Assembly: GCF_014395785.1 (NCBI RefSeq) | Contig: NZ_CP060713.1 | Span: 1,392,501 to 1,456,500 of the forward strand | Source: Nocardioides mesophilus | Lineage (GTDB): Bacteria; Actinomycetota; Actinomycetes; Propionibacteriales; Nocardioidaceae | Reading direction: 5' to 3' | Length of the DNA: 64,000 bases | Shown: positions 1 through 64,000 of the stretch, piece by piece | Position numbering within the stretch: the stretch's first letter is position 1 | Layout of the letters: every line of letters begins with the position of its first letter | The notes under the pieces: generated by a model | What the model was told of the DNA's origin: nothing | Databases searched by the model: none | What the model saw: only the letters and a program-made list of their open reading frames with translations | Program-made: the position numbers and the translations under genes

Positions 1-1503
1 GAGCTGCGGTTCGTGCCGCTCGAGGACGTCATCGCCGAGCACCTCAAGCGACTCTTCCCCGGCATGGAGGTGCTCGGCAGCCACACCTTCCGGGTCACCC
101 GCAACGAGGACCTCGAGGTCGAGGAGGACGACGCGGAGAACCTGCTCGCGGCGCTCGAGAAGGAGCTGCTGCGCCGCCGGTTCGGTCCGCCGGTGCGCCT
201 CGAGGTCGAGGACACCATGGACGACCACATCCTCGAGCTGCTGGTCAGCGAGCTCGGGGTCTCCGCGGCCGAGGTGGTCCGGCTGACCGGACCGCTGGAC
301 CTCAGCGGTCTCAACGACATCGCCGACATCGACCGGGCGGAGCTGAAGTTCCCCGCGTTCGTGCCGTCCACCCACACCCAGCTCGCGCCGGTCGAGTCGG
401 CCTCCCCGGTCGACGTCTTCAAGGCGTTGAAGCGCAACGACGTACTCCTGCACCACCCTTATGACTCGTTCGCCACCTCGGTGCAGCGCTTCATCGAGCA
501 GGCCGCCGCCGACCCGCAGGTGCTGGCGATCAAGCAGACGCTCTACCGCACCTCCGGCGACTCCCCGATCATCGACGCCCTCGTCGACGCCGCCGACGCC
601 GGCAAGCAGGTGCTGGTGCTCGTGGAGATCAAGGCCCGCTTCGACGAGCAGGCCAACATCCGCTGGGCGCGCAAGCTCGAGCACGCCGGCTGCCACGTGG
701 TCTACGGCCTGGTCGGCCTGAAGACGCACTGCAAGCTGGCGATGGTGGTCCGCGACGAGCCGGAGGGGATCCGCCGCTACGTGCACATCGGCACCGGCAA
801 CTACAACCCCAAGACCGCGCGGATGTACGAAGACTTCGGGCTGCTCACCGCCCACGACGGGATCGGCGAGGACGTCGCGCACCTGTTCAACAACCTCTCC
901 GGCTTCTCCCGCAACGCGACCTACGAGAACCTGCTGGTCGCCCCGGACTCGGTGCGCAGCGGGCTGCTCGCACAGGTCGAGCAGGAGATCGTCCACCACG
1001 GCGCCGGCCGGCCCGCCCGGATCCGGATCAAGGCCAACTCCATCGTCGACGAGGCCACCATCGACGCGCTCTACCGCGCCTCGCGGGCCGGCGTGCCGGT
1101 CGACCTGCTCACGCGCGGGATCTGCGCGCTGAAGCCCGGCGTCCCCGGGCTCTCCGAGACCGTGCGCGTCCGCTCGGTCCTCGGCCGCTTCCTCGAGCAC
1201 AGCCGGATCTTCTGGTTCGAGAACGGCGGAGCGCCGCGCACCTGGATCGGCTCGGCCGACCTGATGCACCGCAACCTCGACCGCCGCGTCGAGGCCCTCG
1301 TCGAGCTGCCGGGCAGCCGCCAGGTCGACGAGGTGGGCCGGCTGCTCGACCTCTCCTTCGACGACGGTACGGCGTCGTGGTGGCTCGAGGCCGACGGCAC
1401 CTGGACCCGCCACCACCGGGCCGAGGACGGCACCGCGCTGCGCGACCTGCAGTCGACGCTGATCGCCACCAAGCGCCGCCGCCGGAGCTCGTCGCCTTCG
1501 TGA
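1..1503 (+). CDS. ppk1: Polyphosphate kinase 1, C-terminal part (5' end outside window)
   Basis: This enzyme reversibly moves the terminal phosphate of ATP onto polyphosphate chains. The frame is already open at base 1, so the N-terminal domain is missing and about 500 residues remain. The visible part covers the phosphatase-D-like catalytic half. The motif GLKTHCKL at about residues 240-247 carries the histidine that is autophosphorylated in the family (H435 in E. coli numbering), and [16 protein letters not shown] and [10 protein letters not shown] supply the second conserved histidine region. The end, rich in Lys/Arg/Ser, is a normal C-terminus. Its position near a Nudix-SixA gene and the pst operon fits a phosphate-metabolism island; ppk and mutT1 are also neighbours in mycobacteria (family knowledge). 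Confidence 0.95.
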
Positions 1504-1550
1504 GGTTCGCCCGCCAACGAGCGGGTTGTCGTAAAAAGTGTCGATGAACC

Positions 1551-1577
1551 CTCAAGTGCCGCTCCGGGGACGCCGAA
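1551..1577 (+). promoter_or_regulatory. Possible SigD/FliA-like promoter upstream of the CAP gene
   Basis: TCAAG at 1552-1556 and GCCGAA at 1572-1577 are separated by 15 bases, resembling the -35/-10 layout of flagellar-type sigma promoters (TAAA, about 15 bases, GCCGATA). The match is partial and no motility gene lies in the window, so this is a weak call. The rest of 1504-1730 is an untranslated leader of about 150 bases for the next gene. Confidence 0.22.
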
Positions 1578-1730
1578 CCTCCCTGTGACGGAACCTGCCG
1601 CCGCACCCGTGCAGGTCGCCGTGAGTTCACCACAGATGTCGACGTTACCCACCGAAGCGTGGGAGTCAGCGGCTTGCTGGGAGGCACAGCCGACGACCAC
1701 CTTCACCAGGCCTTGGGAGGGGCCTCAGTG

Positions 1731-2237
1731 ATGACTGCTGCCAACGCATGGATGCGTCACGCCCTCACGACGGTCGCCGCGGTGCTGGCGACGACCCTCG
1801 TCGCCGCCGGCCTCGTCATGGCCACCAGCTCGACGGCCACCGCGAGCGAGTCGATCGCGACGCGCTGGACGCCGGACACCTACGAGAAGAAGGTGCGGTC
1901 GTGGATCAACCACGAGCGCGCCGCCCACGGCATGTCCCAGCTGACCTTCGTCAAGTGCGCGACCCGCACGGCCACCAAGTGGTCGCAGCACCTCGCCGAC
2001 ACCGACGAGTTCTACCACCAGGACATGGGCCACGTGCTCGACGCCTGCAACGCCTACTACGCCGGTGAGACCCTCGGCCGCGGCAACATCAGCCCCCGCC
2101 GGCTGGTCCACCTGTGGATGGACTCCCCCGGCCACCGGGCGGTGCTGCTGTCCAAGTACGCCCAGCGGGTCGGCATCGGGTCGATGGTGGACAGCCACGG
2201 CCAGTGGCTCACCGCCGCGAACTTCGTCAAGCTCTGA
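1731..2237 (+). CDS. Secreted CAP-domain (SCP-like) protein
   Basis: A 168-residue exported protein. The ATG at 1731 is chosen because it follows a purine-rich ribosome site (GGGAGGGG at about 1715) and begins a clean signal peptide: charged start, hydrophobic stretch near residues 12-33 and an Ala/Ser-rich cleavage region. The rest is a CAP domain: an early helix with WINHERAAHG, a middle segment with W and H residues (KWSQHLADTDEFYHQ), a GETLGRG segment, and the closing motif with GHRAVLLSKYAQRVGIG. CAP proteins are extracellular, often cell-wall linked, with no single known reaction in bacteria. Four cysteine/histidine positions could form a disulfide or metal site. It is monocistronic, closed by a strong hairpin at 2296. 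Confidence 0.85.
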   Translation: MTAANAWMRHALTTVAAVLATTLVAAGLVMATSSTATASESIATRWTPDTYEKKVRSWINHERAAHGMSQLTFVKCATRTATKWSQHLADTDEFYHQDMGHVLDACNAYYAGETLGRGNISPRRLVHLWMDSPGHRAVLLSKYAQRVGIGSMVDSHGQWLTAANFVKL

Positions 2238-2295
2238 CCCTCCCGCCGGCACCCGACGAGCGTCGGACCCGGCACCACCGGCTCGCACCCACCCA

Positions 2296-2335
2296 GACGA
2301 AGCCGCCCCCGGTCCTGCCCGGGAGCGGCTTCGTC
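2296..2335. terminator. Bidirectional hairpin terminator between convergent genes
   Basis: An 11-bp perfect stem (GACGAAGCCGC pairing with GCGGCTTCGTC) encloses a C/G-rich loop. It sits between the end of the CAP gene and the end of the convergent membrane protein gene, so it can serve both. No T-tract follows, which is usual for high-GC actinobacterial hairpins. Confidence 0.7.
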
Positions 2336-2368
2336 GCGTTCCCGGCGGGCCAGCCAGGCGCGGCGGGC

Positions 2369-3454
2369 TCAGCAGGTGGCGAACAGGAGCGGGCCGCTGG
2401 TGATGTCGCTGAACACGAAGCCGGCCCGGGGCCGCGGGGTGAGCTCGAGCCGCACCACGCGGCCGTCGGCCTCACCGGCGCTCACCCGGAACCGGTCGGT
2501 GAACGACCCGCCCTGACCGACCGCCCGCCCGGCCGCGAGGTCGACCCGGGCCTGCAGGTCCTCGGAGGCCTGCTCGTCGGACTCGAAGGCCATCGCGACG
2601 CCCAGCGTGCCGTCGGCCTCCCGGGCGATCAGCAGCCCGGTCAGCGGGTGCACGCCGCCGGCCTCCCGCACCAGCGCCGCGGCCGCCTGCTGGTCCTCCT
2701 CGTCGGCGCGCGCCATCGACACGTCCGCGCAGGCGAAGTCGCCGGCCCACAGCACCGCGGTCACCGGCGCCCCGCCGGCGACCGCGGCCACCACCCCGTC
2801 GGCCCGGAGTGCAGGCGCGTCGCCGCGCACCACCTCCGCGGCGGCGGACACCGACCCGGGGGCGTCCGACATCAGCACCAGCCCGTCCTCCGGCAGCACC
2901 GCGACGTTCTGCTGCACCGGCGTGAGCTCGGGGTCGAGCGCCGCGACGAGGTCGGCCGACCCGGCCCAGGTGCCCCCGCTCCCGGCTCCTCCGGCCGGCT
3001 CGGCGTACCCGAGGGTGCGGAGCCGGCGCTCGACACCGCCCAGGTCGGTGCCGTCGTCGAAGGCGAGCACCACCACCTGGCCCTGCTCCCCCTGCCCGAG
3101 GGCCTCCCAGCGAGCCTCCAGCGGCGAGAAGCCGAACCGGTGCTCCAGCGCGTAGGTGGACCCGGCCAGCGCCGAGGTGGAGGTCAGGTCCTGCTCGAAG
3201 GCCCGGTCGAGGAAGGCCGAGACCTGCCGCGGCGCGGAGCCGGCGTCGAGGTCCTCGCCGCCGGCGGCGGAGCGCACCGCCGCCCAGTCGGTGTACGTCG
3301 CGCGCAGCACGTCCTGGGGCAGGGTGCCGACCGCCCGCTCGAGGTCGTCGGGCCGGTCCAGCAGGCGCCGGGCGACCAGGCCCGCCGCCACCAGCACGGC
3401 CACCAGCGCCAGCGTCGCGACACCGGTCACCAGCACCCGGGCCCGTCTCTGCAC
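2369..3454 (-). CDS. Membrane-anchored exported protein of unknown function
   Basis: A 361-residue protein with one transmembrane segment near residues 7-27 after a basic start (MQRRARVLVTG), so most of it should lie outside the cell. The body has alternating hydrophobic strands and acidic loops without a catalytic motif I recognise; it loosely resembles the DUF3352-type exported proteins of actinobacteria. The C-terminus ends in a single cysteine. It is divergent from the Nudix gene with about 70 bases between the two starts, so the promoters probably overlap. I assign no function. Confidence 0.75.
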   Translation of the reverse strand: MQRRARVLVTGVATLALVAVLVAAGLVARRLLDRPDDLERAVGTLPQDVLRATYTDWAAVRSAAGGEDLDAGSAPRQVSAFLDRAFEQDLTSTSALAGSTYALEHRFGFSPLEARWEALGQGEQGQVVVLAFDDGTDLGGVERRLRTLGYAEPAGGAGSGGTWAGSADLVAALDPELTPVQQNVAVLPEDGLVLMSDAPGSVSAAAEVVRGDAPALRADGVVAAVAGGAPVTAVLWAGDFACADVSMARADEEDQQAAAALVREAGGVHPLTGLLIAREADGTLGVAMAFESDEQASEDLQARVDLAAGRAVGQGGSFTDRFRVSAGEADGRVVRLELTPRPRAGFVFSDITSGPLLFATC

Positions 3455-3522
3455 GCTGGACCCGCCTTCCGGTTGCGGCCTCGTCGTCCCACCATCGGCC
3501 GGGGTGGTGTGAGACTAACCCC

Positions 3523-4419
3523 GTGCGCACCCCGGACACCGACCAGGAGATCGTGGCGGCCGGTGCCGTCGTCGCCCGCAAAGGCCCCCGCGGTCCGCAG
3601 GTGCTGCTGGTGCACCGGCCCAAGTACGACGACTGGTCGTTCCCCAAGGGCAAGCTCGACCCCGGCGAGCACGCCCTCGCCGCCGCGGTGCGCGAGATCG
3701 CGGAGGAGACCGGGCTCGACGTCCGGCTGGAGGCCCCGCTGAGCGACCAGCAGTACCTCGTCGGCAACGGCACCGTGCGCCCCAAGCGGGTGCACTACTG
3801 GGTCGGGCGGCCGGTCGGCCACGACGACCTGTCCCGCTACCAGCGCAACGCCGAGATCGACGAGCTCGACTGGTTCGACGCCGACGACGCCGCCAAGCAG
3901 CTCACCCGCGACCTGGATCGGGCGACCCTGGAGGAGTTCCTGGCGGCGCCGCGACGCACCACCCCGCTGGTCGTGCTGCGGCACGCCAAGGCCCGGCCGC
4001 GGCGCAGCTGGACCGCCGACGACCGGGAGCGGCCGCTCACCGACCTCGGCGAGCGGCAGTCCGACGAGCTGGTCCCGATGCTGGCGGCGTACGGCGTCCG
4101 CCGGATCGTCAGCTCCTCCAGCCGCCGGTGCTGGACCAGCCTGGCCCCCTACGCCCACGTCACCGAGACCGACCTCGAGGTCACCGACGCGCTGTCGGAG
4201 GAGGACGCCACCGCCGACGGCGTCGCCACGGTCGTGGCCGACCTGATGGACTCCAAGCGGCCGGCCGTCCTGTGCACCCACCGGCCGGTGCTGCCGCACG
4301 TGCTCGCCGCCCTGGAGCTGCCGCCGCGGCGGCTGGAGACCGCCGGGATGCTAGTCGTCCACCACCGCGGCACCGAGGTGGTCGCCGTCGAGCTGCACGA
4401 GGCCGGCCTCCGCAGCTGA
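3523..4419 (+). CDS. Nudix hydrolase fused to a SixA/histidine phosphatase domain (MutT1-like)
   Basis: A 298-residue two-domain protein. Residues 7-140 are a Nudix fold with a full Nudix box (GKLDPGEHALAAAVREI then AEETGL), and residues 148-298 are a histidine phosphatase domain starting with VVLRHAKA, the RH motif that forms the phospho-histidine, plus a second conserved TH. This order is that of mycobacterial MutT1, which cleaves oxidised guanine nucleotides, diadenosine polyphosphates and related compounds (family knowledge). The GTG at 3523 has no upstream Shine-Dalgarno sequence and lies about 8 bases after GACTAAC, a possible -10, so the message may be leaderless. The neighbourhood with ppk1 matches the mycobacterial order. 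Confidence 0.88.
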   Translation: MRTPDTDQEIVAAGAVVARKGPRGPQVLLVHRPKYDDWSFPKGKLDPGEHALAAAVREIAEETGLDVRLEAPLSDQQYLVGNGTVRPKRVHYWVGRPVGHDDLSRYQRNAEIDELDWFDADDAAKQLTRDLDRATLEEFLAAPRRTTPLVVLRHAKARPRRSWTADDRERPLTDLGERQSDELVPMLAAYGVRRIVSSSSRRCWTSLAPYAHVTETDLEVTDALSEEDATADGVATVVADLMDSKRPAVLCTHRPVLPHVLAALELPPRRLETAGMLVVHHRGTEVVAVELHEAGLRS

Positions 4420-4434
4420 GCCGGCCCGCACGGC

Positions 4435-4507
4435 GCTGACCCCGGGCTGACCCGTGGCTTGACCCGGGGGCTGACCGAGCCTGACCCGGGGCTGACACGG
4501 GGCTGAC
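4435..4507 (+). repeat. Seven-fold GCTGAC array with about 11-bp period
   Basis: Copies of GCTGAC or a close variant start at 4435, 4446, 4457 (GCTTGAC), 4470, 4480 (CCTGAC), 4491 and 4502. The spacings are 11, 11, 13, 10, 11 and 11 bases, about one DNA turn each; the fuller unit is roughly GGCTGACCCGG. It lies between the end of the Nudix gene and the PHO box of pstS. Confidence 0.7.
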
Positions 4508-4591
4508 CTGCGACGATGGCACGGCGACACGCCGTTGTTCACGTGCCGGCCGTCTGCCCGCTCGCCGGCCGTAGCCCAAACGGCGCGCAGC

Positions 4592-4635
4592 GTTCACCCT
4601 CCGTTCACCCGGTGCGGACGGTCGCTTCACCTGCG
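4592..4635 (+). promoter_or_regulatory. PHO box (PhoP operator) of pstS
   Basis: GTTCACC direct repeats begin at 4592 and 4603, exactly 11 bases apart, and a third in-register copy (CTTCACC) starts at 4625, with one degenerate unit between. This matches the actinobacterial PhoP-binding direct repeat (GTTCACC every 11 bases). TAACTT at 4641-4646 is a candidate -10, leaving a leader of about 50 bases. The pst operon should therefore be induced by phosphate limitation. Confidence 0.8.
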
Positions 4636-4698
4636 GTCCCTAACTTCGGCCACGTAAGCAACTCAACGTGTCTCGGAACAGATCACAGGAGACTTGAA

Positions 4699-5814
4699 GT
4701 GAACACCACTTCCATCCGCCGGCTCGCGGCCCCCGCCGCGCTCCTGGCTCTCGGCCTCAGCCTCACCGCGTGCGGCGCAGCGAACGAGCAGCCTGCCGCC
4801 GGCGCCGAGGGCGGCAGCGACAGCAGCCTCTCCGGAACCCTCAACGGGGCCGGATCGAGCGCGCAGGAAGCCGCCCAGGGAGCCTGGCAGGCCGGCTTCC
4901 AGCAGGCCAACCCCGACGTCACCGTCAACTACGACCCGGTCGGCTCGGGCGGCGGCCGCGAGCAGTTCATCGCCGGCGGCACCGCCTTCGCCGGCTCCGA
5001 CGCCTACCTCAGCGAGGAGGACGGCGAGGTCAAGGGCGCGCAGGACCGCTGCAACGGCGAGCCCGCCATCGAGATCCCCGACTACGTCAGCCCGATCGCG
5101 CTCATCTACAACCTCGACGGCGTCGACGAGCTGAAGCTCGACCCCGCCACGGTCGCCGGCATCTTCGCCGGTGACATCACCAAGTGGAACGACCCGGCGA
5201 TCACCGCGACGAACCCGGACGCCGACCTCCCGGACGCCGCGATCAACCCGGTGCACCGCGCTGACGACTCCGGCACCACCGACAACTTCACCTCCTACCT
5301 CTCGGCGGCCGACCCGGACGTCTGGACCTACGGTGAGGTCGGCGAGTGGCCGATCAAGAGCGGCGAGGCCGCCAACGGCACCTCGGGTGTCGTGTCCGCG
5401 GTGCAGAACGGCTCGAACTCGATCGGCTACGCCGACGCCAGCCAGGCCGGCGACCTCGGTGTCGCCGAGGTGAAGGTCGGCGACGAGTACGTCGGCCCCA
5501 GCGCCGAGGCTGCCGCCAAGGTGCTCGAGATCTCCCCGCGCGTGGAGGGCCGCTCGGACGTCAGCATGGCGGTCGACCTGGACCGGAACACCACCGAGTC
5601 CGGCGCCTACCCGATCGTGCTCACCTCCTACCTGATCGCCTGCCAGACCTACGACGACCAGCAGACCGCCGACCTGGTCAAGGGCTACCTGACCTACGTC
5701 GTGAGCGACGAGGGCCAGCAGGCCGCGGCCGACACCGCCGGCTCCGCGCCGCTCTCGGACTCGCTGCAGGAAGAGGCCCAGGGCATCATCGACGGGATCT
5801 CCGCCAAGAGCTGA
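4699..5814 (+). CDS. pstS: Phosphate ABC transporter substrate-binding lipoprotein PstS
   Basis: A 371-residue lipoprotein that captures phosphate outside the membrane for the PstCAB transporter. The GTG at 4699 follows ACAGGAGACTTGAA and gives a short signal peptide ending in the lipobox LTAC, with cysteine at about residue 25. The mature part begins with a Gly/Ser/Ala linker and GTLNGAGSSAQ, the phosphate-loop start of PstS, followed by DPVGSGGGREQF, AGSDAYL, HRADDSGTTDNF and NGTSGVV, the phosphate-contacting loops of the family. It is the first gene of pstSCAB; the hairpin at 5840 separates it from pstC and would allow the binding protein to be made in excess. Confidence 0.96.
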   Translation: MNTTSIRRLAAPAALLALGLSLTACGAANEQPAAGAEGGSDSSLSGTLNGAGSSAQEAAQGAWQAGFQQANPDVTVNYDPVGSGGGREQFIAGGTAFAGSDAYLSEEDGEVKGAQDRCNGEPAIEIPDYVSPIALIYNLDGVDELKLDPATVAGIFAGDITKWNDPAITATNPDADLPDAAINPVHRADDSGTTDNFTSYLSAADPDVWTYGEVGEWPIKSGEAANGTSGVVSAVQNGSNSIGYADASQAGDLGVAEVKVGDEYVGPSAEAAAKVLEISPRVEGRSDVSMAVDLDRNTTESGAYPIVLTSYLIACQTYDDQQTADLVKGYLTYVVSDEGQQAAADTAGSAPLSDSLQEEAQGIIDGISAKS

Positions 5815-5839
5815 CGCACCCACAGCACGGGGGAACACG

Positions 5840-5873
5840 GTCCGCGCCGACAGCAACCGCTGTCGGCGCGGAC
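5840..5873 (+). terminator. Intra-operon hairpin between pstS and pstC
   Basis: A 14-bp perfect stem (GTCCGCGCCGACAG pairing with CTGTCGGCGCGGAC) with a six-base loop CAACCG and no T-tract. It lies in the 164-base gap between pstS and pstC. Such an element could partly stop transcription or protect the 3' end of a pstS message. Confidence 0.7.
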
Positions 5874-5978
5874 CAAGCCCGTTCACCGGGCAGTGCCGTG
5901 ACCGGGGTCACGGACGGTGGCCGTAGGGTCAGCGACGGAGCCCGGTCGGACCAGACGAACTGAAGGAACGAGGAGACA

Positions 5979-6914
5979 GTGGCTACCGTCACGACCTCTC
6001 AGCCGAGGCGCACGCGACAGCGCCGCGGTGACCTTGTCTTCGCGGGCGCGACCCGCGTGGCGGCGCTGACCATGGTGCTCGCCCTCGCCGGCGTGGCGGT
6101 CTTCCTGACCGCGGAGGGGCTACCGGCGATCGGCGCCCCCGCCGACGACATGGGCGGCGCGAGCTCGCTGGTCGCCTACATCTGGCCGCTGCTGTTCGGC
6201 ACGCTGCTCTCGGCGGTGATCGCGCTGCTGATCGCGGCGCCGCTCTCGCTCGGCGTCGCCCTGGTGATCTCCCACTACGCGCCGCGGCGGCTCTCCAAGC
6301 CGGTCGGCTACCTGATCGACCTGCTGGCCGCCGTACCCTCCGTCGTCTACGGCCTCTGGGGGCTGGCCTTCCTGGGCCCGTTCCTGGGCGACCTGTACGC
6401 CTGGCTGGCGAAGTACCTCGGCTTCATCCCGCTCTTCGAGGGGCCGGCCTCCGACACCGGCCGGACCATCCTCACCGCCGGGGTCGTGCTGGCGATCATG
6501 GCGCTGCCGATCATCACCGCGATCTGTCGCGAGGTGTTCACCCAGACCCCGTCGCTGCACCAGGAGGCGGCGCTCGCCCTCGGCGCGACCCGCTGGGAGA
6601 TGATCCGGATGGCGGTGCTGCCCTACGCCCGCTCCGGGATCATCTCCGCGCTGATGCTCGGCCTGGGCCGCGCGCTCGGCGAGACGATGGCGGTGGCGAT
6701 GGTGCTCTCGGCGAACCGGATCATCACCTTCGACCTGATCTCCACGCTGAGCCCGTCGACGATCGCCGCGAACATCGCCAACGGCTTCCCCGAGGCGACC
6801 GGCCTCGGCGTGAACGTGCTGATCGCCAGCGGCCTAGTGCTCTTCGTGATCACGTTCGCGGTGAACTTCGCCGCCCGCGCCATCGTGGCCCGCAGCGACC
6901 GGAAGGTGTCCTGA
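5979..6914 (+). CDS. pstC: Phosphate ABC transporter permease PstC
   Basis: A 311-residue inner-membrane permease, one half of the phosphate channel. Six or more hydrophobic segments are visible, the first near residues 25-48. The cytoplasmic coupling loop has the EAA-type signature HQEAALALGATRWEMI followed by ALGRALGETMAVAMVLS, standard for PstC. The GTG at 5979 follows AAGGAACGAGGAGA. Its stop overlaps the ATG of pstA (TGATG), so the two permeases are translationally coupled. Confidence 0.95.
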   Translation: MATVTTSQPRRTRQRRGDLVFAGATRVAALTMVLALAGVAVFLTAEGLPAIGAPADDMGGASSLVAYIWPLLFGTLLSAVIALLIAAPLSLGVALVISHYAPRRLSKPVGYLIDLLAAVPSVVYGLWGLAFLGPFLGDLYAWLAKYLGFIPLFEGPASDTGRTILTAGVVLAIMALPIITAICREVFTQTPSLHQEAALALGATRWEMIRMAVLPYARSGIISALMLGLGRALGETMAVAMVLSANRIITFDLISTLSPSTIAANIANGFPEATGLGVNVLIASGLVLFVITFAVNFAARAIVARSDRKVS

Positions 6915-8089
6915 TGACCACCGTCGAGAGCCGCCGCGCCGAGGCCGACCAGTCGCCGCACCTGCCGCTCACGCACGCGAAGCTGCCGCGCTGGGCCCCT
7001 CTCCTCGTGGCGGTCGTCGCCGCGGCCGCCGCCGGCCTGCTGGTCGTGCTGATGGGCTGGGGCCCGGTGGCCTTCGCCTGCCTGGCGGTGCTGCTGTACG
7101 GCGTCGCACTGCCCGTCTGGTCCCGCCTGGTGGAGAACCGGCGCGCCGCGACCGACCGGCTGGTCACCACCCTGGTCTGGGTCGCGTTCAGCCTCGCGGT
7201 CATCCCGCTGCTCTCGCTGCTGTGGACCGTGCTCAAGAACGGCGTGCCCGCGCTCTCCGCTGAGTTCTTCACCTACTCGATGCGCAACGTGGTCGGTGAG
7301 GGCGGCGGCATCTACCACGCCATCATGGGCACGCTGCTGATCACCGGCGCCGCCGCCCTCATGTCGGTGCCGATCGGGCTGCTCACCGGGATCTACCTTG
7401 TGGAGTACGGCGCCGGCAACCGGATGGCGCGGATCATCACCTTCCTCGTCGACGTGATGACCGGCATCCCCTCGATCGTGGCCGGCCTCTTCGCCTACGC
7501 GCTGTTCGTGCTGTTCTTCGGGCCGGGGGTCCGGGTCGGCATCGGCGGCGCGGTGGCGCTGTCGATCCTGATGATCCCGATCGTGGTCCGCTCCACCGAG
7601 GAGATGCTCAAGCTGGTCCCCCACGACCTCCGCGAGGCGTCGTACGCCCTCGGCGTGCCGAAGTGGCGCACCATCACCAAGGTGGTGCTGCCGACCGCGA
7701 TGGCCGGCCTGATCACCGGCATCATGCTCGCCGTCGCCCGCGTGGCCGGCGAGACCGCGCCGCTGCTGATCATCGCCGGGTCCACCGACTCGGTGAACTT
7801 CAACCTGTTCGGCGAGCGGATGATGACGCTGCCGGTGTTCACCTACTACTCCTACATGCAGCCCGGCGTCCCACCCGAGTTCGGCCAGGAGCGCGCCTGG
7901 GGGGCCGCGCTCGTGCTGATCGCGATCGTGATGACGCTGAACCTGCTGGCCCGGGCACTCGGGCGTTACTTCTCCCCAAGACCGGTCGCTGAACGACCCC
8001 GTGAGGAACTGACATGGCCAAGAGCATCGACGTCTCCGACCTCGACATCTACTACGGCGACTTCAAGGCCGTCGAGGGTGTCTCGATGA
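6914..8089 (+). CDS. pstA: Phosphate ABC transporter permease PstA, with probable 3' frameshift
   Basis: The second permease half of the Pst system. It has an N-terminal extension with extra hydrophobic segments (about residues 30-75) before the usual transporter domain; the coupling loop [15 protein letters not shown] and [10 protein letters not shown] are typical of PstA. As read, the frame runs 76 bases into pstB and ends in a tail rich in Pro/Ser/Thr (from about residue 355) that looks like noncoding translation. Adding one C to the CCCC run at 7974-7977 would instead end the protein as FSPKTGR and stop at about 7994, just before the pstB start. I infer a one-base loss there, in the genome or in the sequence; the intended end is near 7994. 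Confidence 0.9.
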
Positions 8090-8793
8090 CCATCCCCGCC
8101 CGCTCCGTGACCGCCCTGATCGGGCCCTCCGGCTGCGGCAAGTCGACGTTCCTGCGGTCGTTGAACCGGATGCACGAGGTGATCCCCGGCGCCCGGGTCG
8201 AGGGCAAGATCGTCATCGACGGCCAGGACCTCTACGGCGCCGACGTCGACCCGGTCGAGGTACGACGGATGGTCGGCATGGTCTTCCAGCGGCCGAACCC
8301 GTTCCCGACGATGTCGATCTACGAGAACGTGCTGGCCGGGTCCCGGCTGAACAGCAAGCGGATGCCGAAGGCAGAGGCCGACGGCCTCGTGGAGCGGTCG
8401 CTGCGCGGCGCGAACCTGTGGACCGAGGTCAAGGACCGGCTGAACAAGCCCGGCGGCGGCCTCTCCGGCGGCCAGCAGCAGCGGCTGTGCATCGCCCGCG
8501 CGATCGCCGTCGAGCCGCAGGTGCTGCTCATGGACGAGCCCTGCTCGGCGCTCGACCCGATCTCCACCTCGGCGATCGAGGACCTGATCCACGACCTGAA
8601 GTCGGACTACACGATCGTGATCGTGACCCACAACATGCAGCAGGCCGCCCGGGTCTCGGAGGACACCGGCTTCTTCAACCTGTCCGCGGCCGGCAAGCCC
8701 GGTCGGCTGGTCGAGATGAACCCGACCCGGAAGATCTTCTCCAACCCCGACGAAGAGGCCACGGAGGCCTACATCTCGGGTCGCTTCGGCTGA
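8014..8793 (+). CDS. pstB: Phosphate ABC transporter ATPase PstB
   Basis: A 259-residue cytoplasmic ATPase that powers phosphate import. Walker [10 protein letters not shown] is at residues 37-45, the signature [16 protein letters not shown] near 150, Walker B VLLMDEP follows directly, and the switch histidine lies in VTHNMQQA, all diagnostic of PstB. The ATG follows GAGGAACTGAC. It is the last gene of pstSCAB; no phoU lies downstream, but a PhoU-like DUF47 gene sits convergent beyond pit. Confidence 0.96.
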
Positions 8794-8805
8794 TCCCGCG
8801 GCGCG

Positions 8806-9807
8806 CTACGGCAGCTGGAACACGTAGCGCAGCGCGAGGTAGACCAGCGCGGCCGCGGCGCCGGCGGCCGGGAAGGTGAGCACCCAGGCCGTCACGATGG
8901 AGCGCGCCACTCCCCACCGGACGGCGGAGAAACGCTTGGTGGCGCCGGCACCCATCACGGCCGAGGTGATCGTGTGGGTGGTCGAGATCGGGGCCTCGAA
9001 CACGAACGCGGTCGTGTAGAGCACGGACGCGGCGACCGCCTCGGAGGCGAAGCCGCGGGCCGGGTCGAGGTGGATGATCCGGCGGCCCAGGGTGCGCATG
9101 ATCCGCCATCCGCCGGAGTACGTGCCCAGCGAGATCGCGCTCGCCGCGGCCAGGATCACCCACACCGGGAGCGGGTCGGACTCGGCGACGTAGCCGCCGG
9201 TCAGCAGCGCCAGGAAGATCACGCCCATGGTCTTCTGCGCGTCCTGGAGGCCGTGGCCGAGCGCCATCGCGGCGGCCGAGACGGTCTGCGCGAGCCGGAA
9301 GCCGCGGCTGACCCGGTGCGGGTTGCGCCGGCGGAAGATCCACATGATGGCCAGCATCACCGCGAACGCGGCGGCGAAGCCGACCAGCGGCGAGGCGATC
9401 ATCGGGATCACGATCTTGTCCAGGATCACGTTCCACTGCACCAGCGAGCCGGAGGCGATCGCGGCGCCGACGAGGCCACCGATCAGGGCGTGGGACGACG
9501 AGGACGGCAGGCCGTAGTACCAGGTCACGAGGTTCCACGAGATGGCACCGACCAGACCGGCCATCACGACCACCAGGCCGTGGGTCCCCGACTCCGGCTG
9601 GATCACGCTGCCGACGGTGTTGGCCACCTCCTGGCCGAGGAAGGCGCCGACGAAGTTCATGACCGCTGCCATCAGAAGAGCGACCCGGGGTGTCAGTGCC
9701 CGGGTCGATACGGAGGTGGCGATGGCGTTCGCGGCATCGTGGAAGCCGTTGGTGTAGTCGAAGACGAGGGCAACGACGACGACCGCGATGACGATCGCGA
9801 GGTCCAC
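8806..9807 (-). CDS. pit: Low-affinity inorganic phosphate transporter (PiT family)
   Basis: A 333-residue membrane protein that imports metal-phosphate using the proton gradient. The PiT repeats are present: DYTNGFHDAANAIATSVSTR at the N-terminus (residues 16-35) and ALGHGLQDAQKTMGVI in the second half; about ten hydrophobic segments are visible. The GTG start at 9807 lies 2 bases after the stop of the upstream DUF47 gene, so both form one operon. It is convergent with pstB with only 12 bases between the stops. Confidence 0.93.
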   Translation of the reverse strand: MDLAIVIAVVVVALVFDYTNGFHDAANAIATSVSTRALTPRVALLMAAVMNFVGAFLGQEVANTVGSVIQPESGTHGLVVVMAGLVGAISWNLVTWYYGLPSSSSHALIGGLVGAAIASGSLVQWNVILDKIVIPMIASPLVGFAAAFAVMLAIMWIFRRRNPHRVSRGFRLAQTVSAAAMALGHGLQDAQKTMGVIFLALLTGGYVAESDPLPVWVILAAASAISLGTYSGGWRIMRTLGRRIIHLDPARGFASEAVAASVLYTTAFVFEAPISTTHTITSAVMGAGATKRFSAVRWGVARSIVTAWVLTFPAAGAAAALVYLALRYVFQLP

Positions 9808-9809
9808 GC

Positions 9810-10427
9810 TCAGGACTCCTTGACGGCGATCTGCTCGACGATGTTAGCCACCCGCTCGAACGCGTCGACGGCAGCCTCGAGCGAGTCCACGACGTCCTTG
9901 AGCTTCAGGACCTCGAGGGCTTCGTACTGGCCGCTGAACAGCTTGGCGAGGATCCGCCGGTAGGACTTGTCGCCGGCGTTCTCGAGCCGGTTGATCTCGA
10001 TCCAGTACTCCTCGAGGTTCTTCATCGTCTGCAGCCGCGGCATCGCCTCCGCGGTGAGCTCGGCGCACCGCTGCAGCACCTCGACCTGCTCGGCGAGCTC
10101 CGAGGGCAGGGTGGTGACCTCGTAGAGCAGGACCAGGTCGACGGCCTCCTCCATGAAGTCCATGACGTCGTCGAGGCCGGAGGCGAGCGCGTAGATGTCC
10201 TCGCGGTCGAACGGCGTGACGAACGTCGTGTTCACCCGCCGGATCAGCTGGTGGGTCGACTCGTCCGCCGCGTGCTCGGCGTCACGCATCTGCTGGGCGA
10301 TTCCCACGCGGTCGTTGCCGTCGCCGAGCATCTCGGCGAGCAGGGCCGCCCCTCCCACCAGGTGCTGGGCCAGCTGGGCGAAGAGGTCGTAGAACGACGT
10401 GTCGACGGGACGGAAACGCAGGGCCAC
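9810..10427 (-). CDS. DUF47 family PhoU-like protein, partner of PiT
   Basis: A 205-residue, nearly all-helical cytoplasmic protein. Features of the DUF47/PhoU-like family are visible: an N-terminal FYDLF motif, repeated acidic helix patterns with ExxAD (MRDAEHAADESTHQ), DREDIYALASGLDDVMDF and the closing DALERV-like segment DAFERVANIVE. These proteins are encoded with PiT transporters across bacteria and are thought to control them (family knowledge; mechanism not settled). It starts at GTG 10427 behind an AGGAG and is the first gene of the DUF47-pit operon. Confidence 0.9.
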   Translation of the reverse strand: MALRFRPVDTSFYDLFAQLAQHLVGGAALLAEMLGDGNDRVGIAQQMRDAEHAADESTHQLIRRVNTTFVTPFDREDIYALASGLDDVMDFMEEAVDLVLLYEVTTLPSELAEQVEVLQRCAELTAEAMPRLQTMKNLEEYWIEINRLENAGDKSYRRILAKLFSGQYEALEVLKLKDVVDSLEAAVDAFERVANIVEQIAVKES

Positions 10428-10638
10428 AGCGAACTCCTGGTGAACGGAAGAGAACCGTGGAACATGCTAGGGGCACAGCCTCGCCAACCGCGAACCGCAC
10501 CACGATCGGGACCTTTCGCCCGACCCGGGCGCGAGGCACGCCGGGACCGGCTCGCGTACGGAGCGCGAGGTCAGGGGCGGGCGGAGCCCAGAAGATCGGT
10601 CCCGAAGCCTCTCGCGCGTCGTCAGCGCGAGAGCGAGG

Positions 10639-10818
10639 TCACAGGTCGCGGACCTTCTGCGCCGGGATCGACGGGTGCTCGACACCGAGCAGGCGGTCGA
10701 CCTCGTCCTGGTCCAGGACCTCGTCGGACTCACTGGCGGCGATGATCAGGTTGGTCGTGAGCTCGACCTCTGCAAGAAGTTCAGCGTCTTCGAGGGGAAC
10801 GTCCAACTTGTCGTCCAT
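10639..10818 (-). CDS. Small conserved acidic protein of unknown function
   Basis: A 59-residue protein starting at ATG 10818, preceded by GAGGGAG at good distance; a longer frame to 10875 exists but its extra residues look noncoding. The sequence is strongly acidic in the first half (DDKLDVPLEDAELLAEVEL), then a helix ending in LDQDEVDRLLGV, then a short basic tail. No domain is recognised. The well-placed ribosome site, coding-like composition and high-GC third positions support a real gene. It stands alone between the DUF47 and cold-shock genes. Confidence 0.7.
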   Translation of the reverse strand: MDDKLDVPLEDAELLAEVELTTNLIIAASESDEVLDQDEVDRLLGVEHPSIPAQKVRDL

Positions 10819-10941
10819 GAGACCGCTCCCTCCGCGTCCCGAGATCATGCTGGCTCCCATCCGCCGGCCGTGCAAACCGAGTAGTGAGGTTCATTGTGGC
10901 CGACCCCGCTGGTCCTACCCATAGTCAATTCGGACAAACCA

Positions 10942-10975
10942 CGAGGGCCCCGACGGTTACCCGTCGAGGCCCTCG
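10942..10975 (-). terminator. Terminator of the cold-shock gene
   Basis: A 15-bp stem with one mismatch (10942-10956 against 10961-10975) and the loop TTAC lies about 30 bases after the stop of the cold-shock gene. It is a strong GC-rich hairpin with a few Ts on the minus strand afterwards. Confidence 0.75.
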
Positions 10976-11002
10976 CTAGTGCCTTTGAGGCAGCTGTGCC
11001 GA

Positions 11003-11206
11003 TCAGATGGCGCGAACGTTCTCCGCCTGCGGGCCCTTGGGACCCTGCGTGACGTCGAACTCGACCTTCTGGTTCTCGTCCAGGGACTTGTAGCCCTGGC
11101 TCTGAATGGCGGAGTAGTGCACGAAGACGTCGTCGCCGCCGTCCTCCTGCGCAATGAAGCCGAAACCCTTTTCGGCGTTGAACCACTTGACGGTGCCCTG
11201 AGCCAT
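11003..11206 (-). CDS. Cold-shock protein, CspA family
   Basis: A 67-residue single cold-shock domain protein that binds single-stranded RNA/DNA and acts as an RNA chaperone. RNP1 (KGFGFIAQ) and RNP2 (DVFVHYSAI) are both present, with the family start [11 protein letters not shown]. The length equals that of the family. The ATG at 11206 follows TAGGAGTAACTCAGC. A long upstream region without genes suggests a structured leader of the sort common for csp genes; a strong hairpin ends the transcript. Confidence 0.96.
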
Positions 11207-11645
11207 GCTGAGTTACTCCTACTGATGGGGCTTGGGACCACCACCTCGGCGGCCCCGCGACAGATGCGGTGAAACGCCGTGCCCCCTCAAGCAATGACTC
11301 AAGAGAAAACGCCGTCGGATCACAAACTCCGCGGCAGTCAACCTTTGGAAGACCTGTGGAACTTGCACCTGCTGCACGACGAGCGTACCAAGATCCGGGC
11401 GCAATGCCGAGTGGGGGTTCCGAAGTCTGGGTAAACCCTGCGTGTCGCCGCGGTGTCGTGCCCGCGGGGGCACCCCGGGCGGGCCCGAACCGGACCTTGG
11501 ATGGCCCCGGACGGGGCGCCGAAGGTGGCTCGAGGGGCTATGCAGGCACCTGAGCCGCTGCTCGCCGGGCTACCCCCGGCCTCGGCCTCGGCCGACTCGA
11601 TCGGACCGGGAGCGGGAGCGGCCGGACCGGGTGCGGCCGGGGCCG
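11207..11645. other. Intergenic region: cold-shock leader and DUF1501 3' side
   Basis: No gene is supported here. The right part (about 11207-11420) is the upstream leader and promoter region of the minus-strand cold-shock gene; TGGTACGCT on the minus strand near 11387 is a possible extended -10. The left-over 11420-11645 is low-complexity GC-rich sequence downstream of the DUF1501 gene with no clear hairpin. Open frames crossing it are composition artefacts. Confidence 0.5.
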
Positions 11646-12932
11646 TCAGCGCATGACCCCCACCCGGTTGCGCACGAAGCCCGGGAACACCTCGGCCAGC
11701 GACCGGTCGGGGAAGCGCGCCTCGAGGACGTCGGCGAGCACGTCGCGGTAGTCGGTGCGCACCGCGAGGTCGCCGTCCACCAGCGATCCGGAACCGAGCC
11801 CGGGCCAGCTGCCGTGGTACTGCCCGCCCCGGACCCCGCCGCCCATCAGCAGCATCATGTTGCCCCAGCCGTGATCCAGACCACGGTTGCCGTTCTGCGC
11901 GACGCGGCGGCCGAACTCGCTGATCGTCACCAGGGTGACCCGCGAGCGCAGCGTGCCGAGGTCGCGCATGAAGGCGTTCACCACCGCGGCGAAACCGCCC
12001 ACCATCGACTGCATCTCGCCGTAGTCCAGCGTGCCGTAGTCGCTGTGCATGTCCCAGCTGCCGTAGTCGATGGAGACCACCTGGGTGCCCACCTGCGCCT
12101 TGATCAGCTGCGCGGTGTCCTGCAGCGCGTCGGAGAGGCCGGCCGAGGGGTAGCCGCGCGGGTAGACCACCGCCGGCTTGTACGTCGTCGCGACGATCGG
12201 GGCCAGGTCGCCGACCGTGGCGAGGGCGGATCGTGCCGCGTCGCCGAGCGGTCCGGGGTCGCTGCCCCACACGGTCCTGAGCTGGGCCCGACGACGGGAG
12301 CCGTAGCCGTTGGTGGTGCCCGTGAGCGTGACGCCGTCCAGGTCGCTGGTCGACAACGTCGGCGCCGGCCCGACCAGCGCCGTCGGCGTGATCGAGCCAC
12401 CGAAGTTGACCGCCTCGTAGGGCTTCTCGCCACCCCCGAGGCCGACCATCCGGTTCACCCAGCCACGGCGCACGCTCGAGGTCGGGTCGGCGTCCTCGAC
12501 CTCCTCCATGGCGAGGAAGTGCGACCGGTTCGGCACCGGCAGACCGACCGCCTGGACGGCGGTGAGCTCGCCGGCGTCCCACAGCCACTTCAGCGGCGCC
12601 ATCTGCGGGTGCAGACCGAACATCGCGTCCTTGGCGACAAGCCGGCTGGACGGCACCGCGATCGTCGGCCGCGCGGCGTAGTAGCCGGGGTCGCCGTGCG
12701 GGACGACGATGCCCATCCCGTCGACGCCGCCGCGCAGGCTGATCACCACCAGCACGTTGGTGTCCACGGTCGCGCCGAAGCTGGTCTGGCGGACGGCGTC
12801 GCCGAACATCTGCACGCCCACCGCGGCACCCGAGGCGGCGGCCATCCCGGCCAGGAACCGGCGCCGCGAGAGCCCGGCGGACTTCTCGAACTCCGCGCAG
12901 CAGGTGGCGCTGACGCCGTTCTCGTGATCCAT
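11646..12932 (-). CDS. DUF1501 family protein, Tat-exported
   Basis: A 428-residue protein of the DUF1501 family (sulfatase/alkaline phosphatase-like fold, function not established). A twin-arginine signal is clear: SRRRFLAGMAAASGAAVGV at residues 22-40, after a Cys-Cys pair. The mature part begins with NVLVVISLRGGVDGM, a metal-binding type start of the family, and contains YGSWDMHSDYG, TISEFGRRV and GLDHGWGN, its conserved motifs. The ATG at 12932 lies 11 bases after the stop of the DUF1800 gene, making a two-gene operon; the pairing DUF1800-DUF1501 is common in bacteria and suggests a joint exported process. Confidence 0.9.
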   Translation of the reverse strand: MDHENGVSATCCAEFEKSAGLSRRRFLAGMAAASGAAVGVQMFGDAVRQTSFGATVDTNVLVVISLRGGVDGMGIVVPHGDPGYYAARPTIAVPSSRLVAKDAMFGLHPQMAPLKWLWDAGELTAVQAVGLPVPNRSHFLAMEEVEDADPTSSVRRGWVNRMVGLGGGEKPYEAVNFGGSITPTALVGPAPTLSTSDLDGVTLTGTTNGYGSRRRAQLRTVWGSDPGPLGDAARSALATVGDLAPIVATTYKPAVVYPRGYPSAGLSDALQDTAQLIKAQVGTQVVSIDYGSWDMHSDYGTLDYGEMQSMVGGFAAVVNAFMRDLGTLRSRVTLVTISEFGRRVAQNGNRGLDHGWGNMMLLMGGGVRGGQYHGSWPGLGSGSLVDGDLAVRTDYRDVLADVLEARFPDRSLAEVFPGFVRNRVGVMR

Positions 12933-12943
12933 GGTGTGGTCCT

Positions 12944-14439
12944 TCACCGGCTCATGTGGGAGGGCGAGTCCAGGAGGCAGACGACCATCCGGACGAACAG
13001 GTAGCGGACGAGCGGATGGTCCTTGGTGACGATCTCGCCGGGCGCGCGGCCGGTGGCCTGGCAGACCGCCTTGAGGTCCCGGGAGGTCGACCCCCGGCCG
13101 AGCACCATCCGGCACATGTGGTCGACGTACTCGTCCAGCCGGAGCCGTCGCTGCGGGAGCCACCAGCGCGCCGTCTTGTACGTCGCGTCGACCTTCGGGT
13201 AGTAGCCGCCGGCCATGTTCCAGTGCATCCGGAACGAGCCGAGCATCCGGGAGGCCGACGCCCAGTCGGCGTTGCGCTCCGGAGCCCCGTCGGGGCGTGG
13301 CCACTGCCAGAGCAGGATTCCCTTGTGCGCATAGGCGATGGCCCGGGCGAAGGACTCGTTGCGGGTCGGCGTGTGCACCTCGACCTGCAGCACCCGGGCG
13401 GTCGCCACCAGGTCGTCGACGGTGTTGCGGACCTTCCGGCCCGCCGAGCCGACGAACTCCGGGTGGATGACCAGCTGCCGCAGCATCGCGGTGATGTCGG
13501 TGCCCGAGGAGAGGTACGTCGCGGCCAACACCTCGACCAGCGCGTCGGAGGGGGTGTCGGAGACGAAGCGCAGCGCCAGCTTCCGGGCGATGGTGCGCGC
13601 CGTGGCCGGGTGGTTGGCCAGGAAGCGCAGGTAGCGCTCGGCGAGCTCGCGGCCGTCGGAGGCGGCGTTGGCGTCGCTGAACTCGAGCACGGTGACCGGT
13701 CCGGTGGTGTGCTTGGCCTGGTCGTAGAAGACCGCCCAGTCGGTGGTGGTGCCGACCGTCCAGCCGCTCAGGATCTTGGCCGAGTCCTTGACCATCGCCT
13801 CGGTGTAGCCCGAGGCCCGGCCCACCGTGTGCAGCTCGAGCAGCTCGCGTCCGTGGTTCTCGTTGGGGGCGCCCTTGATCGAGCGGAAGTTGTCGAGGTA
13901 GAGAGCATCGAGGGGTGCAGCGTGCACGCGAGCAGCAGGTCCTCGAACCGGCCGAGGGCGTGCTCGCGGATCGTCGCGTCGTACTCGCAGCGCGCGGCGA
14001 ACCACGAGCCGCCGTCCAGCGGGATGTGCAGGTGGTTGGACCAGAAGTCGACCATGGTCTCGAGGACCTGGCGGCGGGAGTAGACCCGGCGCAGCATGGT
14101 GCGGCAGCCGAGGTCGCGGGCGTGCTCGAAGGCGCCACGGATCTTGGCCTGCTGGCGCTCGGACTTCAGCGTCGGGGACCAGAGCAGCTCGGGGAACCAG
14201 CTCTCGATCGCGGCGACCTTCGACGTCTCCGGCACCGACCCGGGTCGGAGCTGGGCGTCCAGCCACGGCGCGGCGCCACCGGCGTCGCGCATCTGCTGCC
14301 AGGTCGACCGGGAGTAGCCGCAGCCCAGGCGGTTCATCAGGTGCAGCTCGTAAGGCGCGGGCATCTTGGTGTCGCGATAGGGCCGCGGCGCGTACGTCGT
14401 CGCGCCCAGCACCCGCAGCGCCAGGTCGTGCGTCGGCAT
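12944..14439 (-). pseudogene. DUF1800 family protein, frameshifted
   Basis: A DUF1800 protein split between two frames. The first part starts at ATG 14439 (behind GGAGGTGG) with LALRVLGATTYAPRPY, MNRLGCGYSRSTWQQM and LETMVDFWSNHLHIPL, and proceeds to LLACTLHPSML near 13905. The remainder continues in another frame as LYLDNFRSIKGAPNENHGRE and the conserved ELLELHTVG segment through to 12944. The join is at 13901-13905 (GAGAG), where one missing base explains the shift. Together about 498 residues would be restored, normal for the family. Either a true pseudogene or a sequencing deletion; the frames are otherwise intact, which favours an error or a very recent lesion. It is the upstream partner of the DUF1501 gene. 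Confidence 0.85.
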
Positions 14440-14699
14440 GGCCCACCTCCTCGAGCTTCCCGGAGCGCTCCGCCCCGCCCGCGTCCCCTCGCGGGACGTC
14501 CCCACGAGGGAGTATCGGCAGCCGCGGGGCCCGACATGAGCCGTCGCCGGTGCCCCAGCGGTGGACCAGCAGGTGTGGCAGCGGCGCGGCAGGGGTAACC
14601 ACCGCTACATTGGTGACGGACGTCGGCCCCGGGGGGCGGGGTGGCGCCGCAGGGGGGCCGCGGCGCACGACGTTCGACACCTCGACCCGAGGGGGGCTC

Positions 14700-15485
14700 A
14701 TGACGATGCAGGACGCGCCACGACGGCGCACCGTCCTGGTGCTGCTGGCTGCGCTGGCAGTGGGCGCGGTGCTGCTCGGCGGCACGCTGCTCCTGCAGCC
14801 GGGCGAGGGCCGGGACGGTGCGAGGCCCGAGGCTTCCGGCGGCCCCGCCTCCGCAGCGCCCACCGGGTCCTCGGGCACCGGGCCGGCCGCCGCCGCGGAG
14901 GGCAGCATCGACCTCGACCTCGGCCTGGCCGATGCCGCCGCGGTGACCGGCTGCCTGGACGGCCTGGCCGGCTTCGCCACCGACCCGACCGCCGTGCAGG
15001 TGCGCTACGGCATGCAGCAGCGCAGCGCCACCGGCTCGACCCCGGTGCTGGTGCTGGAGAACGCCGACGGCGACCTGCTGCTGTGCGACGCGTTCGGCAG
15101 CGACCGGCCCGCCCAGCTGCCGGTGCCGGCCGCCTCCGAGGACCGGCCGGTCGCGTTCCTGTCCAGCGGCCGATCGGCCTGGGACTGCGACGGCGACGCG
15201 GTGACCGGCTACACCTCCAGCACCTGGCTCGCGGTGTCCGGGGCGGTGGCCCGCGTCGAGCAGCGGTACGTCGTCGACGGAGCGGCCGGGCCGTGGTTCA
15301 CCACCGCGCCGCACGACGGCATCGCGCACCTGCAGACCTGGCTGGGGCCGCAGCCGGCCGGCACCGCGCTCGAGGTCGAGTCGCGGGTGCTCGACGCGGC
15401 CGGCGACCCGGTCCCGCAGTCCACGCTGCCCGCCGGCCCCGCGCCGTTGACGGGCTGCGCCGGCGGCGACGCGCAGATCGGCTGA
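14700..15485 (+). CDS. Exported or membrane-anchored protein of unknown function
   Basis: A 261-residue protein with one hydrophobic segment near residues 10-32 after a basic start, then a Gly/Ala/Ser/Pro linker to about residue 70 and a compact domain. The domain has three or four cysteines (ATGCLDGL, LLLCDAFG, AWDCDGD, LTGCAGGD) that could form disulfides outside the cell. The ATG at 14700 follows GAGGGGGG. It is divergent from the DUF1800-DUF1501 operon. No recognised family. Confidence 0.75.
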   Translation: MTMQDAPRRRTVLVLLAALAVGAVLLGGTLLLQPGEGRDGARPEASGGPASAAPTGSSGTGPAAAAEGSIDLDLGLADAAAVTGCLDGLAGFATDPTAVQVRYGMQQRSATGSTPVLVLENADGDLLLCDAFGSDRPAQLPVPAASEDRPVAFLSSGRSAWDCDGDAVTGYTSSTWLAVSGAVARVEQRYVVDGAAGPWFTTAPHDGIAHLQTWLGPQPAGTALEVESRVLDAAGDPVPQSTLPAGPAPLTGCAGGDAQIG

Positions 15486-15536
15486 CCGCCCGGGTCGAAG
15501 CGCTGCCCGACCTCCGGCGGCGGCAGGCCGATGCGG

Positions 15537-16607
15537 CTACGGCCGCTCGCCGGCGCGCTCCTCGAGGGCGCGGCGCACCCGGGCCAGCCGCTTGCTGCGC
15601 CCGCGGGTGCGCCGGGACCGGCGCGCGGCCGAGCGGGCCATGTCCGCGGCCCCGATGAAGCCGGCCGACGGGCCGAGCGCGGCGGCGACGATCGGCGGCT
15701 CCACCCGGTAGCCACGGCCGACCAAGGCCCGGGAGAACGCCTCGCGGGTGGGGACGAGCAGCAGGTCGCCGGCCGCCGAGACGCCGCCACCGACCACGAT
15801 GCAGCCGGGGTCGAAGGCGGCCGCCATCCCGGCCAGTCCGACGCCGAGCCACCGGCCGATGTCGCTGAGCAGCTCCACGGAGAGCGGGTCGCCGTCCCGG
15901 GCGGCCTGGGTGATCTGCGGGCCGGTCAGCTGGGCCGGGTCGCCGCCGACGAGCTCGCTGAGCCGGTGCGCGTGCGGCGAGCCGGCCAGGATCAGCTCGC
16001 GGGCCTCCCGGACGAGGGCGTTGCCGGAGGCGTACTGCTCCCAGCAGCCACGGTTGCCGCACGGGCAGCGGTGGCCGTCCTCGACCACCTGGATGTGGCC
16101 GAACTCGCCGGCCATCCCGTTGGCTCCCCGGAACACCCGGTGGTCGATCACCAGCGCGCCGCCGATCCCGGTGCCGAGCGTCACGCACAGCACCAGCCGG
16201 TGCCCGGCCCCGGCGCCGAACCGGCTCTCGGCCAGCGCGGCGGCGTTCGCGTCGTTGTCCACGACGACCGGCAGCTTGACCCGGTCGGCGATGGCCGCCC
16301 GCAGCGGCTCGTCGCGCCAGGCCAGGTGCGGCGAGAAGGTCACCACCGACCGGGTGGCGTCGACGAAGCCCGCCGCCCCGATGCCGACCGCGGCGACGTC
16401 GTACGTCTGCTCGAAGCCCTGCACCATCTCGACGATCGTCTCCTCGACCGCCAGCACGCTGCGCCCGGGAGTGGCCCGCTGCTCGGTGGCGAGCACCTTG
16501 CCGGCCTGGTCGACGACACCGGCCAGCACCTTGGAGCCGCCGATGTCGATCCCGACGGTCAGCGGGTCCCAACGAGCGGTCCGGGGACGCCGGGTCGGTT
16601 CAGGCAT
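15537..16607 (-). CDS. ROK family sugar kinase (glucokinase-like)
   Basis: A 356-residue kinase that phosphorylates glucose or a related sugar with ATP. The N-terminal phosphate-binding motif is VGIDIGGSKVLAGVV (residues 18-32), DNDANAAALAE carries the catalytic aspartate, LGTGIGGALV binds nucleotide, and the ROK zinc site CPCGNRGCWEQYASG is intact. A basic C-terminal tail of about 35 residues (RRSRRTRGRSKRLARVRRA) is longer than usual and may bind nucleic acid or membrane, or be unstructured. The ATG at 16607 precedes the conserved start at normal distance; the open frame extends upstream but the added sequence is antisense to the deacetylase. Substrate is inferred from family only. Confidence 0.9.
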   Translation of the reverse strand: MPEPTRRPRTARWDPLTVGIDIGGSKVLAGVVDQAGKVLATEQRATPGRSVLAVEETIVEMVQGFEQTYDVAAVGIGAAGFVDATRSVVTFSPHLAWRDEPLRAAIADRVKLPVVVDNDANAAALAESRFGAGAGHRLVLCVTLGTGIGGALVIDHRVFRGANGMAGEFGHIQVVEDGHRCPCGNRGCWEQYASGNALVREARELILAGSPHAHRLSELVGGDPAQLTGPQITQAARDGDPLSVELLSDIGRWLGVGLAGMAAAFDPGCIVVGGGVSAAGDLLLVPTREAFSRALVGRGYRVEPPIVAAALGPSAGFIGAADMARSAARRSRRTRGRSKRLARVRRALEERAGERP

Positions 16608-16758
16608 GGCCGACAGGTTACCGAAGCGCCCTCCACGGTCCGCAGCGCCGCTGCTCCGCCGGACGAGCAGTTGGGCCTCCGGACTCGGGACCAAGGACCC
16701 GTCGGTGGCGGCCACGGCCGCGCGATCCTGGTGGAGGGAACCCGGAACGGGTGAGGGA

Positions 16759-17622
16759 ATGCGTGCTCTCAGGGGCCTGCTCGCCGCAGGAGTGTGTGTG
16801 GCCGTGACGCTGACCGGCTGCGCCGGCGGAGCAGCTCCTGAGAGTGCCGGGACCCGGGTCAGCCGGACTGCCGGCTCCGTCACCTCGCCGGCTAACGGTC
16901 CCGTGACCTCGCCGGCTGACGATCCGGTGACCTCCCCAGCGTCTGGCGACTCCACCTCACCGCCGGCGTGTGCCGTTCCCGCGCGCTTCGCGGGCCAGGA
17001 GATCAGCCGCCTGCCCGTCACCCAGAAGGTCGTCGCGCTCACCTTCGACGCGGGCGCCAACGCGGACGGGGTGCACTCGATCCGGACCACGCTGCGGGCG
17101 AAGTCCGCGAAGGCCACCTTCTTCCTCACCGGGGCGTTCGCGAACAGGTTCCGGCGCAAGACGGCCCGCATCGGCGCGGAGCACCTGGTCGGCAACCACA
17201 CCAACACCCACCCGGACCTGACCACGCTCACCGACGCGCAGGTCGTCGCCGAGGTCACCACCGCGCAGGCGCGGATCCTGCAGCGCAGCGGGCAGGACCC
17301 GCGGCGGTTCCTCCGGTTCCCCTTCGGGGCGCGGAACCAGCACCTGGTGCACCTGGTCAACGGCCTCTGCTACGTGCCGTTCCGGTGGACGGTGGACACG
17401 CTCGGCTGGAAGGGCACCTCGGGCGGGATGACGGTCCGCAAGGTCGTCGACCGGGTGCTGGCGGCGGCCACTCCCGGCGAGATCGTGCTGATGCACGTCG
17501 GGTCGAACCCGGACGACCACTCGACCCTGGACGCCGACGCGCTGCCCCAGGTGATCGACCGGCTGCGCGCCCGCGGCTACAGCTTCGTGCGGCTCTCGAA
17601 GGTGATGGGCGCGGCACCGTGA
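16759..17622 (+). CDS. Polysaccharide deacetylase lipoprotein (NodB domain)
   Basis: A 287-residue envelope protein. A signal peptide with lipobox LTGC ends at about residue 22, followed by a repeat linker (VTSPA with a 24-bp period, about residues 41-64) and a NodB domain. The metal-binding motifs are seen as LTFDAGANADG (first motif, with Ala where many members have a second Asp), GNHTNTHPDL (the HxxxH pair) and RFPFGARN. The late LMHVGSNPDDHS supplies the last motif. The enzyme likely removes acetyl groups from peptidoglycan or another wall polysaccharide. ATG 16759 follows GTGAGGG. It is divergent from the ROK kinase and convergent with the NlpC/P60 gene. Confidence 0.88.
   Translation: MRALRGLLAAGVCVAVTLTGCAGGAAPESAGTRVSRTAGSVTSPANGPVTSPADDPVTSPASGDSTSPPACAVPARFAGQEISRLPVTQKVVALTFDAGANADGVHSIRTTLRAKSAKATFFLTGAFANRFRRKTARIGAEHLVGNHTNTHPDLTTLTDAQVVAEVTTAQARILQRSGQDPRRFLRFPFGARNQHLVHLVNGLCYVPFRWTVDTLGWKGTSGGMTVRKVVDRVLAAATPGEIVLMHVGSNPDDHSTLDADALPQVIDRLRARGYSFVRLSKVMGAAP
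16879..16950 (+). repeat. 24-bp tandem repeat inside the deacetylase linker
   Basis: Three 24-bp units beginning with GT(C/G)ACCTC at 16879, 16903 and 16927 encode VTSPANGP, VTSPADDP and VTSPASGD. This is the spacer between the lipid anchor and the enzyme domain. Confidence 0.8.
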
Positions 17623-17646
17623 CCGGCGCCGCGCCCGCCTCCTGGT

Positions 17647-17693
17647 GATCCGGCTCGGGTGATCCGGCCCGAGGGGCCGGGGCCGAGCGGATC
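17647..17693. terminator. Hairpin between convergent deacetylase and NlpC genes
   Basis: GATCCGGCTCGG (17647-17658) can pair with CCGAGCGGATC (17683-17693) with one bulge, and a second copy of GATCCGGC at 17661 gives an alternative pairing. Situated between two convergent stops, it probably ends both transcripts. Confidence 0.5.
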
Positions 17694-17705
17694 AGCTCGA
17701 GCGGC

Positions 17706-18185
17706 TCAGCGGAGGGTGCCGGGGAACCAGGCGTTCGTCCAGATCGGGTCACGCTTGACCGGCGTGCCGGTCCGCGAGGCGTGCACGATCATCCGACGGC
17801 CGTTGCTCCAGCCGGCGAAGACACCGACGTGGTAGACGTGGCCGCCGCTGCTGAAGAAGACCAGGTCGCCGCGGCGCATGTTGCTGCGCGCGATGTGCCG
17901 GGCGAAGCCCGCCTGGGCGGCTGCGGTCCGCGGCACGTTGGTGAAGCCCGCGCGGCGGAAGCTGTAGTAGACGAGGCCGGAGCAGTCGAAGGCGTCCGGG
18001 CCCGCGGCGCCCCAGCGGTACGGGTCGCCCAGCTGGTGGCGGGCGATGTCGAAGGCGTTGCCGACCCGGTAGGAGCGGGTGACGGCGTCCGCCTGGGGGA
18101 CGAGGGTGAAGAGGGAGCCGATCAGGACGACGGCGAGGACGAAGGGCAGCACGGCGAAGTGCCGCACGCGAGAGGTCGCGAGCAT
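17706..18185 (-). CDS. Secreted NlpC/P60 peptidoglycan hydrolase
   Basis: A 159-residue exported cell-wall hydrolase cutting peptide stems. A signal peptide or signal anchor covers residues 1-34 (hydrophobic core FAVLPFVLAVVLIGSLF). The NlpC/P60 triad is visible: Cys68 in DAFDCSGL, His119 in HVYHVGVF and His135 in MIVHASR. The ATG follows GGAAAGG at 18190-18196. The leader carries a c-di-AMP riboswitch (next entry), so expression should follow c-di-AMP level, as for resuscitation and wall-hydrolase genes in other actinobacteria. Confidence 0.93.
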   Translation of the reverse strand: MLATSRVRHFAVLPFVLAVVLIGSLFTLVPQADAVTRSYRVGNAFDIARHQLGDPYRWGAAGPDAFDCSGLVYYSFRRAGFTNVPRTAAAQAGFARHIARSNMRRGDLVFFSSGGHVYHVGVFAGWSNGRRMIVHASRTGTPVKRDPIWTNAWFPGTLR

Positions 18186-18193
18186 GGAAGTGG

Positions 18194-18412
18194 CCTTTCC
18201 ACGCCTGTGAGGTGAGCTGTCGGGTTAGGGCTGAAAGGTGCCCTGCCGCCGGTCGAGGAACTGACCGGAGACTTCACCCCGAGCGGCTGAACCTCGATCG
18301 CGCCCTGAGGCGTGACGAGGATGCGGCCGCGAACTGCGGTGGGTCCCCCACTCCTGCCCGATGATGTTTGAGGGATGGGACCAGGACAGCGGCGGGCAGG
18401 ACTCGGCGTTAC
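18194..18412 (-). ncRNA. c-di-AMP riboswitch (ydaO-yuaA motif)
   Basis: Read on the minus strand, this leader has the hallmarks of the ydaO motif in order: GAGTCCTGCCCG pairing across a variable loop with CGGGCAGGAGT (18391-18404 with 18351-18360), GTGGGGGACCCAC (18339-18351), GGGGTGAAGT (18271-18280), a hairpin CCGGTC/GACCGG, GGGCACC, and TAACCCGACAGCTCACCTC (18209-18227). It ends 9 bases before the NlpC/P60 start. In actinobacteria this class is known to control wall-hydrolase genes, binding c-di-AMP and usually turning expression off. Bases 18413-18606 further upstream hold the promoter, not resolved by eye. Confidence 0.88.
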
Positions 18413-18556
18413 CGCACCTGGTTGTTCAGTTGTGGTGCGCGTGCCCTACGACTCCCGAAACGGGCGGGTCGGTCACGATGCGCGGTCCACCTTAAGCACT
18501 CTTCTCGCCGAAAGGGACCCCCGTGAACCACTTCACAGAATCGGTCCAGACCGCGA

Positions 18557-18574
18557 CCCGCCGTTGGGGGCGGG
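18557..18574 (-). terminator. Possible terminator after the hemerythrin gene
   Basis: A short stem CCCGCC/GGCGGG with a six-base loop, about 35 bases after the hemerythrin stop on the minus strand. It would close the nar operon; the stem is only 6 bp. Confidence 0.35.
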
Positions 18575-18606
18575 CATAGGTGGTAAGCCGGGCGATAAAG
18601 GCGCGG

Positions 18607-19074
18607 TCAGTCGCTGCCGGAGAGGAAGCTCGGCTCCGCGTCGTGCGCCCGGCCGACGGTCTCCCAGCCGGTGGCGCCGAGGGTCACCGCGGCCACCGGG
18701 AAGATGCCGAGGTTCTCCTTGTCGATGTGCAGCGACAGCTCCGCGAGCAGCGCGTCCACCCGGTCGCCGAATCCCGCGCGGTCCGGGTCGATCGCGGCGA
18801 GCTGCCGGTCGAAGGAGACGTGCTCGTCCTCGAGCTCGACGACCGCCTCGGCGAACTCCCCGTCGGCCTTCAGCGCCGCGAAGATGCCGCGCTCCTCCCG
18901 GCCGACGTGCCGGTCCAGCTGCCGACCGACCAGCTCCAGGATGCGGACCGCCGCCGCCCGGTCACCGGCCGCCAGCTTCCGGCGTACGTCGCCGGCGAGC
19001 TCGAGCAGGGCCAGGTGCTCGTCCATCAGCTCCCCGATCGGAGGCACTCCCCGGCAGCCGCAGTGCTCGCACAT
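18607..19074 (-). CDS. Hemerythrin HHE-domain protein at the end of the nar operon
   Basis: A 155-residue, mostly helical protein with the di-iron hemerythrin pattern: HLALLELAGD after MDEH, HVGREERGIFAAL, EDEHVSFDRQL and HIDKENLGIF, each giving the His/Glu ligands of the four-helix bundle. The start is unusual: three cysteines in the first seven residues (CEHCGC). It begins one base after the narI stop, so it is the last gene of narK-narGHJI. A role in sensing O2 or NO, or in repairing iron centres damaged during nitrate respiration, is an inference. Confidence 0.88.
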   Translation of the reverse strand: MCEHCGCRGVPPIGELMDEHLALLELAGDVRRKLAAGDRAAAVRILELVGRQLDRHVGREERGIFAALKADGEFAEAVVELEDEHVSFDRQLAAIDPDRAGFGDRVDALLAELSLHIDKENLGIFPVAAVTLGATGWETVGRAHDAEPSFLSGSD

Positions 19075-19075
19075 C

Positions 19076-19795
19076 TCACGACACCCGGTCCCAGCCGCGA
19101 CGCGGCCGGTGGCTGCCGAGCTGCTGGTCGTCGCGGCTGCGGTAGACGATGTACGGCCTGGTCAGGTAGCCCAGCGGCGCGCTGAAGACGTGCACCAGCC
19201 GGGTGAACGGCCACAGCGCGAACAGGAACATCGCGGCGAGCCCGTGCAGCTGGAAGCTCCACGGCGCCTCCGCCATCAGGTCGGGGTGCAGGTCGAAGCG
19301 GAAGATCCCGCGGAACCAGATCGAGACGCCCTCGCGGTAGTCGTAGTGACCGAAGATGTTGGCGGCCACGGTGTTCACGAGCCCCAGCACGATCACGGTG
19401 GCCAGGACGGCGTACATCGTCTTGTCCATCTTGGTGGTCGCGGAGAAGACCGGGCCGACGGTGCGGCGCCGGTAGATCAGGATCACCATGCCGACCAGCG
19501 TCGCGAAGCCGGCGACCGCGCCGATCGAGACCGCCATGAAGTGGTAGAGGCCCTCGGAGATCCCGACCGCCTCGGTCCACGACTTCGGCACGCCGAGGCC
19601 CATCACGTGGCCGAGGAAGACTGCGAGGATGCCGAAGTGGAACAGCGGGCTGCCGATGCGCAGCAACCGGTCCTCGTAGAGCTGGGAGGAGCGCGTGGTC
19701 CAGCCGAACTTGTCGTAGCGGTAGCGCCAGAAGTGGCCGACGACGAAGACCGTCAGGCAGATGTAGGGGAAGATCACCCAGAGGAACTGGTTCAC
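19076..19795 (-). CDS. narI: Respiratory nitrate reductase gamma subunit NarI
   Basis: A 239-residue membrane cytochrome b that takes electrons from quinol and passes them to NarH. Five hydrophobic segments are visible, beginning with FLWVIFPYICLTVFVVGHFW. Conserved heme-ligand histidines lie in LFHFGILAVFLGHVMG and near the end in LHGLAAMFLFALWPFTRLVHVFS. The GTG at 19795 overlaps the narJ stop (GTGA), and the length is standard for the family. Confidence 0.95.
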   Translation of the reverse strand: MNQFLWVIFPYICLTVFVVGHFWRYRYDKFGWTTRSSQLYEDRLLRIGSPLFHFGILAVFLGHVMGLGVPKSWTEAVGISEGLYHFMAVSIGAVAGFATLVGMVILIYRRRTVGPVFSATTKMDKTMYAVLATVIVLGLVNTVAANIFGHYDYREGVSIWFRGIFRFDLHPDLMAEAPWSFQLHGLAAMFLFALWPFTRLVHVFSAPLGYLTRPYIVYRSRDDQQLGSHRPRRGWDRVS

Positions 19796-20484
19796 GCGCG
19801 GGCTCCTGGGAACGTCGGCATCGGGAGCGGCTCGTCGGCCGCCGGGACGGTGAAGGGCGCGAGCCCGACTTCTTCTTCCGGCGGGCCCTCGGCGGCCAGG
19901 CGGCGTACGGCGTCCATCTCGTCGCCGCGCAACGGCGGCAGCGTCGCGGTGACCGCCTCGACGGCGCCTGCCCACCGGGACCCGCGGTCGCGCAGCGAGA
20001 GCCGCAGCAGCTCCAGCCCGGCCCGGTGGTCGAGCATCAGCGTCCGGCCCAGCTCCTGGTCCACGGTCGCGGCGTACTCGAGCACCACGCAGAGGTGGTC
20101 GGGCAGCTCGCCGCCGCCGGCGGTGTCCGCGTCGAGCAGGAACCCCGAGCGCAGGTAGGTCTGCTTGAACCGCAGCAGCGCCATCCCGCGCTTGCGGGTG
20201 TCCCCGTGCGCGAAGTAGGTGAGGAACAGGTTGCACCGACGCCGGGAGTCGAACGTCTCGACGTAGTCGGCCTGCAGCTCCTCCAGCGGTGTCGCCTCCA
20301 GGTGCGCGACGACCTCCCGGATCGGCTGCCCCACCGGCGCCGGCAGCTGCCACGACGCCGAGCGGATGAGGTCCAGCCGGGCCAGCAGCTCCTCGTCGGG
20401 GTAGTCCAGCAGCAGCGAGGCCGACTGCCAGGCCAGCATCAGCTGCTCCGGCGGGTGTGTCGGCCGGGGGTACTTGCGGCTCAT
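19792..20484 (-). CDS. narJ: Nitrate reductase molybdenum cofactor assembly chaperone NarJ
   Basis: A 230-residue cytoplasmic chaperone for cofactor loading of NarG. The family patterns LLLDYPDEELLARLDLI, DYVETFDSRRRCNLFLTYF and GDTRKRGMALL are present. It starts at ATG 20484 four bases inside the narH end and overlaps narI by four bases, so all three are coupled. The C-terminal part is acidic and Pro-rich, as usual. Confidence 0.93.
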   Translation of the reverse strand: MSRKYPRPTHPPEQLMLAWQSASLLLDYPDEELLARLDLIRSASWQLPAPVGQPIREVVAHLEATPLEELQADYVETFDSRRRCNLFLTYFAHGDTRKRGMALLRFKQTYLRSGFLLDADTAGGGELPDHLCVVLEYAATVDQELGRTLMLDHRAGLELLRLSLRDRGSRWAGAVEAVTATLPPLRGDEMDAVRRLAAEGPPEEEVGLAPFTVPAADEPLPMPTFPGARA

Positions 20485-22244
20485 CGGAAGTCCGCCCCGC
20501 CGGTCAGCCCGCCGGTGCCGCCCTCGCCGGTCGACCCGTCCCCGGAGGTGTCCGGGGTGGTCGGCTCCTCCACCTGCTCCGGCCCCTGGGACTTCGGCGG
20601 GAACAGCCCGCTCGGGGTGCCCTTGCCGTCCCAGCTGAGCAGGTTCACCCGGGAGGCCTTGCCGGCCGGCGCGGCCATCGTGTCCGAGGTCTGCCGGTCC
20701 GCGAGCATCTGGAAGTTCTCCACCGCGATCGGGGTCGGCGACCCCGAGCCCTCGCCGAACGGGCCGGAGCCGCCCATGCCGGGTCCGCCCTCGTAGTCCA
20801 GCGAGCACTCGGTGGCCAGCTCCTCCAGCGAGTGGGCCTGCTCGGCGTGCGCGCTCGGGATCACGTAGCGCTCGTCGTACTTGGCGATGGCGAGGAGCCG
20901 GTACATGTCGTACATCTCCTCCTCGGTCATCCCGACCGCCTCGGGGATCGAGCCGTCCGGGTCGCGGCCCATGTTGATGTCGCGCATGTAGGACCGCATC
21001 GCGGCGAGCTTCTTCAGCACGCCCTCCACCGGGGCGACGTCGCCGGCGGTGAACATCTCGGCGAGGTACTCCACCGGGATCCGCAGCGCATCGATCGCGG
21101 CGAACAGGTTGCCCTTGTCCTCGGCGTCCTCACCGGTCTCCTTGACGACGTCGATCACCGGCGACAGCGGCGGGATGTACCAGACCATCGGCATCGTGCG
21201 GTACTCCGGGTGCAGCGGCAGCGCGACCTTGAACCGGTTGATCAGCGCGTGGATCGGCGAGCGCTGCGCGGCGTCCACCCAGTCCCGCGGGATCCCGGCC
21301 TTCTCCGCCTCGCGGACCACCTCGGGGTCGAACGGGTCGAGCAGGACCGAGCGCTGCGCCTCGTAGAGGTCGTGGTCGTCGGGCACCGACGCGGCCTCGA
21401 GCACCTTGTCGGCGTCGTAGAGGACCAGGCCGATGTAGCGCAGCCGGCCCACGCAGGTCTCCGAGCACACGGTCGGCAGGCCGACCTCGATGCGCGGGAA
21501 GCAGAACGTGCACTTCTCGGCCTTGCCGGTGCGGTGGTTGAAGTAGACCTTCTTGTAGGGGCAGCCGGACACGCACATCCGCCAGCCCCGGCAGCGGTCC
21601 TGGTCGACGAGCACGATGCCGTCCTCGGCGCGCTTGTAGATCGCCCCGCTCGGGCAGGACGCGGCGCACGAAGGGTTGAGGCAGTGCTCGCAGATCCGCG
21701 GCAGGTAGAACATGAAGGTCTGCTCGAACTCGAACTTCACGGACTTCCCGACCGCGTCGAGCTTCTCCAGGATCGGGTCGCGGTGGGTGTTCGCGGTGGA
21801 GCCGCCGAGGTCGTCGTCCCAGTTCGCCGACCACTCGATCTTCATGTCCTTGCCGGAGATCAGCGACTTGGGCCGCGCCACCGGGGTGTGCTCCTGCGCC
21901 GGGGCGTCGGTCAGCGTCGCGTAGTCGTAGGTCCACGGCTCGTAGTACTCGTCGATCGAGGGGAGCTTGGGGTTGGAGAAGATCGTCAGCAGCTTCTGGA
22001 ACCGGCCGCCTCCCTTCAGGGTCAGCCGGCCGCGCTTGTTCAGCGTCCAGCCGCCCTTCCACTTCTCCTGGTCCTCGTAGGTGCGCGGGTAGCCCAGTCC
22101 GGGCTTGGTCTCCACGTTGTTGAACCAGACGTACTCGGTGCCGGAGCGGTTGGTCCACGCCTGCTTGCAGGTCACCGAGCAGGTGTGGCAGCCGATGCAC
22201 TTGTCGAGGTTCATGACCATCGCCATCTGTGCCATGACCCTCAT
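20481..22244 (-). CDS. narH: Respiratory nitrate reductase beta subunit NarH
   Basis: A 587-residue iron-sulfur subunit carrying electrons from NarI to NarG. Four cysteine clusters are seen: CIGCHTCSVTCKQAW near the N-terminus, CEHCLNPSCAASCP, CRGWRMCVSGCPYKK (with Trp replacing one Cys, the mark of the 3Fe-4S cluster of NarH) and CTFCFPRIEVGLPTVCSETC. ATG 22244 overlaps the narG stop (TGATG). The C-terminal tail of about 60 residues is Gly/Thr/Pro-rich and longer than in E. coli. Confidence 0.96.
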   Translation of the reverse strand: MRVMAQMAMVMNLDKCIGCHTCSVTCKQAWTNRSGTEYVWFNNVETKPGLGYPRTYEDQEKWKGGWTLNKRGRLTLKGGGRFQKLLTIFSNPKLPSIDEYYEPWTYDYATLTDAPAQEHTPVARPKSLISGKDMKIEWSANWDDDLGGSTANTHRDPILEKLDAVGKSVKFEFEQTFMFYLPRICEHCLNPSCAASCPSGAIYKRAEDGIVLVDQDRCRGWRMCVSGCPYKKVYFNHRTGKAEKCTFCFPRIEVGLPTVCSETCVGRLRYIGLVLYDADKVLEAASVPDDHDLYEAQRSVLLDPFDPEVVREAEKAGIPRDWVDAAQRSPIHALINRFKVALPLHPEYRTMPMVWYIPPLSPVIDVVKETGEDAEDKGNLFAAIDALRIPVEYLAEMFTAGDVAPVEGVLKKLAAMRSYMRDINMGRDPDGSIPEAVGMTEEEMYDMYRLLAIAKYDERYVIPSAHAEQAHSLEELATECSLDYEGGPGMGGSGPFGEGSGSPTPIAVENFQMLADRQTSDTMAAPAGKASRVNLLSWDGKGTPSGLFPPKSQGPEQVEEPTTPDTSGDGSTGEGGTGGLTGGADFR

Positions 22245-25200
22245 CAGTACTGAACCTCCTGGTTGCGCTTGCGGATGATGGTGACCTCGTCGCGCTGGTT
22301 GCCGGTGGGGCCGAGGTAGTTGAACGCGAAGGTGAGCTGGGCGTAGCCGCCGATCAGGTGGCTGGGCTTCACCAGCAGCCGGGTCAGCGAGTTGTGGATG
22401 CCGCCGCGCTTGCCGGAGGTCTCCGCGATCGGTACGTCGATCAGCCGGTCCTGCGCGTGGTACATGTACACGGTCCCCTCGGGCATCCGGTGCGACACGA
22501 TCGCCCGCGCCACGACCACGCCGTTGCGGTTGACCGCCTCGATCCAGTCGTTGTCCACGATCCCGACCTTGGCCGCGTCCCGGTCGCTCATCCAGATGTT
22601 CTGGCCGCCGCGCGAGAGCGACAGCATGAACAGGTTGTCCTGGTACTCCGAGTGGATCGACCACTTGTTGTGCGGCGTCAGGTAGCGGACGGTGAGGCCG
22701 GCGACGTCGCTGCCGCCCTTCGAGCCGTCCGAGACGTCACCGAGCGCGGGCTCGGTGAACAGCGCCGCCATGTTCAGCGGTGGCCGGTAGACCGGCAGCC
22801 CCTCCCCGAGCTCGGTCATCCAGTCGTGGTCGAGGTAGAAGTGCATCCGGCCGGTGAGGGTGTGCCAGGGCTTCATCCGCTCCACGTTGATGGTGAACGG
22901 CGAGTAGCGCCGCCCGCCGGTCTCCGAGCCGGACCACTCCGGCGAGGTGATCACCGGCACCGGTGCCGCCTGGGTGTCGGCGAAGGTGATCTGCTTGCCC
23001 TGGTGCTCCTCGGCGAGGTCGGCGAGCCTGGTGCCGGTGCGCTTCTCGAGGGTCTTGAACCCCTGCGTGGCCAGGTGGCCGTTGGTGGTGCCGGACAGCG
23101 CGAGGATCGCCTCGCAGACGTGCACGTCCCGCTTCAGCGACGGCCGCCCGTCGGCCACGCCGCCCCGGACCGCGCCGTTCTTGTGCCGCAGGTAGTCGAC
23201 CTGCTCGGTGACGTCGAAGGTGACGCCCTTGGTGGTGGCGCCGAGCGTGTCCATCAGCGGGCCGAGCGCGTTGAGCTTCTCGGAGACCGCGCCGTAGTCG
23301 CGGACCACCTCGACGAGCTTGGGCATGCTGACGCCGGGGACCGGCTCGCACTCGCCCTTCGCCCAGTCCCGGACCACGCCGTGCGGCGTCGCCATCGCGT
23401 CCGGGGTGTCGTGCATCAGCGGCACCGCGACCACGTCGGTGCGGGTGCCGAGCCGGGTCGCCGCCAGCTCGCTGAACTTCGCGGCGATCGTCTGCCAGGC
23501 GTCCCAGTCGGTGCGGGACTGCCACGGCGGGGCGATCGCCGGGTTGAACGAGTGGATGAACGGGTGCATGTCGGTGGTGTTGAGGTCGTGCTTCTCGTAC
23601 CAGGTCGCCGCCGGGAGCACCACGTCGGAGAAGATCGTGGTGCTGGTCTGCCGGAAGTCCAGCGTCAGCAGCAGGTCGAGCTTGCCCTCCGGGGCGTGTT
23701 CCCGCCAGGTCACGTCGACCGGGCGCTGCCCCTCCGGCGCCTCGGTCGCCCGCAGCGAGGAGTCGGTGCCCAGCAGGTGCTTGAGGAAGTACTCGTTGCC
23801 CTTGCCCGAGGAGCCGAGCAGGTTGGCCCGCCAGATCGAGAGGATTCGCGGGAAGTTCTCCGGCGCGTCCGGGTCCTCGCCGGCCCAGCCGAGCTCGCCG
23901 GCCTTGAGCTGCTCGACGATGTGCTCCGCCGAGGTCCGGCCCGCCGCGGCGGCCTCGTCGGCGAGGTCGAGCGGGTTCCGGTCGAAGGTGGGGTAGGACG
24001 GCATCCAGCCCATCCGGGCGCTCTGCGCGATCACGTCGGCGGTGGACTTGCCGGCCAGCTGGCCGCTGCCGGTGGTGGCCGAGAGGGTGTCCGCCCCGAA
24101 GTGGTCGTAGCGGAACTGGTCGGTGTGCAGGTACCAGTAGGCGGTCTGGATCATGTTGCGCGGCGGCCGGTTCCAGTCCAGCGCGTTGGCGACCTGGGTG
24201 TAGCCGGTGATCGGCCGGACCTTCTCCTGGCCCACGTAGTGCGCCCAGCCGCCGCCGTTGACGCCCTGGCAGCCGGTCAGCGTGGTCAGCGTCAGGAACG
24301 AGCGGTAGATCGTGTCGGAGTGGAACCAGTGGTTGGTGCCGGCCCCCATCACGATCATCGAGCGGCCGTGCGACTCCTCGGCGTTGCGGGCGAACTCACG
24401 ACCGACCCGGGCGGCCGCCGAGGCGGGCACGCCGGTGATCTGCTCCTGCCACGCCGGGGTGTACGGCGCCGAGGCGTCGTCGTACGACGCGGGCCACTCG
24501 CCGGGCAGGCCGTCGCGCCCGACGCCGTACTGCGCCAGCAGCAGGTCGAACACCGTGGTGACGAGGTGGCCGCCGACCCGGCGCACCGGGACGCCGCGGG
24601 GCAGGTCGCCGGCCGCGCCGTCGGCGGTGTCGAAGCGCGGCATCTGCACCAGCACGCTGTCCGCGGAGGTGTCGATCAGCGACAGCTTCGGGTCCACGTC
24701 GCCGAGCTCGAGGTTCCACCGGCCGACGCCGCTCTCGCCGTAGCGGTGACCGAGCGAGCCGTTGGGCACCACCGGCTCGTCCGAGCGACTGTCGATGAGC
24801 ACCGTCTTGAAGGCGGCGTTCTCCTCGTGCTCGTGGGCCGGGAGGTCGGCGGCGGTGAGGAACTTGCCGGCCGTGAAGCGGCCGGGCGAGGTCTCGTCGA
24901 GGCGGATCAGGTAGGGCAGGTCGGTGTAGGTCTTGACGTAGTCGGTGAAGTACGGCGTCGACCGGTCGACGAAGTACTCCTTGAGCACCACGTGGCCCAT
25001 CGCCATCGCCAGTGCCGCGTCGGTGCCCGGCCGGGCCGGCAGCCACTCGTCGGCGAACTTCACGTTGTCGGCGTAGTCCGGTGCGACCGCGATGACCTTC
25101 TGGCCGCGGTAGCGCGCCTCGGTCATCCAGTGCGCGTCCGGGGTCCGGGTCACCGGCAGGTTCGAGCCCCACATGATCAGGTAGCCGGCGTTCCACCAGT

Positions 25201-26005
25201 CACCGGACTCCGGGACGTCGGTCTGGTCGCCGAAGACCTGCGGGGAGGCCACCGGCAGGTCGGCGTACCAGTCGTAGAAGCTCAGCATCGAGCCGCCGAC
25301 GAGGTTCACGAACCGGGCGCCCGAGGCGTGCGAGACCATCGACATCGCCGGGATCGGCGAGAAGCCGGCGACCCGGTCGGGCCCCCACTTCTGGATCGTG
25401 TGCACGTGCGCGGCGGCCACCAGCTCGGTGGCCTCCTCCCAGCTGGCCCGCACCAGGCCGCCCTTGCCGCGGGCGGACTTGTAGGCCTTCGCCCGCAGCG
25501 GGTTGTCGACGATGTGCGCCCAGGCCTTGACCGGGTCGCCGTCGTGCTGCTTCTTGGCCTCGCGGTACATCTGCAGCAGCACGCCCCGGACGTAGGGGTA
25601 GCGCACGCGGGTCGGCGAGTAGGTGTACCAGGAGAAGGCCGCGCCACGGGGGCAGCCGCGCGGTTCGTACTCCGGGGAGTCCGGGCCGACCGAGGGGTAG
25701 TCGGTCTGCTGGGTCTCCCAGGTGATGATCCCGTCCTTGACGTAGACCTTCCACGAGCACGAGCCGGTGCAGTTCACCCCGTGCGTCGAGCGGACCACCT
25801 TGTCGTGGCTCCACCGGTCCCGGTAGAAGTCGTCGGCCTCGCGGCCCCCGCTGCGGTGCAGGCTGCGCAGGTCCTGCGAGACCTCCGCCTTGGTGAAGTA
25901 GCGGCGTGAGCGGACCAGCGCCTCCGCGATCCCTCCGTCCAGGCCGGGGGGCTGCGAGCCGTCCCCCTGCTGCGGGGCGACTGCTTCTCGCGGTGCCTGG
26001 GTCAC
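22244..26005 (-). CDS. narG: Respiratory nitrate reductase alpha subunit NarG
   Basis: A 1253-residue catalytic subunit reducing nitrate to nitrite at a molybdenum bis-MGD centre on the cytoplasmic side. The N-terminal iron-sulfur site has the NarG form HGVNCTGSCSWKVYVKDG, with histidine as first ligand, and ETQQTDYPSVGPDSPEYEPR follows as in the family. Other conserved parts are WGSNLPVTRTPDAH, MGAGTNHWFHSD, NGGGWAHYVGQEK and LPAATWYEKHDLNTTDMHP. The length matches known NarG. It lies 66 bases after narK with no terminator between them. Confidence 0.97.
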   Translation of the reverse strand: MTQAPREAVAPQQGDGSQPPGLDGGIAEALVRSRRYFTKAEVSQDLRSLHRSGGREADDFYRDRWSHDKVVRSTHGVNCTGSCSWKVYVKDGIITWETQQTDYPSVGPDSPEYEPRGCPRGAAFSWYTYSPTRVRYPYVRGVLLQMYREAKKQHDGDPVKAWAHIVDNPLRAKAYKSARGKGGLVRASWEEATELVAAAHVHTIQKWGPDRVAGFSPIPAMSMVSHASGARFVNLVGGSMLSFYDWYADLPVASPQVFGDQTDVPESGDWWNAGYLIMWGSNLPVTRTPDAHWMTEARYRGQKVIAVAPDYADNVKFADEWLPARPGTDAALAMAMGHVVLKEYFVDRSTPYFTDYVKTYTDLPYLIRLDETSPGRFTAGKFLTAADLPAHEHEENAAFKTVLIDSRSDEPVVPNGSLGHRYGESGVGRWNLELGDVDPKLSLIDTSADSVLVQMPRFDTADGAAGDLPRGVPVRRVGGHLVTTVFDLLLAQYGVGRDGLPGEWPASYDDASAPYTPAWQEQITGVPASAAARVGREFARNAEESHGRSMIVMGAGTNHWFHSDTIYRSFLTLTTLTGCQGVNGGGWAHYVGQEKVRPITGYTQVANALDWNRPPRNMIQTAYWYLHTDQFRYDHFGADTLSATTGSGQLAGKSTADVIAQSARMGWMPSYPTFDRNPLDLADEAAAAGRTSAEHIVEQLKAGELGWAGEDPDAPENFPRILSIWRANLLGSSGKGNEYFLKHLLGTDSSLRATEAPEGQRPVDVTWREHAPEGKLDLLLTLDFRQTSTTIFSDVVLPAATWYEKHDLNTTDMHPFIHSFNPAIAPPWQSRTDWDAWQTIAAKFSELAATRLGTRTDVVAVPLMHDTPDAMATPHGVVRDWAKGECEPVPGVSMPKLVEVVRDYGAVSEKLNALGPLMDTLGATTKGVTFDVTEQVDYLRHKNGAVRGGVADGRPSLKRDVHVCEAILALSGTTNGHLATQGFKTLEKRTGTRLADLAEEHQGKQITFADTQAAPVPVITSPEWSGSETGGRRYSPFTINVERMKPWHTLTGRMHFYLDHDWMTELGEGLPVYRPPLNMAALFTEPALGDVSDGSKGGSDVAGLTVRYLTPHNKWSIHSEYQDNLFMLSLSRGGQNIWMSDRDAAKVGIVDNDWIEAVNRNGVVVARAIVSHRMPEGTVYMYHAQDRLIDVPIAETSGKRGGIHNSLTRLLVKPSHLIGGYAQLTFAFNYLGPTGNQRDEVTIIRKRNQEVQY

Positions 26006-26070
26006 GTGCTACTCCTCTGTCGGGAACGAGCGGGTGCGATCGGGTGGAACGGGCTAGCGGTCGGGACGGG

Positions 26071-27339
26071 TCATGCTGCGGCCGGGCTGTCGCTGGTCGC
26101 GGCTTCGGAGGCGGTCCGCAAGGTGGAGCGGACCACGGTGAGGGTGAGCACCAGCGTGAGGGCGGCGGTCACCGAGAGCAGCACCAGCCCGATGGCGTAG
26201 GAGTCGGTGCGGCCGTAGACGTAGCCCATGATCAGCGGCGGCACGAACCCGCCGAGGCCGCCGGCGGCACCGACGAGGCCGGTGACGCCACCGACCCGGC
26301 TGGGCTCCACCACCCGCGCGACCAGGGCGAAGGTGGCACCGGAGCCCGACCCGAGGGCGGCCGCCATCGCGAGGAAGGCCGCGGTGCCGATGTGCTCGAG
26401 CAGCGGCGTGGTGGAGGCGATCGCGGCACCGATCGCGACGACGCCGTACCCGACCGCGAGCACCGGGACCGGACCGAAGCGGTCCGAGAGCCAGCCGCCG
26501 ATCGGGCGCATCAGCACCGCGACCACCACGAAGCCGGCCATCCGGTTGGCGGCGTCGGCCGGGGTCAGCTCGTAGGCCGTCTTGAGGTAGGCCGGCAGGT
26601 AGACCGAGAAGGCGACGTAGCCGCCGAAAGCGACCGCGTAGAGCATGCAGGCCTGCCAGCTGATCGGCAACCGTGCGTTGGCGGAGAGCCGGGACATCAG
26701 GCTGCCGGCGGGGGCCACCCGGCCGGGGGCGTCCTCGAGCAGCAGCCAGGCCACGACGGCGTACACCGCGAGCAGCGAGGCGGTGATCAGGAACGGCGCC
26801 GCGGAGCCGACGTTGGTGTAGAGCTTGACAGTGGTCAGCGCGCTGATCGCGGTGCCGCCCATGCCTGCACCGAAGACGCCGACGGCGAGGCCGCGGCGCT
26901 CGGGCGGGAACCAGGCGTTCACGAACGGCACGCCGACCGCGAAGGCGGTGCCCCCGATGCCGAGGAAGAACCCGCCGACCAGGATCAGCGCGTAGGAGCT
27001 CTGCGCCGCCAGGCCCAGGAAGAGCACGGGCACGATCGTCGCCAGCGAGACCAGCGGGAACATCACCCGGCCGCCGTACTTGTCGGTCAGCGCGCCCACC
27101 GGGATCCGGCCGAGCGACCCGACCAGCACCGGCACCGCGACCATCAGCGCCACGTCGGACTCGCTGAGGGTGCCGAGGGCGCCGTTCTCGCGGAACAGCG
27201 GCCCGAGCGGGCTGACCAGGGCCCAGGCCCAGAAGTTCACCGCGAAGCCGATGGTGGCCAGAGCCAGCATGAGACCGGGTGACCTGTGCTCCCCCGAGCT
27301 CACGGCCCTGGACCTCCGAACGTGCGTCGTTGCAGACAT
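26071..27339 (-). CDS. narK: Nitrate/nitrite transporter NarK (MFS)
   Basis: A 422-residue major facilitator with about twelve hydrophobic segments. The ATG 27339 follows GGAGAACAGCC and gives a basic N-terminus before the first helix (LMLALATIGFAVNFWAWAL). The motif between helices 2 and 3 is GALTDKYGGRVMFP, and the nitrate signature glycine-rich stretches GIGGTAFAVGVPFVNAWFP and VVGAAGGLGGFVPP-like segment (LVGAAGGLGGFVPPLIMG) are present, typical of the NarK/NNP group. It imports nitrate or exchanges it for nitrite and leads the nar operon. Confidence 0.93.
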   Translation of the reverse strand: MSATTHVRRSRAVSSGEHRSPGLMLALATIGFAVNFWAWALVSPLGPLFRENGALGTLSESDVALMVAVPVLVGSLGRIPVGALTDKYGGRVMFPLVSLATIVPVLFLGLAAQSSYALILVGGFFLGIGGTAFAVGVPFVNAWFPPERRGLAVGVFGAGMGGTAISALTTVKLYTNVGSAAPFLITASLLAVYAVVAWLLLEDAPGRVAPAGSLMSRLSANARLPISWQACMLYAVAFGGYVAFSVYLPAYLKTAYELTPADAANRMAGFVVVAVLMRPIGGWLSDRFGPVPVLAVGYGVVAIGAAIASTTPLLEHIGTAAFLAMAAALGSGSGATFALVARVVEPSRVGGVTGLVGAAGGLGGFVPPLIMGYVYGRTDSYAIGLVLLSVTAALTLVLTLTVVRSTLRTASEAATSDSPAAA

Positions 27340-27398
27340 GGCTGTTCTCCTGACTCTCGCTGACTTCGGCCACTGTGCCAAGCCCCACACGCCAGGGG

Positions 27399-27415
27399 CT
27401 GGGTCCAAAGTCCTG
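27399..27415 (-). promoter_or_regulatory. Possible DosR/DevR-type box upstream of narK
   Basis: The + strand reads CTGGGTCCAAAGTCCTG, which resembles the palindromic mycobacterial DosR site (GGGACTNNNGTCCC type): the right half AAAGTCC is exact, the left half has two changes. It is 60 bases upstream of narK, a suitable place for an activator of hypoxic nitrate respiration. No response regulator is in the window. Confidence 0.35.
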
Positions 27416-27507
27416 TCAGGACGCGGCAACGGTCCCCTCTGTCCGGATCCGGAGGATCGCCGGTTTGCCGGCGAGCCGGTCCGTGAGCCGCTCCCCCGGC
27501 GTGCCTC

Positions 27508-28179
27508 TCAGTCGCGGCGGCGGTTGACGCGCGCCATGTTGAGGCCGACCAGCCGGGTGACCACCATCGCGATGTAGAACAGCCCGACCACCTGCTCGAG
27601 CATCACCACGCTGCGCGAGTGCCCGTGGACCGGGACGATGTCGGAGAGACCGGTGCTGGAGAGCGTCGTGAACGACAAGAACAGCAGCTCGGTCCAGGTG
27701 CGCGGCTGGTCCGGCTGCACCGCAGCCGTGAAGCTCCCCGGGTCGAGCGCCTGCACGACGACATACGTGTAGGCGAACGCCCAGGCCAGCAACGTGAAGA
27801 CCGCGCCGACGGCGAACATCTCGTCGGTGGTGACCCGCTCGTCGGCGAGCATGTAGACCAACATGCTGACGGCGGCGTAGAAGTAGAGCAGCGCCTCGAA
27901 GACCGCGCTGTACGGCGCCAGCGAGTCGTCCAGCGTCACCGCCTGCACCAGCAGCAGGCCCAGGGCCGGGATCGCCAGCGTGACCGAGACCCACCAGAGC
28001 ATCGGCGTGGCCCGCACCGCGCGGACCACCAGCGCGAGCACCGCCAGCCCGAAGACCGCCAGCGCCGAGCGTCCGGCGACGCTGCCCTCCAGGAACGGGT
28101 AGACGATCACGCCGAGCAGCTGGACGATCAGCAGCGCGGCGCAGGGGGTGTCCCGCAGGAACCGGACGGCTCGTCGCAT
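27508..28179 (-). CDS. Ion channel protein with atypical selectivity filter
   Basis: A 223-residue membrane protein with about six hydrophobic segments; the last third matches the two-helix pore module of potassium channels. The pore loop reads FTTLSSTGLSDIVPV, where the usual filter TxGYGD is replaced by STGLSD, followed by the inner helix VVMLEQVVGLFYIAMVVTRL. The same pore-helix-filter-helix order as Ion_trans_2 proteins is clear, but ion preference cannot be told. It ends with a basic tail (RVNRRRD). It stands alone, in the same direction as the nar and glp operons. Confidence 0.8.
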   Translation of the reverse strand: MRRAVRFLRDTPCAALLIVQLLGVIVYPFLEGSVAGRSALAVFGLAVLALVVRAVRATPMLWWVSVTLAIPALGLLLVQAVTLDDSLAPYSAVFEALLYFYAAVSMLVYMLADERVTTDEMFAVGAVFTLLAWAFAYTYVVVQALDPGSFTAAVQPDQPRTWTELLFLSFTTLSSTGLSDIVPVHGHSRSVVMLEQVVGLFYIAMVVTRLVGLNMARVNRRRD

Positions 28180-28293
28180 GTGCGGAAGGCTAACCCGCGA
28201 CGGTCGAGCACCAGCGTCCCCCGGCCGACAGGGGAAGCCGGGGAACGCTGGTGGCCTCGGGCGGCTCGGGATCGAGCCGGTGGCCGCGCGGGG

Positions 28294-30000
28294 TCAGTCC
28301 TGCACGAACCGCACGTCGGACGCGCCGAGCCGGGCCGCGTCGGCGGTCTGGTCGTCGGGCTGCTCCTGGGAGTCGATCTCGGCGGCGACCCGGGCGCGGT
28401 AGTGCTCCACCTCGTTCTTGGCCTGGTCGTCGCTCCAGCCCAGCACCGGCGCCACGAGCTCGGCGATCTCCTCGGCGGCCGCGAGGCCCCGGTCGACGGA
28501 CTCGATCGAGATCCGGGTCCGCCGGGTGAGGATGTCGTCGAGGTGCAGGGCCCCTTCGGCGAGCGCCGCGTAGTAGGCCTCCACCCGCAGGTAGGTCGGC
28601 GCGTCCGGCAACGGCTCCGCGAGCTCCGGTCGCTCCTTGACCAGCGCCAGCAGCTCGCCGGTCAGCGACCCGTAGCGGTTCAGCAGGTGCTCGATCCGGG
28701 CCAGGTGCAGCCCGGACTCGGTCGCCAGCTGCTCGCGGCGGTTCCAGTCCGCCGTGTAGCCCTCGGCGCCCACCAACGGGATGTTGTCGGTGCAGCAGGG
28801 TGGCACCGTGCGCGAGAACCCGTGCGCCACCGCGTCCACGGCGTCCTTGGCCATCACCCGGTAGGTGGTGTACTTGCCGCCGGCCACCATCACCAGACCG
28901 GCCACCGGCGAGACCACCGCGTGCTCGCGGGAGAGCTGGCTGGTGTCCTCCGACTCCCCCGACAGCAGCGGCCGCAGACCGGCGTAGACGCCGACGACGT
29001 CCTCGTGGGTCAGCGGCGTCTGCAGCAGCGCGTTGGCGTGGTCCAGCAGGTAGTCCACGTCGGACCGGCTCGCCGCCGGGTGCGCGAGGTCGAGCTCCCA
29101 GTCGGTGTCGGTGGTGCCGATGATCCAGTTCTCGTGCCACGGGATGATGAAGAGCACGCTCTTCTCGGTGCGGCTGATGATCCCGGTCTGGGACCGGATC
29201 CGGTCCCGCGGCACCACGATGTGCACGCCCTTGGAGGCCCGCACGTTGATCTGCCCGCGGCCGCCGACCATCTCCTGGATCTCGTCGGTCCAGACCCCGG
29301 CGGCGTTGATGGTCTGCCGGGCCCGGATCTCCAGCTCCTCGCCGGTCTCCAGGTCCTTGACCCGCGCTCCGCTGACCCGGTCCCCCTCGCGGAGGAAGCC
29401 GGTCACCCGGGTGCTGGTGGCGCAGAGGGCGCCGTACTCCGCCGCCGTGCGCGCCAGCATCATGGTGTGCCGGGCGTCGTCCACCTGGCCGTCGTAGTAC
29501 TGGATCGCGCCGACCAGGGCGTCCTTGCGCAGCGAGGGGAACTCCCGCAGCGCCTGCCGCCTGGTCAGGTGCCGGTGGCTGGGCACGCCGTGCCGGCCGC
29601 CGAGGGTGTCGTAGAGCAGCACCCCGCTGCCGACGTAGAACCGCTCCCACACCCGGTGCTGCAGGGGGTAGAGGAACGGCACCGGCCGGGCCAGGTGCGG
29701 GGCGAGCCGGTTGAGGATCAGCGACCGCTCGCGCAGCGCCTCCCGCACCAGGCCGAAGTCGAGCTGCTCGAGGTAGCGCAGGCCACCGTGGACCAGCTTG
29801 CTCGACCGGCTCGAGGTGCCCGCGGCGTAGTCACGGGCCTCGACCAGCCCGACGCGCAGCCCGCGGGTGGCGGCGTCGAGGGCGGCCCCCGAGCCCACGA
29901 CGCCACCGCCGATGACGAGCACGTCCAGCTGTTCCTGCGCCATGTCGCGCAGCGCCGCCTGCCTGTTCTCCGGGTTCAGGTGCACCGCCGTACCGCTCAT
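28294..30000 (-). CDS. glpD: Aerobic glycerol-3-phosphate dehydrogenase GlpD
   Basis: A 568-residue FAD enzyme oxidising glycerol-3-phosphate to dihydroxyacetone phosphate at the membrane and feeding electrons to quinone. The dinucleotide motif VLVIGGGVVGSGAALDAATR is at about residues 27-46; SSRSSKLVHGGLRYLEQ, TINAAGVWTDEI and VAGGKYTTYRVMA are family motifs. ATG 30000 follows GAGGAGCACG, 9 bases after the glpK stop; an in-frame ATG four codons upstream is the alternative. Last gene of glpF-glpK-glpD. Confidence 0.95.
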   Translation of the reverse strand: MSGTAVHLNPENRQAALRDMAQEQLDVLVIGGGVVGSGAALDAATRGLRVGLVEARDYAAGTSSRSSKLVHGGLRYLEQLDFGLVREALRERSLILNRLAPHLARPVPFLYPLQHRVWERFYVGSGVLLYDTLGGRHGVPSHRHLTRRQALREFPSLRKDALVGAIQYYDGQVDDARHTMMLARTAAEYGALCATSTRVTGFLREGDRVSGARVKDLETGEELEIRARQTINAAGVWTDEIQEMVGGRGQINVRASKGVHIVVPRDRIRSQTGIISRTEKSVLFIIPWHENWIIGTTDTDWELDLAHPAASRSDVDYLLDHANALLQTPLTHEDVVGVYAGLRPLLSGESEDTSQLSREHAVVSPVAGLVMVAGGKYTTYRVMAKDAVDAVAHGFSRTVPPCCTDNIPLVGAEGYTADWNRREQLATESGLHLARIEHLLNRYGSLTGELLALVKERPELAEPLPDAPTYLRVEAYYAALAEGALHLDDILTRRTRISIESVDRGLAAAEEIAELVAPVLGWSDDQAKNEVEHYRARVAAEIDSQEQPDDQTADAARLGASDVRFVQD

Positions 30001-30008
30001 CGTGCTCC

Positions 30009-31526
30009 TCATTCCACGTCCACCCAGTCCAGGGTCCTGGTCACGGCCTTCTGCCAGCCCTTGTAGCCCGCCTCGCGCTCGTCCTCGGACCACTGGGGCT
30101 CCCAGCGCTTGCTCTCGTTCCAGTTCTTGCGCAGCTCCTCGCGGTCGGTCCAGAAACCGACCGCCAGGCCCGCGGCGTACGCCGACCCGAGCGCGGTGGT
30201 CTCCGCGACGACCGGCCGGCTGACCGGCACGCCGAGCACGTCCGCCTGGATCTGCATGCACAGGTCGTTGGCGGTCACGCCGCCGTCGACCTTCAGGACC
30301 TCGAGCTTGACCCCGGAGTCCTTCTCCATCGCGTCGGCCACGTCGCGGCTCTGGTAGCAGATCGCCTCGAGGGTCGCCCGGGCGATGTGCGCGTTGGTGT
30401 TGAACCGCGACAGTCCGACAATGGCACCTCGGGCGTCAGAGCGCCAGTAGGGGGCGAACAGCCCGGAGAACGCCGGCACGAAGTAGACGCCGCCGTTGTC
30501 GGGCACCTCCCGGGCCAGGCTCTCGCTCTGCGAGGCCCCGCTGATCAGCCCCATCTGGTCGCGCAGCCACTGGACCGCCGAACCGGTGACGGCGATCGAC
30601 CCCTCCAGCGCGTAGACCGGCTTCTCGTCGCCGAACTGGTAGCAGACCGTGCTGAGCAGGCCGTTCTCGGAGCGGACCAGCTCGGTGCCGGTGTTCAGCA
30701 GCAGGAAGTTTCCGGTGCCGTAGGTGTTCTTGGCCTCGCCGGGGGCCAGGCAGACCTGGCCGACCATGGCGGCCTGCTGGTCGCCGAGGGCCGCGGAGAG
30801 CGGCACGGCGGTGCCGAGCGGGCCGTCCTCCAGCGTGTGGCCGTAGAGGTTCGGGTCCGAGGACGGCCGGATCTCCGGGAGCATCTGCCGGGGGATGTCG
30901 AAGAAGCCGAGCAGCTCGTCGTCCCAGTCCAGGGTCTCGAGGTTCATCAGCATGGTGCGGCTGGCGTTCGTCACGTCGGTGATGTGCACGCCGCCCCGGG
31001 GGCCGCCGGTGAGGTTCCACAGCAGCCACGCGTCGGTGTTGCCGAAGATCGCGTCGCCGGCCTCGGCCGCCTCCCGCACCCCCTCGACGTTGTCCATGAT
31101 CCACTTGATCTTCCCGCCCGAGAAGTACGTCGCCGGGGGCAGGCCGGCCTTGCGCCGGATGACGTCGCCGCGGCCGTCGGCGTCGAGGGCCTTGGCGATC
31201 GAGTCGGTGCGGGTGTCCTGCCAGACGATCGCGTTGTAGTAGGGGCGGCCGGTCTTCCGGTTCCACACCACCGTGGTCTCGCGCTGGTTGGTGATGCCGA
31301 GGGCCGCGAGGTCCGCGCCGGTCAGCCCCTTGCGTCCGAGCGCGGTCTGCAGCACCGAGCTGGTGCGCTCCCAGATCTCCACCGGGTTGTGCTCCACCCA
31401 GCCGGCCTTCGGCATGATCTGCTCGTGCTCGAGCTGGTGCCGGGCGACCTCGTTGCCGCCGTGGTCGAAGATCATGAAACGGGTGCTCGTGGTGCCCTGG
31501 TCGATGGCGCCGACGTATTCAGCCAT
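30009..31526 (-). CDS. glpK: Glycerol kinase 1
   Basis: A 505-residue kinase turning glycerol into glycerol-3-phosphate. The FGGY-family start is [20 protein letters not shown], the glycerol-contacting [14 protein letters not shown] and WQDTRT segments follow, and [31 protein letters not shown] and [20 protein letters not shown] form the second half. ATG 31526 follows AAGGAGACACTTC. It lies between glpF and glpD and has a paralogue at 33422. Confidence 0.96.
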
Positions 31527-31606
31527 GAAGTGTCTCCTTGTGGTGAGGGCGGTCTGGACGGTGTGGACGGTTGACGGGGACGGGAGCTGCGGAGGCGGCG
31601 GCCGGC

Positions 31607-32488
31607 TCAGGCACCGGGCTCGCGGTGCTCGGCGCGGGCCGCGACGTTCTCCGCGACACGCTCCTCGCGGGGCGCCTGCTCGGGGATCCGGCCCTCCTCG
31701 GCCGGCTCGTCCTCGGCGGGCAGGAAGCGGCCGATGGCGACCTTGTAGAAGCCGGCGCCGAGGACGCCTCCGATGAGCGGGGCCACGATCGGCACCCAGA
31801 AGTACAGCGCGCCGCGTTGGTCCTCGAAGGCGGTGTCGTAGCCGGTCAGGAAGCTGGCCAGCCGGGGACCGAAGTCACGCGCCGGGTTGATGGCGTAGCC
31901 GGCGTTGGTGCCCCAGGCCATGCCGATGGCGACGACGATCAGACCGACGATGAACGGCGCGATCCAGGCGACCGGGGCGTTGTTGCGGGCGTCGGTCACG
32001 GCCAGGATCAGGAACAGCAGGATCGCGGTGCCGAGGACCTGGTCGAAGAAGGCCGTGCTGGTGCTGATGTCCATCGCGCCGTTGCCGGGCAGCGTGGAGA
32101 AGATGCCCTGGGTGGCGATCGTGTGCCCGGCGTCGACGGTGCCGATCGCGTCGGCGTAGATCCAGCGGACCAGCAGCGCGGCCACGAAGGCCCCGGCGGT
32201 CTGCGCGAGGGAGTACGGGAGGACCTTGCGCCACTCGAAGTCGCCGAAGGTGGCCAGCGCCACCGACACGGCCGGGTTCAGGTGGGCGCCGCTGATCCGC
32301 GCGGCGGCGTACACGCCGAACGTGACGCCCAGCCCCCAGGCCCAGGCGATCGAGTCGTGGTCGCCGAGCCCGCCCTCGCTGGTGACGACCTGGGCGACGA
32401 CGCCGACGCCGAAGAGGATGAGGATCATGGTGCCGGTGAACTCGGCGACGAGCTCGCCCACCAGTGTCCTTCTGCCGAGTGAGTCCAT
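31607..32488 (-). CDS. glpF: Glycerol uptake facilitator GlpF (MIP family)
   Basis: A 293-residue membrane channel for glycerol. Both pore motifs are intact: GAHLNPAVS at residues 68-76 and [11 protein letters not shown] near 206, the Asp after NPAR being typical of glycerol channels rather than water channels. Six helices are visible. The C-terminal 40 residues are charged (many E, R, A) and probably disordered. ATG 32488 follows AAGGAGCG. First gene of the glp operon, directly downstream of the operator cluster at 32570-32635. Confidence 0.95.
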
Positions 32489-32568
32489 GGGGACGCTCCT
32501 TGGATCGTCAGGGATGGTCTGTGTGAGGAGCGACGCTAGGTGCACGTGACGGACGCCACAACAGCGAG

Positions 32569-32636
32569 CGTTCAGCATGGCCGAACGCCGCGTCGTTCGG
32601 CCATGCTGAACGCCGAACGTTCGACATGGCCGAACA
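32569..32636. promoter_or_regulatory. Triple operator between glpF and the IclR regulator gene
   Basis: Three 17-bp sites share the form GTTCAGCATGGCCGAAC: 32570-32586, its exact reverse complement at 32595-32611, and a two-base variant at 32619-32635. The first two form a perfect 19-bp inverted repeat (32569-32587 and 32594-32612) with a six-base spacer. Centres are 25 and 24 bases apart. They lie in the divergent promoter region, and the third site is next to TAACGT (32642-32647), a possible -10 of the regulator gene. This is the expected arrangement for control by the adjacent IclR protein. Confidence 0.8.
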
Positions 32637-32654
32637 GCGAGTAACGTCCCTCGC

Positions 32655-33425
32655 ATGTCAGCGCGCGTCCAGTCGGTGGAGCGGGCGGCCGCGATCCTGC
32701 AGGTGCTCGCCGACGAGCACGGTCCGGTCAGCCTCGCGCACCTCTCCGCGGCGCTCGGTCTGGCCAAGGCGACGGTGCACGGACTGGTCCAGACGCTGCG
32801 CGAGGTGGGCTTCGTCGACCAGGACCCCGTGACGGGGCTGTACGCCGTCGGCGCCGAGCTGCTGCACCTCGGCGCCACGCCGCTGGACCGCAACGAGCTC
32901 CGGGCACGGGCCCTGAACTGGACCGACGCGTTGGCCGGCCACACCGGGGAGTCCGCGCTGGTCGCGCGGCTGGAGGACGGCGAGGTGATGATCGCCCACC
33001 ACGTGTTCCGGCCCGACACCAGCCAGCAGAGCCTGCAGACCGGATCGTCACGACCGCTGCACGCCACCGCGCTGGGCAAGGTGCTGCTCGCCCACGACCC
33101 GCGGGCGTCGCGCACGCTGGCCGGGCGGCAGCTGGAGAGCCACACCTACCGGACCGTCACGGACCCCGGCCGGCTGCACCGCGAGCTCGCCGACGTCCGC
33201 GACCTGGGCTGGGCCGCCTCGGTGGAGGAGTGGCGGCCGGGTCACGCCGGGCTGGCCGCCCCGGTGCGGGACCGCTCCGGCTTCGTGATCGGCGCGGTCG
33301 GCATCGAGGGCCGCGCCGACGCCCTCTGCGACGGGCACCTGCGACCCCGCGCGACGCTGGTCAAGCACGTGATGGACGCCGGCCGGTGGATCTCCCGCGA
33401 GCTCGGTCACGGGCGGCACGGGTGA
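32655..33425 (+). CDS. IclR-family regulator of glycerol metabolism
   Basis: A 256-residue transcription factor. Residues 5-65 form the winged helix: VERAAAILQVLADEHGPVSL, then LSAALGLAKATVHGLVQTLR as helix-turn-helix. Residues 80-250 are the IclR effector-binding domain with ALGKVLLAHDP and GAVGIEGRA motifs. The glycerol-operon regulator of Streptomyces (GylR) is of this family. No ribosome site precedes ATG 32655 and a possible -10 ends 7 bases before it, so the message may be leaderless. The stop overlaps the GTG of the second glycerol kinase. Confidence 0.9.
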   Translation: MSARVQSVERAAAILQVLADEHGPVSLAHLSAALGLAKATVHGLVQTLREVGFVDQDPVTGLYAVGAELLHLGATPLDRNELRARALNWTDALAGHTGESALVARLEDGEVMIAHHVFRPDTSQQSLQTGSSRPLHATALGKVLLAHDPRASRTLAGRQLESHTYRTVTDPGRLHRELADVRDLGWAASVEEWRPGHAGLAAPVRDRSGFVIGAVGIEGRADALCDGHLRPRATLVKHVMDAGRWISRELGHGRHG

Positions 33426-34918
33426 GCCCGTCGTACGTCGCCGCGATCGACCAGGGCACCACCTCGACCCGCTGCCTGCTCTTCGACCGGCAGGGCCGGA
33501 TGGTGTCGGTCGCGCAGCGGCAGCACCGCCAGCACTACCCCCGTCCCGGCTGGGTCGAGCACGACGCGGAGGAGATCTGGCGGCTGGTCTGCGACCTGGT
33601 GCCGCTGGCGCTCGAGGACGCGGGGGTGACGCCTGCCGAGGTCGTCGCGCTCGGGGTCACCAACCAGCGCGAGACCACGGTGGTGTGGGACCGCGTCACC
33701 GGCCGGCCGGTGGGGCCGGCGATCGTCTGGCAGGACACGCGTACGGCGACCGACCTGCCCGCCCTCACCAGTGACTTCGAGGTGGCGGAGCTGACCCGGC
33801 GCACCGGCCTGCCGCTGTCGCCGTACTCCTCGGGGCCCAAGCTGCGCTGGATCCTCGACAGCGACCCGCGGCTCCGGGAGCGCGCCGAGCGAGGTGAGCT
33901 GCTGTTCGGGACGATGGACACCTGGCTGGTCTGGAAGCTCACCGGCGGCCTGCACGTGACCGACGCGACCAACGCCAGCCGCACGCTGCTGATGGACCTC
34001 GAGACGCTCCAGTGGGATCCCGAGCTGCTGGAGTGCATGCAGGTGCCGGCGGCGATGCTGCCAGAGATCCGCAGCTCGGCCGGCGTGATCGGTCACACCC
34101 GCGAGCCGATCGAGGGGATCCCGATCAGCGCGATGCTCGGCGACCAGCAGGCGTCGCTGTTCGGGCAGACCGCCTTCGAGCCCGGCGACGCGAAGTGCAC
34201 CTTCGGCACCGGCAGCTTCCTGCTGATGAACACCGGCCCGGACATCGTTCGCTCCCGCTCCGGCCTGATCACCACCGTCGCCCACGCGACCGAGGGCGAG
34301 CCGACCGTCTACGCCCTCGAAGGATCGATCGCGGTGGCCGGCGCGCTCGTCGAGTGGTGCCGCACCAGCCTGGGGCTGGTGCGCTCGGCCGCCGAGATCG
34401 AGACACTGGCGCGCACCGTCGATGACAACGGCGGCTGCTACGTGGTGCCGGCCTTCGCAGGCCTCTACGCCCCCTACTGGGAGAGCCGGGCGCAGGGGAT
34501 CATCGCCGGGCTGACCGGCTACATCACCAAGGGCCACATCGCCCGGGCGGTCCTCGAGGCGTCGGCGTGGCAGGCCAAGGACGTCGTGGACGCGATGGTG
34601 GTCGACGCCCAGGTCCCGATGACCTCGCTGGCCGTCGACGGCGGGATGACCGCGAACAACCTGCTGATGCAAACCCTGGCCGACGTCCTCGACGTGCCGG
34701 TGATCCGGCCGATGATGGCCGAGAGCGTGGCGCTCGGAGCGGCGTACGCCGCCGGGCTCGCGGTCGGCTACTGGCCGGACCGCCGGGTGCTGAAGGCCAA
34801 CTGGCACCGGGCCTCGGAGTGGCGCTCGGAGATCGCGGACGACGAGCGGGACCGCTCCCACGCCGCGTGGCGGCAGGCCATCGACCTGTCGATCGCCTGG
34901 GGCCGCGGCCGTCCCTGA
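33422..34918 (+). CDS. Glycerol kinase 2
   Basis: A 498-residue FGGY kinase, a diverged paralogue of the enzyme at 30009. It keeps [54 protein letters not shown] and VDGGMTANNLLMQTLADVLD, so it should bind glycerol and ATP. The GTG at 33422 overlaps the stop of the regulator gene (GTGA), so kinase and regulator are co-translated. A second kinase tied to the regulator may set basal glycerol-3-phosphate, possibly the inducer (inference). Confidence 0.93.
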   Translation: MSPSYVAAIDQGTTSTRCLLFDRQGRMVSVAQRQHRQHYPRPGWVEHDAEEIWRLVCDLVPLALEDAGVTPAEVVALGVTNQRETTVVWDRVTGRPVGPAIVWQDTRTATDLPALTSDFEVAELTRRTGLPLSPYSSGPKLRWILDSDPRLRERAERGELLFGTMDTWLVWKLTGGLHVTDATNASRTLLMDLETLQWDPELLECMQVPAAMLPEIRSSAGVIGHTREPIEGIPISAMLGDQQASLFGQTAFEPGDAKCTFGTGSFLLMNTGPDIVRSRSGLITTVAHATEGEPTVYALEGSIAVAGALVEWCRTSLGLVRSAAEIETLARTVDDNGGCYVVPAFAGLYAPYWESRAQGIIAGLTGYITKGHIARAVLEASAWQAKDVVDAMVVDAQVPMTSLAVDGGMTANNLLMQTLADVLDVPVIRPMMAESVALGAAYAAGLAVGYWPDRRVLKANWHRASEWRSEIADDERDRSHAAWRQAIDLSIAWGRGRP

Positions 34919-35090
34919 CCGGGCCCGCCGCCCGGGTCGGCTGGGGGCGAATCGGACCGGTGTCGACCGGTATCCCCTGTGGTGCAACCGACATGCCTAC
35001 ACATGCGTCTTTGTGGGTATCAGACCGATGCGCCGCGGCACCGCGATCGGTGACCGGCCCGGACAACGCCCAGCCGTTCAGGAGAACACC

Positions 35091-35210
35091 ATGAAAGCCA
35101 CCACCACCGACACGACGGTGCAGGAGACTGCCGCCGAGGCCGACTCCGGACTCGGACTGATGCTGCTCATCCTGCTGGTCCTCACCGTGGTCGCCGCACT
35201 CGCCACCTGA
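35091..35210 (+). CDS. Small single-span membrane protein (39 residues)
   Basis: A short frame beginning at ATG 35091 eleven bases after AGGAG. The first half is hydrophilic with many Thr and Glu; residues 20-38 are one hydrophobic helix (GLGLMLLILLVLTVVAALAT). The layout, ribosome site and base composition resemble real small membrane proteins of actinobacteria. No function can be given. An upstream in-frame ATG exists but has no ribosome site. Confidence 0.55.
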   Translation: MKATTTDTTVQETAAEADSGLGLMLLILLVLTVVAALAT

Positions 35211-35397
35211 TCTCCCGGCCGCCCGGGCGGAGGACCTTGGTCCCGTGAGCCGGGCGGCGTCGGACCCCTTTTGCGCTGCGAAGGACCCCTTCCGGCCCTG
35301 GACGGTTCCCTCCGGCCGGCCCCGCTGCGCACGATGACTCCCGGCGGCCTCTGGACCGACACGGTCCCCGCCCGCAGGTCTGCAAGGGAGTCGGCCG

Positions 35398-36393
35398 ATG
35401 AGCGGCGCAGCACTGATCTTCCCCGGCGCGCACGAGCGCTGGTTCGTCACCGACGTCTCCGGCGGTGACTGGTCCTTCTTCTTCTCGCCCCTGCCGCTGT
35501 TGCTGACAGCCGTCGTCGTGGCGGTGACGGTGGCCTGGCGGCTGGTGGCGCTGCGCCTGCCCTCCCCGGAGATCGGCGCCTTCGCTCGGCTGGGCCGGCT
35601 GGCGCCGTACGTCCCCCGGCTGCTGGCCATCCACGTCGGGGTCAGCCTGCTGGCCCTTGCGGCGACCGGCGACTTCCTGGCCCACTCCCTTCCGCTGCGC
35701 GAGGTGCCCGCCGGCGGGGTCGTCGGGCTGGTCGAGGCCGGGATCGGCGTCTGGTTCATCACCGGGGTCCGGCTGCGGGCCGCCGCGGTGGGGCTGGTCG
35801 TCCTCGGTCCGGTCGCGCTGCTGGCCGCCGGCCCGGTGGCGATGCTCGAGTCCGCAGCACTGCTGGGGGTGGCCGGCTTCCTGGCCGTGCTGCCGCCGAG
35901 CGACGGCACCTTCGGACGTGTCGAGCACGACGCCGTACGGCTGCGCTGGGCGCTGCTGGCGCTGCGCCTCGGGGTGGCGGTCGCGCTGGTGACGCTGGCG
36001 TTCTCCGAGAAGCTGACCAACCCGGTGCTGGCCACCGAGACCCTCGACGCCTACCCCTCGCTCGACGTGTTCGCGCTGGCGGGCATCCACCTCGCCCCGA
36101 CCACGTTCATCGCGGTCGCCGGCGCCGTGGAGCTGCTGTTCGGGCTGCTGGTGCTCTCCGGCGCGGCCCCGCAGGTGGCGGTGCTGGTCGCGGCGGTGCC
36201 GTTCAACGCGACGCTGCTGCTGTTCGGGCAGACCGAGCTGGTCGGCCACCTGCCGGTGTACGGCGTCTTCCTGACCCTGCTGGTCTACGGCTCGAGCGCC
36301 GTCACCGCCCCGGAGGTGCGCTGGCTGCCCCGGCCGCGGGACCTGACGGTACGGCGCCGTGCCGCCGTCGCCGCGGCGGCAGCCACCCCCTGA
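35398..36393 (+). CDS. Multi-span membrane protein, possibly DoxX-like
   Basis: A 331-residue protein with eight to nine hydrophobic segments. The second half (residues 185-305), with ALRLGVAVALVTLAFSEKL, FIAVAGAVELLFGLLVLSG and a following paired-helix region, resembles the four-helix DoxX fold; the first half looks like a second copy of similar helices (VSLLALAATGDFLAHSL, VVGLVEAGIGVWFITGV). ATG 35398 follows AAGGGAGTC. Function unknown; a terminal-oxidase or redox link is only a family suggestion. Confidence 0.72.
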   Translation: MSGAALIFPGAHERWFVTDVSGGDWSFFFSPLPLLLTAVVVAVTVAWRLVALRLPSPEIGAFARLGRLAPYVPRLLAIHVGVSLLALAATGDFLAHSLPLREVPAGGVVGLVEAGIGVWFITGVRLRAAAVGLVVLGPVALLAAGPVAMLESAALLGVAGFLAVLPPSDGTFGRVEHDAVRLRWALLALRLGVAVALVTLAFSEKLTNPVLATETLDAYPSLDVFALAGIHLAPTTFIAVAGAVELLFGLLVLSGAAPQVAVLVAAVPFNATLLLFGQTELVGHLPVYGVFLTLLVYGSSAVTAPEVRWLPRPRDLTVRRRAAVAAAAATP

Positions 36394-36423
36394 GCAGCCG
36401 CCCGGCGTGCGGGCGTGGACCGC

Positions 36424-36681
36424 TCAGGCGCCGCCGTTGTCGCCGCCCAGCGAGCCGGGGCCGGTCTCGGCGACGGCATCGTCCGGCCCGACCGGCTGGC
36501 GGTAGGCAGCGCACTCGGCGTTGGGGCAGAAGTCGACGGTGACCATCTCGCCGGGCCGCATCTCGGGACGGGGCTCGTTGTCGGGGTCGAAGTCGACCAC
36601 GGCCTGCTCCAGCGCGGTGCCGCAGACGGGACAGTGGGTCGGCCACTCGTGCGGCTCGTTCGCCGTGATGTCATCGGTCAT
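36424..36681 (-). CDS. Small zinc-ribbon-like protein
   Basis: An 85-residue acidic protein with two cysteine pairs, Cys17-x2-Cys20 (CPVC) and Cys52-x4-Cys57 (CPNAEC), about 30 residues apart, which suggests a zinc ribbon. The C-terminus is Gly/Asp-rich and likely loose. ATG 36681 is preferred because upstream codons are not coding-like. It is divergent from the Rieske gene (76 bases between starts). Confidence 0.65.
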   Translation of the reverse strand: MTDDITANEPHEWPTHCPVCGTALEQAVVDFDPDNEPRPEMRPGEMVTVDFCPNAECAAYRQPVGPDDAVAETGPGSLGGDNGGA

Positions 36682-36757
36682 AGCGCCATCGTGCCCGGTC
36701 ACCCCGCATCGCACTCCTGCACGGGTCGCCGGGCCGACCCACCACCAGGAGGACCCC

Positions 36758-37114
36758 GTGAGCAGCAGCGACCGCATCCCAGCCCGTGACCTGCCTCCGG
36801 GCACCGTGCGCCGCGTCGGCGACTGGGCGGTGGGCAACCGCGACGGCGAGCTGTTCGGCGTCTCGCGCCGTTGCCGGCACCAGCTCGCCGACCTCTCAGA
36901 GGGCAGCATCGACGCCGACGGCTGCCTGGTCTGCCCCTGGCACCAGAGCCGCTACGACGTGGAGTCGGGCGAGATGGTCGAGGGCCCTCGCGGCTTCCTC
37001 GGCTACCACGGGCCCGCGCCCGGCTACTCCCAGCTGGTGCGCGGCTACGCCCGGTTCCTCAAGCTGCGGGTTCGGCGCGTGGTCCGCCGCGGCAAGGACG
37101 TCGTCGTCGAGTGA
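36758..37114 (+). CDS. Small Rieske [2Fe-2S] protein
   Basis: A 118-residue soluble Rieske ferredoxin-type protein. The ligands are Cys39-x-His41 (CRH) and Cys59-x2-His62 (CPWH), 17 residues apart, as in Rieske ferredoxins and oxygenases. The remainder forms a small beta fold with a basic C-terminal end (KLRVRRVVRRGKDVVVE). The GTG at 36758 follows CAGGAGGACCCC. No oxygenase or reductase is adjacent, so its partner is unknown. Confidence 0.88.
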   Translation: MSSSDRIPARDLPPGTVRRVGDWAVGNRDGELFGVSRRCRHQLADLSEGSIDADGCLVCPWHQSRYDVESGEMVEGPRGFLGYHGPAPGYSQLVRGYARFLKLRVRRVVRRGKDVVVE

Positions 37115-37171
37115 TCCGGCCCCACTGCGAGCGCCGGGCCGGGTCCGGCATCCGGGCCGGGTCCGCCAGGA

Positions 37172-38323
37172 CTAGCAGCCGTCGTCGCCGGTCTCGACCG
37201 AGGTGAAGCACTCGACCGGCACGAGCATGTCCGCCGGTGGGTTGTCAGAACTGGTCCGAGCGACTCCGGACTCGTGGCCGTCGGCGTCGAGCGCGCGGAG
37301 CACCGTGTCGGCACCCGGAGCACCGCCCGGCACCGGCACCACCGCGGCGAAGACACCGTCGAACACCGGCACGACCCGCGTCGCACCACCGACGCTCACC
37401 TCCAGCGACGTGACGTCTGCGCCGGCGGATCCGGCCAACGTCAGCAGGTCCGACCCCTGACCGCCGTACAGGTAGGGCCCGGCGGCCGACGCCGCGTCGG
37501 TCGGGGTGGCCGACACCTGGGTGAGGCGCTGGGCCGGGTCCGAGGAGAGCGCGCAACGCGCCACGAAGCCGTCCGGTGACACCAGCGCCGCGCTCAAGGT
37601 GCGCCCCACCCGGTCCGCGGCGCCGACCCGCCACGCGCGGAAGTCCACGTGTCCCTGGTAGGAGCACTGCCGCAGCACCTGGTGGTCGTCGTCCGACGAG
37701 GGCACCTGCGACAGATCGGGCCTGTGGCGAGGGCTGAAGTCGCCGGGAAGCGTGCACGCCGCCGAGTAGGTGCGCCCGTGATGCTCGGCCTCGTAGCTCG
37801 CGACGAGGCCGGCCCGCGACGGGAAGTCGTCGATCCAGCCCTCCGAGTGCTGCCAGGCGCTGTCCGGCACGAGCGGCGCAGCCTGGCGCAGCATCGGCAG
37901 GCACATGGTCTCGGCGTCCACCTTGGAGATCTCCGGGAACGACACGGTGCCGTCGGCTCCGCTGACCGGCGCCATCCCCGCGATCGGCCAGCCGAAGCCG
38001 GTGATGGTCACCCACTGCCGGCCCTGGCTGCTCACCACCAGGTCCGGGTAGCCGTCCCGCGGGCCGCCGGACGCCACGAGCGACACCCGACCGCCGGGAT
38101 CGCCGAAGGCAGGCGAGGGCTCGTCCGCGGAGCGTCCGACGAGCTGCGTCGCCGACAGCACACCTCCCACGGCGAGCAGGCTCGCCACCCCGGCCACGGC
38201 CCCCGCCCGGCGTCGCCGGCGCGCGCGGGCACCGAGCCGGATGACCAGGGCGGGGTCGGTGGGGGCGAGCGGACGGGACTCCAGCACCCGGTCCAGCTCG
38301 TCGAGGATGGCGCGGTCACTCAT
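37172..38323 (-). CDS. Membrane-anchored protein paired with ECF sigma factor (putative anti-sigma)
   Basis: A 383-residue protein whose start overlaps the stop of the sigma gene by eight bases. Residues 1-35 are cytoplasmic and rich in charge (DELDRVLESRPLAP, then RLGARARRRRR), residues 38-56 are a membrane helix, and the rest is outside with several cysteines, including one at the very end. The position and topology match the anti-sigma or sensor partners of SigE-family factors, but the short cytoplasmic part has no zinc anti-sigma motif. Promoter is presumably that of the sigma gene. Confidence 0.7.
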   Translation of the reverse strand: MSDRAILDELDRVLESRPLAPTDPALVIRLGARARRRRRAGAVAGVASLLAVGGVLSATQLVGRSADEPSPAFGDPGGRVSLVASGGPRDGYPDLVVSSQGRQWVTITGFGWPIAGMAPVSGADGTVSFPEISKVDAETMCLPMLRQAAPLVPDSAWQHSEGWIDDFPSRAGLVASYEAEHHGRTYSAACTLPGDFSPRHRPDLSQVPSSDDDHQVLRQCSYQGHVDFRAWRVGAADRVGRTLSAALVSPDGFVARCALSSDPAQRLTQVSATPTDAASAAGPYLYGGQGSDLLTLAGSAGADVTSLEVSVGGATRVVPVFDGVFAAVVPVPGGAPGADTVLRALDADGHESGVARTSSDNPPADMLVPVECFTSVETGDDGC

Positions 38324-38834
38324 CGTGTGCTCCGGAGGTCGAAGGGGTGGGAGCCAGAGCGGCGCGCAGCCGCTCGAGGCCTCGGGACGCCTGCGTCTTC
38401 ACCGTGCTGCGCGAGCAACCGATGAGGCGTGCGGTCTCCTCGACCGACAGGTCGTTCCAGTAGCGCAGGACCACGGCGGCCCGTTGGCCGGGAGGAAGCG
38501 CCCTCAACGCCGCGAAGACCGCCGACTCCACCTGCGGCTCGGTCTCCTTGCCCGGCATCCCGGAGCGGTCCTGGCCGTCGGTCACCTCACGGCGGCGCCA
38601 CGGCCGGCGCGACTCGTCGATGCAGGCGCGGACCAGGATCTGTCGGACGTAGGCGTCGATCGTGTCCGACCGGTCAACGCGGTCCCAGGCCAGGTAGAGC
38701 TTGGTCAGCGCGATCTGGACCAGGTCCTCGGCACGGTGAGGATCCCCGCACAGCAGGTACGCCGTGCGGGTGAGCTGCGGCGAGCGCGCCACGACGTACT
38801 GCGTGAAGCGCCGGTCCCGGTCGCTCCGCCTCAT
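38316..38834 (-). CDS. ECF sigma factor, SigE family
   Basis: A 172-residue sigma factor with regions 2 and 4 only. Region 2 reads FTQYVVARSPQLTRTAYLLC and DPHRAEDLVQIALTKLYLAW, as in the SigE group of actinobacteria (SigE70 type). Region 4 reads ALRALPPGQRAAVVLRYWND then SVEETARLIGCSRSTVKTQA, the -35 recognition helix-turn-helix. The downstream overlapping membrane protein is its likely partner. A second such pair is at 53090-54784. Confidence 0.92.
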   Translation of the reverse strand: MRRSDRDRRFTQYVVARSPQLTRTAYLLCGDPHRAEDLVQIALTKLYLAWDRVDRSDTIDAYVRQILVRACIDESRRPWRRREVTDGQDRSGMPGKETEPQVESAVFAALRALPPGQRAAVVLRYWNDLSVEETARLIGCSRSTVKTQASRGLERLRAALAPTPSTSGAHDE

Positions 38835-38911
38835 CCTGGTCTCCCCCGTCGGTGGTCACTTCTCACCCCTCCATACGGTGGGGCTCTGCCCGCAGGACCA
38901 CACGGACCGTG

Positions 38912-38973
38912 AAAAATCGTCGGTCGATCCGACGACGGCACCGATCGACCGATCGGCAAGGTCGATCGGTGCC
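38912..38973 (-). terminator. Two tandem terminators after the permease-ureohydrolase operon
   Basis: First a 14-bp perfect stem (38937-38950 with 38960-38973, nine-base loop) directly after the PIN gene stop, then a second stem TCGTCGG/CCGACGA (38917-38923 with 38929-38935) followed on the minus strand by five Ts (38912-38916). The second is a textbook intrinsic terminator. They insulate this operon from the sigma factor gene. Confidence 0.85.
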
Positions 38974-38975
38974 GC

Positions 38976-39371
38976 TCAGTGCAGCGCCTCCACCGGGGCG
39001 ACGGCGACCAGGGCCTTCACCGTCTCGGCGAGCCGGGTGTCGAGCGTGACGAAGGCGTCTGCCTGCAGCTGGGTCAGGGCGACGTACTCCGCCGTCAGCG
39101 TGTCGGGCCAGCCGAGCCGGTCCGCGACCTTCCAGGCGGTCCTCTGCAGCACCCGGTCGCCGAGCAGGCGCAGGTTCAGCCCGCGCACGTGGTCGAGCCG
39201 GCGCCCAGCCTCCTTCTCGTCCAGCTCCCCGCGGCGGACCGACTGGTAGAGCATTGAGAGCACCTGCGAGCGGAGCAGCGTCGGCGCGAGCAGCTGGTGC
39301 TCCGCCGCGACCACGGCCTGTTCCTGGGCCAGCCGGAGCGCGACGTCCGGGCCGATCACGAACCGGGTCAT
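38976..39371 (-). CDS. PIN-domain protein (VapC-like) without visible antitoxin
   Basis: A 131-residue protein of the PIN ribonuclease fold. It starts [14 protein letters not shown] (first acidic ligand), has a middle ELDEKEAGRRLDHV helix region and ends with TAEYVALTQLQADAFVTLDTRLAETV, the typical second acidic cluster. No VapB-like antitoxin is next to it; instead its ATG overlaps the stop of the SnoaL-like gene (ATGA), tying it to the metabolic operon. The metal ligands look complete, so nuclease activity is possible but not shown. Confidence 0.8.
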   Translation of the reverse strand: MTRFVIGPDVALRLAQEQAVVAAEHQLLAPTLLRSQVLSMLYQSVRRGELDEKEAGRRLDHVRGLNLRLLGDRVLQRTAWKVADRLGWPDTLTAEYVALTQLQADAFVTLDTRLAETVKALVAVAPVEALH

Positions 39372-39796
39372 CCCAGCGTCGCCTCGCCCGGGTCGGCCGG
39401 GGACGGGGACAGGTGCTCGTGGACCGCGAGCCACCGGCCGTCGGTCTGCCGGGCGAAGACGATCGTCTCGCGCTCGTCGAGCCACTGCCGCTCGCCGTCG
39501 GCCTGCACCACGGTGAGGACCCGGTGGGTGAAGACCGCGCTCTCGCCGTGCACCCGGACCCTGCCGTCCAAGGAGGTGCACGAGCTGACCTGGAAGCCGG
39601 CGTCGCGCTCCCACGACGCCCACAGCCGCTCGTAGGCGACACGTGAGTTCAGCGGCTCCGGCACGGTGTAGAACACGAACGTCGCGTCGGGGGTGAAGCT
39701 GCCGAAGTAGGCGTCGCGGTCGTGCCGGCCGAAGGCGTGGACGAGGTCGGACGCGGCGGCGAGCACCTGCTTCTCGACGTTCTCGACGGGGGTCAT
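39368..39796 (-). CDS. SnoaL-like / DUF4440-type protein
   Basis: A 142-residue NTF2-fold protein. The family pattern is visible: [20 protein letters not shown] at residues 18-37, FVFYTVPEP, then [13 protein letters not shown] and [18 protein letters not shown] at the end. Members bind small substrates in a cone-shaped pocket and are often enzymes or folding partners in degradation pathways. It overlaps the ureohydrolase gene by four bases upstream and the PIN gene by four downstream. Confidence 0.85.
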
Positions 39797-40800
39797 GTGG
39801 CGCTCCTCGGGGCGAGAGCCGACAGCAGCTCGTAGGTGACGTGCGAGGCGGCGATCCCGGTCACCTGCGCGTGGTCGTAGGCCGGTGAGACCTCGACGAC
39901 GTCGGCCCCGACGAGGTTCAGCCCGCCGAAGGCGCGCAGCACCGCGAGCAGCTCCCGGCTGGTCATGCCGCCGGCCTCGGGGGTGCCGGTGCCGGGCGCG
40001 AAGGCCGGGTCCAGCACGTCGATGTCGACCGAGACGTAGACCGGTCGTTCGCCGACCCGGGCTTGGATCCGCTCTACGACGCCGCGGGCGCCGAGGTCGT
40101 CGATCTCGACGCTCGGCACGATCTGGAAGCCGAGGTCCGCGTCGTCGACGAGGTCCTGGCGGGAGTACAACGGCCCGCGGGTGCCGACGTGCAGGCACCC
40201 CGACCGGTCGAGCAGCCCCTCCTCCGAGGCCCGACGGAACGGAGTGCCGTGGGTGTAGGCGGCGCCGAAGTAGGTGTCCCAGGTGTCGAGGTGCGCGTCG
40301 AAGTGGACGACCGCCACCGGCCCGTGCTTGGCGTGCATCGCCCGCAGCAGCGGCAGCGCGATGGTGTGGTCGCCGCCGATCGTGACCAGCCGCTCCGAGC
40401 GCTCGAGCAGGTGCCGGGCGCCGGCCTCGATCGCCGCGATCGCCTCCTCGATGTCGAACGGGTTCACCGCGAGGTCGCCGGCGTCGACGACCTGCTGGCC
40501 GGCGAACGGGTCGACGTCGACGGCCGGGTTGTGCGGCCGCAGCAGCCGCGAGGACTCCCGCACGTGCGACGGACCGAACCGCGCTCCCGGCCGGTAGGAG
40601 ACGCCCGCGTCGAACGGCACCCCGACCACCGCGACGTCGACGTCGGAGACCTCGTCGATGCGGGGCAGGGTCGCGAAGGTGGCCGGGCCCGCGAAGCGGG
40701 GTACGAGCGTCGCGTCGACCTGGCCGACCCGGCCGCCGGCCCGCACCCGGGGCAGGCCCGGCGAGGCGGGCGACGACGGATCGGCGGCGGGGTCAGCCAT
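39793..40800 (-). CDS. Agmatinase-family ureohydrolase (SpeB-like)
   Basis: A 335-residue manganese enzyme cleaving urea from a guanidino compound. All metal motifs are present: [23 protein letters not shown] and [20 protein letters not shown]. The start at 40800 (MADPAADP) overlaps the permease end by eight bases. The family includes agmatinases, guanidinobutyrases and related enzymes; the substrate is not readable from these motifs. Together with a nucleobase-type permease and a cyclase-family hydrolase it suggests import and breakdown of a guanidino or ureido compound. Confidence 0.92.
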
Positions 40801-42373
40801 CGGCTCTCCTCGAGGCAGCGCTGCGGGCACGGACCCGGTGCACGGAGGCACCGGCGTTGTCGAGGATCTCAGGCTCCTCGACCTCGGCGGCAGGCACCCA
40901 TCGCGGACCGTCCGGCCCGAACACGTAGCGCGGCTCCGGGACGACGTACAGCAGCACCGTGTAGACGACCGCGGCGACGCCGATCGCGACCAGCAGGCTG
41001 AGGTCGATGCCGCCGGCGGCGTTGCGGAACGGCCCCTCGATCAGCGGCGGGTAGTTGGCGAACAGCAGGCCCAGCACGGCGGCCGGGATCCAGGCGGCCA
41101 TGCCCCGCCAGTTGACCCCGGAGCTGAACCAGTAGGCGCCGCCGGTGCGGCCCTGGTTGAACACCTGCAGGTCGACCTCGCGGTAGTAGCCGCGGCGTAC
41201 GACGTAGCCGATCGTCATGATGATCATCCACGGCGTGGTGCAGATGACGATCGCACCGATGAACGCGTTCACGCTGGCGATCAGGTCGAAGGCGAGCCGG
41301 CCGACCAGGATGAACACGAACGCGAGCGAACCGATCACCAGCGAGGCCTGCACCCGCGAGAGCCGCGGGAACACCGAGGAGAAGTCCAGGCCGGTGCCGT
41401 AGAGCGAGGTGATGCCGGTCGAGAGCCCGCCGAGGAAGGCGACCACCATGAGCAGCAGGGCGTACCACAGGGGCGAGAGGTTGATCAGGGCCACGATGTA
41501 GTCGGCCTCACCGGCGACCAGGGTCGCGGTGGCGACGCCGAACAGGAACGGCACCAGCGTCATCGCTTGGGCTCCGAGGGTGGCGCCGAGCAGCGACTTC
41601 ACCGAGGTGCCGGTGGGGATGTAGCGGGACCAGTCGCCGAGGAAGGCGCCGAACGAGATCGGGTTGCCCATCACGATCAGCGCGGACAGCACGAACGTCG
41701 GCCAGAACGAGCCGAGCGCGTAGGCGCCCGGCCCCGGGTCGTAGCCGAGGTCGAGCGATCCGGAGTAGGCCACGCCGCCGAGCAGGATCAGGATCGTGTT
41801 GCCGAAGACCACGATCTTGTTCACCAGCAGCATGAACGCGTAGCCGTAGACGACCACCACGATGACGATCCCGCCGAGAACGGCGTAGATCGTGCCGCGC
41901 AGCAGGTCGGAGTCCTCGACCCCGGCCAGCCGCACCAGTGCTCCGACCAGCGCGTCACCGCTCACCCAGACCGAGATCGAGTAGAACGCGATCGCGGTGA
42001 GCAGCGACAGGAACGAGCCGAGCACCCGGCCGCGGACGCCGAAGTGCGCACCCGAGCTGACCGCGTTGTTGGTCCCGGTGATCGGCCCGAACAGCCCCAT
42101 CGGCATCAGGATCAGCGCGCCGACCAGCACCCCCAGCACGGTGGCGGCGACCGCCTCCCACAACGAGAGCCCGAGCAGGATCGGGAAGGTGCCGAGGATG
42201 ACGGTGGCGAAGGTGTTCGCGCCGCCGAACTGGATCCGGAACAGGTCCAGCGGCCGGGAGTGCCGGTGCTCGGGCGGGATCGTGTCGATCCCGTGCTGCT
42301 CGACCTCGGTGGCCTTCGGCCGGCGGATCTCCGGCGTGGCCCCCCGGCCGGCGTCGTACGGTTCTGGTCGCAT
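40793..42373 (-). CDS. NCS1-type permease (cytosine/purine/allantoin family)
   Basis: A 526-residue transporter with about twelve hydrophobic segments. The N-terminal part ends in [20 protein letters not shown], and [20 protein letters not shown] and [20 protein letters not shown] are the conserved substrate and sodium-site regions of NCS1 carriers. The ATG at 42373 follows GGAGGGACC. Substrates of this family are nucleobases, hydantoins, allantoin and, in some clades, thiamine or guanidino compounds. First gene of the four-gene operon. Confidence 0.9.
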
Positions 42374-42433
42374 CGCCAGGTCCCTCCATGACGGCCGCGG
42401 TGCCCGCGGCGCTGCACGCAGGCTAGGCATGAG

Positions 42434-42448
42434 TTGCATCACATGCAA
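42434..42448. promoter_or_regulatory. 15-bp palindrome between permease and cyclase genes
   Basis: TTGCATCACATGCAA is a perfect palindrome with a three-base centre, in the 87-base divergent promoter region. AATAGTT just after it could be a -10 of the cyclase gene. A likely target of the XRE-cupin regulator encoded at 43126 (inference from position). Confidence 0.55.
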
Positions 42449-42460
42449 TAGTTGTTTCCC

Positions 42461-43129
42461 ATGAGGGTCACTCGCATCGTGGACCTGTCTGTACCGGTGG
42501 GGCCGGGGACGGTCGTCTACCCCGGCGACCCCAGCCCCGAGCTGCAGGTGCACAGCACCATCGAGCGGGACGGCTTCAACCTGCTGCAGGTGAGCATGGG
42601 CTCGCAGTCCGGCACCCACGTCGACGCCCCGTTCCACTTCGACGCCGACACCCCGCGCATCGACGAGCTGCCGCTCGAGCGGTTCGCGGGCACCGCGGTC
42701 GTGGTCGACGCGACCGCCGTCGGGGAGCGCGGCCGGATCACCTGGGAGCACGTCGCCCCGGTGGCCGACCGGCTCGGCCCCGGCACGGTGGTGCTGCTGC
42801 ACACCGGATGGGCGCAGCGGTACGGCGCGCCGGCGTACTTCGCCAACCCGTTCCTCGACGCGGACGCCTGCCGCCGGATGCTCGACCTCGGCGTGCGCGC
42901 GTTCTGCATCGACGCGATCAACCTCGACGAGACCCCCGACGACGACCACCCCGGTGAGGGCTTCCCGGTGCACCACCTGATCGCCGCGGCGGGCGGGGTG
43001 ATCGGGGAGAACTTCCGCAACTTCGAGGCCCTCGACTGGCCGGACCCCTTCGTCACCTTCTTCCCGATCGCGCTCGAAGGAGCCGACGGGGCGCCGGTGC
43101 GCGCGGTCGCGATGGAGCTGCAGCCGTGA
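42461..43129 (+). CDS. Cyclase-family amidohydrolase (kynurenine formamidase-like)
   Basis: A 222-residue enzyme of the cyclase family, metal-dependent hydrolases acting on formamides, cyclic amides and isatin-type rings. The signature is SGTHVDAPFHF (residues 47-57); VVLLHTGWAQRYG and VHHLIAAAGGVIGENFRN are also typical. ATG 42461 is chosen over an upstream TTG because it starts the conserved strand and is in leaderless range of a -10. Divergent from the permease operon and coupled (GTGA) to the regulator gene. Confidence 0.88.
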   Translation: MRVTRIVDLSVPVGPGTVVYPGDPSPELQVHSTIERDGFNLLQVSMGSQSGTHVDAPFHFDADTPRIDELPLERFAGTAVVVDATAVGERGRITWEHVAPVADRLGPGTVVLLHTGWAQRYGAPAYFANPFLDADACRRMLDLGVRAFCIDAINLDETPDDDHPGEGFPVHHLIAAAGGVIGENFRNFEALDWPDPFVTFFPIALEGADGAPVRAVAMELQP

Positions 43130-43740
43130 GCGCCCCCGACGCGGGCGGCCCCACGCCCGCGGACGACCTCCCCGGCACTCCCGCCCGCGCCGAGCGGGCG
43201 CCGGTGCGGATCGGCGCCCGGCTGCGCGCCGCCCGGCTCTCGCAGAAGATGACGATGGAGCAGGTGGCCGCCGCCAGCGGCCTGACCAAGGGCTTCATCA
43301 GCCGGCTCGAGCGCGACAGCGCGTCTCCCTCGGTGGCCTCGCTGGTGGCGGTCTGCGAGGTCATCGGGCTCCGGGTGGGCGCCCTGTTCGACCCGCCGGA
43401 GACGGCGGTGGTCCGGGCGGGCGCGGGCAAGCGGATCAACTTCGGCGCCAGCGGTGCGGTCGAGCGGCTGCTCAGCCCCGGCACGCAGCAGCAGATCGAG
43501 GTCATCCACACGGTGCTCGAGGGCGCCGGCCACGGTGGCGACGAGCTCTACACCCTCGACTGCGACACCGAGTTCGTGTACGTCGTCGGCGGCTCGCTCG
43601 AGATCGTCCTGGAGGACCAGCAGGTGACGCTGGCCGCGGGCGACGCGATGACCTTCCCCGGCCGGACCCCGCACACCTGGCGCAACACCTCGGCCACCGA
43701 GCCGGCGGAGGTGCTGTGGGTGATGTCGCCGGCGCCCTGA
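43126..43740 (+). CDS. XRE-family regulator with C-terminal cupin domain
   Basis: A 204-residue transcription factor. Residues 24-85 contain an XRE helix-turn-helix (IGARLRAARLSQKMTMEQVA then SGLTKGFISRLERD), and residues 115-200 a cupin barrel (EFVYVVGGSLEIVLEDQQVT, then MTFPGRTPHTWRN), the fold that senses small metabolites in regulators such as PuuR. The N-terminal 23 residues are Pro/Ala-rich. The GTG at 43126 overlaps the cyclase stop, so it is the natural local regulator of both operons. Confidence 0.9.
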   Translation: MSAPDAGGPTPADDLPGTPARAERAPVRIGARLRAARLSQKMTMEQVAAASGLTKGFISRLERDSASPSVASLVAVCEVIGLRVGALFDPPETAVVRAGAGKRINFGASGAVERLLSPGTQQQIEVIHTVLEGAGHGGDELYTLDCDTEFVYVVGGSLEIVLEDQQVTLAAGDAMTFPGRTPHTWRNTSATEPAEVLWVMSPAP

Positions 43741-43773
43741 GCCGCGCCCGGGTCGTGGGCGCGGCCGCCCCGC

Positions 43774-44145
43774 TCAGCCGGTCGAGCCCTCGTCCTCGAA
43801 GCTCACGTGGGCGGGATGCATCTCGGCCCCGTCGTAGCGGGTCCAGCCGGTCTTCTCGATGATGGCGCGCACCCGGGCCCGCTCGGCCTCGTCGCGGCAC
43901 TCGATCAGCAGCAGCTCCATGCCGCTGCGGGTGGCGGTGACCGAGTGGAAGCCGGCATGCGCGAGCGCGGCCATCGGGACGGCGGCGTCCTGCCCGAGCG
44001 GGACCGCGTAGGCGACCGTGTGGGCGCCGGGTCCGCCGAGCTCCGCCTCCCGCCCGGCCTCCTCGAGCGTCACCCTGCGCAGGAACAACATCACCGCGCC
44101 GCCGACGACAACGAAGGCGGAGGGCACCATCACCGGTCCGAGCAT
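43774..44145 (-). CDS. Small membrane-anchored protein of unknown function
   Basis: A 123-residue protein with one membrane helix at residues 3-24 (PVMVPSAFVVVGGAVMLFL) followed by a soluble domain of alternating strands and helices (MELLLIECRDEAERARVRAI). The ATG at 44145 follows GGAGAGG. Convergent with the XRE-cupin gene. No family recognised. Bases 44146-44407 upstream hold the divergent promoters. Confidence 0.65.
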   Translation of the reverse strand: MLGPVMVPSAFVVVGGAVMLFLRRVTLEEAGREAELGGPGAHTVAYAVPLGQDAAVPMAALAHAGFHSVTATRSGMELLLIECRDEAERARVRAIIEKTGWTRYDGAEMHPAHVSFEDEGSTG

Positions 44146-44407
44146 GACCTCTCCGTCCCGCGACGCCCCGGTCTGACCCGACCCGTGCCGAGCCCCCGGA
44201 GCCCCGCCGCGTCCGGGGAGCCTGCACCCCCGTCCTGCAGGCTCCCCCTGGTGCTTCGAGACTGCTCCCGCCGGCCGACGCGGTCGAGGGACCTGGGTCC
44301 CCTCCCACCGCGCATTCGTGCCAGCCATTCCAGGACGTAGCGCCGACTTCGGACGACACCCGCCTGGTGGTCGCCACCCGTTCACCGCCGGAGCCGACGC
44401 TTGCCGC

Positions 44408-45541
44408 ATGCGCGTCGCGATCGTCACCGAGTCGTTCCTGCCCCAGGTCAACGGCGTCGCCAACACGGTGCGTCACATCGTCGACCGGCTGGTCACCCGG
44501 GGCCACGAGCCGCTGGTGATCGCGCCCGCGCCCGGCCCCGGCCACTACGGCGACGTCGAGGTGCTCCGGGTCCGCTCCTTCGACCTGCCGCGCTACCGGT
44601 CCTTCCCGGTCGCGCTGCCCGACCTGTCGGTGGAGCGGCGGCTGGCCGCCTTCCGGCCGGACCTGGTGCACCTGGCCTCCCCGATCGTGCTGGGCGCGGC
44701 CGGGCTGCGCGCGGCCCGACGGCTCGACCTGCCCACCGTCGCGGTCTACCAGACCGACGTCGCCGGCTTCGCCCGGCACTACGGGCTCCGGGTCGATCCG
44801 CTGCTCGCCCGGTGGGTGGCGCACCTGCACCGGCGGGCCACCCGGACCCTGGTCCCCTCGCACGCCTCCCGCGAGCACCTCGAGGGCTGGGACGTGCCGA
44901 ACCTGCACCTGTGGCGCCGCGGCATCTCGCTGGACCTGTTCGGCCCGCGGCAGCGCGACCCGCTGCTGGTCCGGTCCTGGACCGGCGGCGATCCCTCGCT
45001 CACCGTGGTCGGCTACGTCGGCCGGCTGGCCGCGGAGAAGCAGGTACGCCGGCTGCGCGAGGTCGCCGCGGTCCCGGGCATCCAGCTCGTCGTGGTCGGC
45101 GACGGCCCGGAACGTCCCTGGCTGGAGCGGCACCTGCCGGGGGCCCGCTTCACCGGGCTGCTGCGCGGTGCCGAGCTCGCGCGGGCCTTCGCCAGCCTCG
45201 ACGTGTTCGTGCACACCGGCGCCTCCGAGACGTTCTGCCAGACCGTGCAGGAGGCGCAGGCCAGCGGGGTCGCGGTGCTGGCTCCGGCCGCGGGCGGGCC
45301 GCTGGACCTCGTCGAGCACCGTCGCACCGGGATGCTCTACCCGCCCGAGGACGCCTCGCTGCTCCGCAGCCACGTCGGCACCCTGGCCGCCAGCCCGGAC
45401 CTGCGCCACCAGCTCGCGGAGCGGGCGTTGCGGCAGGTGTCGCAACGGTCCTGGCCGCAGGTGGTCGACGAGCTGCTCGACGTGCACTACGCCGCCGTAC
45501 TCGCTCCGGCGGGGCACGCCGGCCACCCCACCGCGGCCTGA
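44408..45541 (+). CDS. Glycosyltransferase family 4, probable mannosyltransferase
   Basis: A 377-residue GT-B enzyme. The N-terminal domain begins RVAIVTESFLPQVNGVANTV, and the C-terminal domain has VVGYVGRLAAEKQ, VVVGDGPERPWLE and the nucleotide-sugar motif SETFCQTVQEAQASGVAVLA. The sequence pattern is that of actinobacterial GDP-mannose dependent alpha-mannosyltransferases (MgtA/PimB-like), which build lipomannan-type glycolipids; exact acceptor not readable. ATG 44408 starts at the conserved strand; the upstream extension is not coding-like. Confidence 0.88.
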   Translation: MRVAIVTESFLPQVNGVANTVRHIVDRLVTRGHEPLVIAPAPGPGHYGDVEVLRVRSFDLPRYRSFPVALPDLSVERRLAAFRPDLVHLASPIVLGAAGLRAARRLDLPTVAVYQTDVAGFARHYGLRVDPLLARWVAHLHRRATRTLVPSHASREHLEGWDVPNLHLWRRGISLDLFGPRQRDPLLVRSWTGGDPSLTVVGYVGRLAAEKQVRRLREVAAVPGIQLVVVGDGPERPWLERHLPGARFTGLLRGAELARAFASLDVFVHTGASETFCQTVQEAQASGVAVLAPAAGGPLDLVEHRRTGMLYPPEDASLLRSHVGTLAASPDLRHQLAERALRQVSQRSWPQVVDELLDVHYAAVLAPAGHAGHPTAA

Positions 45542-45554
45542 GGCCGGACCCGCC

Positions 45555-46391
45555 TTGAGCCGCACCCGCGTCTCCGTGATCGGTGCGTCGTCCGCCGCCG
45601 CCACCGCCCTGGCCACGACGGCGCTGGCCCGGGAGCTGCTGCGCCGGCAGGCCCGGACCGCCCGAGCGACCATCCACGTCTCGGACCTGGGCGAGGAGGC
45701 GCACGTCGCCGACCGCACCTACAAGAAGAAGTACGGCGACCCCCTGGACCTGCTGCTGCTCGGCGACTCGATCGCGGCCGGTCTCGGCGCCGACAGGCCG
45801 TCGCACACGCTGGGCGCCCAGCTGGCGAGCCGGCTGGCCAAGGCGACCGGGCGGTCGGTGCGCCTGCACACGGCGGCCCGGGTCGGGTCCGAGTCCTCGA
45901 TGCTGCCGGCCCAGCTCGACGCGCTGCCGGAGGGCTACCACGCCGAGGTGGCGGTGGTCGTCGTCGGCGGCAACGACGTCACCCACCGGGTCCGGATCGC
46001 CGAGTCCACCCGGCACCTCGGCGAGGCGGTGACGCGGTTGCGGGCCGACGGCACGGCGGTGGTGGTCGGCACCTGCCCGGACCTCGGGGCGCTGCGCCCG
46101 GTGCCGCAACCGCTGCGCAGCCTCGGCAGCCGCGCCTCCCGGCAGCTGGCGATCGCGCAGCGCGAGGTCGCCACGTCGCTCGGCGCGCACGCGGTCTCGC
46201 TGGCCACCGTGGTCGGTCCGTTCTTCGTCAGCCGGCCCGACGAGATGTTCGCCCTCGACCGGTTCCACCCCTCGAGCGCCGGCTACCGGCGTACCGCCAA
46301 GGCGTTGCTGCCCAGCGTCCTGGCGGCACTGGGCCACCTCGACGAGCTGCCGTTCGGCCACCATCCGCCGGCCGGCGCCGTCACCGGCTGA
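45555..46391 (+). CDS. SGNH/GDSL-type esterase
   Basis: A 278-residue hydrolase. The four blocks are visible: LLLLGDSIAAGLGAD (catalytic Ser), the Gly block in RVGSESSMLPAQ, VVVVGGNDVTH (Asn block) and DRFHPSSAGYRR (Asp-His). A hydrophobic region near residues 8-27 may be a signal anchor. TTG 45555 gives that region; GTG 45576 is the alternative start. Probably acts at the cell surface on acyl or acetyl esters. It follows the mannosyltransferase by 13 bases. Confidence 0.85.
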   Translation: MSRTRVSVIGASSAAATALATTALARELLRRQARTARATIHVSDLGEEAHVADRTYKKKYGDPLDLLLLGDSIAAGLGADRPSHTLGAQLASRLAKATGRSVRLHTAARVGSESSMLPAQLDALPEGYHAEVAVVVVGGNDVTHRVRIAESTRHLGEAVTRLRADGTAVVVGTCPDLGALRPVPQPLRSLGSRASRQLAIAQREVATSLGAHAVSLATVVGPFFVSRPDEMFALDRFHPSSAGYRRTAKALLPSVLAALGHLDELPFGHHPPAGAVTG

Positions 46392-46520
46392 GGCCGGCCC
46401 CGGCGCGAATCCCCGCACGGGCGGGGCGCGCTCCTCTATCGTCGCGGCATCCGGATCCGCTCCGGGACCCGCACCGGGACCCGCGCCGCGGACAGGCCGG
46501 GAACGCGGACGAGGAGTCGG

Positions 46521-47309
46521 ATGGGCACCGAGCTGGCGCAGGACATGACCGGCCGGGTGGCGCTGGTCACCGGTGGCACCAGCGGGATCGGCCGGGCCAC
46601 CGCCCAGCGGTTCGCCGCGCGCGGGGCCGACGTGGTGGTGTGCGGCCGCGACGCAGACCGCGGCCGGCGGGTCGCCGAGGAGCTGGGCCGCGACGGCAAC
46701 GTCAGCTTCGTCGCCGCGGACGTCACCGACGAGCAGCAGGTGGTCGACCTGCTCGGCACGATGCTCGACCGGCACGGACGGCTGGACTACGCGTTCAACA
46801 ACGCGGCCAACATCGAGGCGGTCACCGGCTCCGGCGCGCTCACCGACACCTCGCTCGCCGAGTTCGAGGGGATCGTCCGGGTGGTCATGACCAGTGCCTG
46901 GCTGTGCATGCGCCACGAGGTGCCGGCGATGCTGGCGACCGGGGGCGGTGCGATCGTGAACACGTCGTCGGTGGACGCCCAGCTGCTCAGCGCCGGCACG
47001 GCGCCGTACGCCGCCGGCAAGCTGGGTCTGGAGGCGCTCACGATCACGACGGCCAAGGAGTTCGCGTCCCGGGGCATCCGGATCAACGCCGTCCGACCCG
47101 GCGCGATCCTCACCCCGATGCTCGAGCGGCACCTCACCGCCGACACCGAGGAGGGGCGGGCCCGCAACCTCGCCCGCTACGAGTCGGTGATCGCGATGGG
47201 GCGGATCGGGGAGCCCCGCGAGGTCGCCGACGTGGTCACCTGGTTGTGCTCGGACGCTGCCTCCTACGTCACCGCGCAGGTGCTCACCGTCGACGGCGCC
47301 ATCGGGTGA
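46521..47309 (+). CDS. Short-chain dehydrogenase/reductase
   Basis: A 262-residue classical SDR using NAD(P)H. The cofactor motif TGGTSGIG is at residues 17-24, NNAA follows the third strand, and the active site is Ser near 149, Tyr163 and Lys167 (YAAGK). The PGAILTPM segment and the C-terminal DGAIG are also standard. Substrate unknown. ATG 46521 follows GACGAGGAGTCGG. Monocistronic. Confidence 0.9.
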   Translation: MGTELAQDMTGRVALVTGGTSGIGRATAQRFAARGADVVVCGRDADRGRRVAEELGRDGNVSFVAADVTDEQQVVDLLGTMLDRHGRLDYAFNNAANIEAVTGSGALTDTSLAEFEGIVRVVMTSAWLCMRHEVPAMLATGGGAIVNTSSVDAQLLSAGTAPYAAGKLGLEALTITTAKEFASRGIRINAVRPGAILTPMLERHLTADTEEGRARNLARYESVIAMGRIGEPREVADVVTWLCSDAASYVTAQVLTVDGAIG

Positions 47310-47451
47310 GAGCCGCCGGCGCCGGGACCAACGGCCCGCCGTTCCGGCCGAGCGACCCTGCCGCCGACCCGGTCCGCTGCACCACCATGGCGGCCAGGAG
47401 TCCGGTCGTGCGGCAGCGCCGGCCGTCTGGGACGACGAAGGAGCGTGGGCG

Positions 47452-49200
47452 ATGGGTGCCGGTGCGCACGGCGGACCACCGGTGGAGACCCCGCTGCTGC
47501 GCCGGATCCGGGAGGCGGTGATCGGCGACGACCAGGTGATGCCCGGACCGTTCGGTCCCCGTCGGGTCACCTACGCCGACTACACCGCGTCGGGGCGGGC
47601 GCTGTCGTTCCTGGAGGACTTCATCCGCGACGAGGTGCTCCCCCGCTACGCCAACACCCACACCGAGTCCAGCGGCACCGGGCTGCAGACGACCCGGCTC
47701 CGCGAGGACGCCCGCGGGATCATCCGCGACGCGGTGGGTGGAGACGAGCAGACCGTGGTCGTCTTCGCCGGGTCGGGCTGCACCGGCGCGATCGACAAGC
47801 TGATCGGCGTCCTCGGCCTGCGGATCCCGTCCGCGCTCGACGACGAGTACCACCTCAGCGAGACCATCCCTCCCACCCGGCGGCCGGTCGTGTTCATCGG
47901 GCCCTACGAGCACCACTCCAACGAGCTGCCCTGGCGGGAGTCGCTGGCCGACGTGGTGGCGATCCCCGAGGACGCCGACGGGCACATCGACCTCACCCGG
48001 CTCGAGACCGAGCTGGTCCGGTTCGCCGACCGGCCGGTGAAGATCGGCAGCTTCTCCGCGGCCAGCAACGTGACCGGGATCCTCAGCGACACCGCCCGCA
48101 TCTCCTCGCTGCTGCACCGGCACGGCGCCTTGTCCTTCTGGGACTTCGCGGCGGCCGGGCCCTACGTGGACATCGACATGTACGGCCCGGACCACGACGA
48201 TCCCCTGTGCTACAAGGACGCGGTCTTCCTGAGCCCGCACAAGTTCATCGGCGGTCCCAGCACCCCCGGCGTGCTCGTCGTACGCCGGGAGCTGCTCACC
48301 AACCGAGTGCCCGACGTGCCGGGCGGCGGGACGGTCGCGTTCGTGAACGCCGACGAGCACCTCTACCTGGCCGACCCGGCGCAGAAGGAGGAGGGCGGCA
48401 CGCCGGCGATCGTCGAGGCGATCCGCGCCGGCCTGGTGTTCCAGCTCAAGGAGGCCGTCGGGATCGAGGTGATCCGCGAGCACGAGGAGAGCTACCTGCG
48501 TCGCGCCCTGGCGCGCTGGCAGCAGGAACCGACCATCGAGGTGCTCGGCAACCCCGAGGCCGAACGGCTCTCGATCGTCTCCTTCGTGGTCCGCGCGCTC
48601 AGCGGTCGCTACCTGCACCACAACTTCGTGGTGGCGCTGCTCAACGACCTGTTCGGCATCCAGTCGCGCGGCGGATGCTCGTGCGCGGGACCGTACGGCC
48701 ACAGGCTGCTGGGCATCGACCTCGAGCGGTCCCACGAGTTCGAGCGCGAGATCAGCCACGGCTGCGAGGGCATCAAGCCGGGCTGGGTGCGGGTGAACTT
48801 CAACTACTTCATCTCCGAGGCGGTCTTCGACTACATCGTCGAGGCCGTGCGGCTGGTCGCCCGCGACGGGTGGCGGCTGCTCGGCGACTACCGCTTCGAC
48901 GCCGCCCGGGGGATCTGGGTGCACCGTGACGGACCGGTCGAGCCGCCGCTGCGCCTGCGCCAGGTCGGCTACGGGCCGGACGGTTCGATGCGGTTCCCGC
49001 GGCTCGCGGACACCGCCCCGGAGAGCATCCTGGGCGAGTACCTCGAGCAGGCGGCGGCCGTGCTCGACGCGGCGCCGGCACCCGACGTGGGCGGTGCCGA
49101 GGCCGTCGTGTCCGCGGACTTCGAGCAGCTGCGCTGGTTCGAGCTCCCCGGCGTGTGCCTGTCCGAGCGGCGCGTTGCGGCGGGCACCCGGGCACGCTAG
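47452..49200 (+). CDS. Class V aminotransferase-fold PLP enzyme (cysteine desulfurase-like)
   Basis: A 582-residue PLP enzyme, longer than typical cysteine desulfurases (about 400). The core spans residues 20-480: THTESSGTGLQTTRLREDAR, VVVFAGSGCTGAIDKLIGVL, IGPYEHHSNELPWRE, and SPHKFIGGPSTPGVLVV with the PLP lysine at 264. GGCSCAGPYGHRLLGID carries the possible active cysteines. The extra C-terminus of about 90 residues is less conserved-looking. Whether it releases sulfur, selenium or transfers amino groups cannot be told. The stop shares CTAG with the convergent next gene. Confidence 0.88.
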   Translation: MGAGAHGGPPVETPLLRRIREAVIGDDQVMPGPFGPRRVTYADYTASGRALSFLEDFIRDEVLPRYANTHTESSGTGLQTTRLREDARGIIRDAVGGDEQTVVVFAGSGCTGAIDKLIGVLGLRIPSALDDEYHLSETIPPTRRPVVFIGPYEHHSNELPWRESLADVVAIPEDADGHIDLTRLETELVRFADRPVKIGSFSAASNVTGILSDTARISSLLHRHGALSFWDFAAAGPYVDIDMYGPDHDDPLCYKDAVFLSPHKFIGGPSTPGVLVVRRELLTNRVPDVPGGGTVAFVNADEHLYLADPAQKEEGGTPAIVEAIRAGLVFQLKEAVGIEVIREHEESYLRRALARWQQEPTIEVLGNPEAERLSIVSFVVRALSGRYLHHNFVVALLNDLFGIQSRGGCSCAGPYGHRLLGIDLERSHEFEREISHGCEGIKPGWVRVNFNYFISEAVFDYIVEAVRLVARDGWRLLGDYRFDAARGIWVHRDGPVEPPLRLRQVGYGPDGSMRFPRLADTAPESILGEYLEQAAAVLDAAPAPDVGGAEAVVSADFEQLRWFELPGVCLSERRVAAGTRAR

Positions 49201-50429
49201 CCGGGCTGGCCCGGCGGCAACCGGCGGCCGGTGCGCGGCAGCAGCGGACGGCCCCCGGTGCGCAGCCGCACCTGCCGCCGGATGCGTTCGTCGAGGCCCA
49301 GCTCGCTCAGCAGCCGCTTGACCGTCGACATCACCGCGAAGTGCAGCTCGGAGATCACCCGGTCGGTGTCCATGAGCAGCAGGTCGCTCAGGCGCGCCCG
49401 GGCCTCGTGGAGTCCGTCGAGGGCCTCCTTCATCCGGTCGATCTGCGGGGTGACCCCCCGTTGCTGCGGCTCCGCCTCGGCACGCACCAGCTCGCCGAAC
49501 GCGGCGACGCCGGCCGCCATCTCCTCGAACACCTGGGCGAGCCCCATCAGCACGGCGGTGCCGCGCTCGTCGTCGGGCCAGTCGGGGTCGGAGGTGGCGT
49601 CGCGCACCGAGCGGAACATGCCGCGGACCGCGACCGCGGTGTGCTCGAGCGCCTCGAGGCCCTGGCGGAGCCCGGGCCCGACGTCCGGGGTTCCCAGGGC
49701 GCGCACGTTGAGCCGGCGGCCCTGCTCGGCGCGGAGCAGCGCGGCGCCGACCCGCGGGATGTCGTGGGTGATCACGCGGGCGTCGTCCAGCCACCCCGAC
49801 GTGTGCGCGACCACCGCGGGCCCCGCCGCGTCGTGCTCGACCACCTCCTCGGCGGCCCGGTCCAGGAGCACGCTGAGCTCGTCGGCGAGGTTCTTGATGG
49901 CGCTCCCCGCGTCCCCGGTGGCCACCTTCGGCGGGAACAGCAGGTTGGTCACGACCCCGACGGCCGCGCCGACCAGGGTCTCGGCGATGCGCTGCCAGCC
50001 GGCCGACTCCGCGCCGAGCGATCCGACCCCGAGGACCAGCATGGCGCTGATCGCCACCTCGATCAGGTTCGACTTCAGCCGCAGCGCCTGCCCGATCATG
50101 ATCGACACCGCGATCAGGATCCCGAGGCTCCACCAGGCGAGCGGGACGATGGCGGAGAAGGCGACCGCGAGGGACACCCCGGCGACCACGCTGACGACCC
50201 GGTCCAACCCGCTGGCGACCAGGGTCACCGGGGTCACCTGCACCACCAGCAGCGCGGTCAGCGGCGCCAGCAGCGGCTGGGTGCCCGGGAACAAGGCCAG
50301 CGCGACCACATAGCTGGCGACCGCGGCCATGGTCAGCCGCAGCGCCCACGCCACCGCGGCGGCGCCGCCCCGGCGGAACCGGTCGCGCTGCACGGCGAGG
50401 TTGCGGGCCAGCGCGGCGCGCGCGGTCAT
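49197..50429 (-). CDS. FUSC-like / aromatic acid exporter family membrane protein
   Basis: A 410-residue protein with six hydrophobic segments in residues 25-165 (for example LRLTMAAVASYVVALALFP and VGAAVGVVTNLLFPPK) followed by a long helical cytoplasmic half with heptad-like patterns. This is the layout of FUSC/ArAE proteins, believed to export organic acids. ATG 50429. It meets the upstream PLP enzyme gene tail to tail with a four-base overlap. Confidence 0.82.
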   Translation of the reverse strand: MTARAALARNLAVQRDRFRRGGAAAVAWALRLTMAAVASYVVALALFPGTQPLLAPLTALLVVQVTPVTLVASGLDRVVSVVAGVSLAVAFSAIVPLAWWSLGILIAVSIMIGQALRLKSNLIEVAISAMLVLGVGSLGAESAGWQRIAETLVGAAVGVVTNLLFPPKVATGDAGSAIKNLADELSVLLDRAAEEVVEHDAAGPAVVAHTSGWLDDARVITHDIPRVGAALLRAEQGRRLNVRALGTPDVGPGLRQGLEALEHTAVAVRGMFRSVRDATSDPDWPDDERGTAVLMGLAQVFEEMAAGVAAFGELVRAEAEPQQRGVTPQIDRMKEALDGLHEARARLSDLLLMDTDRVISELHFAVMSTVKRLLSELGLDERIRRQVRLRTGGRPLLPRTGRRLPPGQPG

Positions 50430-50631
50430 CGGAGCATCCGGACGCCGGCCGAACGCCGTCGTGGACCCACCTGTTCACCTCCTGTCGCTCAGGTCCGGAA
50501 CGCGAGGTTGGAAACGAGACCCATGCTCCACCAGAGGTCCTCATGGTGGCCACAACGGGTCATGGGCGCGGTGCCGGAGCGCTTGGAGACTGAAACGAAC
50601 CGGTCGACACCACACGTAGGGGGTTTCCGTG

Positions 50632-52368
50632 ATGCGCAGGTGGATCTCTGCTCGAAGCACCAGCCGGGTCGGCGCGGCCCTGGCAGCAAGCGCGACGTTG
50701 GTCGCACTCAGCTCGGTCGGGACCCCGGCGTCCGGCAGCGAGGACCCGGTCGACGGCCGGGTGCACCTCAACCTCTCCGGAAGCGCCCTCATGCTGCAGG
50801 GCCTCGCCTCCGCGGGCGCGCTCGGCGGCGGCGCGATCGACAACAAGACCTGCACGTCGTCCGGTACGCCGAGCGCGGACATCGACCTGAGCTGCGACGA
50901 CCCGATCAGCCCCGAGGACGAGACGCCGATCGTCGTCGACCCGGCGAACCCCGACCACCTCCTGGCCGGCTCCAACGACTACCACCTCACCTTCAAGGGC
51001 TCCACGCTGCAGGCCCGCATCCCGACCGGCTTCTTCGTCTCCTTCGACGGGGGCGCCACCTGGACCGACGGGCAGATCCCGATGGGCTCCGGCGCGGGCG
51101 GCGGCAACGGCGACCCCTCGCCGGCGTTCAACCGCAAGTTCGGCACCGCCCACATGGCGCAGCTCAACGCCAGCTGCACCTCGGTGGGCAACACCGGCAA
51201 CTGCGGCTCGCTGAGCGTCAGCGTCGCGACCTCCCGCGACGGCGGCCGGACCTGGGCGCAGCCGGTCACCGTGGCCCAGGGCCGCGGCTCGATCACCCCG
51301 TCGCCGAACGCCGTGTTCAACGACAAGGAGTGGCTGACCGCCGACAACGACCCGGGCTCCCCGTTCTACGGCCGGATGTACCTCACCTGGTCGCGCTTCG
51401 CGCTGGACCGCGGCGCGTACGTCGAGTCGCCGATCTACCTCTCCACCTCCGACGACGGTGGCCGCAGCTGGACGGCCGGGCGCCCCATCAGCGGCAGCAA
51501 CCCCGCCGTCTGCACGTTCCAGACCAGCGGGCCCGCCGGCGTCTGCGACGAGGACCAGTTCTCGGTGCCGGTGGTGCTGCCGGACGGCACCGTCGCGGTG
51601 CACTTCCAGAACAACCAGCACCAGGCCGCCTGGGAGACCCCCGACGAGGCGGAGTCCACGATCATGGTGGTCCGCTCCACCGACGGAGGCGCCACCTGGT
51701 CGGCACCGGTGCCGGTGGCCGACCTCGAGGACGGCGGCATCGACAACGGCAACGCCGGCGCGGACTACCCGATCAACGTCGACGGGCGGGCGACGCAGAC
51801 CGGGCACCAGTTCCGGACCCAGTCGGTGCAGGGCATGACCGCCGACCCGGTGACCGGCAGGCTCTACGTCTTCTGGACCGACAACCGCGACGGCGTACGC
51901 GACACCGCCGAGCCGGTCACGCACACCAACGTCTTCGTCGCCACGTCCGCCGATCGGGGCGCTACCTGGTCCGCGCCGATCCGGGTCACCTCCGGGCCGG
52001 CCGACAAGTGGATGCCCTGGGCAGCGGCACACGACGGGAAGCTGGCCGTCGGCTACATGGACGGCACCGCCGACTACCCCACCCGGGACACGTACGGCTT
52101 CACGATCGCCACCTCCACCGACGACGGCGCGACCTGGAGCTACCAGTCGGCGTCCACCGCGCAGTCCGACCCCGACCACTCGCTGTGGTTCCGCGCCGGG
52201 GTGGCGGGCTGCGTCGAGTGCTCGCGGTTCATCGGCGACTACAACGGCCTGGCGATGGACTCGCAGGGCCGGGTGCACGCCACCTGGGCGGACCAGCGGC
52301 GCGTCGCCACCGTCGCCGCCCTGGACCGGACCGGCACCCCTGGTGACGTCTACTACGCCCGCCGCTGA
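50632..52368 (+). CDS. Secreted six-bladed Asp-box (sialidase-type) protein
   Basis: A 578-residue exported protein. A signal peptide covers residues 1-36 (ALAASATLVALSSVGTPASG). Six Asp-box repeats of the form S-x-D-x-G-x-x-W are present: SFDGGATWTDG, TSRDGGRTWAQP, STSDDGGRSWTAG, RSTDGGATWSAP, TSADRGATWSAP and TSTDDGATWSYQ, which mark a beta-propeller as in sialidases. The arginine triad of true sialidases is not evident, so the substrate is unknown. A GTG three bases upstream is an alternative start; AGGGGG lies at 50617. Confidence 0.85.
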   Translation: MRRWISARSTSRVGAALAASATLVALSSVGTPASGSEDPVDGRVHLNLSGSALMLQGLASAGALGGGAIDNKTCTSSGTPSADIDLSCDDPISPEDETPIVVDPANPDHLLAGSNDYHLTFKGSTLQARIPTGFFVSFDGGATWTDGQIPMGSGAGGGNGDPSPAFNRKFGTAHMAQLNASCTSVGNTGNCGSLSVSVATSRDGGRTWAQPVTVAQGRGSITPSPNAVFNDKEWLTADNDPGSPFYGRMYLTWSRFALDRGAYVESPIYLSTSDDGGRSWTAGRPISGSNPAVCTFQTSGPAGVCDEDQFSVPVVLPDGTVAVHFQNNQHQAAWETPDEAESTIMVVRSTDGGATWSAPVPVADLEDGGIDNGNAGADYPINVDGRATQTGHQFRTQSVQGMTADPVTGRLYVFWTDNRDGVRDTAEPVTHTNVFVATSADRGATWSAPIRVTSGPADKWMPWAAAHDGKLAVGYMDGTADYPTRDTYGFTIATSTDDGATWSYQSASTAQSDPDHSLWFRAGVAGCVECSRFIGDYNGLAMDSQGRVHATWADQRRVATVAALDRTGTPGDVYYARR

Positions 52369-52413
52369 GCGGCGCGGGCTCGCGCACCATCCCTCGAAGG
52401 AAGGAAGCTCCTC

Positions 52414-53067
52414 ATGCACCTGCGTCTCACCTCGGTGGCCACCGCACTGCTGGTCGGCGGCACCACGCTGGTCGCCACGACCGGAACCGCCCAGGCCGCG
52501 CCCGATCAGCAGCAGCTCGGCACCCGGAGCCTGGCCGACGTCCTCGCCGCTGACGGTCACGGCTTCGACAAGAACCCTCGCGACTTCGACGTCTTCGACG
52601 CGATCCTGGCACGGATCCTGGCGGCCCGGCCGGACAGCCGGCTGGCGATCCTGACCCAGGGCGAGCGGAGGGTCACGGCCTTCCTCCCCACCGACGGGGC
52701 CTTCCGCCGCTTTGGGGTCGCCGTGACCGATCACCGGATCGCCTCGGAGCGTCGCCTGGCAGCCGCACTGTGGGACTCCGCCGGCGGCACGCGGCGGGAG
52801 CGGGTCGAGCTGACGAGCAAGTTCCTGCTCTTCCACGTGGTCCGTGGCCAGACGCTCACCCGGGCGCAGCTGCGGGCCGCGGCCCCCACCGAGCTGACCC
52901 CGATGCCGGGTGGCGTGATCCGGGTCCGGATCCGGGACGGGCAGCTCTTCGTGCTGGACCGGGAGCCCGCCTCACCGCCGGCCCGGACGATCCCGGCCCT
53001 GCGCAACATCAACGAGGGCAACCGGCAGATCGCCCACGGCATCGACCAGGTGATGAGCCCGTTCTAG
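52414..53067 (+). CDS. Secreted fasciclin (FAS1)-like protein
   Basis: A 217-residue exported protein. Signal peptide at residues 1-29 (LLVGGTTLVATTGTAQAA). The remainder resembles a FAS1 domain: SLADVLAADG, FDVFDAILARILAARPD, VTAFLPTDGAFRRF (the FAPTD-like block), LLFHVVRGQTLT (the YH block) and INEGNRQIAHGIDQVMSP (the closing segment). FAS1 proteins mediate adhesion. ATG 52414 follows GAAGGAAGC, 45 bases after the propeller gene, so the two may form an operon of secreted proteins. Confidence 0.82.
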   Translation: MHLRLTSVATALLVGGTTLVATTGTAQAAPDQQQLGTRSLADVLAADGHGFDKNPRDFDVFDAILARILAARPDSRLAILTQGERRVTAFLPTDGAFRRFGVAVTDHRIASERRLAAALWDSAGGTRRERVELTSKFLLFHVVRGQTLTRAQLRAAAPTELTPMPGGVIRVRIRDGQLFVLDREPASPPARTIPALRNINEGNRQIAHGIDQVMSPF

Positions 53068-53089
53068 CCTGCTGGGCGCCATCGCTGGG

Positions 53090-54262
53090 TCACCGGCTCC
53101 TGACCAGCACGCAGCGGGCCGGCTGGGGGCTGCAGCGTGCCATCCGCTCCTCCCCGGCACCCTCGCGGACCACCCCGGAGACGAGGTGCTCGTCGTCCTC
53201 CCACACCCACGTGCGGACCAGGAAGTCCCAACCCGCCGGGGGCGTGAGCGTGGCCGTCCGGCTGCCGTCGACGGACCGTGCCTGGAGCGCGGGGACCGAG
53301 GTGGCCTCACCACCGGTGGTCCCGGGAGCGGTCCAGGCCAGCCAGCGGGCCCCCGGGCTCACCACGAGGTCGTCGTGGGCCGGCAGGCCGCCGGTCCGGG
53401 TCATCTCGCCGGCATCGGAGAGCTCGGCCAGGTAGGGCTCCCCGCCGGCACCGTCGGTCACGACCAGGCCGGCAGAGGTCCCCGCCAGGATCTCCTGCCC
53501 CGGCGCGGTCACGCTCAGGTCGACGGTGTCGTCGCCGGCTGCCGCGAGAGGCAGCCACAGCAGGCTGGTCCTCGTCCCCTGGGCGATCACCCTGCCGTCG
53601 TCCGTGACGGCCCGGATGGTGACCGCGCTGCCGTCCTGACGGTCGCCGAGGTCGATCGGGACGCCTCCCGGCTGCTCCCCGCCGGCGTCGGTCTCGACGA
53701 AGGTGAGGCTGCCCCGGCCGTTCTCGACGCCGGTCGCGGCGACGTACCGGCCGTTCGGCGAGAGGACCGGCGGTACGTCGTGCGCGCCGGTGAGCTCGTT
53801 CGGCACCGGTCCCCGGCCCCACCACCAGGTGCCGTCGGTGCGCAGCGCGAGCCATCCGGATTCACCGGCCTGCACGGACCACCAGCTGCCCGGCACCAGC
53901 CCGCCGTCGACGTACAACCGCTGCCCGAGGACGTAGGGGACGCTCGGAGAGCTCGTCGAGAGACGGCCGACCGGGTCGGTGCTGGGGACGCTCGGCGCGC
54001 TCGTGGGGAGCGGGTCGACCGAGTCGGTGCTGCTGGGCGTGGTCGGAGCCGGGGCAGGCGCCGGCTCCTGGTGGTCACGGACCTGCGCCACCGTGGCGAC
54101 GCCGGCGACGACCAGCACGACCGAGGCAGCGACCAGCAGCGGCTGCCACTGCCGCCGCGTGCGGGGCGGCTCCTGCGCCACCGGCGGCATGGGTGGGACC
54201 GGCAGTCCGTCGGCCACCTCGCGCAGCTCACGACCCAGGGTCTCCTCGATGTCGATGAACAT
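53090..54262 (-). CDS. Membrane-anchored sensor-like protein paired with second ECF sigma factor
   Basis: A 390-residue protein with a short cytoplasmic part (residues 1-40, FIDIEETLGRELREVADGL), one membrane helix near residues 42-60 and a Pro/Thr/Ser linker rich in repeats (TSAPSVPSTDPVGRLSTSSP region), then an outside domain with propeller-like strands (GSWWSVQAGESGWLALR). It starts two bases after the sigma stop. By position it is the likely anti-sigma or sensor, as for the pair at 37172. Confidence 0.72.
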   Translation of the reverse strand: MFIDIEETLGRELREVADGLPVPPMPPVAQEPPRTRRQWQPLLVAASVVLVVAGVATVAQVRDHQEPAPAPAPTTPSSTDSVDPLPTSAPSVPSTDPVGRLSTSSPSVPYVLGQRLYVDGGLVPGSWWSVQAGESGWLALRTDGTWWWGRGPVPNELTGAHDVPPVLSPNGRYVAATGVENGRGSLTFVETDAGGEQPGGVPIDLGDRQDGSAVTIRAVTDDGRVIAQGTRTSLLWLPLAAAGDDTVDLSVTAPGQEILAGTSAGLVVTDGAGGEPYLAELSDAGEMTRTGGLPAHDDLVVSPGARWLAWTAPGTTGGEATSVPALQARSVDGSRTATLTPPAGWDFLVRTWVWEDDEHLVSGVVREGAGEERMARCSPQPARCVLVRSR

Positions 54263-54263
54263 G

Positions 54264-54784
54264 TCAGTTCTCCCTCCCGGTCGCGCCGTCGGAGCCGATC
54301 GCGGCTCGCAGTGCCTTGAGTGCGTGGTGTGCGGTGGACTTCACGTTGCCCCGCGAGCAGCCCAGTGCCTCCGCGATCTCCTGCTCGCTGAGGTCCTCGT
54401 AGTAGCGGAGCACGATCACGGCGCGCTGGCGCGGCGGCAGCGACTTCACGTGCGGCCACAGCGCCATCCGGTCCTCGGGGCCGGCTGCCCGGGCGAGACC
54501 CGGCTCGGGGGCTCGTCGGTGAGCAGCTCGAGCCGTCGTCCCTTCGGACGCCGTTGCGACAGGTAGGTGTTGGTGAGCATCCGACGGAGGTAGGCGGTCG
54601 GCGCGTCCGAGTCCCTGACCCGGCCCCAGGACCGGTAGGCCTTCACCAGCGTCTGCTGGGCGACGTCCTCGGCATCCGCGTGGTTGCCGGTGAGCAGGTA
54701 GGCGTAGCGGTAGAGCGAGGGCCAGGCAGCGCCGGCGTACTCCTCGAACGTGGCCGCATCGGCGTTGCTCGTCACGGTGTCCAT
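54264..54784 (-). pseudogene. ECF sigma factor, SigE family, frameshifted
   Basis: Region 2 is read from ATG 54784 (after GGGGGTGG): FEEYAGAAWPSLYRYAYLLT and ADAEDVAQQTLVKAYRSWGR, up to ELLTDEPP. Region 4 is read in the next frame: LPPRQRAVIVLRYYEDLSEQ then IAEALGCSRGNVKS. The switch lies at the five-G run 54507-54511 (plus strand); one more G there joins the frames as DEPPEPGLARAAG, giving about 174 residues, normal for the family. All sigma motifs are intact on both sides, so a sequencing deletion or a very recent lesion is likely. Partner gene follows directly. Confidence 0.85.
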
Positions 54785-54958
54785 CTGACACCACCCCCTT
54801 CTGCTCACCTGACTCCGCGGAGCGGTCTGGGGGTTGTGTCGGAGCAGTCACCATTTCTCCGGCCCCGCGCCCACCTGTCGGGCGGTCGGGTCGCCGACGG
54901 ACCTTCGCCCCTGGCCCGCGGCTCGTCCACTACGGAGCCTGGTGCCGGAGGTGCATCG

Positions 54959-55924
54959 ATGCGGGTCGGGCCAGGGACCACCGCGACCGCTGCGCTGGCG
55001 GCGGCGCTCGCCGGACGGTACGTCGTCGGGCGGAACGCCGCGAGCCGACACCGCACGACCGGACTCGAGAGGACCCTGGGCCACCTGGGAGCGGTGGACT
55101 CGGTGACGATCATGCCGGTCGTGGAGCGGCTGACCCGCGACCCCGGGCTGCGCGGGGAGGCGGGGGTGTCCTACCTGCTCCGGGCCGACGGGCTGACGCT
55201 GCTCTTCGACTGCGGGCTCGGGATGGGTCGTGGCGAGACACCCTTCGAGACGAACGCACGGGCTCTCGGGGTCCACGTCGAGGACCTGGACTGCCTCGTG
55301 GTCTCGCACCTGCACCTCGACCACGTCGGGGGCGCGCGATCGCAGCTGCGGCACACCTTCAGCCTCGGCAGGGAGCAGCCGCTGCCGGCTTCGCTGCCGG
55401 CCTTCGTCCCGACCGACATGGAGCATCCACGCGCTGACGTCTGCGTCGTCGAGGAGGCGCGGGTGCTCGGGACCGGTGTGGCGGTGCTGCCGCCGTTGCG
55501 CCGCATGCTGTTCTGGCTCGGCCCCGTCGCCGAGCAGGCGCTGGTCGTCAACGTCCGCAATCGCGGTCTGGTGGTGCTCACCGGCTGCGGTCACCCCGAG
55601 ATCGAGAAGACGCTGGCCGAGGCCGAGCAGATCGTCGACGCTCCCGTCTACGCCGTGATCGGCGGGCTGCACCTGCCGGTGCACGCCGCCGGGACACCCC
55701 TGATGCCGCAGGCGATCCTCGGCAGCCCGAACTGGCCGTGGCGGCCGATCAGCGAGGGCGACGCCCGGGCCGTGATCGCCTCGATCCGGGCCCGCGGTCC
55801 CGGGCTGGTGGCGCTGTCGGCCCACGACAGCACTCCGTGGACGCTCGCGGCGTTCGACGAGGCCTTCGGCGCGGCGCACCAGGCGTTGCGCGTCGGCGAG
55901 GAGATCACGATCCGCGCGGGCTGA
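54959..55924 (+). CDS. Metallo-beta-lactamase-fold hydrolase (COG1237-like)
   Basis: A 321-residue MBL-fold enzyme with an N-terminal hydrophobic stretch (residues 8-22) that may anchor it. The metal motif is SHLHLDHVGG, and the late blocks VLTGCGHPEIEKTL and YAVIGGLHLP are those of the COG1237 group, relatives of dihydropterin-linked enzymes. ATG 54959 follows CCGGAGG. It is divergent from the sigma gene. Substrate unknown. Confidence 0.85.
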   Translation: MRVGPGTTATAALAAALAGRYVVGRNAASRHRTTGLERTLGHLGAVDSVTIMPVVERLTRDPGLRGEAGVSYLLRADGLTLLFDCGLGMGRGETPFETNARALGVHVEDLDCLVVSHLHLDHVGGARSQLRHTFSLGREQPLPASLPAFVPTDMEHPRADVCVVEEARVLGTGVAVLPPLRRMLFWLGPVAEQALVVNVRNRGLVVLTGCGHPEIEKTLAEAEQIVDAPVYAVIGGLHLPVHAAGTPLMPQAILGSPNWPWRPISEGDARAVIASIRARGPGLVALSAHDSTPWTLAAFDEAFGAAHQALRVGEEITIRAG

Positions 55925-56009
55925 GGGACCGATCGCCGCCGTCGGCGCGCGTCGCCGTACCCGGAAAACCCGTCGACACGGCTGTCCCGGCCCGGCAGGC
56001 TCGGGCGCC

Positions 56010-56744
56010 ATGACGAGCAGCGACCTGTGGGACCAGGCGACGGCGGAGCGGTACGACGAGCTCTGCGCGGACATGTTCGCGCCCGAGGTGCTCGACCCGG
56101 CCGTCGACTTCCTCGCGCGCCTGGCCGCGGACGGGCCGGCGCTCGAGCTCGCGATCGGCACCGGACGCGTGGCCGTCCCGCTCGCTGCCCGCGGCATCCC
56201 CGTGTCGGGCATCGAGCTGTCCGAGCCGATGGTCGCCCAGCTGCGGCGGAAGGCGGACGAGGCCGCGCTGCCGGTCACCGTCGGTGACATGGCCACCGCC
56301 CGGGTGCCCGGCGAGTTCTCCCTGGTCTACCTGGTCTGGAACAGCATCGGGAACCTGCGCAGCCAGCAGGAGCAGGTCGCCTGCTTCCGCAATGCCTCCC
56401 GGCACCTGCGCCCCGGCGGTCGATTCGTGATCGAACTGTGGGTGCCCCCGATCCGCCGACTTCCGCCGGGTCAGGTCGCGGTCCCCTTCGCCATCGACGA
56501 GGGGCACCTGGGCTTCGACACCTATGACCTCACCACCCAGCGCGGCACCTCGCACCACTACCGGGCCACCGGCGACGGACAGGCGACGTACGGCCCCAGC
56601 AACTTCCGCTACATCTGGCCGGCGGAGTGCGATCTCATGGCGCAGCTGGCCGGGCTGGAGCTCGAGCAGCGGGTCGCCGACTGGGACGGCAGCCCGTTCA
56701 CCTCCGACAGCGAGAGCCACGTCTCCGTCTGGCGCAAGCCGTAG
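56010..56744 (+). CDS. SAM-dependent methyltransferase (class I)
   Basis: A 244-residue methyltransferase. Motif I is LELAIGTGRVAVPLAARG (residues 48-65), followed by GIELSEPMVAQLRRKA (acidic ribose-binding position) and VTVGDMATARVPG; a motif-IV type strand LVYLVWNSIGNLR comes next. Substrate not identifiable. Starts at ATG 56010, 85 bases after the MBL gene and in the same direction, possibly one transcript. Confidence 0.88.
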   Translation: MTSSDLWDQATAERYDELCADMFAPEVLDPAVDFLARLAADGPALELAIGTGRVAVPLAARGIPVSGIELSEPMVAQLRRKADEAALPVTVGDMATARVPGEFSLVYLVWNSIGNLRSQQEQVACFRNASRHLRPGGRFVIELWVPPIRRLPPGQVAVPFAIDEGHLGFDTYDLTTQRGTSHHYRATGDGQATYGPSNFRYIWPAECDLMAQLAGLELEQRVADWDGSPFTSDSESHVSVWRKP

Positions 56745-56891
56745 GCGCCGGCTCGCGGAAGCCCCGCGTGGGGTGGGTTGTTGGAAAGAGACAGATTTCT
56801 GCCGGTTCCGTGTCACGCTGCAGCTCCGGTGTCGCGTCTCGGCGCACTGCGGTCATCACTGACCGACCAGGAGATCAGGTAGCCCTTCCGC

Positions 56892-58484
56892 ATGCGCAAC
56901 CTCACGCACCGCCGCCCCGTCCGTGCCTCCTTGTCGTTGATGGCGGTGTCCAGCCTCACCGTCGCCGGCCTCAGCATGAGCGCGGCTGCACCAGCCAACG
57001 CCGAGAGCGACCCGGCGCGACAGTTCACCGCCTCGGCTCAGGCGACCGGTCTGACCAGCAAGCTCGCAGTGCCGATGACCCAGTTCGACAAGGGCGTGTG
57101 GATCGGAGTGGCTTTCGGTCACGTCTCCGCGACCTCCGACGGCGACGCCCGCGCCAGCATGGGCCAAGGGGTGCAGTCCAGCCCGGCAGCCCCCGAGAAC
57201 ACCGCCGTGAACGCCGAGCACGTGGACCCGGTCCAGGGGCCCGGCCCGATCACTGACTCCTCCCCGGCCACCACGGTCGGCGGCGAGTTCACCATCGGAG
57301 CCGCGTCCACCTCCGCCCAGACGGACTTCCCGGCAGCGGGCCTCTGCACCCCGGCAGGGGTCCCGATGACCGCCTCCACATTGACCACCGACAGCCTCGA
57401 CGTGGAACCGTATGACTACCTCCACGACCCGCGCACGGCTGTCGACCTGGTGGATCTCCTCACCCCGGAGACCGTCACCTCGAGCACCCGGATGATCACC
57501 AACGGACAGCCGGGCATGCGGGGGGTGGTGAGCACGAGCGAGTACTCGGGAGCCCGCTACAGCCTCCTGAACGGCACCGTCAAGGTCACCGCCTCCGCGG
57601 CAAAGATGGTCACCACCGCGGACGGGGTGAACCCGAGCACCTTCGAAGCGGTCGACTCCGTGATCACGGTGGAGGAGCGGAACGGGAAGGTCACGGTCCT
57701 CGCGCCCGGGTCCCGGACCCGGTACATCGACCCGGCCAACCCCAATGCCTCGATAGACCTCATCGTCTCGATGGGCGCTTCCGGGTACGAGATGGCTGAG
57801 AACGGAACCACCGCCAACAGCTATGCGCCCAGCTTCGCGGCCCAGTTCACCGACAGCCAGTTCGGGACGGTCGGCAGCGTCACAGCAGGAACCTTGTACG
57901 CCGACATCAAGGTTCCCGTCGGGGGCGTGGACTGCAGCCACCCGATCGTCCCCGACGACGACGCGGACGGTCTCACCAACGCCGAGGAGAGCACCCTCGG
58001 CACGGACCCGAACGACCCGGACACCGACCGGGACCGGCTCAGCGACCTGCAGGAGGTCACCGGGTCGTCGAACGGGAAGTACGGCAACCTGGCCACCGAC
58101 CCGACGGCCAAGGACTCCGACGAGGACGGGCTGGGTGACGGACGCGAGGTGCTGGGCATCGACACCGTCCGACTCAGCAACGTGAAGACGGACCCGAACG
58201 TGCGCGACACCGACGGCGACAGGCTCAAGGACGGCGTCGAGGTCAGGGGCTTCACGAACACCCTGTGGGGCCGGACGCTCAAGTCGCACCCGCTGCGGGT
58301 CGACACCGACAAGGACGGACTCAGGGACCGCCAGGAGGTCACCGGTTCCCGCAACGACAAGTTCGGCAACGAGCCGACCAGCGCGTGGAGGAACGACGCC
58401 GACGGTGACGGGGCGCACGACCTGGACGAGATCCGGGCGGGGTCCAACCCTGCTGACCGCACGTCGAGGCCCCGCACCCGGTAG
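56892..58484 (+). CDS. Secreted choice-of-anchor-type protein with calcium-binding repeats
   Basis: A 530-residue exported protein. Signal peptide residues 1-37 (LMAVSSLTVAGLSMSAAAPANA). Residues 40-355 are a beta-rich region resembling choice-of-anchor P proteins, ending in GTLYADIKVPVGGVDC. Residues 355-525 hold thrombospondin-type-3 repeats with D-x-D-x-D-G-L spacing: DDDADGLTNAEE, DPDTDRDRLSDLQEV, DSDEDGLGDGREV, DTDGDRLKDGVEV and DTDKDGLRDRQEV. These bind calcium. No sortase signal or membrane helix ends the protein, so how it is held is unclear. Confidence 0.82.
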   Translation: MRNLTHRRPVRASLSLMAVSSLTVAGLSMSAAAPANAESDPARQFTASAQATGLTSKLAVPMTQFDKGVWIGVAFGHVSATSDGDARASMGQGVQSSPAAPENTAVNAEHVDPVQGPGPITDSSPATTVGGEFTIGAASTSAQTDFPAAGLCTPAGVPMTASTLTTDSLDVEPYDYLHDPRTAVDLVDLLTPETVTSSTRMITNGQPGMRGVVSTSEYSGARYSLLNGTVKVTASAAKMVTTADGVNPSTFEAVDSVITVEERNGKVTVLAPGSRTRYIDPANPNASIDLIVSMGASGYEMAENGTTANSYAPSFAAQFTDSQFGTVGSVTAGTLYADIKVPVGGVDCSHPIVPDDDADGLTNAEESTLGTDPNDPDTDRDRLSDLQEVTGSSNGKYGNLATDPTAKDSDEDGLGDGREVLGIDTVRLSNVKTDPNVRDTDGDRLKDGVEVRGFTNTLWGRTLKSHPLRVDTDKDGLRDRQEVTGSRNDKFGNEPTSAWRNDADGDGAHDLDEIRAGSNPADRTSRPRTR

Positions 58485-58496
58485 CACCCGAACACC

Positions 58497-58625
58497 GTGT
58501 GGCGGTGCAGTGTCTGCGAGACAGTGAACGACGAGGAGTGGCCCTACGACGACGACCTGAGCTTCCGCATGGTTCCGGTGCCCGGCGGATGCATCAGGGT
58601 GGGCACGCCGCGCGGGCTGCGGTAA
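58497..58625 (+). CDS. Possible 42-residue Cys-rich small protein or remnant
   Basis: A short frame from GTG 58497 to TAA, in the same phase as the preceding gene just past its TAG. It begins VWRCSVCETVNDEEWPYDDD, a CxxC pattern after Trp as in small zinc fingers, then ends basic. Codon choice is coding-like, but no ribosome site is evident. It may be a true small gene, a decayed gene, or an old C-terminal extension cut off by the stop at 58482. Confidence 0.3.
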   Translation: MWRCSVCETVNDEEWPYDDDLSFRMVPVPGGCIRVGTPRGLR

Positions 58626-58628
58626 CAG

Positions 58629-59393
58629 CTACCGGGCGTCGAGCATCCGCGTGAGCCCCCGCACCCGTAGCCGGTCGCCAGTGGCGGCATCGAGAGACCA
58701 GCGACCGCGAGGGTGATGAAGGACCAGTCCGGCGGGGGCGAGCATCCGTGCGGGCAGCGCACACTCGAGGTGGCCGGCGGCGAGGTAGGTGTACACGCCG
58801 ATGAGCCTCACCCGGGAGTCGGTGTGCACGTCGACCTTGGTGCCGACGATCGTGTAGATCGGGCTTGTCGACGAGGACCGCGGACGCGCACCGGCGGTGT
58901 CGGCCGAGGAGCCGCCCCACTCGATGGAGGACGGCATCCGGGAGTGCACCGGGTGCGTGAGGATGACCTCGCCTGCGGTCTCGCCCCAGAGCGCATGGTC
59001 GGAGCGATTCACGATGGTCAGTTCGAGCCAGATGCGCTGGCCGGCGGGACCTGGCTCTCGGAGCAGCCGGTAGGTGACGTCAACCTGGTCACGCATCTTG
59101 TTGCAGGCGGCTTGGTGCCGTCGTTGCTGGGCCCGAGCTGTCCGGCGGGCCGTCGGGGGCGGCGGCAACTCGGTCGATCCCGCGGCGCCGCCCTGCCGGC
59201 CTTCCCCGGCGCTCCACTGGCGCCCCTCGACGGCGTGCTGGGCGGACTTCTCCTCCATCGTCTCGGTGCGGCTCGGAGATGCTGTCGCAGCGTTGTCGCG
59301 GTCGGACTGCGGGGTCGGTGGCGCCGTACAACCAGCGAGGATGAGCAGCAAGGCGAGAGCAACTGGTGTCCGACCAGCGATCACGAGCGCCAT
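58629..59393 (-). CDS. Lipoprotein of unknown function
   Basis: A 254-residue lipoprotein: signal peptide with lipobox LAGC at residues 17-21, then a long Ser/Thr/Pro/Gln-rich spacer to about residue 90 with many Arg, then a beta domain with ELTIVNRSDHALWG and YTIVGTKVDVHT, the sort of exported immunoglobulin-like domain that handles surface interactions. ATG 59393. In tandem with the similar lipoprotein gene at 59568. Confidence 0.7.
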   Translation of the reverse strand: MALVIAGRTPVALALLLILAGCTAPPTPQSDRDNAATASPSRTETMEEKSAQHAVEGRQWSAGEGRQGGAAGSTELPPPPTARRTARAQQRRHQAACNKMRDQVDVTYRLLREPGPAGQRIWLELTIVNRSDHALWGETAGEVILTHPVHSRMPSSIEWGGSSADTAGARPRSSSTSPIYTIVGTKVDVHTDSRVRLIGVYTYLAAGHLECALPARMLAPAGLVLHHPRGRWSLDAATGDRLRVRGLTRMLDAR

Positions 59394-59567
59394 CACGGCA
59401 CCGCCCTCAAACGCAAGGCCCAGATTACCGTCACGGTGTGGGCGCTGCCTACCGGCACGTTCCTGGATCTGCACGCCAAGCGCGCCCGGTCATCGCCTCC
59501 ACTGTAGCTTGTCGCCGCGCTGTTCTCTGTGCCGCATTCCGCACGTCCGTCGGCGCTGAGCACCGAG

Positions 59568-60083
59568 CTACGAGGGCACGTAGTCGCAAAGCTCACCGGC
59601 GGGCATCACACGTACACCCGCGTCCAGCTCTACGGCACCCTTCCCGACTGGGGACTCGTACTGGACGGCGACGTCGAGGTCGACTGGCTCGACAAGCTTG
59701 TCGCCGTGGAGAGTCATAGCGACCAGCGCTTCCTGACCTGGTGCGAGGGTTGACGACAGCTCTGCTTCCTGGGTGTCGGGCAGCCGGCCGCCGGTGACGC
59801 CGGCGTCGGCCCAGTCGACGTCTGCGAGAAACCAGCCCTCAACCTTGACCCGATCGCTGTCAACGGCGACGCCGACCACGGTGACGTCGGCCTCGGAAGT
59901 GTTCTGGATCGTCTCCCACGCTATCGAGGCAAACCCATCGTCGTGAACCGGCACGCACACCGTGTTCCCGTGGCCCGGTCCTTCCCCGACGGTATCGAGG
60001 GGCCCCTCGCTATCGTCCTCCTCCCCGCCGCAACCAGCGAGGAGGACGACTACGAGGAAGAGCCCGGCGGTTGATCGCGTCAT
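59568..60083 (-). CDS. Small lipoprotein of unknown function
   Basis: A 171-residue lipoprotein: residues 1-18 with lipobox LLAGC, an acidic linker (GGEEDDSEGPLD), then a beta domain (TIQNTSEADVTVVGVAVDSD and DVAVQYESP) reminiscent of the neighbouring lipoprotein. Two cysteines in the mature part (TVCVPV, ELCDYV) could form a disulfide. ATG 60083 follows GGAGGCC. Bases 59394-59567 between the two lipoprotein genes show nothing. Confidence 0.72.
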   Translation of the reverse strand: MTRSTAGLFLVVVLLAGCGGEEDDSEGPLDTVGEGPGHGNTVCVPVHDDGFASIAWETIQNTSEADVTVVGVAVDSDRVKVEGWFLADVDWADAGVTGGRLPDTQEAELSSTLAPGQEALVAMTLHGDKLVEPVDLDVAVQYESPVGKGAVELDAGVRVMPAGELCDYVPS

Positions 60084-60137
60084 CGCGGTGAGGCCTCCGG
60101 GGGTGACTTGGTGGCGCCTCGCGGCGGTCCTGGGACG

Positions 60138-60689
60138 ATGGCCAGCGTGCTGCCGACTTCGATGCCACGCCTGCAGGGACGCTCGGTCGTTCTGCGCCCT
60201 TTCGAGCCAGCAGATCAGAGCTTGGTCGCATCGGTGGCGTCCGACACGCTGATCCCGCTCATCACGACCGTGCCTCGCGGGGGTGGCCCCGAGGAGGTGG
60301 CTGCGTACATCGAGCGGCAGCAACGGCGCCTCGCTGAGGGGGCTGGCTACTCCTTCGCCATAGCCGACGGCTCGACCGGCGAGGGGGTGGGACAGATCGG
60401 GCTGTGGCTACGCGATGCCGACCAGGGCAGGGCCACGATCGGCTACTGGGTCGCTCCTCACTTCCGACGCCGCGGTTTTGCGCGCGACGCTCTGGCCACC
60501 CTGACGGCCTGAGCGGACGCGTTGGAGGACATCCACCGCGTTCAGCTCTTCGTCGAACCGTGGAACGCCGGTTCCTGGAGAGCCGCGGAGGCCTGCGGCT
60601 ACGACCGCGAAGGGCTTCTGCGTGGCTGGGAACTCGTCGGCGACCAGTACAAGGACATGTACGTCTACAGCCGCGTCAAGGCCATCTGA
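60138..60689 (+). pseudogene. GNAT acetyltransferase (RimJ/RimL-like) with internal stop
   Basis: The first 125 codons read as the N-terminal part of a GNAT acetyltransferase (VVLRPFEPADQSLV, then IGYWVAPHFRRRGFARDAL, the acetyl-CoA loop). A TGA at 60510-60512 stops it after LATLTA; the same frame then continues without further stops for 58 codons with ADALEDIHRVQLFVEPWNAG, CGYDREGLLRGWE and MYVYSRV, the normal C-terminus. Family members usually have Trp here, so TGG to TGA is the simplest explanation. The start at ATG 60138 lacks a strong ribosome site. Confidence 0.85.
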
Positions 60690-60847
60690 CGGCTGTACGA
60701 CGGCCTTCCGGGCTTCTCCCGACGTCGCTGCCCAGGCGCTGCGCCAGGGGGTCCGGGACCGGAGGGGTCGGCACCTGTTTGACCTGCGATACTTCAGCCC
60801 GACACGGGGAAGTCCTTGAGGATCTTTCGGATGAGTCCCCATGTTCC

Positions 60848-60920
60848 GGGCCTCTAGCTCAATTGGCAGAGCAGCGGACTTTTAATCCGCGGGTTGTGGG
60901 TTCGATCCCCACGGGGCCCA
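60848..60920 (+). tRNA. tRNA-Lys (UUU)
   Basis: A full cloverleaf: acceptor GGGCCTC with GGGGCCC, D-arm CTAGCTCAATTGGCAGAGC, anticodon arm GCGGA-CTTTTAA-TCCGC with anticodon TTT, and T-arm GTGGGTTCGATCCCCAC. Discriminator base A at 60920, followed by CC, so CCA is probably added after transcription. The 3' end is repeated beyond the adjoining insertion element. Confidence 0.97.
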
Positions 60921-60927
60921 CCCTGTG
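60909..60927 (+). repeat. Left copy of 19-bp direct repeat (tRNA 3' end)
   Basis: CCACGGGGCCCACCCTGTG overlaps the last 12 bases of the tRNA and recurs exactly at 62258-62276, flanking the insertion element. Either an unusually long target duplication or an attachment-type sequence. Confidence 0.8.
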
Positions 60928-60949
60928 ATCTCTCAAGAGATCGGCGACA

Positions 60950-60976
60950 CCCGGACCCACGATTCGTGGGTCCGGG
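60950..60976. terminator. Strong hairpin just inside the insertion element
   Basis: CCCGGACCCACG pairs perfectly with CGTGGGTCCGGG around a three-base loop, followed on the plus strand by TTTCGTCATTTT. It could end the tRNA-Lys transcript and, from the other side, the transposase message. Confidence 0.75.
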
Positions 60977-60981
60977 TTTCG

Positions 60982-62184
60982 TCATTTTCGGGTGGGTCCT
61001 TTGGGTGCTCCGGTGGCTTGGTAGTTCTTGGTGGGGTCGATGGTGAGCTCGCGGAGGAGTTCGCCGGTGACGGCGTTGACGATCCGGACGTGGAGGTCTT
61101 GGACGAGCAGGATCACGTGGGTTCGGGCTTGGGTTCGGCCGATGCCGATGTGGTGGAGCGTGCCGTTGACGCGCAGGGTGACGCAGCCGGAGTCGTCGAT
61201 GCGGTCGTGGCGGATCCGGTCGTGGGTGTCGGTGTCGCGGCTGGGACCGGGTAGCGCTTTGGGGAGTGAGTTGTAGATCGTGGCGGGGGTGGCTCGCTGC
61301 GGCAGGGAGCGGTGGGGTCGGCGGTGGTTGTACTCGTCGCTGAACTGGTCCAGGAGCCTCTGGAGCTCGGCGATGGTGGCGGGTTGGGCGGGCTGGCCGC
61401 GGAGCCATTTCTTCATGGTCTGTTGGAACCGCTCGACTTTGCCGCAGGTGGTGGGGTGGTTGGGGCGGGAGTTCTTCTGGGCGATGTGGAGCCCTCGGAG
61501 CTCGGCTTCGAGTGAGTTGCGTCCGCCGCGGCCGCCGGCGAAGCGGGTGGTGTAGACCATGCCGTTGTCGGTGAGGGTGGAGGCGGGGATCCCGTGTGCG
61601 GTCAGGGTGTTGCGGAAGGTGGCCAGGACGATCGGCCCGGTGATGCGGGGGTGGGCGCTGATGTGCAGGGCGTAGCGGGAGCAGTCGTCGAGCCAGCTGA
61701 TGATCTCGACATCGCGGCCGGGTTGGCCGGTGGCGGGGGTGAGTCGGTAGTGGGTGAAGTCCGATTGCCAGGTCTCGTTCGGCATGGCTGCCTGGAACCG
61801 GATGTAGGAGGCCTTGGGACGCTTCTTCGGCTCGGGGACCACCAGCCCGGCGCGGGTGAGGTAGCGGCTGATCGTGGCCAGAGACACGGTCACCTGGTGG
61901 TGCTGGGCCAGGTGCCAGGCGATGGTGTCCGGTCCGGCGTCCAGGCCGGCGGCGGACAGCTTCTCGCGCAGCTCGATGATCAGGTCGACGGTCGCTCGGG
62001 GTAGTGCGGTGGGGTTGGTCTTCGGTCGGCGGGACCGGGGCTCGAACGCGGCCTCGCCTTCGGCCTCGTAGCGGGCCTTGAGCTTGTAGACCCAGGCCCG
62101 GCTCACGCCGTATCGGGTGGCGACCTCCGCCGGTCTCTGGTGGTCAACGAACAGGGCGGTCAGGACCAGGCGCGCCTTCGACAT
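60982..62184 (-). CDS. IS481-family transposase
   Basis: A 400-residue DDE transposase. The N-terminus has a helix-turn-helix (AEVATRYGVSRAWVYKLKAR) and the core domain has the triad in WQSDFTHY, TLTDNGMVYTT and GKVERFQQTMKKW. The Tyr-rich end region (EYNHRRPHRSLPQRATP) is typical of the rve/IS481 group. A C-terminal beta domain (GTLHHIGIGRTQARTHV) is also usual. Frame intact, so the element may be active. Upstream, the frame stays open as an artefact opposite the sulfatase gene. Confidence 0.93.
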   Translation of the reverse strand: MSKARLVLTALFVDHQRPAEVATRYGVSRAWVYKLKARYEAEGEAAFEPRSRRPKTNPTALPRATVDLIIELREKLSAAGLDAGPDTIAWHLAQHHQVTVSLATISRYLTRAGLVVPEPKKRPKASYIRFQAAMPNETWQSDFTHYRLTPATGQPGRDVEIISWLDDCSRYALHISAHPRITGPIVLATFRNTLTAHGIPASTLTDNGMVYTTRFAGGRGGRNSLEAELRGLHIAQKNSRPNHPTTCGKVERFQQTMKKWLRGQPAQPATIAELQRLLDQFSDEYNHRRPHRSLPQRATPATIYNSLPKALPGPSRDTDTHDRIRHDRIDDSGCVTLRVNGTLHHIGIGRTQARTHVILLVQDLHVRIVNAVTGELLRELTIDPTKNYQATGAPKGPTRK

Positions 62185-62257
62185 GGCTGAGCATCGCCAC
62201 GAGACAGGTGTCGCCGATGTCTTGAGAGATGTGTCGCCGATGTCCTGATGGAACACA

Positions 62258-62276
62258 CCACGGGGCCCACCCTGTG
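62258..62276 (+). repeat. Right copy of 19-bp direct repeat
   Basis: Exact match to 60909-60927. The sequence before it does not resemble the tRNA, so only the 3' end is duplicated. Bases 62277-62562 beyond it hold no gene I can support; GTGAGGAGAG near 62544 is the ribosome site of the sulfatase. Confidence 0.8.
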
Positions 62277-62562
62277 GCTGTGTCGCTCCGGTCGAGGGGT
62301 GACGGCGCTCGTAGACGGACATGCGAAGGCGGACGAGCCGGGCGAGAGCGCCGCCTGAGTCGGTGGTGGCGCGCCGCTGTCTGCATGTCCGTGCACGCGT
62401 CGCCCGCCCGAGACCGCAGCAGCGCTGCGCACGCGGTGCGGTCGGCATCCCGAGGCACCGGCGCCTCGCGGGCCTCCGGGTCATCCGCACCGGGGGATGC
62501 GGCACGCCGCCCGGGTGCCCTGTCCTGGGTCGCAAGGTCTTCGTGAGGAGAGCGGCTTCGCC

Positions 62563-64000
62563 ATGGCGCTGAGCGAGTACGACCCGGGATCGGCCTTCCC
62601 CGGAACCATCGGCAGGACCGTCGACGAGTCGACGCCGGCCTGGCCGAGGCCGAAGCGTGCCACCCCGGGCACACCGAACGTGCTGATGATCGTCCTCGAC
62701 GACACCGGCTTCGGGCAGCTCGGCTGCTACGGCAGCCCGATAGAGACACCGAACTTCGATGCGCTCGCCTCGGACGGGCTGCGCTACAACAACATGCACA
62801 CCACGGCACTGTGCTCGCCGAGCCGCTCGTGCATCCTCACCGGGCGCAACCACCACAGCAACGGGATGGCGGCCATCACCGAGCTCGCCTCCGGCTACCC
62901 CGGCTACAACGGCGTCGTCCCGTTCGAGAACGGCTTCCTCTCGGAGATGCTGCTCGGTCATGGCTACAGCACCTTCATGGTCGGCAAGTGGCACCTGACG
63001 CCCAGCAACCAGGAGACCGCCGCCGGGCCCTACGACCGCTGGCCGCTGGCCCGCGGCTTCGAGCGGTTCTACGGCTTCCTCGGCGGTGACACCAGCCAGT
63101 GGTATCCCGACCTGGTCTACGACAACCACCAGGTCACCCCACCGGCGACTCCTGAGGAGGGCTACCACCTCACCGAGGACCTGGTCGACAAGTCGATCGA
63201 GTTCATCGCCGACGCCAAGCAGGTCGATCCCGACAAGCCGTTCTTCCTCCACCTCTGCTTCGGGGCCACGCACGCGCCCCACCACGTCCCGAAGGAGTGG
63301 GCGGACAGGTACGCCGGCAAGTTCGACGACGGCTGGGACGCCTACCGCACGAAGGTCTTCGCCAAGCAGAAGGAGCTGGGGATCGTCCCGGCCGACGCCG
63401 AGCTGTCCCGGCAGGACCCGGACGTGCCGGACTGGGACGCCCAACCCGAGCCGGCGCGCCGGCTGTTCAGCCGCATGATGGAGGTCTTCGCCGGCTTCCT
63501 CAGCCACACCGACCACCACGTGGGCCGGCTGCTCGACTTCCTCCGCGAGCAGGGGCAGCTGGACAACACGATCGTGATGGTGGTCTCCGACAACGGCGCC
63601 AGCGCCGAGGGAGGGCCCACCGGCACGACCAACGAGGCCCAGTTCTTCAACAACGCGCAGGAGTCGCTCGAGGACAGCCTCAAGGTCATCGACGAGATCG
63701 GCGGCCCCAACCACTTCAACCACTACCCGTGGGGTTGGACCTGGGCCGGCAACACCCCGTTCCGGCGTTGGAAGCGGGAGACCTACCGCGGCGGTGCCTC
63801 CGACCCCTTCATCGTCTCGTGGCCGCAGGGCATCAAGGCCAAGGGCCAGGTACGGACGCAGTACGCCCACATCATCGACATGGTCCCGACCGTCCTCGAC
63901 CTGCTCGGGATCGAGCCGCCCGCCACCATCAGGGGCGTCACGCAGTCGCCGCTCCAGGGGGTGAGCCTCGCGCACACCCTCGACGACGCCGAGGCGGCCA
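62563..64000 (+). CDS. Sulfatase (arylsulfatase type I), 3' end outside window
   Basis: The first 479 residues of a sulfatase that hydrolyses sulfate esters. The active-site sequence CSPSRSCILTGR starts with Cys84, which a formylglycine-generating enzyme must convert. Metal ligands are in IVLDDTGFG (Asp46 and Asp47), and the later HTDHHVGRLLDF and MVVSDNGASAEGG give the second metal cluster. No signal peptide is visible, so it is probably cytoplasmic like several actinobacterial arylsulfatases of about 780 residues. ATG 62563 follows GTGAGGAGAG. The frame is still open at the window end. Confidence 0.93.
   Translation, partial: MALSEYDPGSAFPGTIGRTVDESTPAWPRPKRATPGTPNVLMIVLDDTGFGQLGCYGSPIETPNFDALASDGLRYNNMHTTALCSPSRSCILTGRNHHSNGMAAITELASGYPGYNGVVPFENGFLSEMLLGHGYSTFMVGKWHLTPSNQETAAGPYDRWPLARGFERFYGFLGGDTSQWYPDLVYDNHQVTPPATPEEGYHLTEDLVDKSIEFIADAKQVDPDKPFFLHLCFGATHAPHHVPKEWADRYAGKFDDGWDAYRTKVFAKQKELGIVPADAELSRQDPDVPDWDAQPEPARRLFSRMMEVFAGFLSHTDHHVGRLLDFLREQGQLDNTIVMVVSDNGASAEGGPTGTTNEAQFFNNAQESLEDSLKVIDEIGGPNHFNHYPWGWTWAGNTPFRRWKRETYRGGASDPFIVSWPQGIKAKGQVRTQYAHIIDMVPTVLDLLGIEPPATIRGVTQSPLQGVSLAHTLDDAEAA

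Follow-up and report, generated by a model that had tools for sequence, protein, structure and literature searches.

A conserved divergent gene module of Nocardioides mesophilus that may serve guanidino-acid catabolism

What is the common task of six tightly packed genes on a 64,000-nt stretch of Nocardioides mesophilus DNA (the window), and do all six take part in it? The initial annotation had described a divergent arrangement with overlapping reading frames, and this proved to be real: the six genes lay where it had placed them. The overlaps were 8 bases for permease/ureohydrolase (UH) and 4 bases each for UH/SnoaL, SnoaL/PIN and cyclase/XRE-cupin. Matches to PF02133, PF00491, PF13474 (SnoaL_3), PF04199 and HTH_3 with Cupin_2 were all above their cut-offs (Table 1).

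Table 1. Features of the locus, in positions of the window
Feature	Position	Strand or site	Remarks
NCS1-family permease	40793..42373	-	526 aa; PF02133 179 bits (cut-off 23.5)
Ureohydrolase (UH), arginase/agmatinase family	39793..40800	-	335 aa; PF00491 318 bits
NTF2-fold 'SnoaL_3' protein	39368..39796	-	142 aa; PF13474 48.5 bits
PIN-like gene	38976..39371	-	131 aa; adjacent passenger
Cyclase-family metal-dependent amidohydrolase	42461..43129	+	222 aa; PF04199 110 bits
XRE-cupin transcription regulator	43126..43740	+	204 aa; GTG start; HTH_3 + Cupin_2
Palindrome TTGCAT-CAC-ATGCAA	42434..42448	divergent promoter	putative XRE-cupin operator
Inverted repeats 3' of operon	38917..38974	-	likely transcription end

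The module consists of five genes (NCS1 permease, UH, NTF2/"SnoaL", cyclase and XRE-cupin), and the PIN gene is a passenger outside it. The PIN protein itself had no Pfam match even at E<1. Five of the ten members of its family that were scanned matched PF01850 (best 6.9e-5), and the family profile matched 2fe1 in the PDB at E 6.4e-4, so the label 'PIN' is fair. As a functional member of the module, it was rejected: the gene was found within six genes in none of the 77 named loci where a cyclase gene was called and was missing in all six congeners, and its place in the originally proposed set was thus not borne out. PIN homologues elsewhere occurred without the module. A VapC-type pair was not seen, as no antitoxin gene adjoined the PIN gene (its upstream neighbour is the SnoaL gene), and no common small partner appeared in 10 homologous loci.

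With its order rearranged, the five-gene module was found in Nocardioidaceae, Microbacteriaceae, Geodermatophilaceae and Streptomyces, and partially elsewhere. The cyclase profile yielded 80 named loci, of which three without a called cyclase gene were dropped, leaving 77; three of the named-locus contigs were also met under second handles. Within six genes of the cyclase, the permease was present in 41 of the 77 loci, UH in 25, SnoaL in 25 and XRE-cupin in 20. Permease, UH and SnoaL occurred jointly in 16 loci, and together with XRE-cupin in 12. A close permease was lacking in 36 of the 77 loci and a nearby UH in 52, meaning that the cyclase has other uses or that the links are looser than in N. 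mesophilus. When 27 of those 52 genomes were tested for UH at any position, it was found in 14 of the 17 with an adjacent permease and in 3 of the 10 without.

Across 197 family genomes, the cyclase subfamily was present in 10. Nine of these had UH, compared with 20 of the 187 genomes lacking the subfamily (Fisher p 9e-8, not corrected for relatedness). Gene order varied by lineage, which argues for selected linkage rather than inherited synteny; in Streptomyces L155 and L159, for example, UH, permease, cyclase and SnoaL followed each other on a single strand. In all 20 pairs of UH and SnoaL that were adjacent on the same strand, from 17 distinct contigs, the two genes shared 4 bases. Because of this overlap and the recurrence in other genera, the gene set goes beyond chance order. 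Hence, the conserved neighbourhood that had been suggested as a check was found for five of the six genes but not for PIN. Thirteen SnoaL loci lay outside the own genome, and in L209 and L211 the simple gene finder called no SnoaL gene. Moreover, type-B operons held permease and UH without the cyclase (L080, L084-L086). A Paenarthrobacter region carried UH without module genes, and an Embleya plasmid region was unannotated.

The arginase-family fold with its binuclear metal motifs was present in UH (PF00491; motifs including DIDVLDP align with GbuA, GpuA and PAH), and the nearest solved chains were PAH 1gq6, GbuA 3nio and GpuA 3nip. It had been described as an agmatinase-family enzyme. The family assignment stood, and the cut-offs of two agmatinase models, both broad, were exceeded (TIGR01230, 235 vs 174; PRK02190, 318 vs 302), but agmatine is the less likely substrate in view of residues and gene contexts. 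SpeB-like residues at the specificity positions were not present in UH. R88 aligned with GbuA R72, and all 41 distinct UH rows have Arg there; in an alignment read by eye, the residue at this position is W in E. coli SpeB (7lol) and A in the 'agmatinase' of Burkholderia (4dz4). The motif GTPFRRA is shared with GbuA and GpuA, whereas E. coli SpeB has GTMFYTA. In the available part of PMC9772407, GbuA R72 is proposed to contact the carboxylate of guanidinobutyrate. Two distant Klenkia paralogues also carry the Arg and PAH has His, so the position is no perfect marker. As Arg and FRR are common to GbuA and GpuA and missing in E. coli SpeB, UH is probably a guanidino-acid hydrolase (releasing urea and an amino acid) and not an agmatinase. 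Among actinobacterial genes annotated as 'agmatinase' (speB), many may bear the wrong name.

The length of the substrate is set at position 161 of GbuA. The Met of GbuA was absent: UH has Y177, and the 41 rows had Y in 39 cases and E in two. GpuA, a guanidinopropionase, likewise has Y. In the tree, which was built without four rows (three duplicates and one truncated), UH belonged to a clade of 46 rows with a support of 100/99.

NCS1 transporters typically carry nucleobase-like rings. The permease, whose conserved neighbours are UH, SnoaL or the cyclase, is probably the importer of the substrate; its score for TIGR00800 was 82.8 bits, below the cut-off of 353. The nearest match of the cyclase profile was kynurenine formamidase 4cz1 (E 2e-29), with the motifs GTHVDAPxHF and HH...EN in common, and isatin hydrolase, which opens a ring, is among the relatives. 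KynB identity was rejected for the cyclase, as TIGR03035 gave 80.5 bits, far under the cut-off of 223. The enzyme is probably an amide or lactam hydrolase.

Arginine is converted to 4-guanidinobutyrate either by a transaminase and ketoarginine decarboxylase or by an oxygenase and amidase, and UHs of the same clade were found in loci matching either route (L089, L216). In L089, the TPP enzyme adjoining UH passed the cut-off for 5-guanidino-2-oxopentanoate decarboxylase (515 vs 500); with 326 in L083 and 314 in L215, only one of the three scanned UH-adjacent TPP enzymes passed this ketoarginine decarboxylase cut-off. On a Tsukamurella plasmid, UH, an amino-acid permease, a CN_hydrolase (nitrilase) and a flavin amine oxidase were encoded side by side, a gene set which we take to fit the arginine oxygenase route to 4-guanidinobutyrate. 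The 46-row clade takes in the UHs of L089 and of this plasmid. An amide-hydrolysing enzyme beside UH was a recurrent feature (nitrilase in L216, amidase family in L081 and L207). Unlike these arginine routes, the module has an importer and a cyclase-family hydrolase, and the N. mesophilus genome had no ketoarginine decarboxylase above the cut-off (301 vs 500).

GABA transaminase genes adjoined the cyclase in L105 (769 vs cut-off 639), a genome with no UH at E 1e-40, and permease-cyclase-SnoaL-UH in L202 (532 vs cut-off 507), where UH falls outside the 46-row clade. Aminobutyraldehyde dehydrogenase was above its cut-off of 615 in L145 (689) and L200 (683), and an ALDH in L084 was below the SSADH cut-off. 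On the urea side, neither a urease alpha domain nor a urea carboxylase above the curated cut-off was found in the N. mesophilus genome. The urea probably goes unused by the host, which more likely profits from the amino acid. The suggested use as a nitrogen source was weakened to this extent.

We regard it as moderately probable that the five genes form a catabolic module with its own regulation, directed at a guanidino acid; the likeliest compound is 4-guanidinobutyrate, its amide or its lactam. The permease would import the guanidino compound, the cyclase-family hydrolase would open an amide or lactam bond to give the free guanidino acid, and UH, to go by residues, phylogeny and neighbours, would split this into urea and an omega-amino acid. 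This amino acid is probably GABA, which a GABA transaminase encoded elsewhere in the genome would pass on to central metabolism. Bound to the palindrome that separates the two divergent operons, XRE-cupin would govern both. The core of the first proposal is supported: an importer, a guanidino-hydrolysing enzyme and a hydrolase of the amide/lactam type, subject to a single local regulator.

Ring chemistry offers another, unlikely pathway, in which a cyclic nucleobase-like guanidine (a ring of the dihydro-isocytosine, glycocyamidine or creatinine type) is imported, the cyclase turns it into a short guanidino acid (3-guanidinopropionate, for instance) by opening the ring, and UH then yields urea and beta-alanine or glycine. 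This would suit the usual cargo of NCS1 transporters, the isatin hydrolase among the cyclase relatives, the GpuA-type Tyr of UH and a PRPP synthetase gene adjoining cyclase-permease in L071. Type-B operons, which combine permease and UH without a cyclase, speak against it. The neighbour genes favour GABA over beta-alanine or glycine, but GABA transaminases may accept beta-alanine, so this argument is weak.

Rather unlikely is an operon for the use of agmatine, taken up as such or as a derivative by the permease and converted to putrescine and urea by a true agmatinase. Besides the agmatinase models passed by UH, the copies in L145, L150 and L160, beside genes for aminobutyraldehyde dehydrogenase (scanned in L145) and a polyamine-type ABC transporter, are in its favour, as is the closest NCBIfam model of the regulator, PuuR (53.9 bits, below the cut-off of 211). 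Against it stand the Arg and GTPFRRA of UH and the subfamily members in arginine-to-guanidinobutyrate contexts; moreover, agmatine contains no amide, and the cyclase would be left idle. Quite improbable, in our judgement, is that permease-cyclase and UH-SnoaL are separate systems which are often co-sited. Seven Streptomyces loci had permease-cyclase without an adjacent UH (L137, L139, L142, L146, L148, L149, L158), and the cyclase loci without a permease fit as well; however, all seven of these Streptomyces had UH elsewhere in the genome, SnoaL and permease moved jointly in several layouts, and there is a single regulator site between both operons.

Within the module, the NTF2-fold protein appears to be a conserved, translationally coupled partner of UH or the permease. 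Its AlphaFold2 model had a mean pLDDT of 93.8. The association (hub) domain of CaMKII was the best PDB match of the family profile (2ux0, E 1.5e-5) and the best Foldseek match (5ig4, E 1.1e-8). In VIA-align, other bacterial NTF2 proteins ranked above or level with the hub (3d9r, Z 17.9; hub 6of9, Z 16.7); hence, the hub is not clearly the nearest fold. The available part of PMC12148480 gives H395, R433, R453 and R469 as the GHB site of the hub. Binding of GHB or GABA through these residues was rejected: none of the four was the same (aligned were E56 or Y55, L94, I112 and L129), in a sequence alignment that is approximate at about 20% identity. It is a rather doubtful but conceivable idea that the protein is dedicated to guanidino-acid catabolism, acting as a scaffold or enzyme of the CaMKII-hub kind. 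In this view, the invariant Glu108, Glu110 and Glu127 with aromatics would form an acidic guanidinium/amine pocket, holding the substrate or channelling it from permease to UH. Combined with a cyclase-family hydrolase for a guanidino amide or lactam, such a protein would give actinobacteria a route, so far unrecognised, by which a natural guanidino compound is taken up.

The tandem terminators of the initial annotation were visible by eye as inverted repeats, but a consensus terminator scan found none (0.7 expected). The repeats were a perfect one of 15 bp (arms 38936-38950 and 38960-38974) and one of 7 bp (arms 38917-38923 and 38929-38935) followed by TTTTT on the - strand. A promoter scan gave no sigma-70 consensus. 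The palindrome reported for the shared promoter was present, and TTGCAT-N3-ATGCAA was the single TTGCATNNNATGCAA in the whole 4.49-Mb genome (0 for a reversed-pattern control). Roughly one in two divergent regions of relatives had a related site, GTTGC-N7-GCAAC: with up to two mismatches, it was found in 18 of 36 regions, compared to a mean of 2.8 and a maximum of 8 of 36 for shuffles. The consensus was derived from the same sequences, so this count describes and does not prove. After removing duplicates, 17 of 34 distinct regions matched, among them L099, where the site lies inside a gene and is a chance match, and L091, where it overlaps a called gene start. The palindrome is probably the operator of XRE-cupin. 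As a single clean candidate, it lends itself to induction assays, and the cyclase substrate and the NTF2 role are directly testable in this conserved self-regulated module.

Nitrogen compounds of the guanidino type are abundant, both natural and man-made, and the enzymes for their uptake and breakdown are still being worked out. The claim of an undescribed system held in so far as we found no description of the gene set as a unit in open-licence literature on guanidinobutyrase, guanidinobutyramide and agmatinase clusters, but most of the chemistry is of a known kind. UH resembles GbuA and GpuA of Pseudomonas aeruginosa and the human guanidino acid hydrolase (AGMAT/GDAH) in its ureohydrolase fold, metal motifs and the Arg proposed as carboxylate contact (PMC9772407, available part); it differs from them in its partners (NCS1 permease, cyclase, NTF2 protein, XRE-cupin) and in Tyr for Met at GbuA 161. 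The cyclase shares the fold family (PF04199) and metal-site motif of kynurenine formamidase and isatin hydrolase but not the KynB equivalog level, and its genomic partners are guanidino-related. The NTF2 protein is like the CaMKII hub in fold and unlike it in the GHB-site residues. According to the available part of PMC11271267, the metformin hydrolase cluster metR2TR1ABCaCb likewise encodes an NCS1-like importer, MetT, with ureohydrolases, but depends on a pair of ureohydrolase subunits and on two proteins for nickel insertion. The module has one ureohydrolase, and neither nickel-insertion (HypA/HypB-like) partners nor a second subunit were found among its genes. In M. smegmatis under nitrogen limitation, agmatinase and NCS1 permeases were induced, with no link drawn among them in the available part of PMC4617892.

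The locus is a real, conserved five-gene catabolic module adjoining a passenger PIN gene, and it is best filed among the guanidino-acid utilisation systems, as a variant of them. The six open frames, with their strands and overlaps, are as described in the initial annotation: permease, ureohydrolase (UH), SnoaL and PIN on one strand, and cyclase and XRE-cupin on the other. Pfam assigned five of the six (NCS1 permease, arginase-family UH, SnoaL_3/NTF2, PF04199 cyclase family and XRE-HTH plus cupin), and the product of the sixth is a genuine PIN protein, though a degenerate one. The inverted repeats that had been read as terminators are present downstream, but a terminator scan called none there. 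No description of the gene set as a unit was found in the open-licence literature.

The neighbourhood, first taken as one of six genes, recurs in other genomes for five of them and not for the PIN gene. In a cyclase-profile scan of genomes, the best 80 of 247 loci were taken, and the cyclase gene was called in 77. Among these 77 (from the best 80 of 247), a permease lay within six genes of the cyclase in 41, a UH in 25, SnoaL likewise in 25 and an XRE gene in 20. Permease, UH and SnoaL were all near the cyclase in 16, and in 12 the XRE gene was there too. The PIN gene was found at none of the 77 and in none of six congeners; its homologues stand alone elsewhere. Lone PIN-like genes with no constant neighbour were seen at ten loci (L171–L180) in Nocardioidaceae and in further families of its order, and the copy at L174 has an in-frame stop.

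Among the scan loci are some from Cryobacterium, Microcella, Klenkia, Blastococcus, Nocardioides, Marmoricola and Streptomyces. Four genomes from the genus or the family (G002, G004, G006 and G196) share the layout of the window (XRE-cyclase / permease-UH-SnoaL), as do G088 and G127. In genome G031 the module is divided between two contigs, and in G019 the gene order is different. Gene order varies: UH-permease-cyclase-SnoaL on a single strand in Streptomyces (L155, L159), and UH-NCS1-cyclase-two short-chain dehydrogenases-SnoaL in Ornithinimicrobium (L129). A type-B layout (L080, L084, L085, L086) comprises SnoaL-permease-UH and an AsnC-type regulator, without the cyclase and with an aldehyde dehydrogenase in two. 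A contig labelled Spirochaetaceae (L091) carries an actinobacterial-type module; it may be mis-binned, because its UH falls with Actinomycetota in the tree. At L071 (genome G049), a ribose-phosphate diphosphokinase gene lies beside cyclase-permease without a UH.

SnoaL belongs with the UH and the permease. Wherever UH and SnoaL were adjacent on the same strand (20 pairs on 17 distinct contigs), they overlapped by exactly 4 bases. At E 1e-15, the SnoaL subfamily was found in 13 of 396 phylum-wide genomes, the own genome included. Beyond the own genome there were 13 SnoaL loci, and the gene finder called the SnoaL gene in 11. A UH with 46–75% identity to the window UH lay within five genes in six of these 11 (L202, L204, L206, L207, L208, L210), a permease and/or cyclase without UH was nearby in three (L200, L201, L203), and none of the three was nearby in two (L205, L212). 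The UH and cyclase searches covered 197 family genomes, treated as one and the same draw since the handles agree. The UH (E 1e-60) was present in 29 and the cyclase subfamily (E 1e-45) in 10; nine of the 10 cyclase-bearing genomes had a UH vs 20 of the 187 others (Fisher p 9e-8, ignoring relatedness). For 27 of the 52 cyclase loci without an adjacent UH, the whole genome was searched: a UH was encoded elsewhere in 14 of 17 with a permease beside the cyclase vs 3 of 10 without (p 0.013).

The nearest solved relatives of the UH are proclavaminate amidino hydrolase, guanidinobutyrase and guanidinopropionase, and agmatinases rank behind. In Pseudomonas aeruginosa guanidinobutyrase (GbuA), R72 from the neighbouring subunit is proposed to contact the carboxylate, according to an excerpt of PMC9772407. 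Arginine occupies this position in all 41 distinct UH rows (R88 in the window), whereas it is Trp in Escherichia coli SpeB (7lol) and Ala in the Burkholderia 'agmatinase' 4dz4. The motif GTPFRRA is shared with guanidinopropionase (GpuA) and close to that of GbuA (GTTFRRA), but differs from that of SpeB (GTMFYTA). At the position of GbuA residue 161, the UH shares a Tyr with GpuA, so a three-carbon substrate chain is possible, and the neighbours favour four carbons.

In the UH tree, 46 rows form one group (100/99), in which module UHs are mixed with a Tsukamurella plasmid UH and UHs adjacent to TPP enzymes (Cryobacterium L089, L090 and L099; G010; G036; an Arthrobacter plasmid). One of three scanned TPP enzymes, that of L089 (515), passed the 5-guanidino-2-oxopentanoate decarboxylase cut-off of 500; L083 (326) and L215 (314) were below it. 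The Tsukamurella operon encodes the UH, an amino-acid permease, a CN_hydrolase (PF00795) and a flavin amine oxidase (PF01593), with an XRE gene adjoining. This content presumably fits the arginine oxygenase route via 4-guanidinobutyramide; no NCBIfam equivalog confirms the CN_hydrolase or the oxidase. Klenkia L113 and L116 have a second, distant ureohydrolase (39–40% identity) a few genes from the module. At L075 (G032) and L078 (G067), UHs from the 18-row tree group that contains the window UH adjoin a large subunit that by eye resembles molybdenum hydroxylase; no cyclase was seen at either, and L078 also has an ABC transporter.

Kynurenine formamidase is nearest to the cyclase profile and shares its metal-site motif, whose residues we take to be the metal ligands. 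As KynB, the cyclase scored far below the cut-off. It is proposed to hydrolyse an amide or lactam and thereby release a guanidino acid, because amide-hydrolysing enzymes of unrelated families hold a similar place beside the UH: a nitrilase (L216) and amidase-family enzymes (L081, L207), the latter two passing no curated cut-off. A GABA transaminase adjoins the cyclase at L105 and permease-cyclase-SnoaL-UH at L202, and an aminobutyraldehyde dehydrogenase lies near permease-cyclase (L145) and permease-SnoaL (L200). Counting against a GABA link, the L202 UH falls outside the 46-row group, and no UH was found in the L105 genome at E 1e-40.

The own genome has one GABA transaminase over the cut-off (562 vs 507), far from the module, and no ketoarginine decarboxylase over its cut-off. 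It has no urease alpha domain and no urea carboxylase over the cut-off (best 525 vs 1304). The amino acid is therefore probably the product put to use, with the urea being lost unless the cell has some other route for it.

Further features of the window and of the own genome
Feature	Sequence	Position	Strand	Remark
Two overlapping frames resembling halves of one protein	window	12944-14439 (12944-13927 and 13768-14439)	-	possible frameshift
Second ureohydrolase (41% identity) and second cyclase-family gene (34% identity), away from the module	G000:C1, contig of the own genome	near 2192706 and 2083488		loci L002, L032
GABA transaminase	own genome	3.56 Mb		

The NTF2 (SnoaL) protein was modelled with a mean pLDDT of 93.8. 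CaMKII hub domains were the best PDB-sequence match of its 26-member profile (2ux0, E 1.5e-5), and Foldseek ranked a hub first. VIA-align placed other bacterial NTF2 proteins on top (3d9r, Z 17.9), and the hubs scored roughly one Z below them; therefore, the fold comparison does not single out the CaMKII hub. In the CaMKII alpha hub, the residues that bind GHB are H395, R433, R453 and R469, as stated in an excerpt of PMC12148480, and none of the four is kept in the NTF2 protein. Invariant in the 26 members are Y55, W59, W62, H91, E108, E110, H126, E127 and H128. E108 and E110 are expected to point into the cavity, judging from their strand register with R453 (aligned to I112). The boldest reading is that a guanidinium or an amine would fit this putative pocket, which would be both acidic and aromatic.

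The palindrome noted in the divergent promoter, TTGCATCACATGCAA, is indeed there and occurs once in the genome. The simplest explanation is a putative operator for the XRE-cupin protein. On the minus strand, the palindrome overlaps a candidate -35 element of the permease operon (TTGCAT, 17 bases from TAGCCT). In relatives, the region close upstream of the cyclase or XRE gene has a related site (GTTGC-N7-GCAAC), after which another GTTG usually comes. With up to two mismatches allowed, 17 of the 34 distinct regions contain this site, one of the 17 being a chance match within a gene; shuffled controls of the original 36 regions gave a mean of 2.8 and a maximum of 8. In several other relatives (e.g. 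L077, L079, L101, L102), good conservation is confined to the right half (ATGCAATAG).

Follow-up and report, generated by a model that had tools for sequence, protein, structure and literature searches.

An IS481-family insertion sequence clade positioned behind the T-loop sequence of tRNA genes in Actinomycetota

Results

An insertion sequence lies directly behind an intact tRNA-Lys gene

The window, the whole 64,000-nucleotide stretch of the Nocardioides mesophilus genome analysed here, carries an insertion sequence (IS) that begins 3 nt past an intact tRNA-Lys gene and is bracketed by two copies of a short repeat (Table 1). A GNAT acetyltransferase-like frame left of the tRNA gene (60108-60690) is broken near 60510 by a TGA in frame and probably represents a pseudogene.

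A sequence-only reading of this DNA had described an IS481-type element next to a whole tRNA-Lys, with a 19-bp repeat immediately outside the element. The 19-mer, CCACGGGGCCCACCCTGTG, is found exactly where it had been placed, at 60909-60927 and 62258-62276, with no further match at up to three mismatches in the window and no two matches in any of the shuffled sequences (0/100); the tRNA is whole according to both ARAGORN and Rfam RF00005. The repeat outside the element proved to be shorter. With its ends set by comparing other copies, the IS begins TGTGATCTC and finishes GGAACACA, and the 19-mer consists of a 15-bp target-site duplication plus TGTG, which is the IS tip at the left and native sequence at the right, because CCCTGTG comes after tRNA-Lys in the same-genus genome G006. 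We therefore rejected a 19-bp duplication, which this comparison of IS tip and native flank cut to 15 bp.

The empty site is represented in a second genome of the genus, G001: tRNA-Lys there runs straight into the homologous right flank, and the 3′ end occurs once. The alignment scores 39, and none of 500 shuffles scored above 35. The second 19-mer is absent from this empty site. Flanking-gene synteny in G001 was not found by tblastn, and the empty site therefore rests on the tRNA and about 50 bp of flank.

Table 1. Features of the insertion sequence and its tRNA target, in window coordinates
Feature	Position	Strand	Remarks
tRNA-Lys(ttt)	60848-60922 (ARAGORN); 60848-60920 (Rfam RF00005, 69.5 bits)	+	Intact; insertion target
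T-loop landmark GGTTCGATCC	60899-60908	+	Consensus of relatives CGNRGGTTCRAATC; duplication begins at next base; from junction alignment/profile of 96 relatives
Duplication copy 1, CCACGGGGCCCACCC	60909-60923	+	3′ strand of T stem, acceptor 3′ strand, A73, 3 nt
IS481-family IS	60924-62257	-	1,334 bp; TGT...ACA ends; three identical genome copies
Left (tRNA-side) inverted repeat TGTGATCTCTCAAGAGATCGGCGACACC	60924-60951	+	24 nt, 96% complementary to 62207-62230
Hairpin	60945-60981		Lies between the IS tip and the stop codon of the transposase; resembles a terminator, behind the tRNA
Transposase, 400 aa	60982-62184	-	Convergent with tRNA; HTH + HTH + RNase H-like DDE core + C-terminal beta barrel (predicted fold)
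Right end	62201-62257		Two subterminal 23-bp repeats (62201-62223, 62224-62246) and ACA tip
Duplication copy 2	62258-62272	+	Followed by native chromosomal TGTG (62273-62276)

The element encodes a single IS481-family transposase

The element comprises one 400-aa open reading frame and about 130 bp of other DNA, and the placement of a single frame between terminal inverted repeats with TGT...ACA ends is a feature of IS481. The transposase passes the NCBIfam model for the family (NF033577) at 234.1 bits against a cut-off of 224, in keeping with the earlier family assignment, and its Pfam matches are rve and helix-turn-helix (HTH) domains only. The DDE triad in its RNase H-like core (D142, D206, E251) is invariant across 43 aligned transposases. 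An AlphaFold2 model (pLDDT 84, pTM 0.59), from an alignment with one row from a plasmid record left out, predicts two N-terminal helix-turn-helix units, the RNase H-like core and a C-terminal beta barrel; the modelled core aligns structurally with retroviral integrases (for 7ouf_B, Z about 20 and rmsd 1.9 over 162 residues) as well as with IstA and TnsB, which have the same domain order. IS481 target duplications in ISfinder range from 4 to 15 bp; the duplication of the window copy and the 14-17 bp seen across its clade are at or slightly above the top of that range. The element is very probably an autonomous IS481-family IS belonging to a clade specialised for tRNA 3′ ends.

Three identical copies occupy three different tRNA 3′ ends

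The 4.49-Mb home genome holds three copies of the IS, identical over 1,334 bp. All share one orientation, each has its own 15-16 bp duplication, and they follow the 3′ ends of three different tRNAs (Lys, Thr, Pro). Copy 2 comes after GGTTCGATTC and then CGACAGGCGGCTCCA, within a duplicate of the 3′ 44 bp of tRNA-Thr(cgt); copy 3 comes after GGTTCAAATC and then CTGTCAGCCCGACCGA, within a duplicate of the 3′ 41 bp of tRNA-Pro(ggg). The intact tRNA-Thr and tRNA-Pro genes lie 39 kb and 26 kb upstream of these copies, a tyrosine integrase gene (Pfam PF00589) is found about 100 bp behind tRNA-Pro, and a putative relaxase-like ORF of 1,235 aa, read from the sequence, adjoins the Thr copy. Given the duplicated tRNA ends, the integrase and the relaxase-like ORF, we assign copies 2 and 3 to attR sites of integrated islands; a target therefore needs no more than about 40 bp of tRNA sequence.

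The islands themselves measure ~39 kb at tRNA-Thr(cgt) (G000:C1:2198457-2237604; L247, L248), with an IS110-like ORF at L247:4011-5348, and ~26 kb at tRNA-Pro(ggg) (G000:C1:4117931-4144174; L249, L250). Outside annotated tRNAs, tRNA 3′-end-like fragments CGCAGGTTCAAATC at G000:C1:4119759 and G000:C1:3048858 are likely att remnants, and the former, 1.8 kb from tRNA-Pro, suggests nested integrations.

Relatives across Actinomycetota share the tRNA position

A genome-contig scan returned 80 relatives at 46-76% identity, in Nocardioides, Kribbella, Janibacter, Actinoplanes, Microbispora, Isoptericola, Mycobacterium, Acidimicrobiia and other hosts, and whole-genome searches returned more. The set analysed comprises 99 non-duplicate loci with the transposase 3′ end at ≥43% amino-acid identity; since the scan yielding most of them was pattern-based and many share ancestry, counts are of loci, not independent events. 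An intact tRNA abuts the element at 71/99 loci, spanning 23 anticodon types, and a tRNA 3′ fragment or look-alike, with the T-loop motif but no ARAGORN-accepted tRNA, at 24/99; the four at neither are explained by a contig end, by rearrangements and, in one case, by an aberrant tip at a T-loop. Ser tRNAs predominate (18), followed by Arg (15), Pro (13), Met (cat; 9) and Leu (6), with two each for Lys, Ala, Tyr, Val and Thr. In every case with an abutting tRNA, the transposase and the tRNA are convergent. A chance model that generously counts any tRNA up to 110 bp away on the right strand puts such a neighbour at p about 0.001 per copy, as opposed to the 71/99 seen. The duplication is 15 bp long at 26 loci, 16 bp at 16, 17 bp at two and 14 bp at one; at about half of the loci the second copy could not be found, owing to contig ends, truncations and decay. 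No relative was confirmed in viral contigs and phage records, and plasmids gave one at ≥50% identity, at a tRNA 3′ fragment of an Arthrobacter megaplasmid.

The sequence-only reading had raised the idea of a transposon with tRNA preference. With 3/3 home copies and 95/99 relatives at a tRNA T-arm or T-loop motif, and with the flanks of other copies carrying long repeats at tRNA ends (14-17 bp where a second copy was found), this idea has strong support.

The duplication starts at a fixed T-loop landmark

The duplication starts directly after GGTTCRANTC in the T-loop. Over 96 junctions the sequence ahead of it is CGNRGGTTCRAATC, the next base being the first of the duplication, and the IS tip lies 15-16 bp past the motif in 90/96. 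GTTC is fixed in 96/96 aligned junctions because GTTCR was the search key, and new information therefore lies in the neighbouring bases: the flanking G, A58, T60 and C61, none demanded by the search, stand at 0.96-0.98. Junction frequencies are G49 0.96, G52 0.96, A58 0.98, A59 0.77, T60 0.96 and C61 0.97, compared with G49 0.68, G52 0.90, A58 1.00, A59 0.35, T60 0.74 and C61 1.00 in a background of 31 distinct tRNA genes from one genome, the home genome, a set with no Ser or Leu genes. The longer pattern CGnnGGTTCRARTC occurs at 65/96 junctions as against 9/31 home tRNAs (Fisher p = 0.0003), which agrees with the bias to Arg, Pro and fMet tRNAs.

The home genome contains 12 matches to CGNRGGTTCRAATC, nine of them in tRNA genes and the other three in tRNA 3′ fragments, so the motif alone would steer the element to tRNAs; the window copy uses the less common variant GGTTCGATCC. 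Non-tRNA sites retain GGTTCGAATG (L010), GGTTCAAGT (L080), GGTTCGAATC (L093) and GTTCGG (L038) in the expected position; judged by eye, none of them has a T stem that pairs. Because these sites keep GTTCR, and because two home copies sit in attR with about 40 bp of tRNA, we conclude that the landmark is the DNA sequence of the T arm.

A hairpin marks the left end

Past the left tip lies a strong hairpin, of at least 8 bp in 77/96 relatives. It may stand in for the terminator from which the tRNA has been separated, a role that we word conditionally because a T-rich tail follows in just 25/96, a count that is low partly since segments ended at the transposase end. The hairpin arms carry [AG]GGTTCR, which resembles the tRNA T arm, in 48/96 elements against 1.9 in shuffles, a comparison that is a rough guide only, the elements being related; the window element has GTGGGTCCGG. 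We also considered GGTTCA in the right tip of many relatives as target mimicry, and dropped it as the window element is without GGTTCA there.

Further IS481 lineages lie at tRNA genes

In a tree of 112 IS481 transposases, the tRNA label and the converging orientation are confined to one clade of 74, and none of the nearest outgroups (L131, L205, L011, L127) lies at a tRNA. One of these, L127 (from G448), 41% identical, has a 12-bp repeat without the T-loop motif, and perhaps represents the state preceding tRNA targeting, or its loss. A second IS481 clade at about 30% identity (L140, L018, L188, L189, L198, L199, L200, L206, L209, L210) uses the same landmark in the opposite orientation, with the opposite end behind tRNAs and the tip 31-33 nt past GGTTC; its duplication, where found, is 16 bp, shifted, and starts in the acceptor strand. 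Two mutually related, distant (26-28%) IS481 elements, L157:1322-2420 and L158:1410-2493, the latter with a 9-bp repeat AGTGCCCCC, lie at tRNA-Ser and tRNA-Arg 3′ ends and are possibly a third tRNA-targeting lineage.

Discussion

Position, orientation and duplication are conserved across the clade, and we propose that a single transposase would bind the asymmetric IS ends and dock on the T arm of any tRNA gene, at DNA that reads approximately CGNRGGTTCRAATC. One IS end would be joined to the strand directly past the T-loop sequence, the second some 15 bp farther downstream, and gap repair would double the 15-16 bp coding for the 3′ T stem, the acceptor 3′ strand and about 3 nt; the tRNA gene would stay whole because the upstream duplication copy completes the tRNA. 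The IS would always be oriented with its transposase pointing at the tRNA, which may be explained by its unequal ends, with one site at the left and two repeats at the right, by analogy with what has been argued for sigma-A promoter-targeting elements (PMC3942029). The element would spread in this way without breaking tRNA genes, apparently by reading the T-loop sequence common to all of them.

We infer that the transposase itself reads the T arm, without a host factor or RNA guide, because the element has no other genes, its off-targets share sequence only, and its preferences extend to single bases. The transposase might instead be attracted indirectly, by a host factor on tRNA genes, by active tRNA transcription or by the tRNA, in which case the T-loop match would only follow from how tRNAs are built. 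Transcription of tRNA genes is high, intact tRNAs make up most sites, and a tRNA-gene-bound host protein or a tRNA transcript could contribute; however, the attR sites of two home copies hold just 41-44 bp from a tRNA 3′ end, other relatives occupy 3′ fragments or sites outside tRNAs that retain GTTCR, and there is base-level preference inside the T arm, so that we consider indirect targeting unlikely.

Integrase islands habitually duplicate a tRNA 3′ end, and such islands are present at the home tRNA-Thr and tRNA-Pro, so the 19-bp repeat could conceivably be the att core of a lost tyrosine-integrase island at which the IS arrived by chance. We give this almost no credence, as the IS inverted repeats directly abut the repeat, 14-17 bp repeats in the same register are found around 45 related elements at different tRNAs, and the empty site is single-copy. 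For the window copy an integrase relic was rejected, there being only the IS between the repeats, with no integrase gene or cargo; the earlier suggestion of an IS inside island remains thus fails here and is right in part for copies 2 and 3, in attR at tRNA-Thr and tRNA-Pro.

RNA-guided or accessory-protein targeting, as in the CRISPR-associated or TniQ-bearing Tn7-like transposons that use tRNA att sites via guides or TniQ (PMC11406308) and have TGT/ACA ends in common with IS481, is scarcely believable for an element with no room for a CRISPR array, TnsC or TniQ, in which Rfam found no RNA family, its only hit being the neighbouring tRNA, and whose identical copies use unlike tRNAs in one genome, where a single guide could fit only the T arm. 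We accordingly rejected a Tn7-like or CRISPR-associated transposon (no TnsC/TniQ, Cas effector or guide; one 400-aa ORF in 1,334 bp), and likewise a casposon (no Cas1-type integrase; Pfam rve and HTH domains only).

Direct reading by the transposase can be joined with the other lineages and the hairpin into one broader account. One small transposase would directly read the universal T arm, making a single-protein element with many safe sites per genome; IS481 may have gained the trait at least twice, perhaps three times, with differing registers and orientations; and the T-loop-like motif, found in the left-end hairpin of 48/96 elements, may be read by the same domain as the target. Taken together, we offer this account tentatively, as plausible but somewhat short of an even chance.

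The prevailing view of bacterial insertion sequences is of disrupters whose choice of target is random or loose. An IS clade that is widespread and lies behind tRNA genes without harming them is a simple analogue, working with one protein, of retrotransposons that target tRNAs, of casposons and of CRISPR-guided transposons. It accounts for part of the mobile-element clutter behind actinobacterial tRNAs and also cautions that not every tRNA 3′-end repeat is an integrase att site. Such an IS also offers a single protein of natural origin from which to develop oriented insertion at many conserved sites, and its base-level rules make the recognition question directly testable. We found no report of a tRNA-targeted IS481 in the openly readable literature searched, and with ISfinder and subscription papers outside that search the novelty is provisional.

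Within the family, ISLxc2 of Leifsonia targets NCTAGN (PMC2516522) and an IS481 element of P. fluorescens SBW25 targets REP sequences with a 4-bp duplication (PMC11708052). The tRNA-associated IS shares with IS481 the single DDE transposase, TGT/ACA ends and inverted repeats, and differs in its tRNA T-arm target and 15-16 bp duplication. Other DDE elements also insert at a set distance from a conserved motif of the host and in one orientation to it, namely ISLre2/TnGBS at sigma-A promoters and ISAjo2/IS1202 at dif sites (PMC3942029, PMC10132070); they differ in transposase family, landmark and duplication length. Type V-K and I-B/I-D CASTs and other Tn7-like elements at tRNA genes use the same safe sites and a related DDE fold (PMC11406308), but work through crRNA or TniQ plus TnsC, whereas the tRNA-associated IS has one protein. 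The nearest working analogue is the casposon of Aciduliprofundum boonei, whose casposase inserts at the tRNA-Pro 3′ end with a 14-15 bp duplication and recognises a T-loop-like TCAAATC upstream (PMC6614799), and which thus resembles our element in its tRNA 3′ end, duplication length and T-loop-like motif. The casposon is large, has its own polymerase, and in the cited work (PMC6614799) is described at one tRNA; its casposase is a Cas1-fold enzyme, a Cas1 homologue unrelated to the IS481 transposase, and its motif lies 8 bp upstream of the duplication, whereas in the IS481 clade the motif adjoins it.
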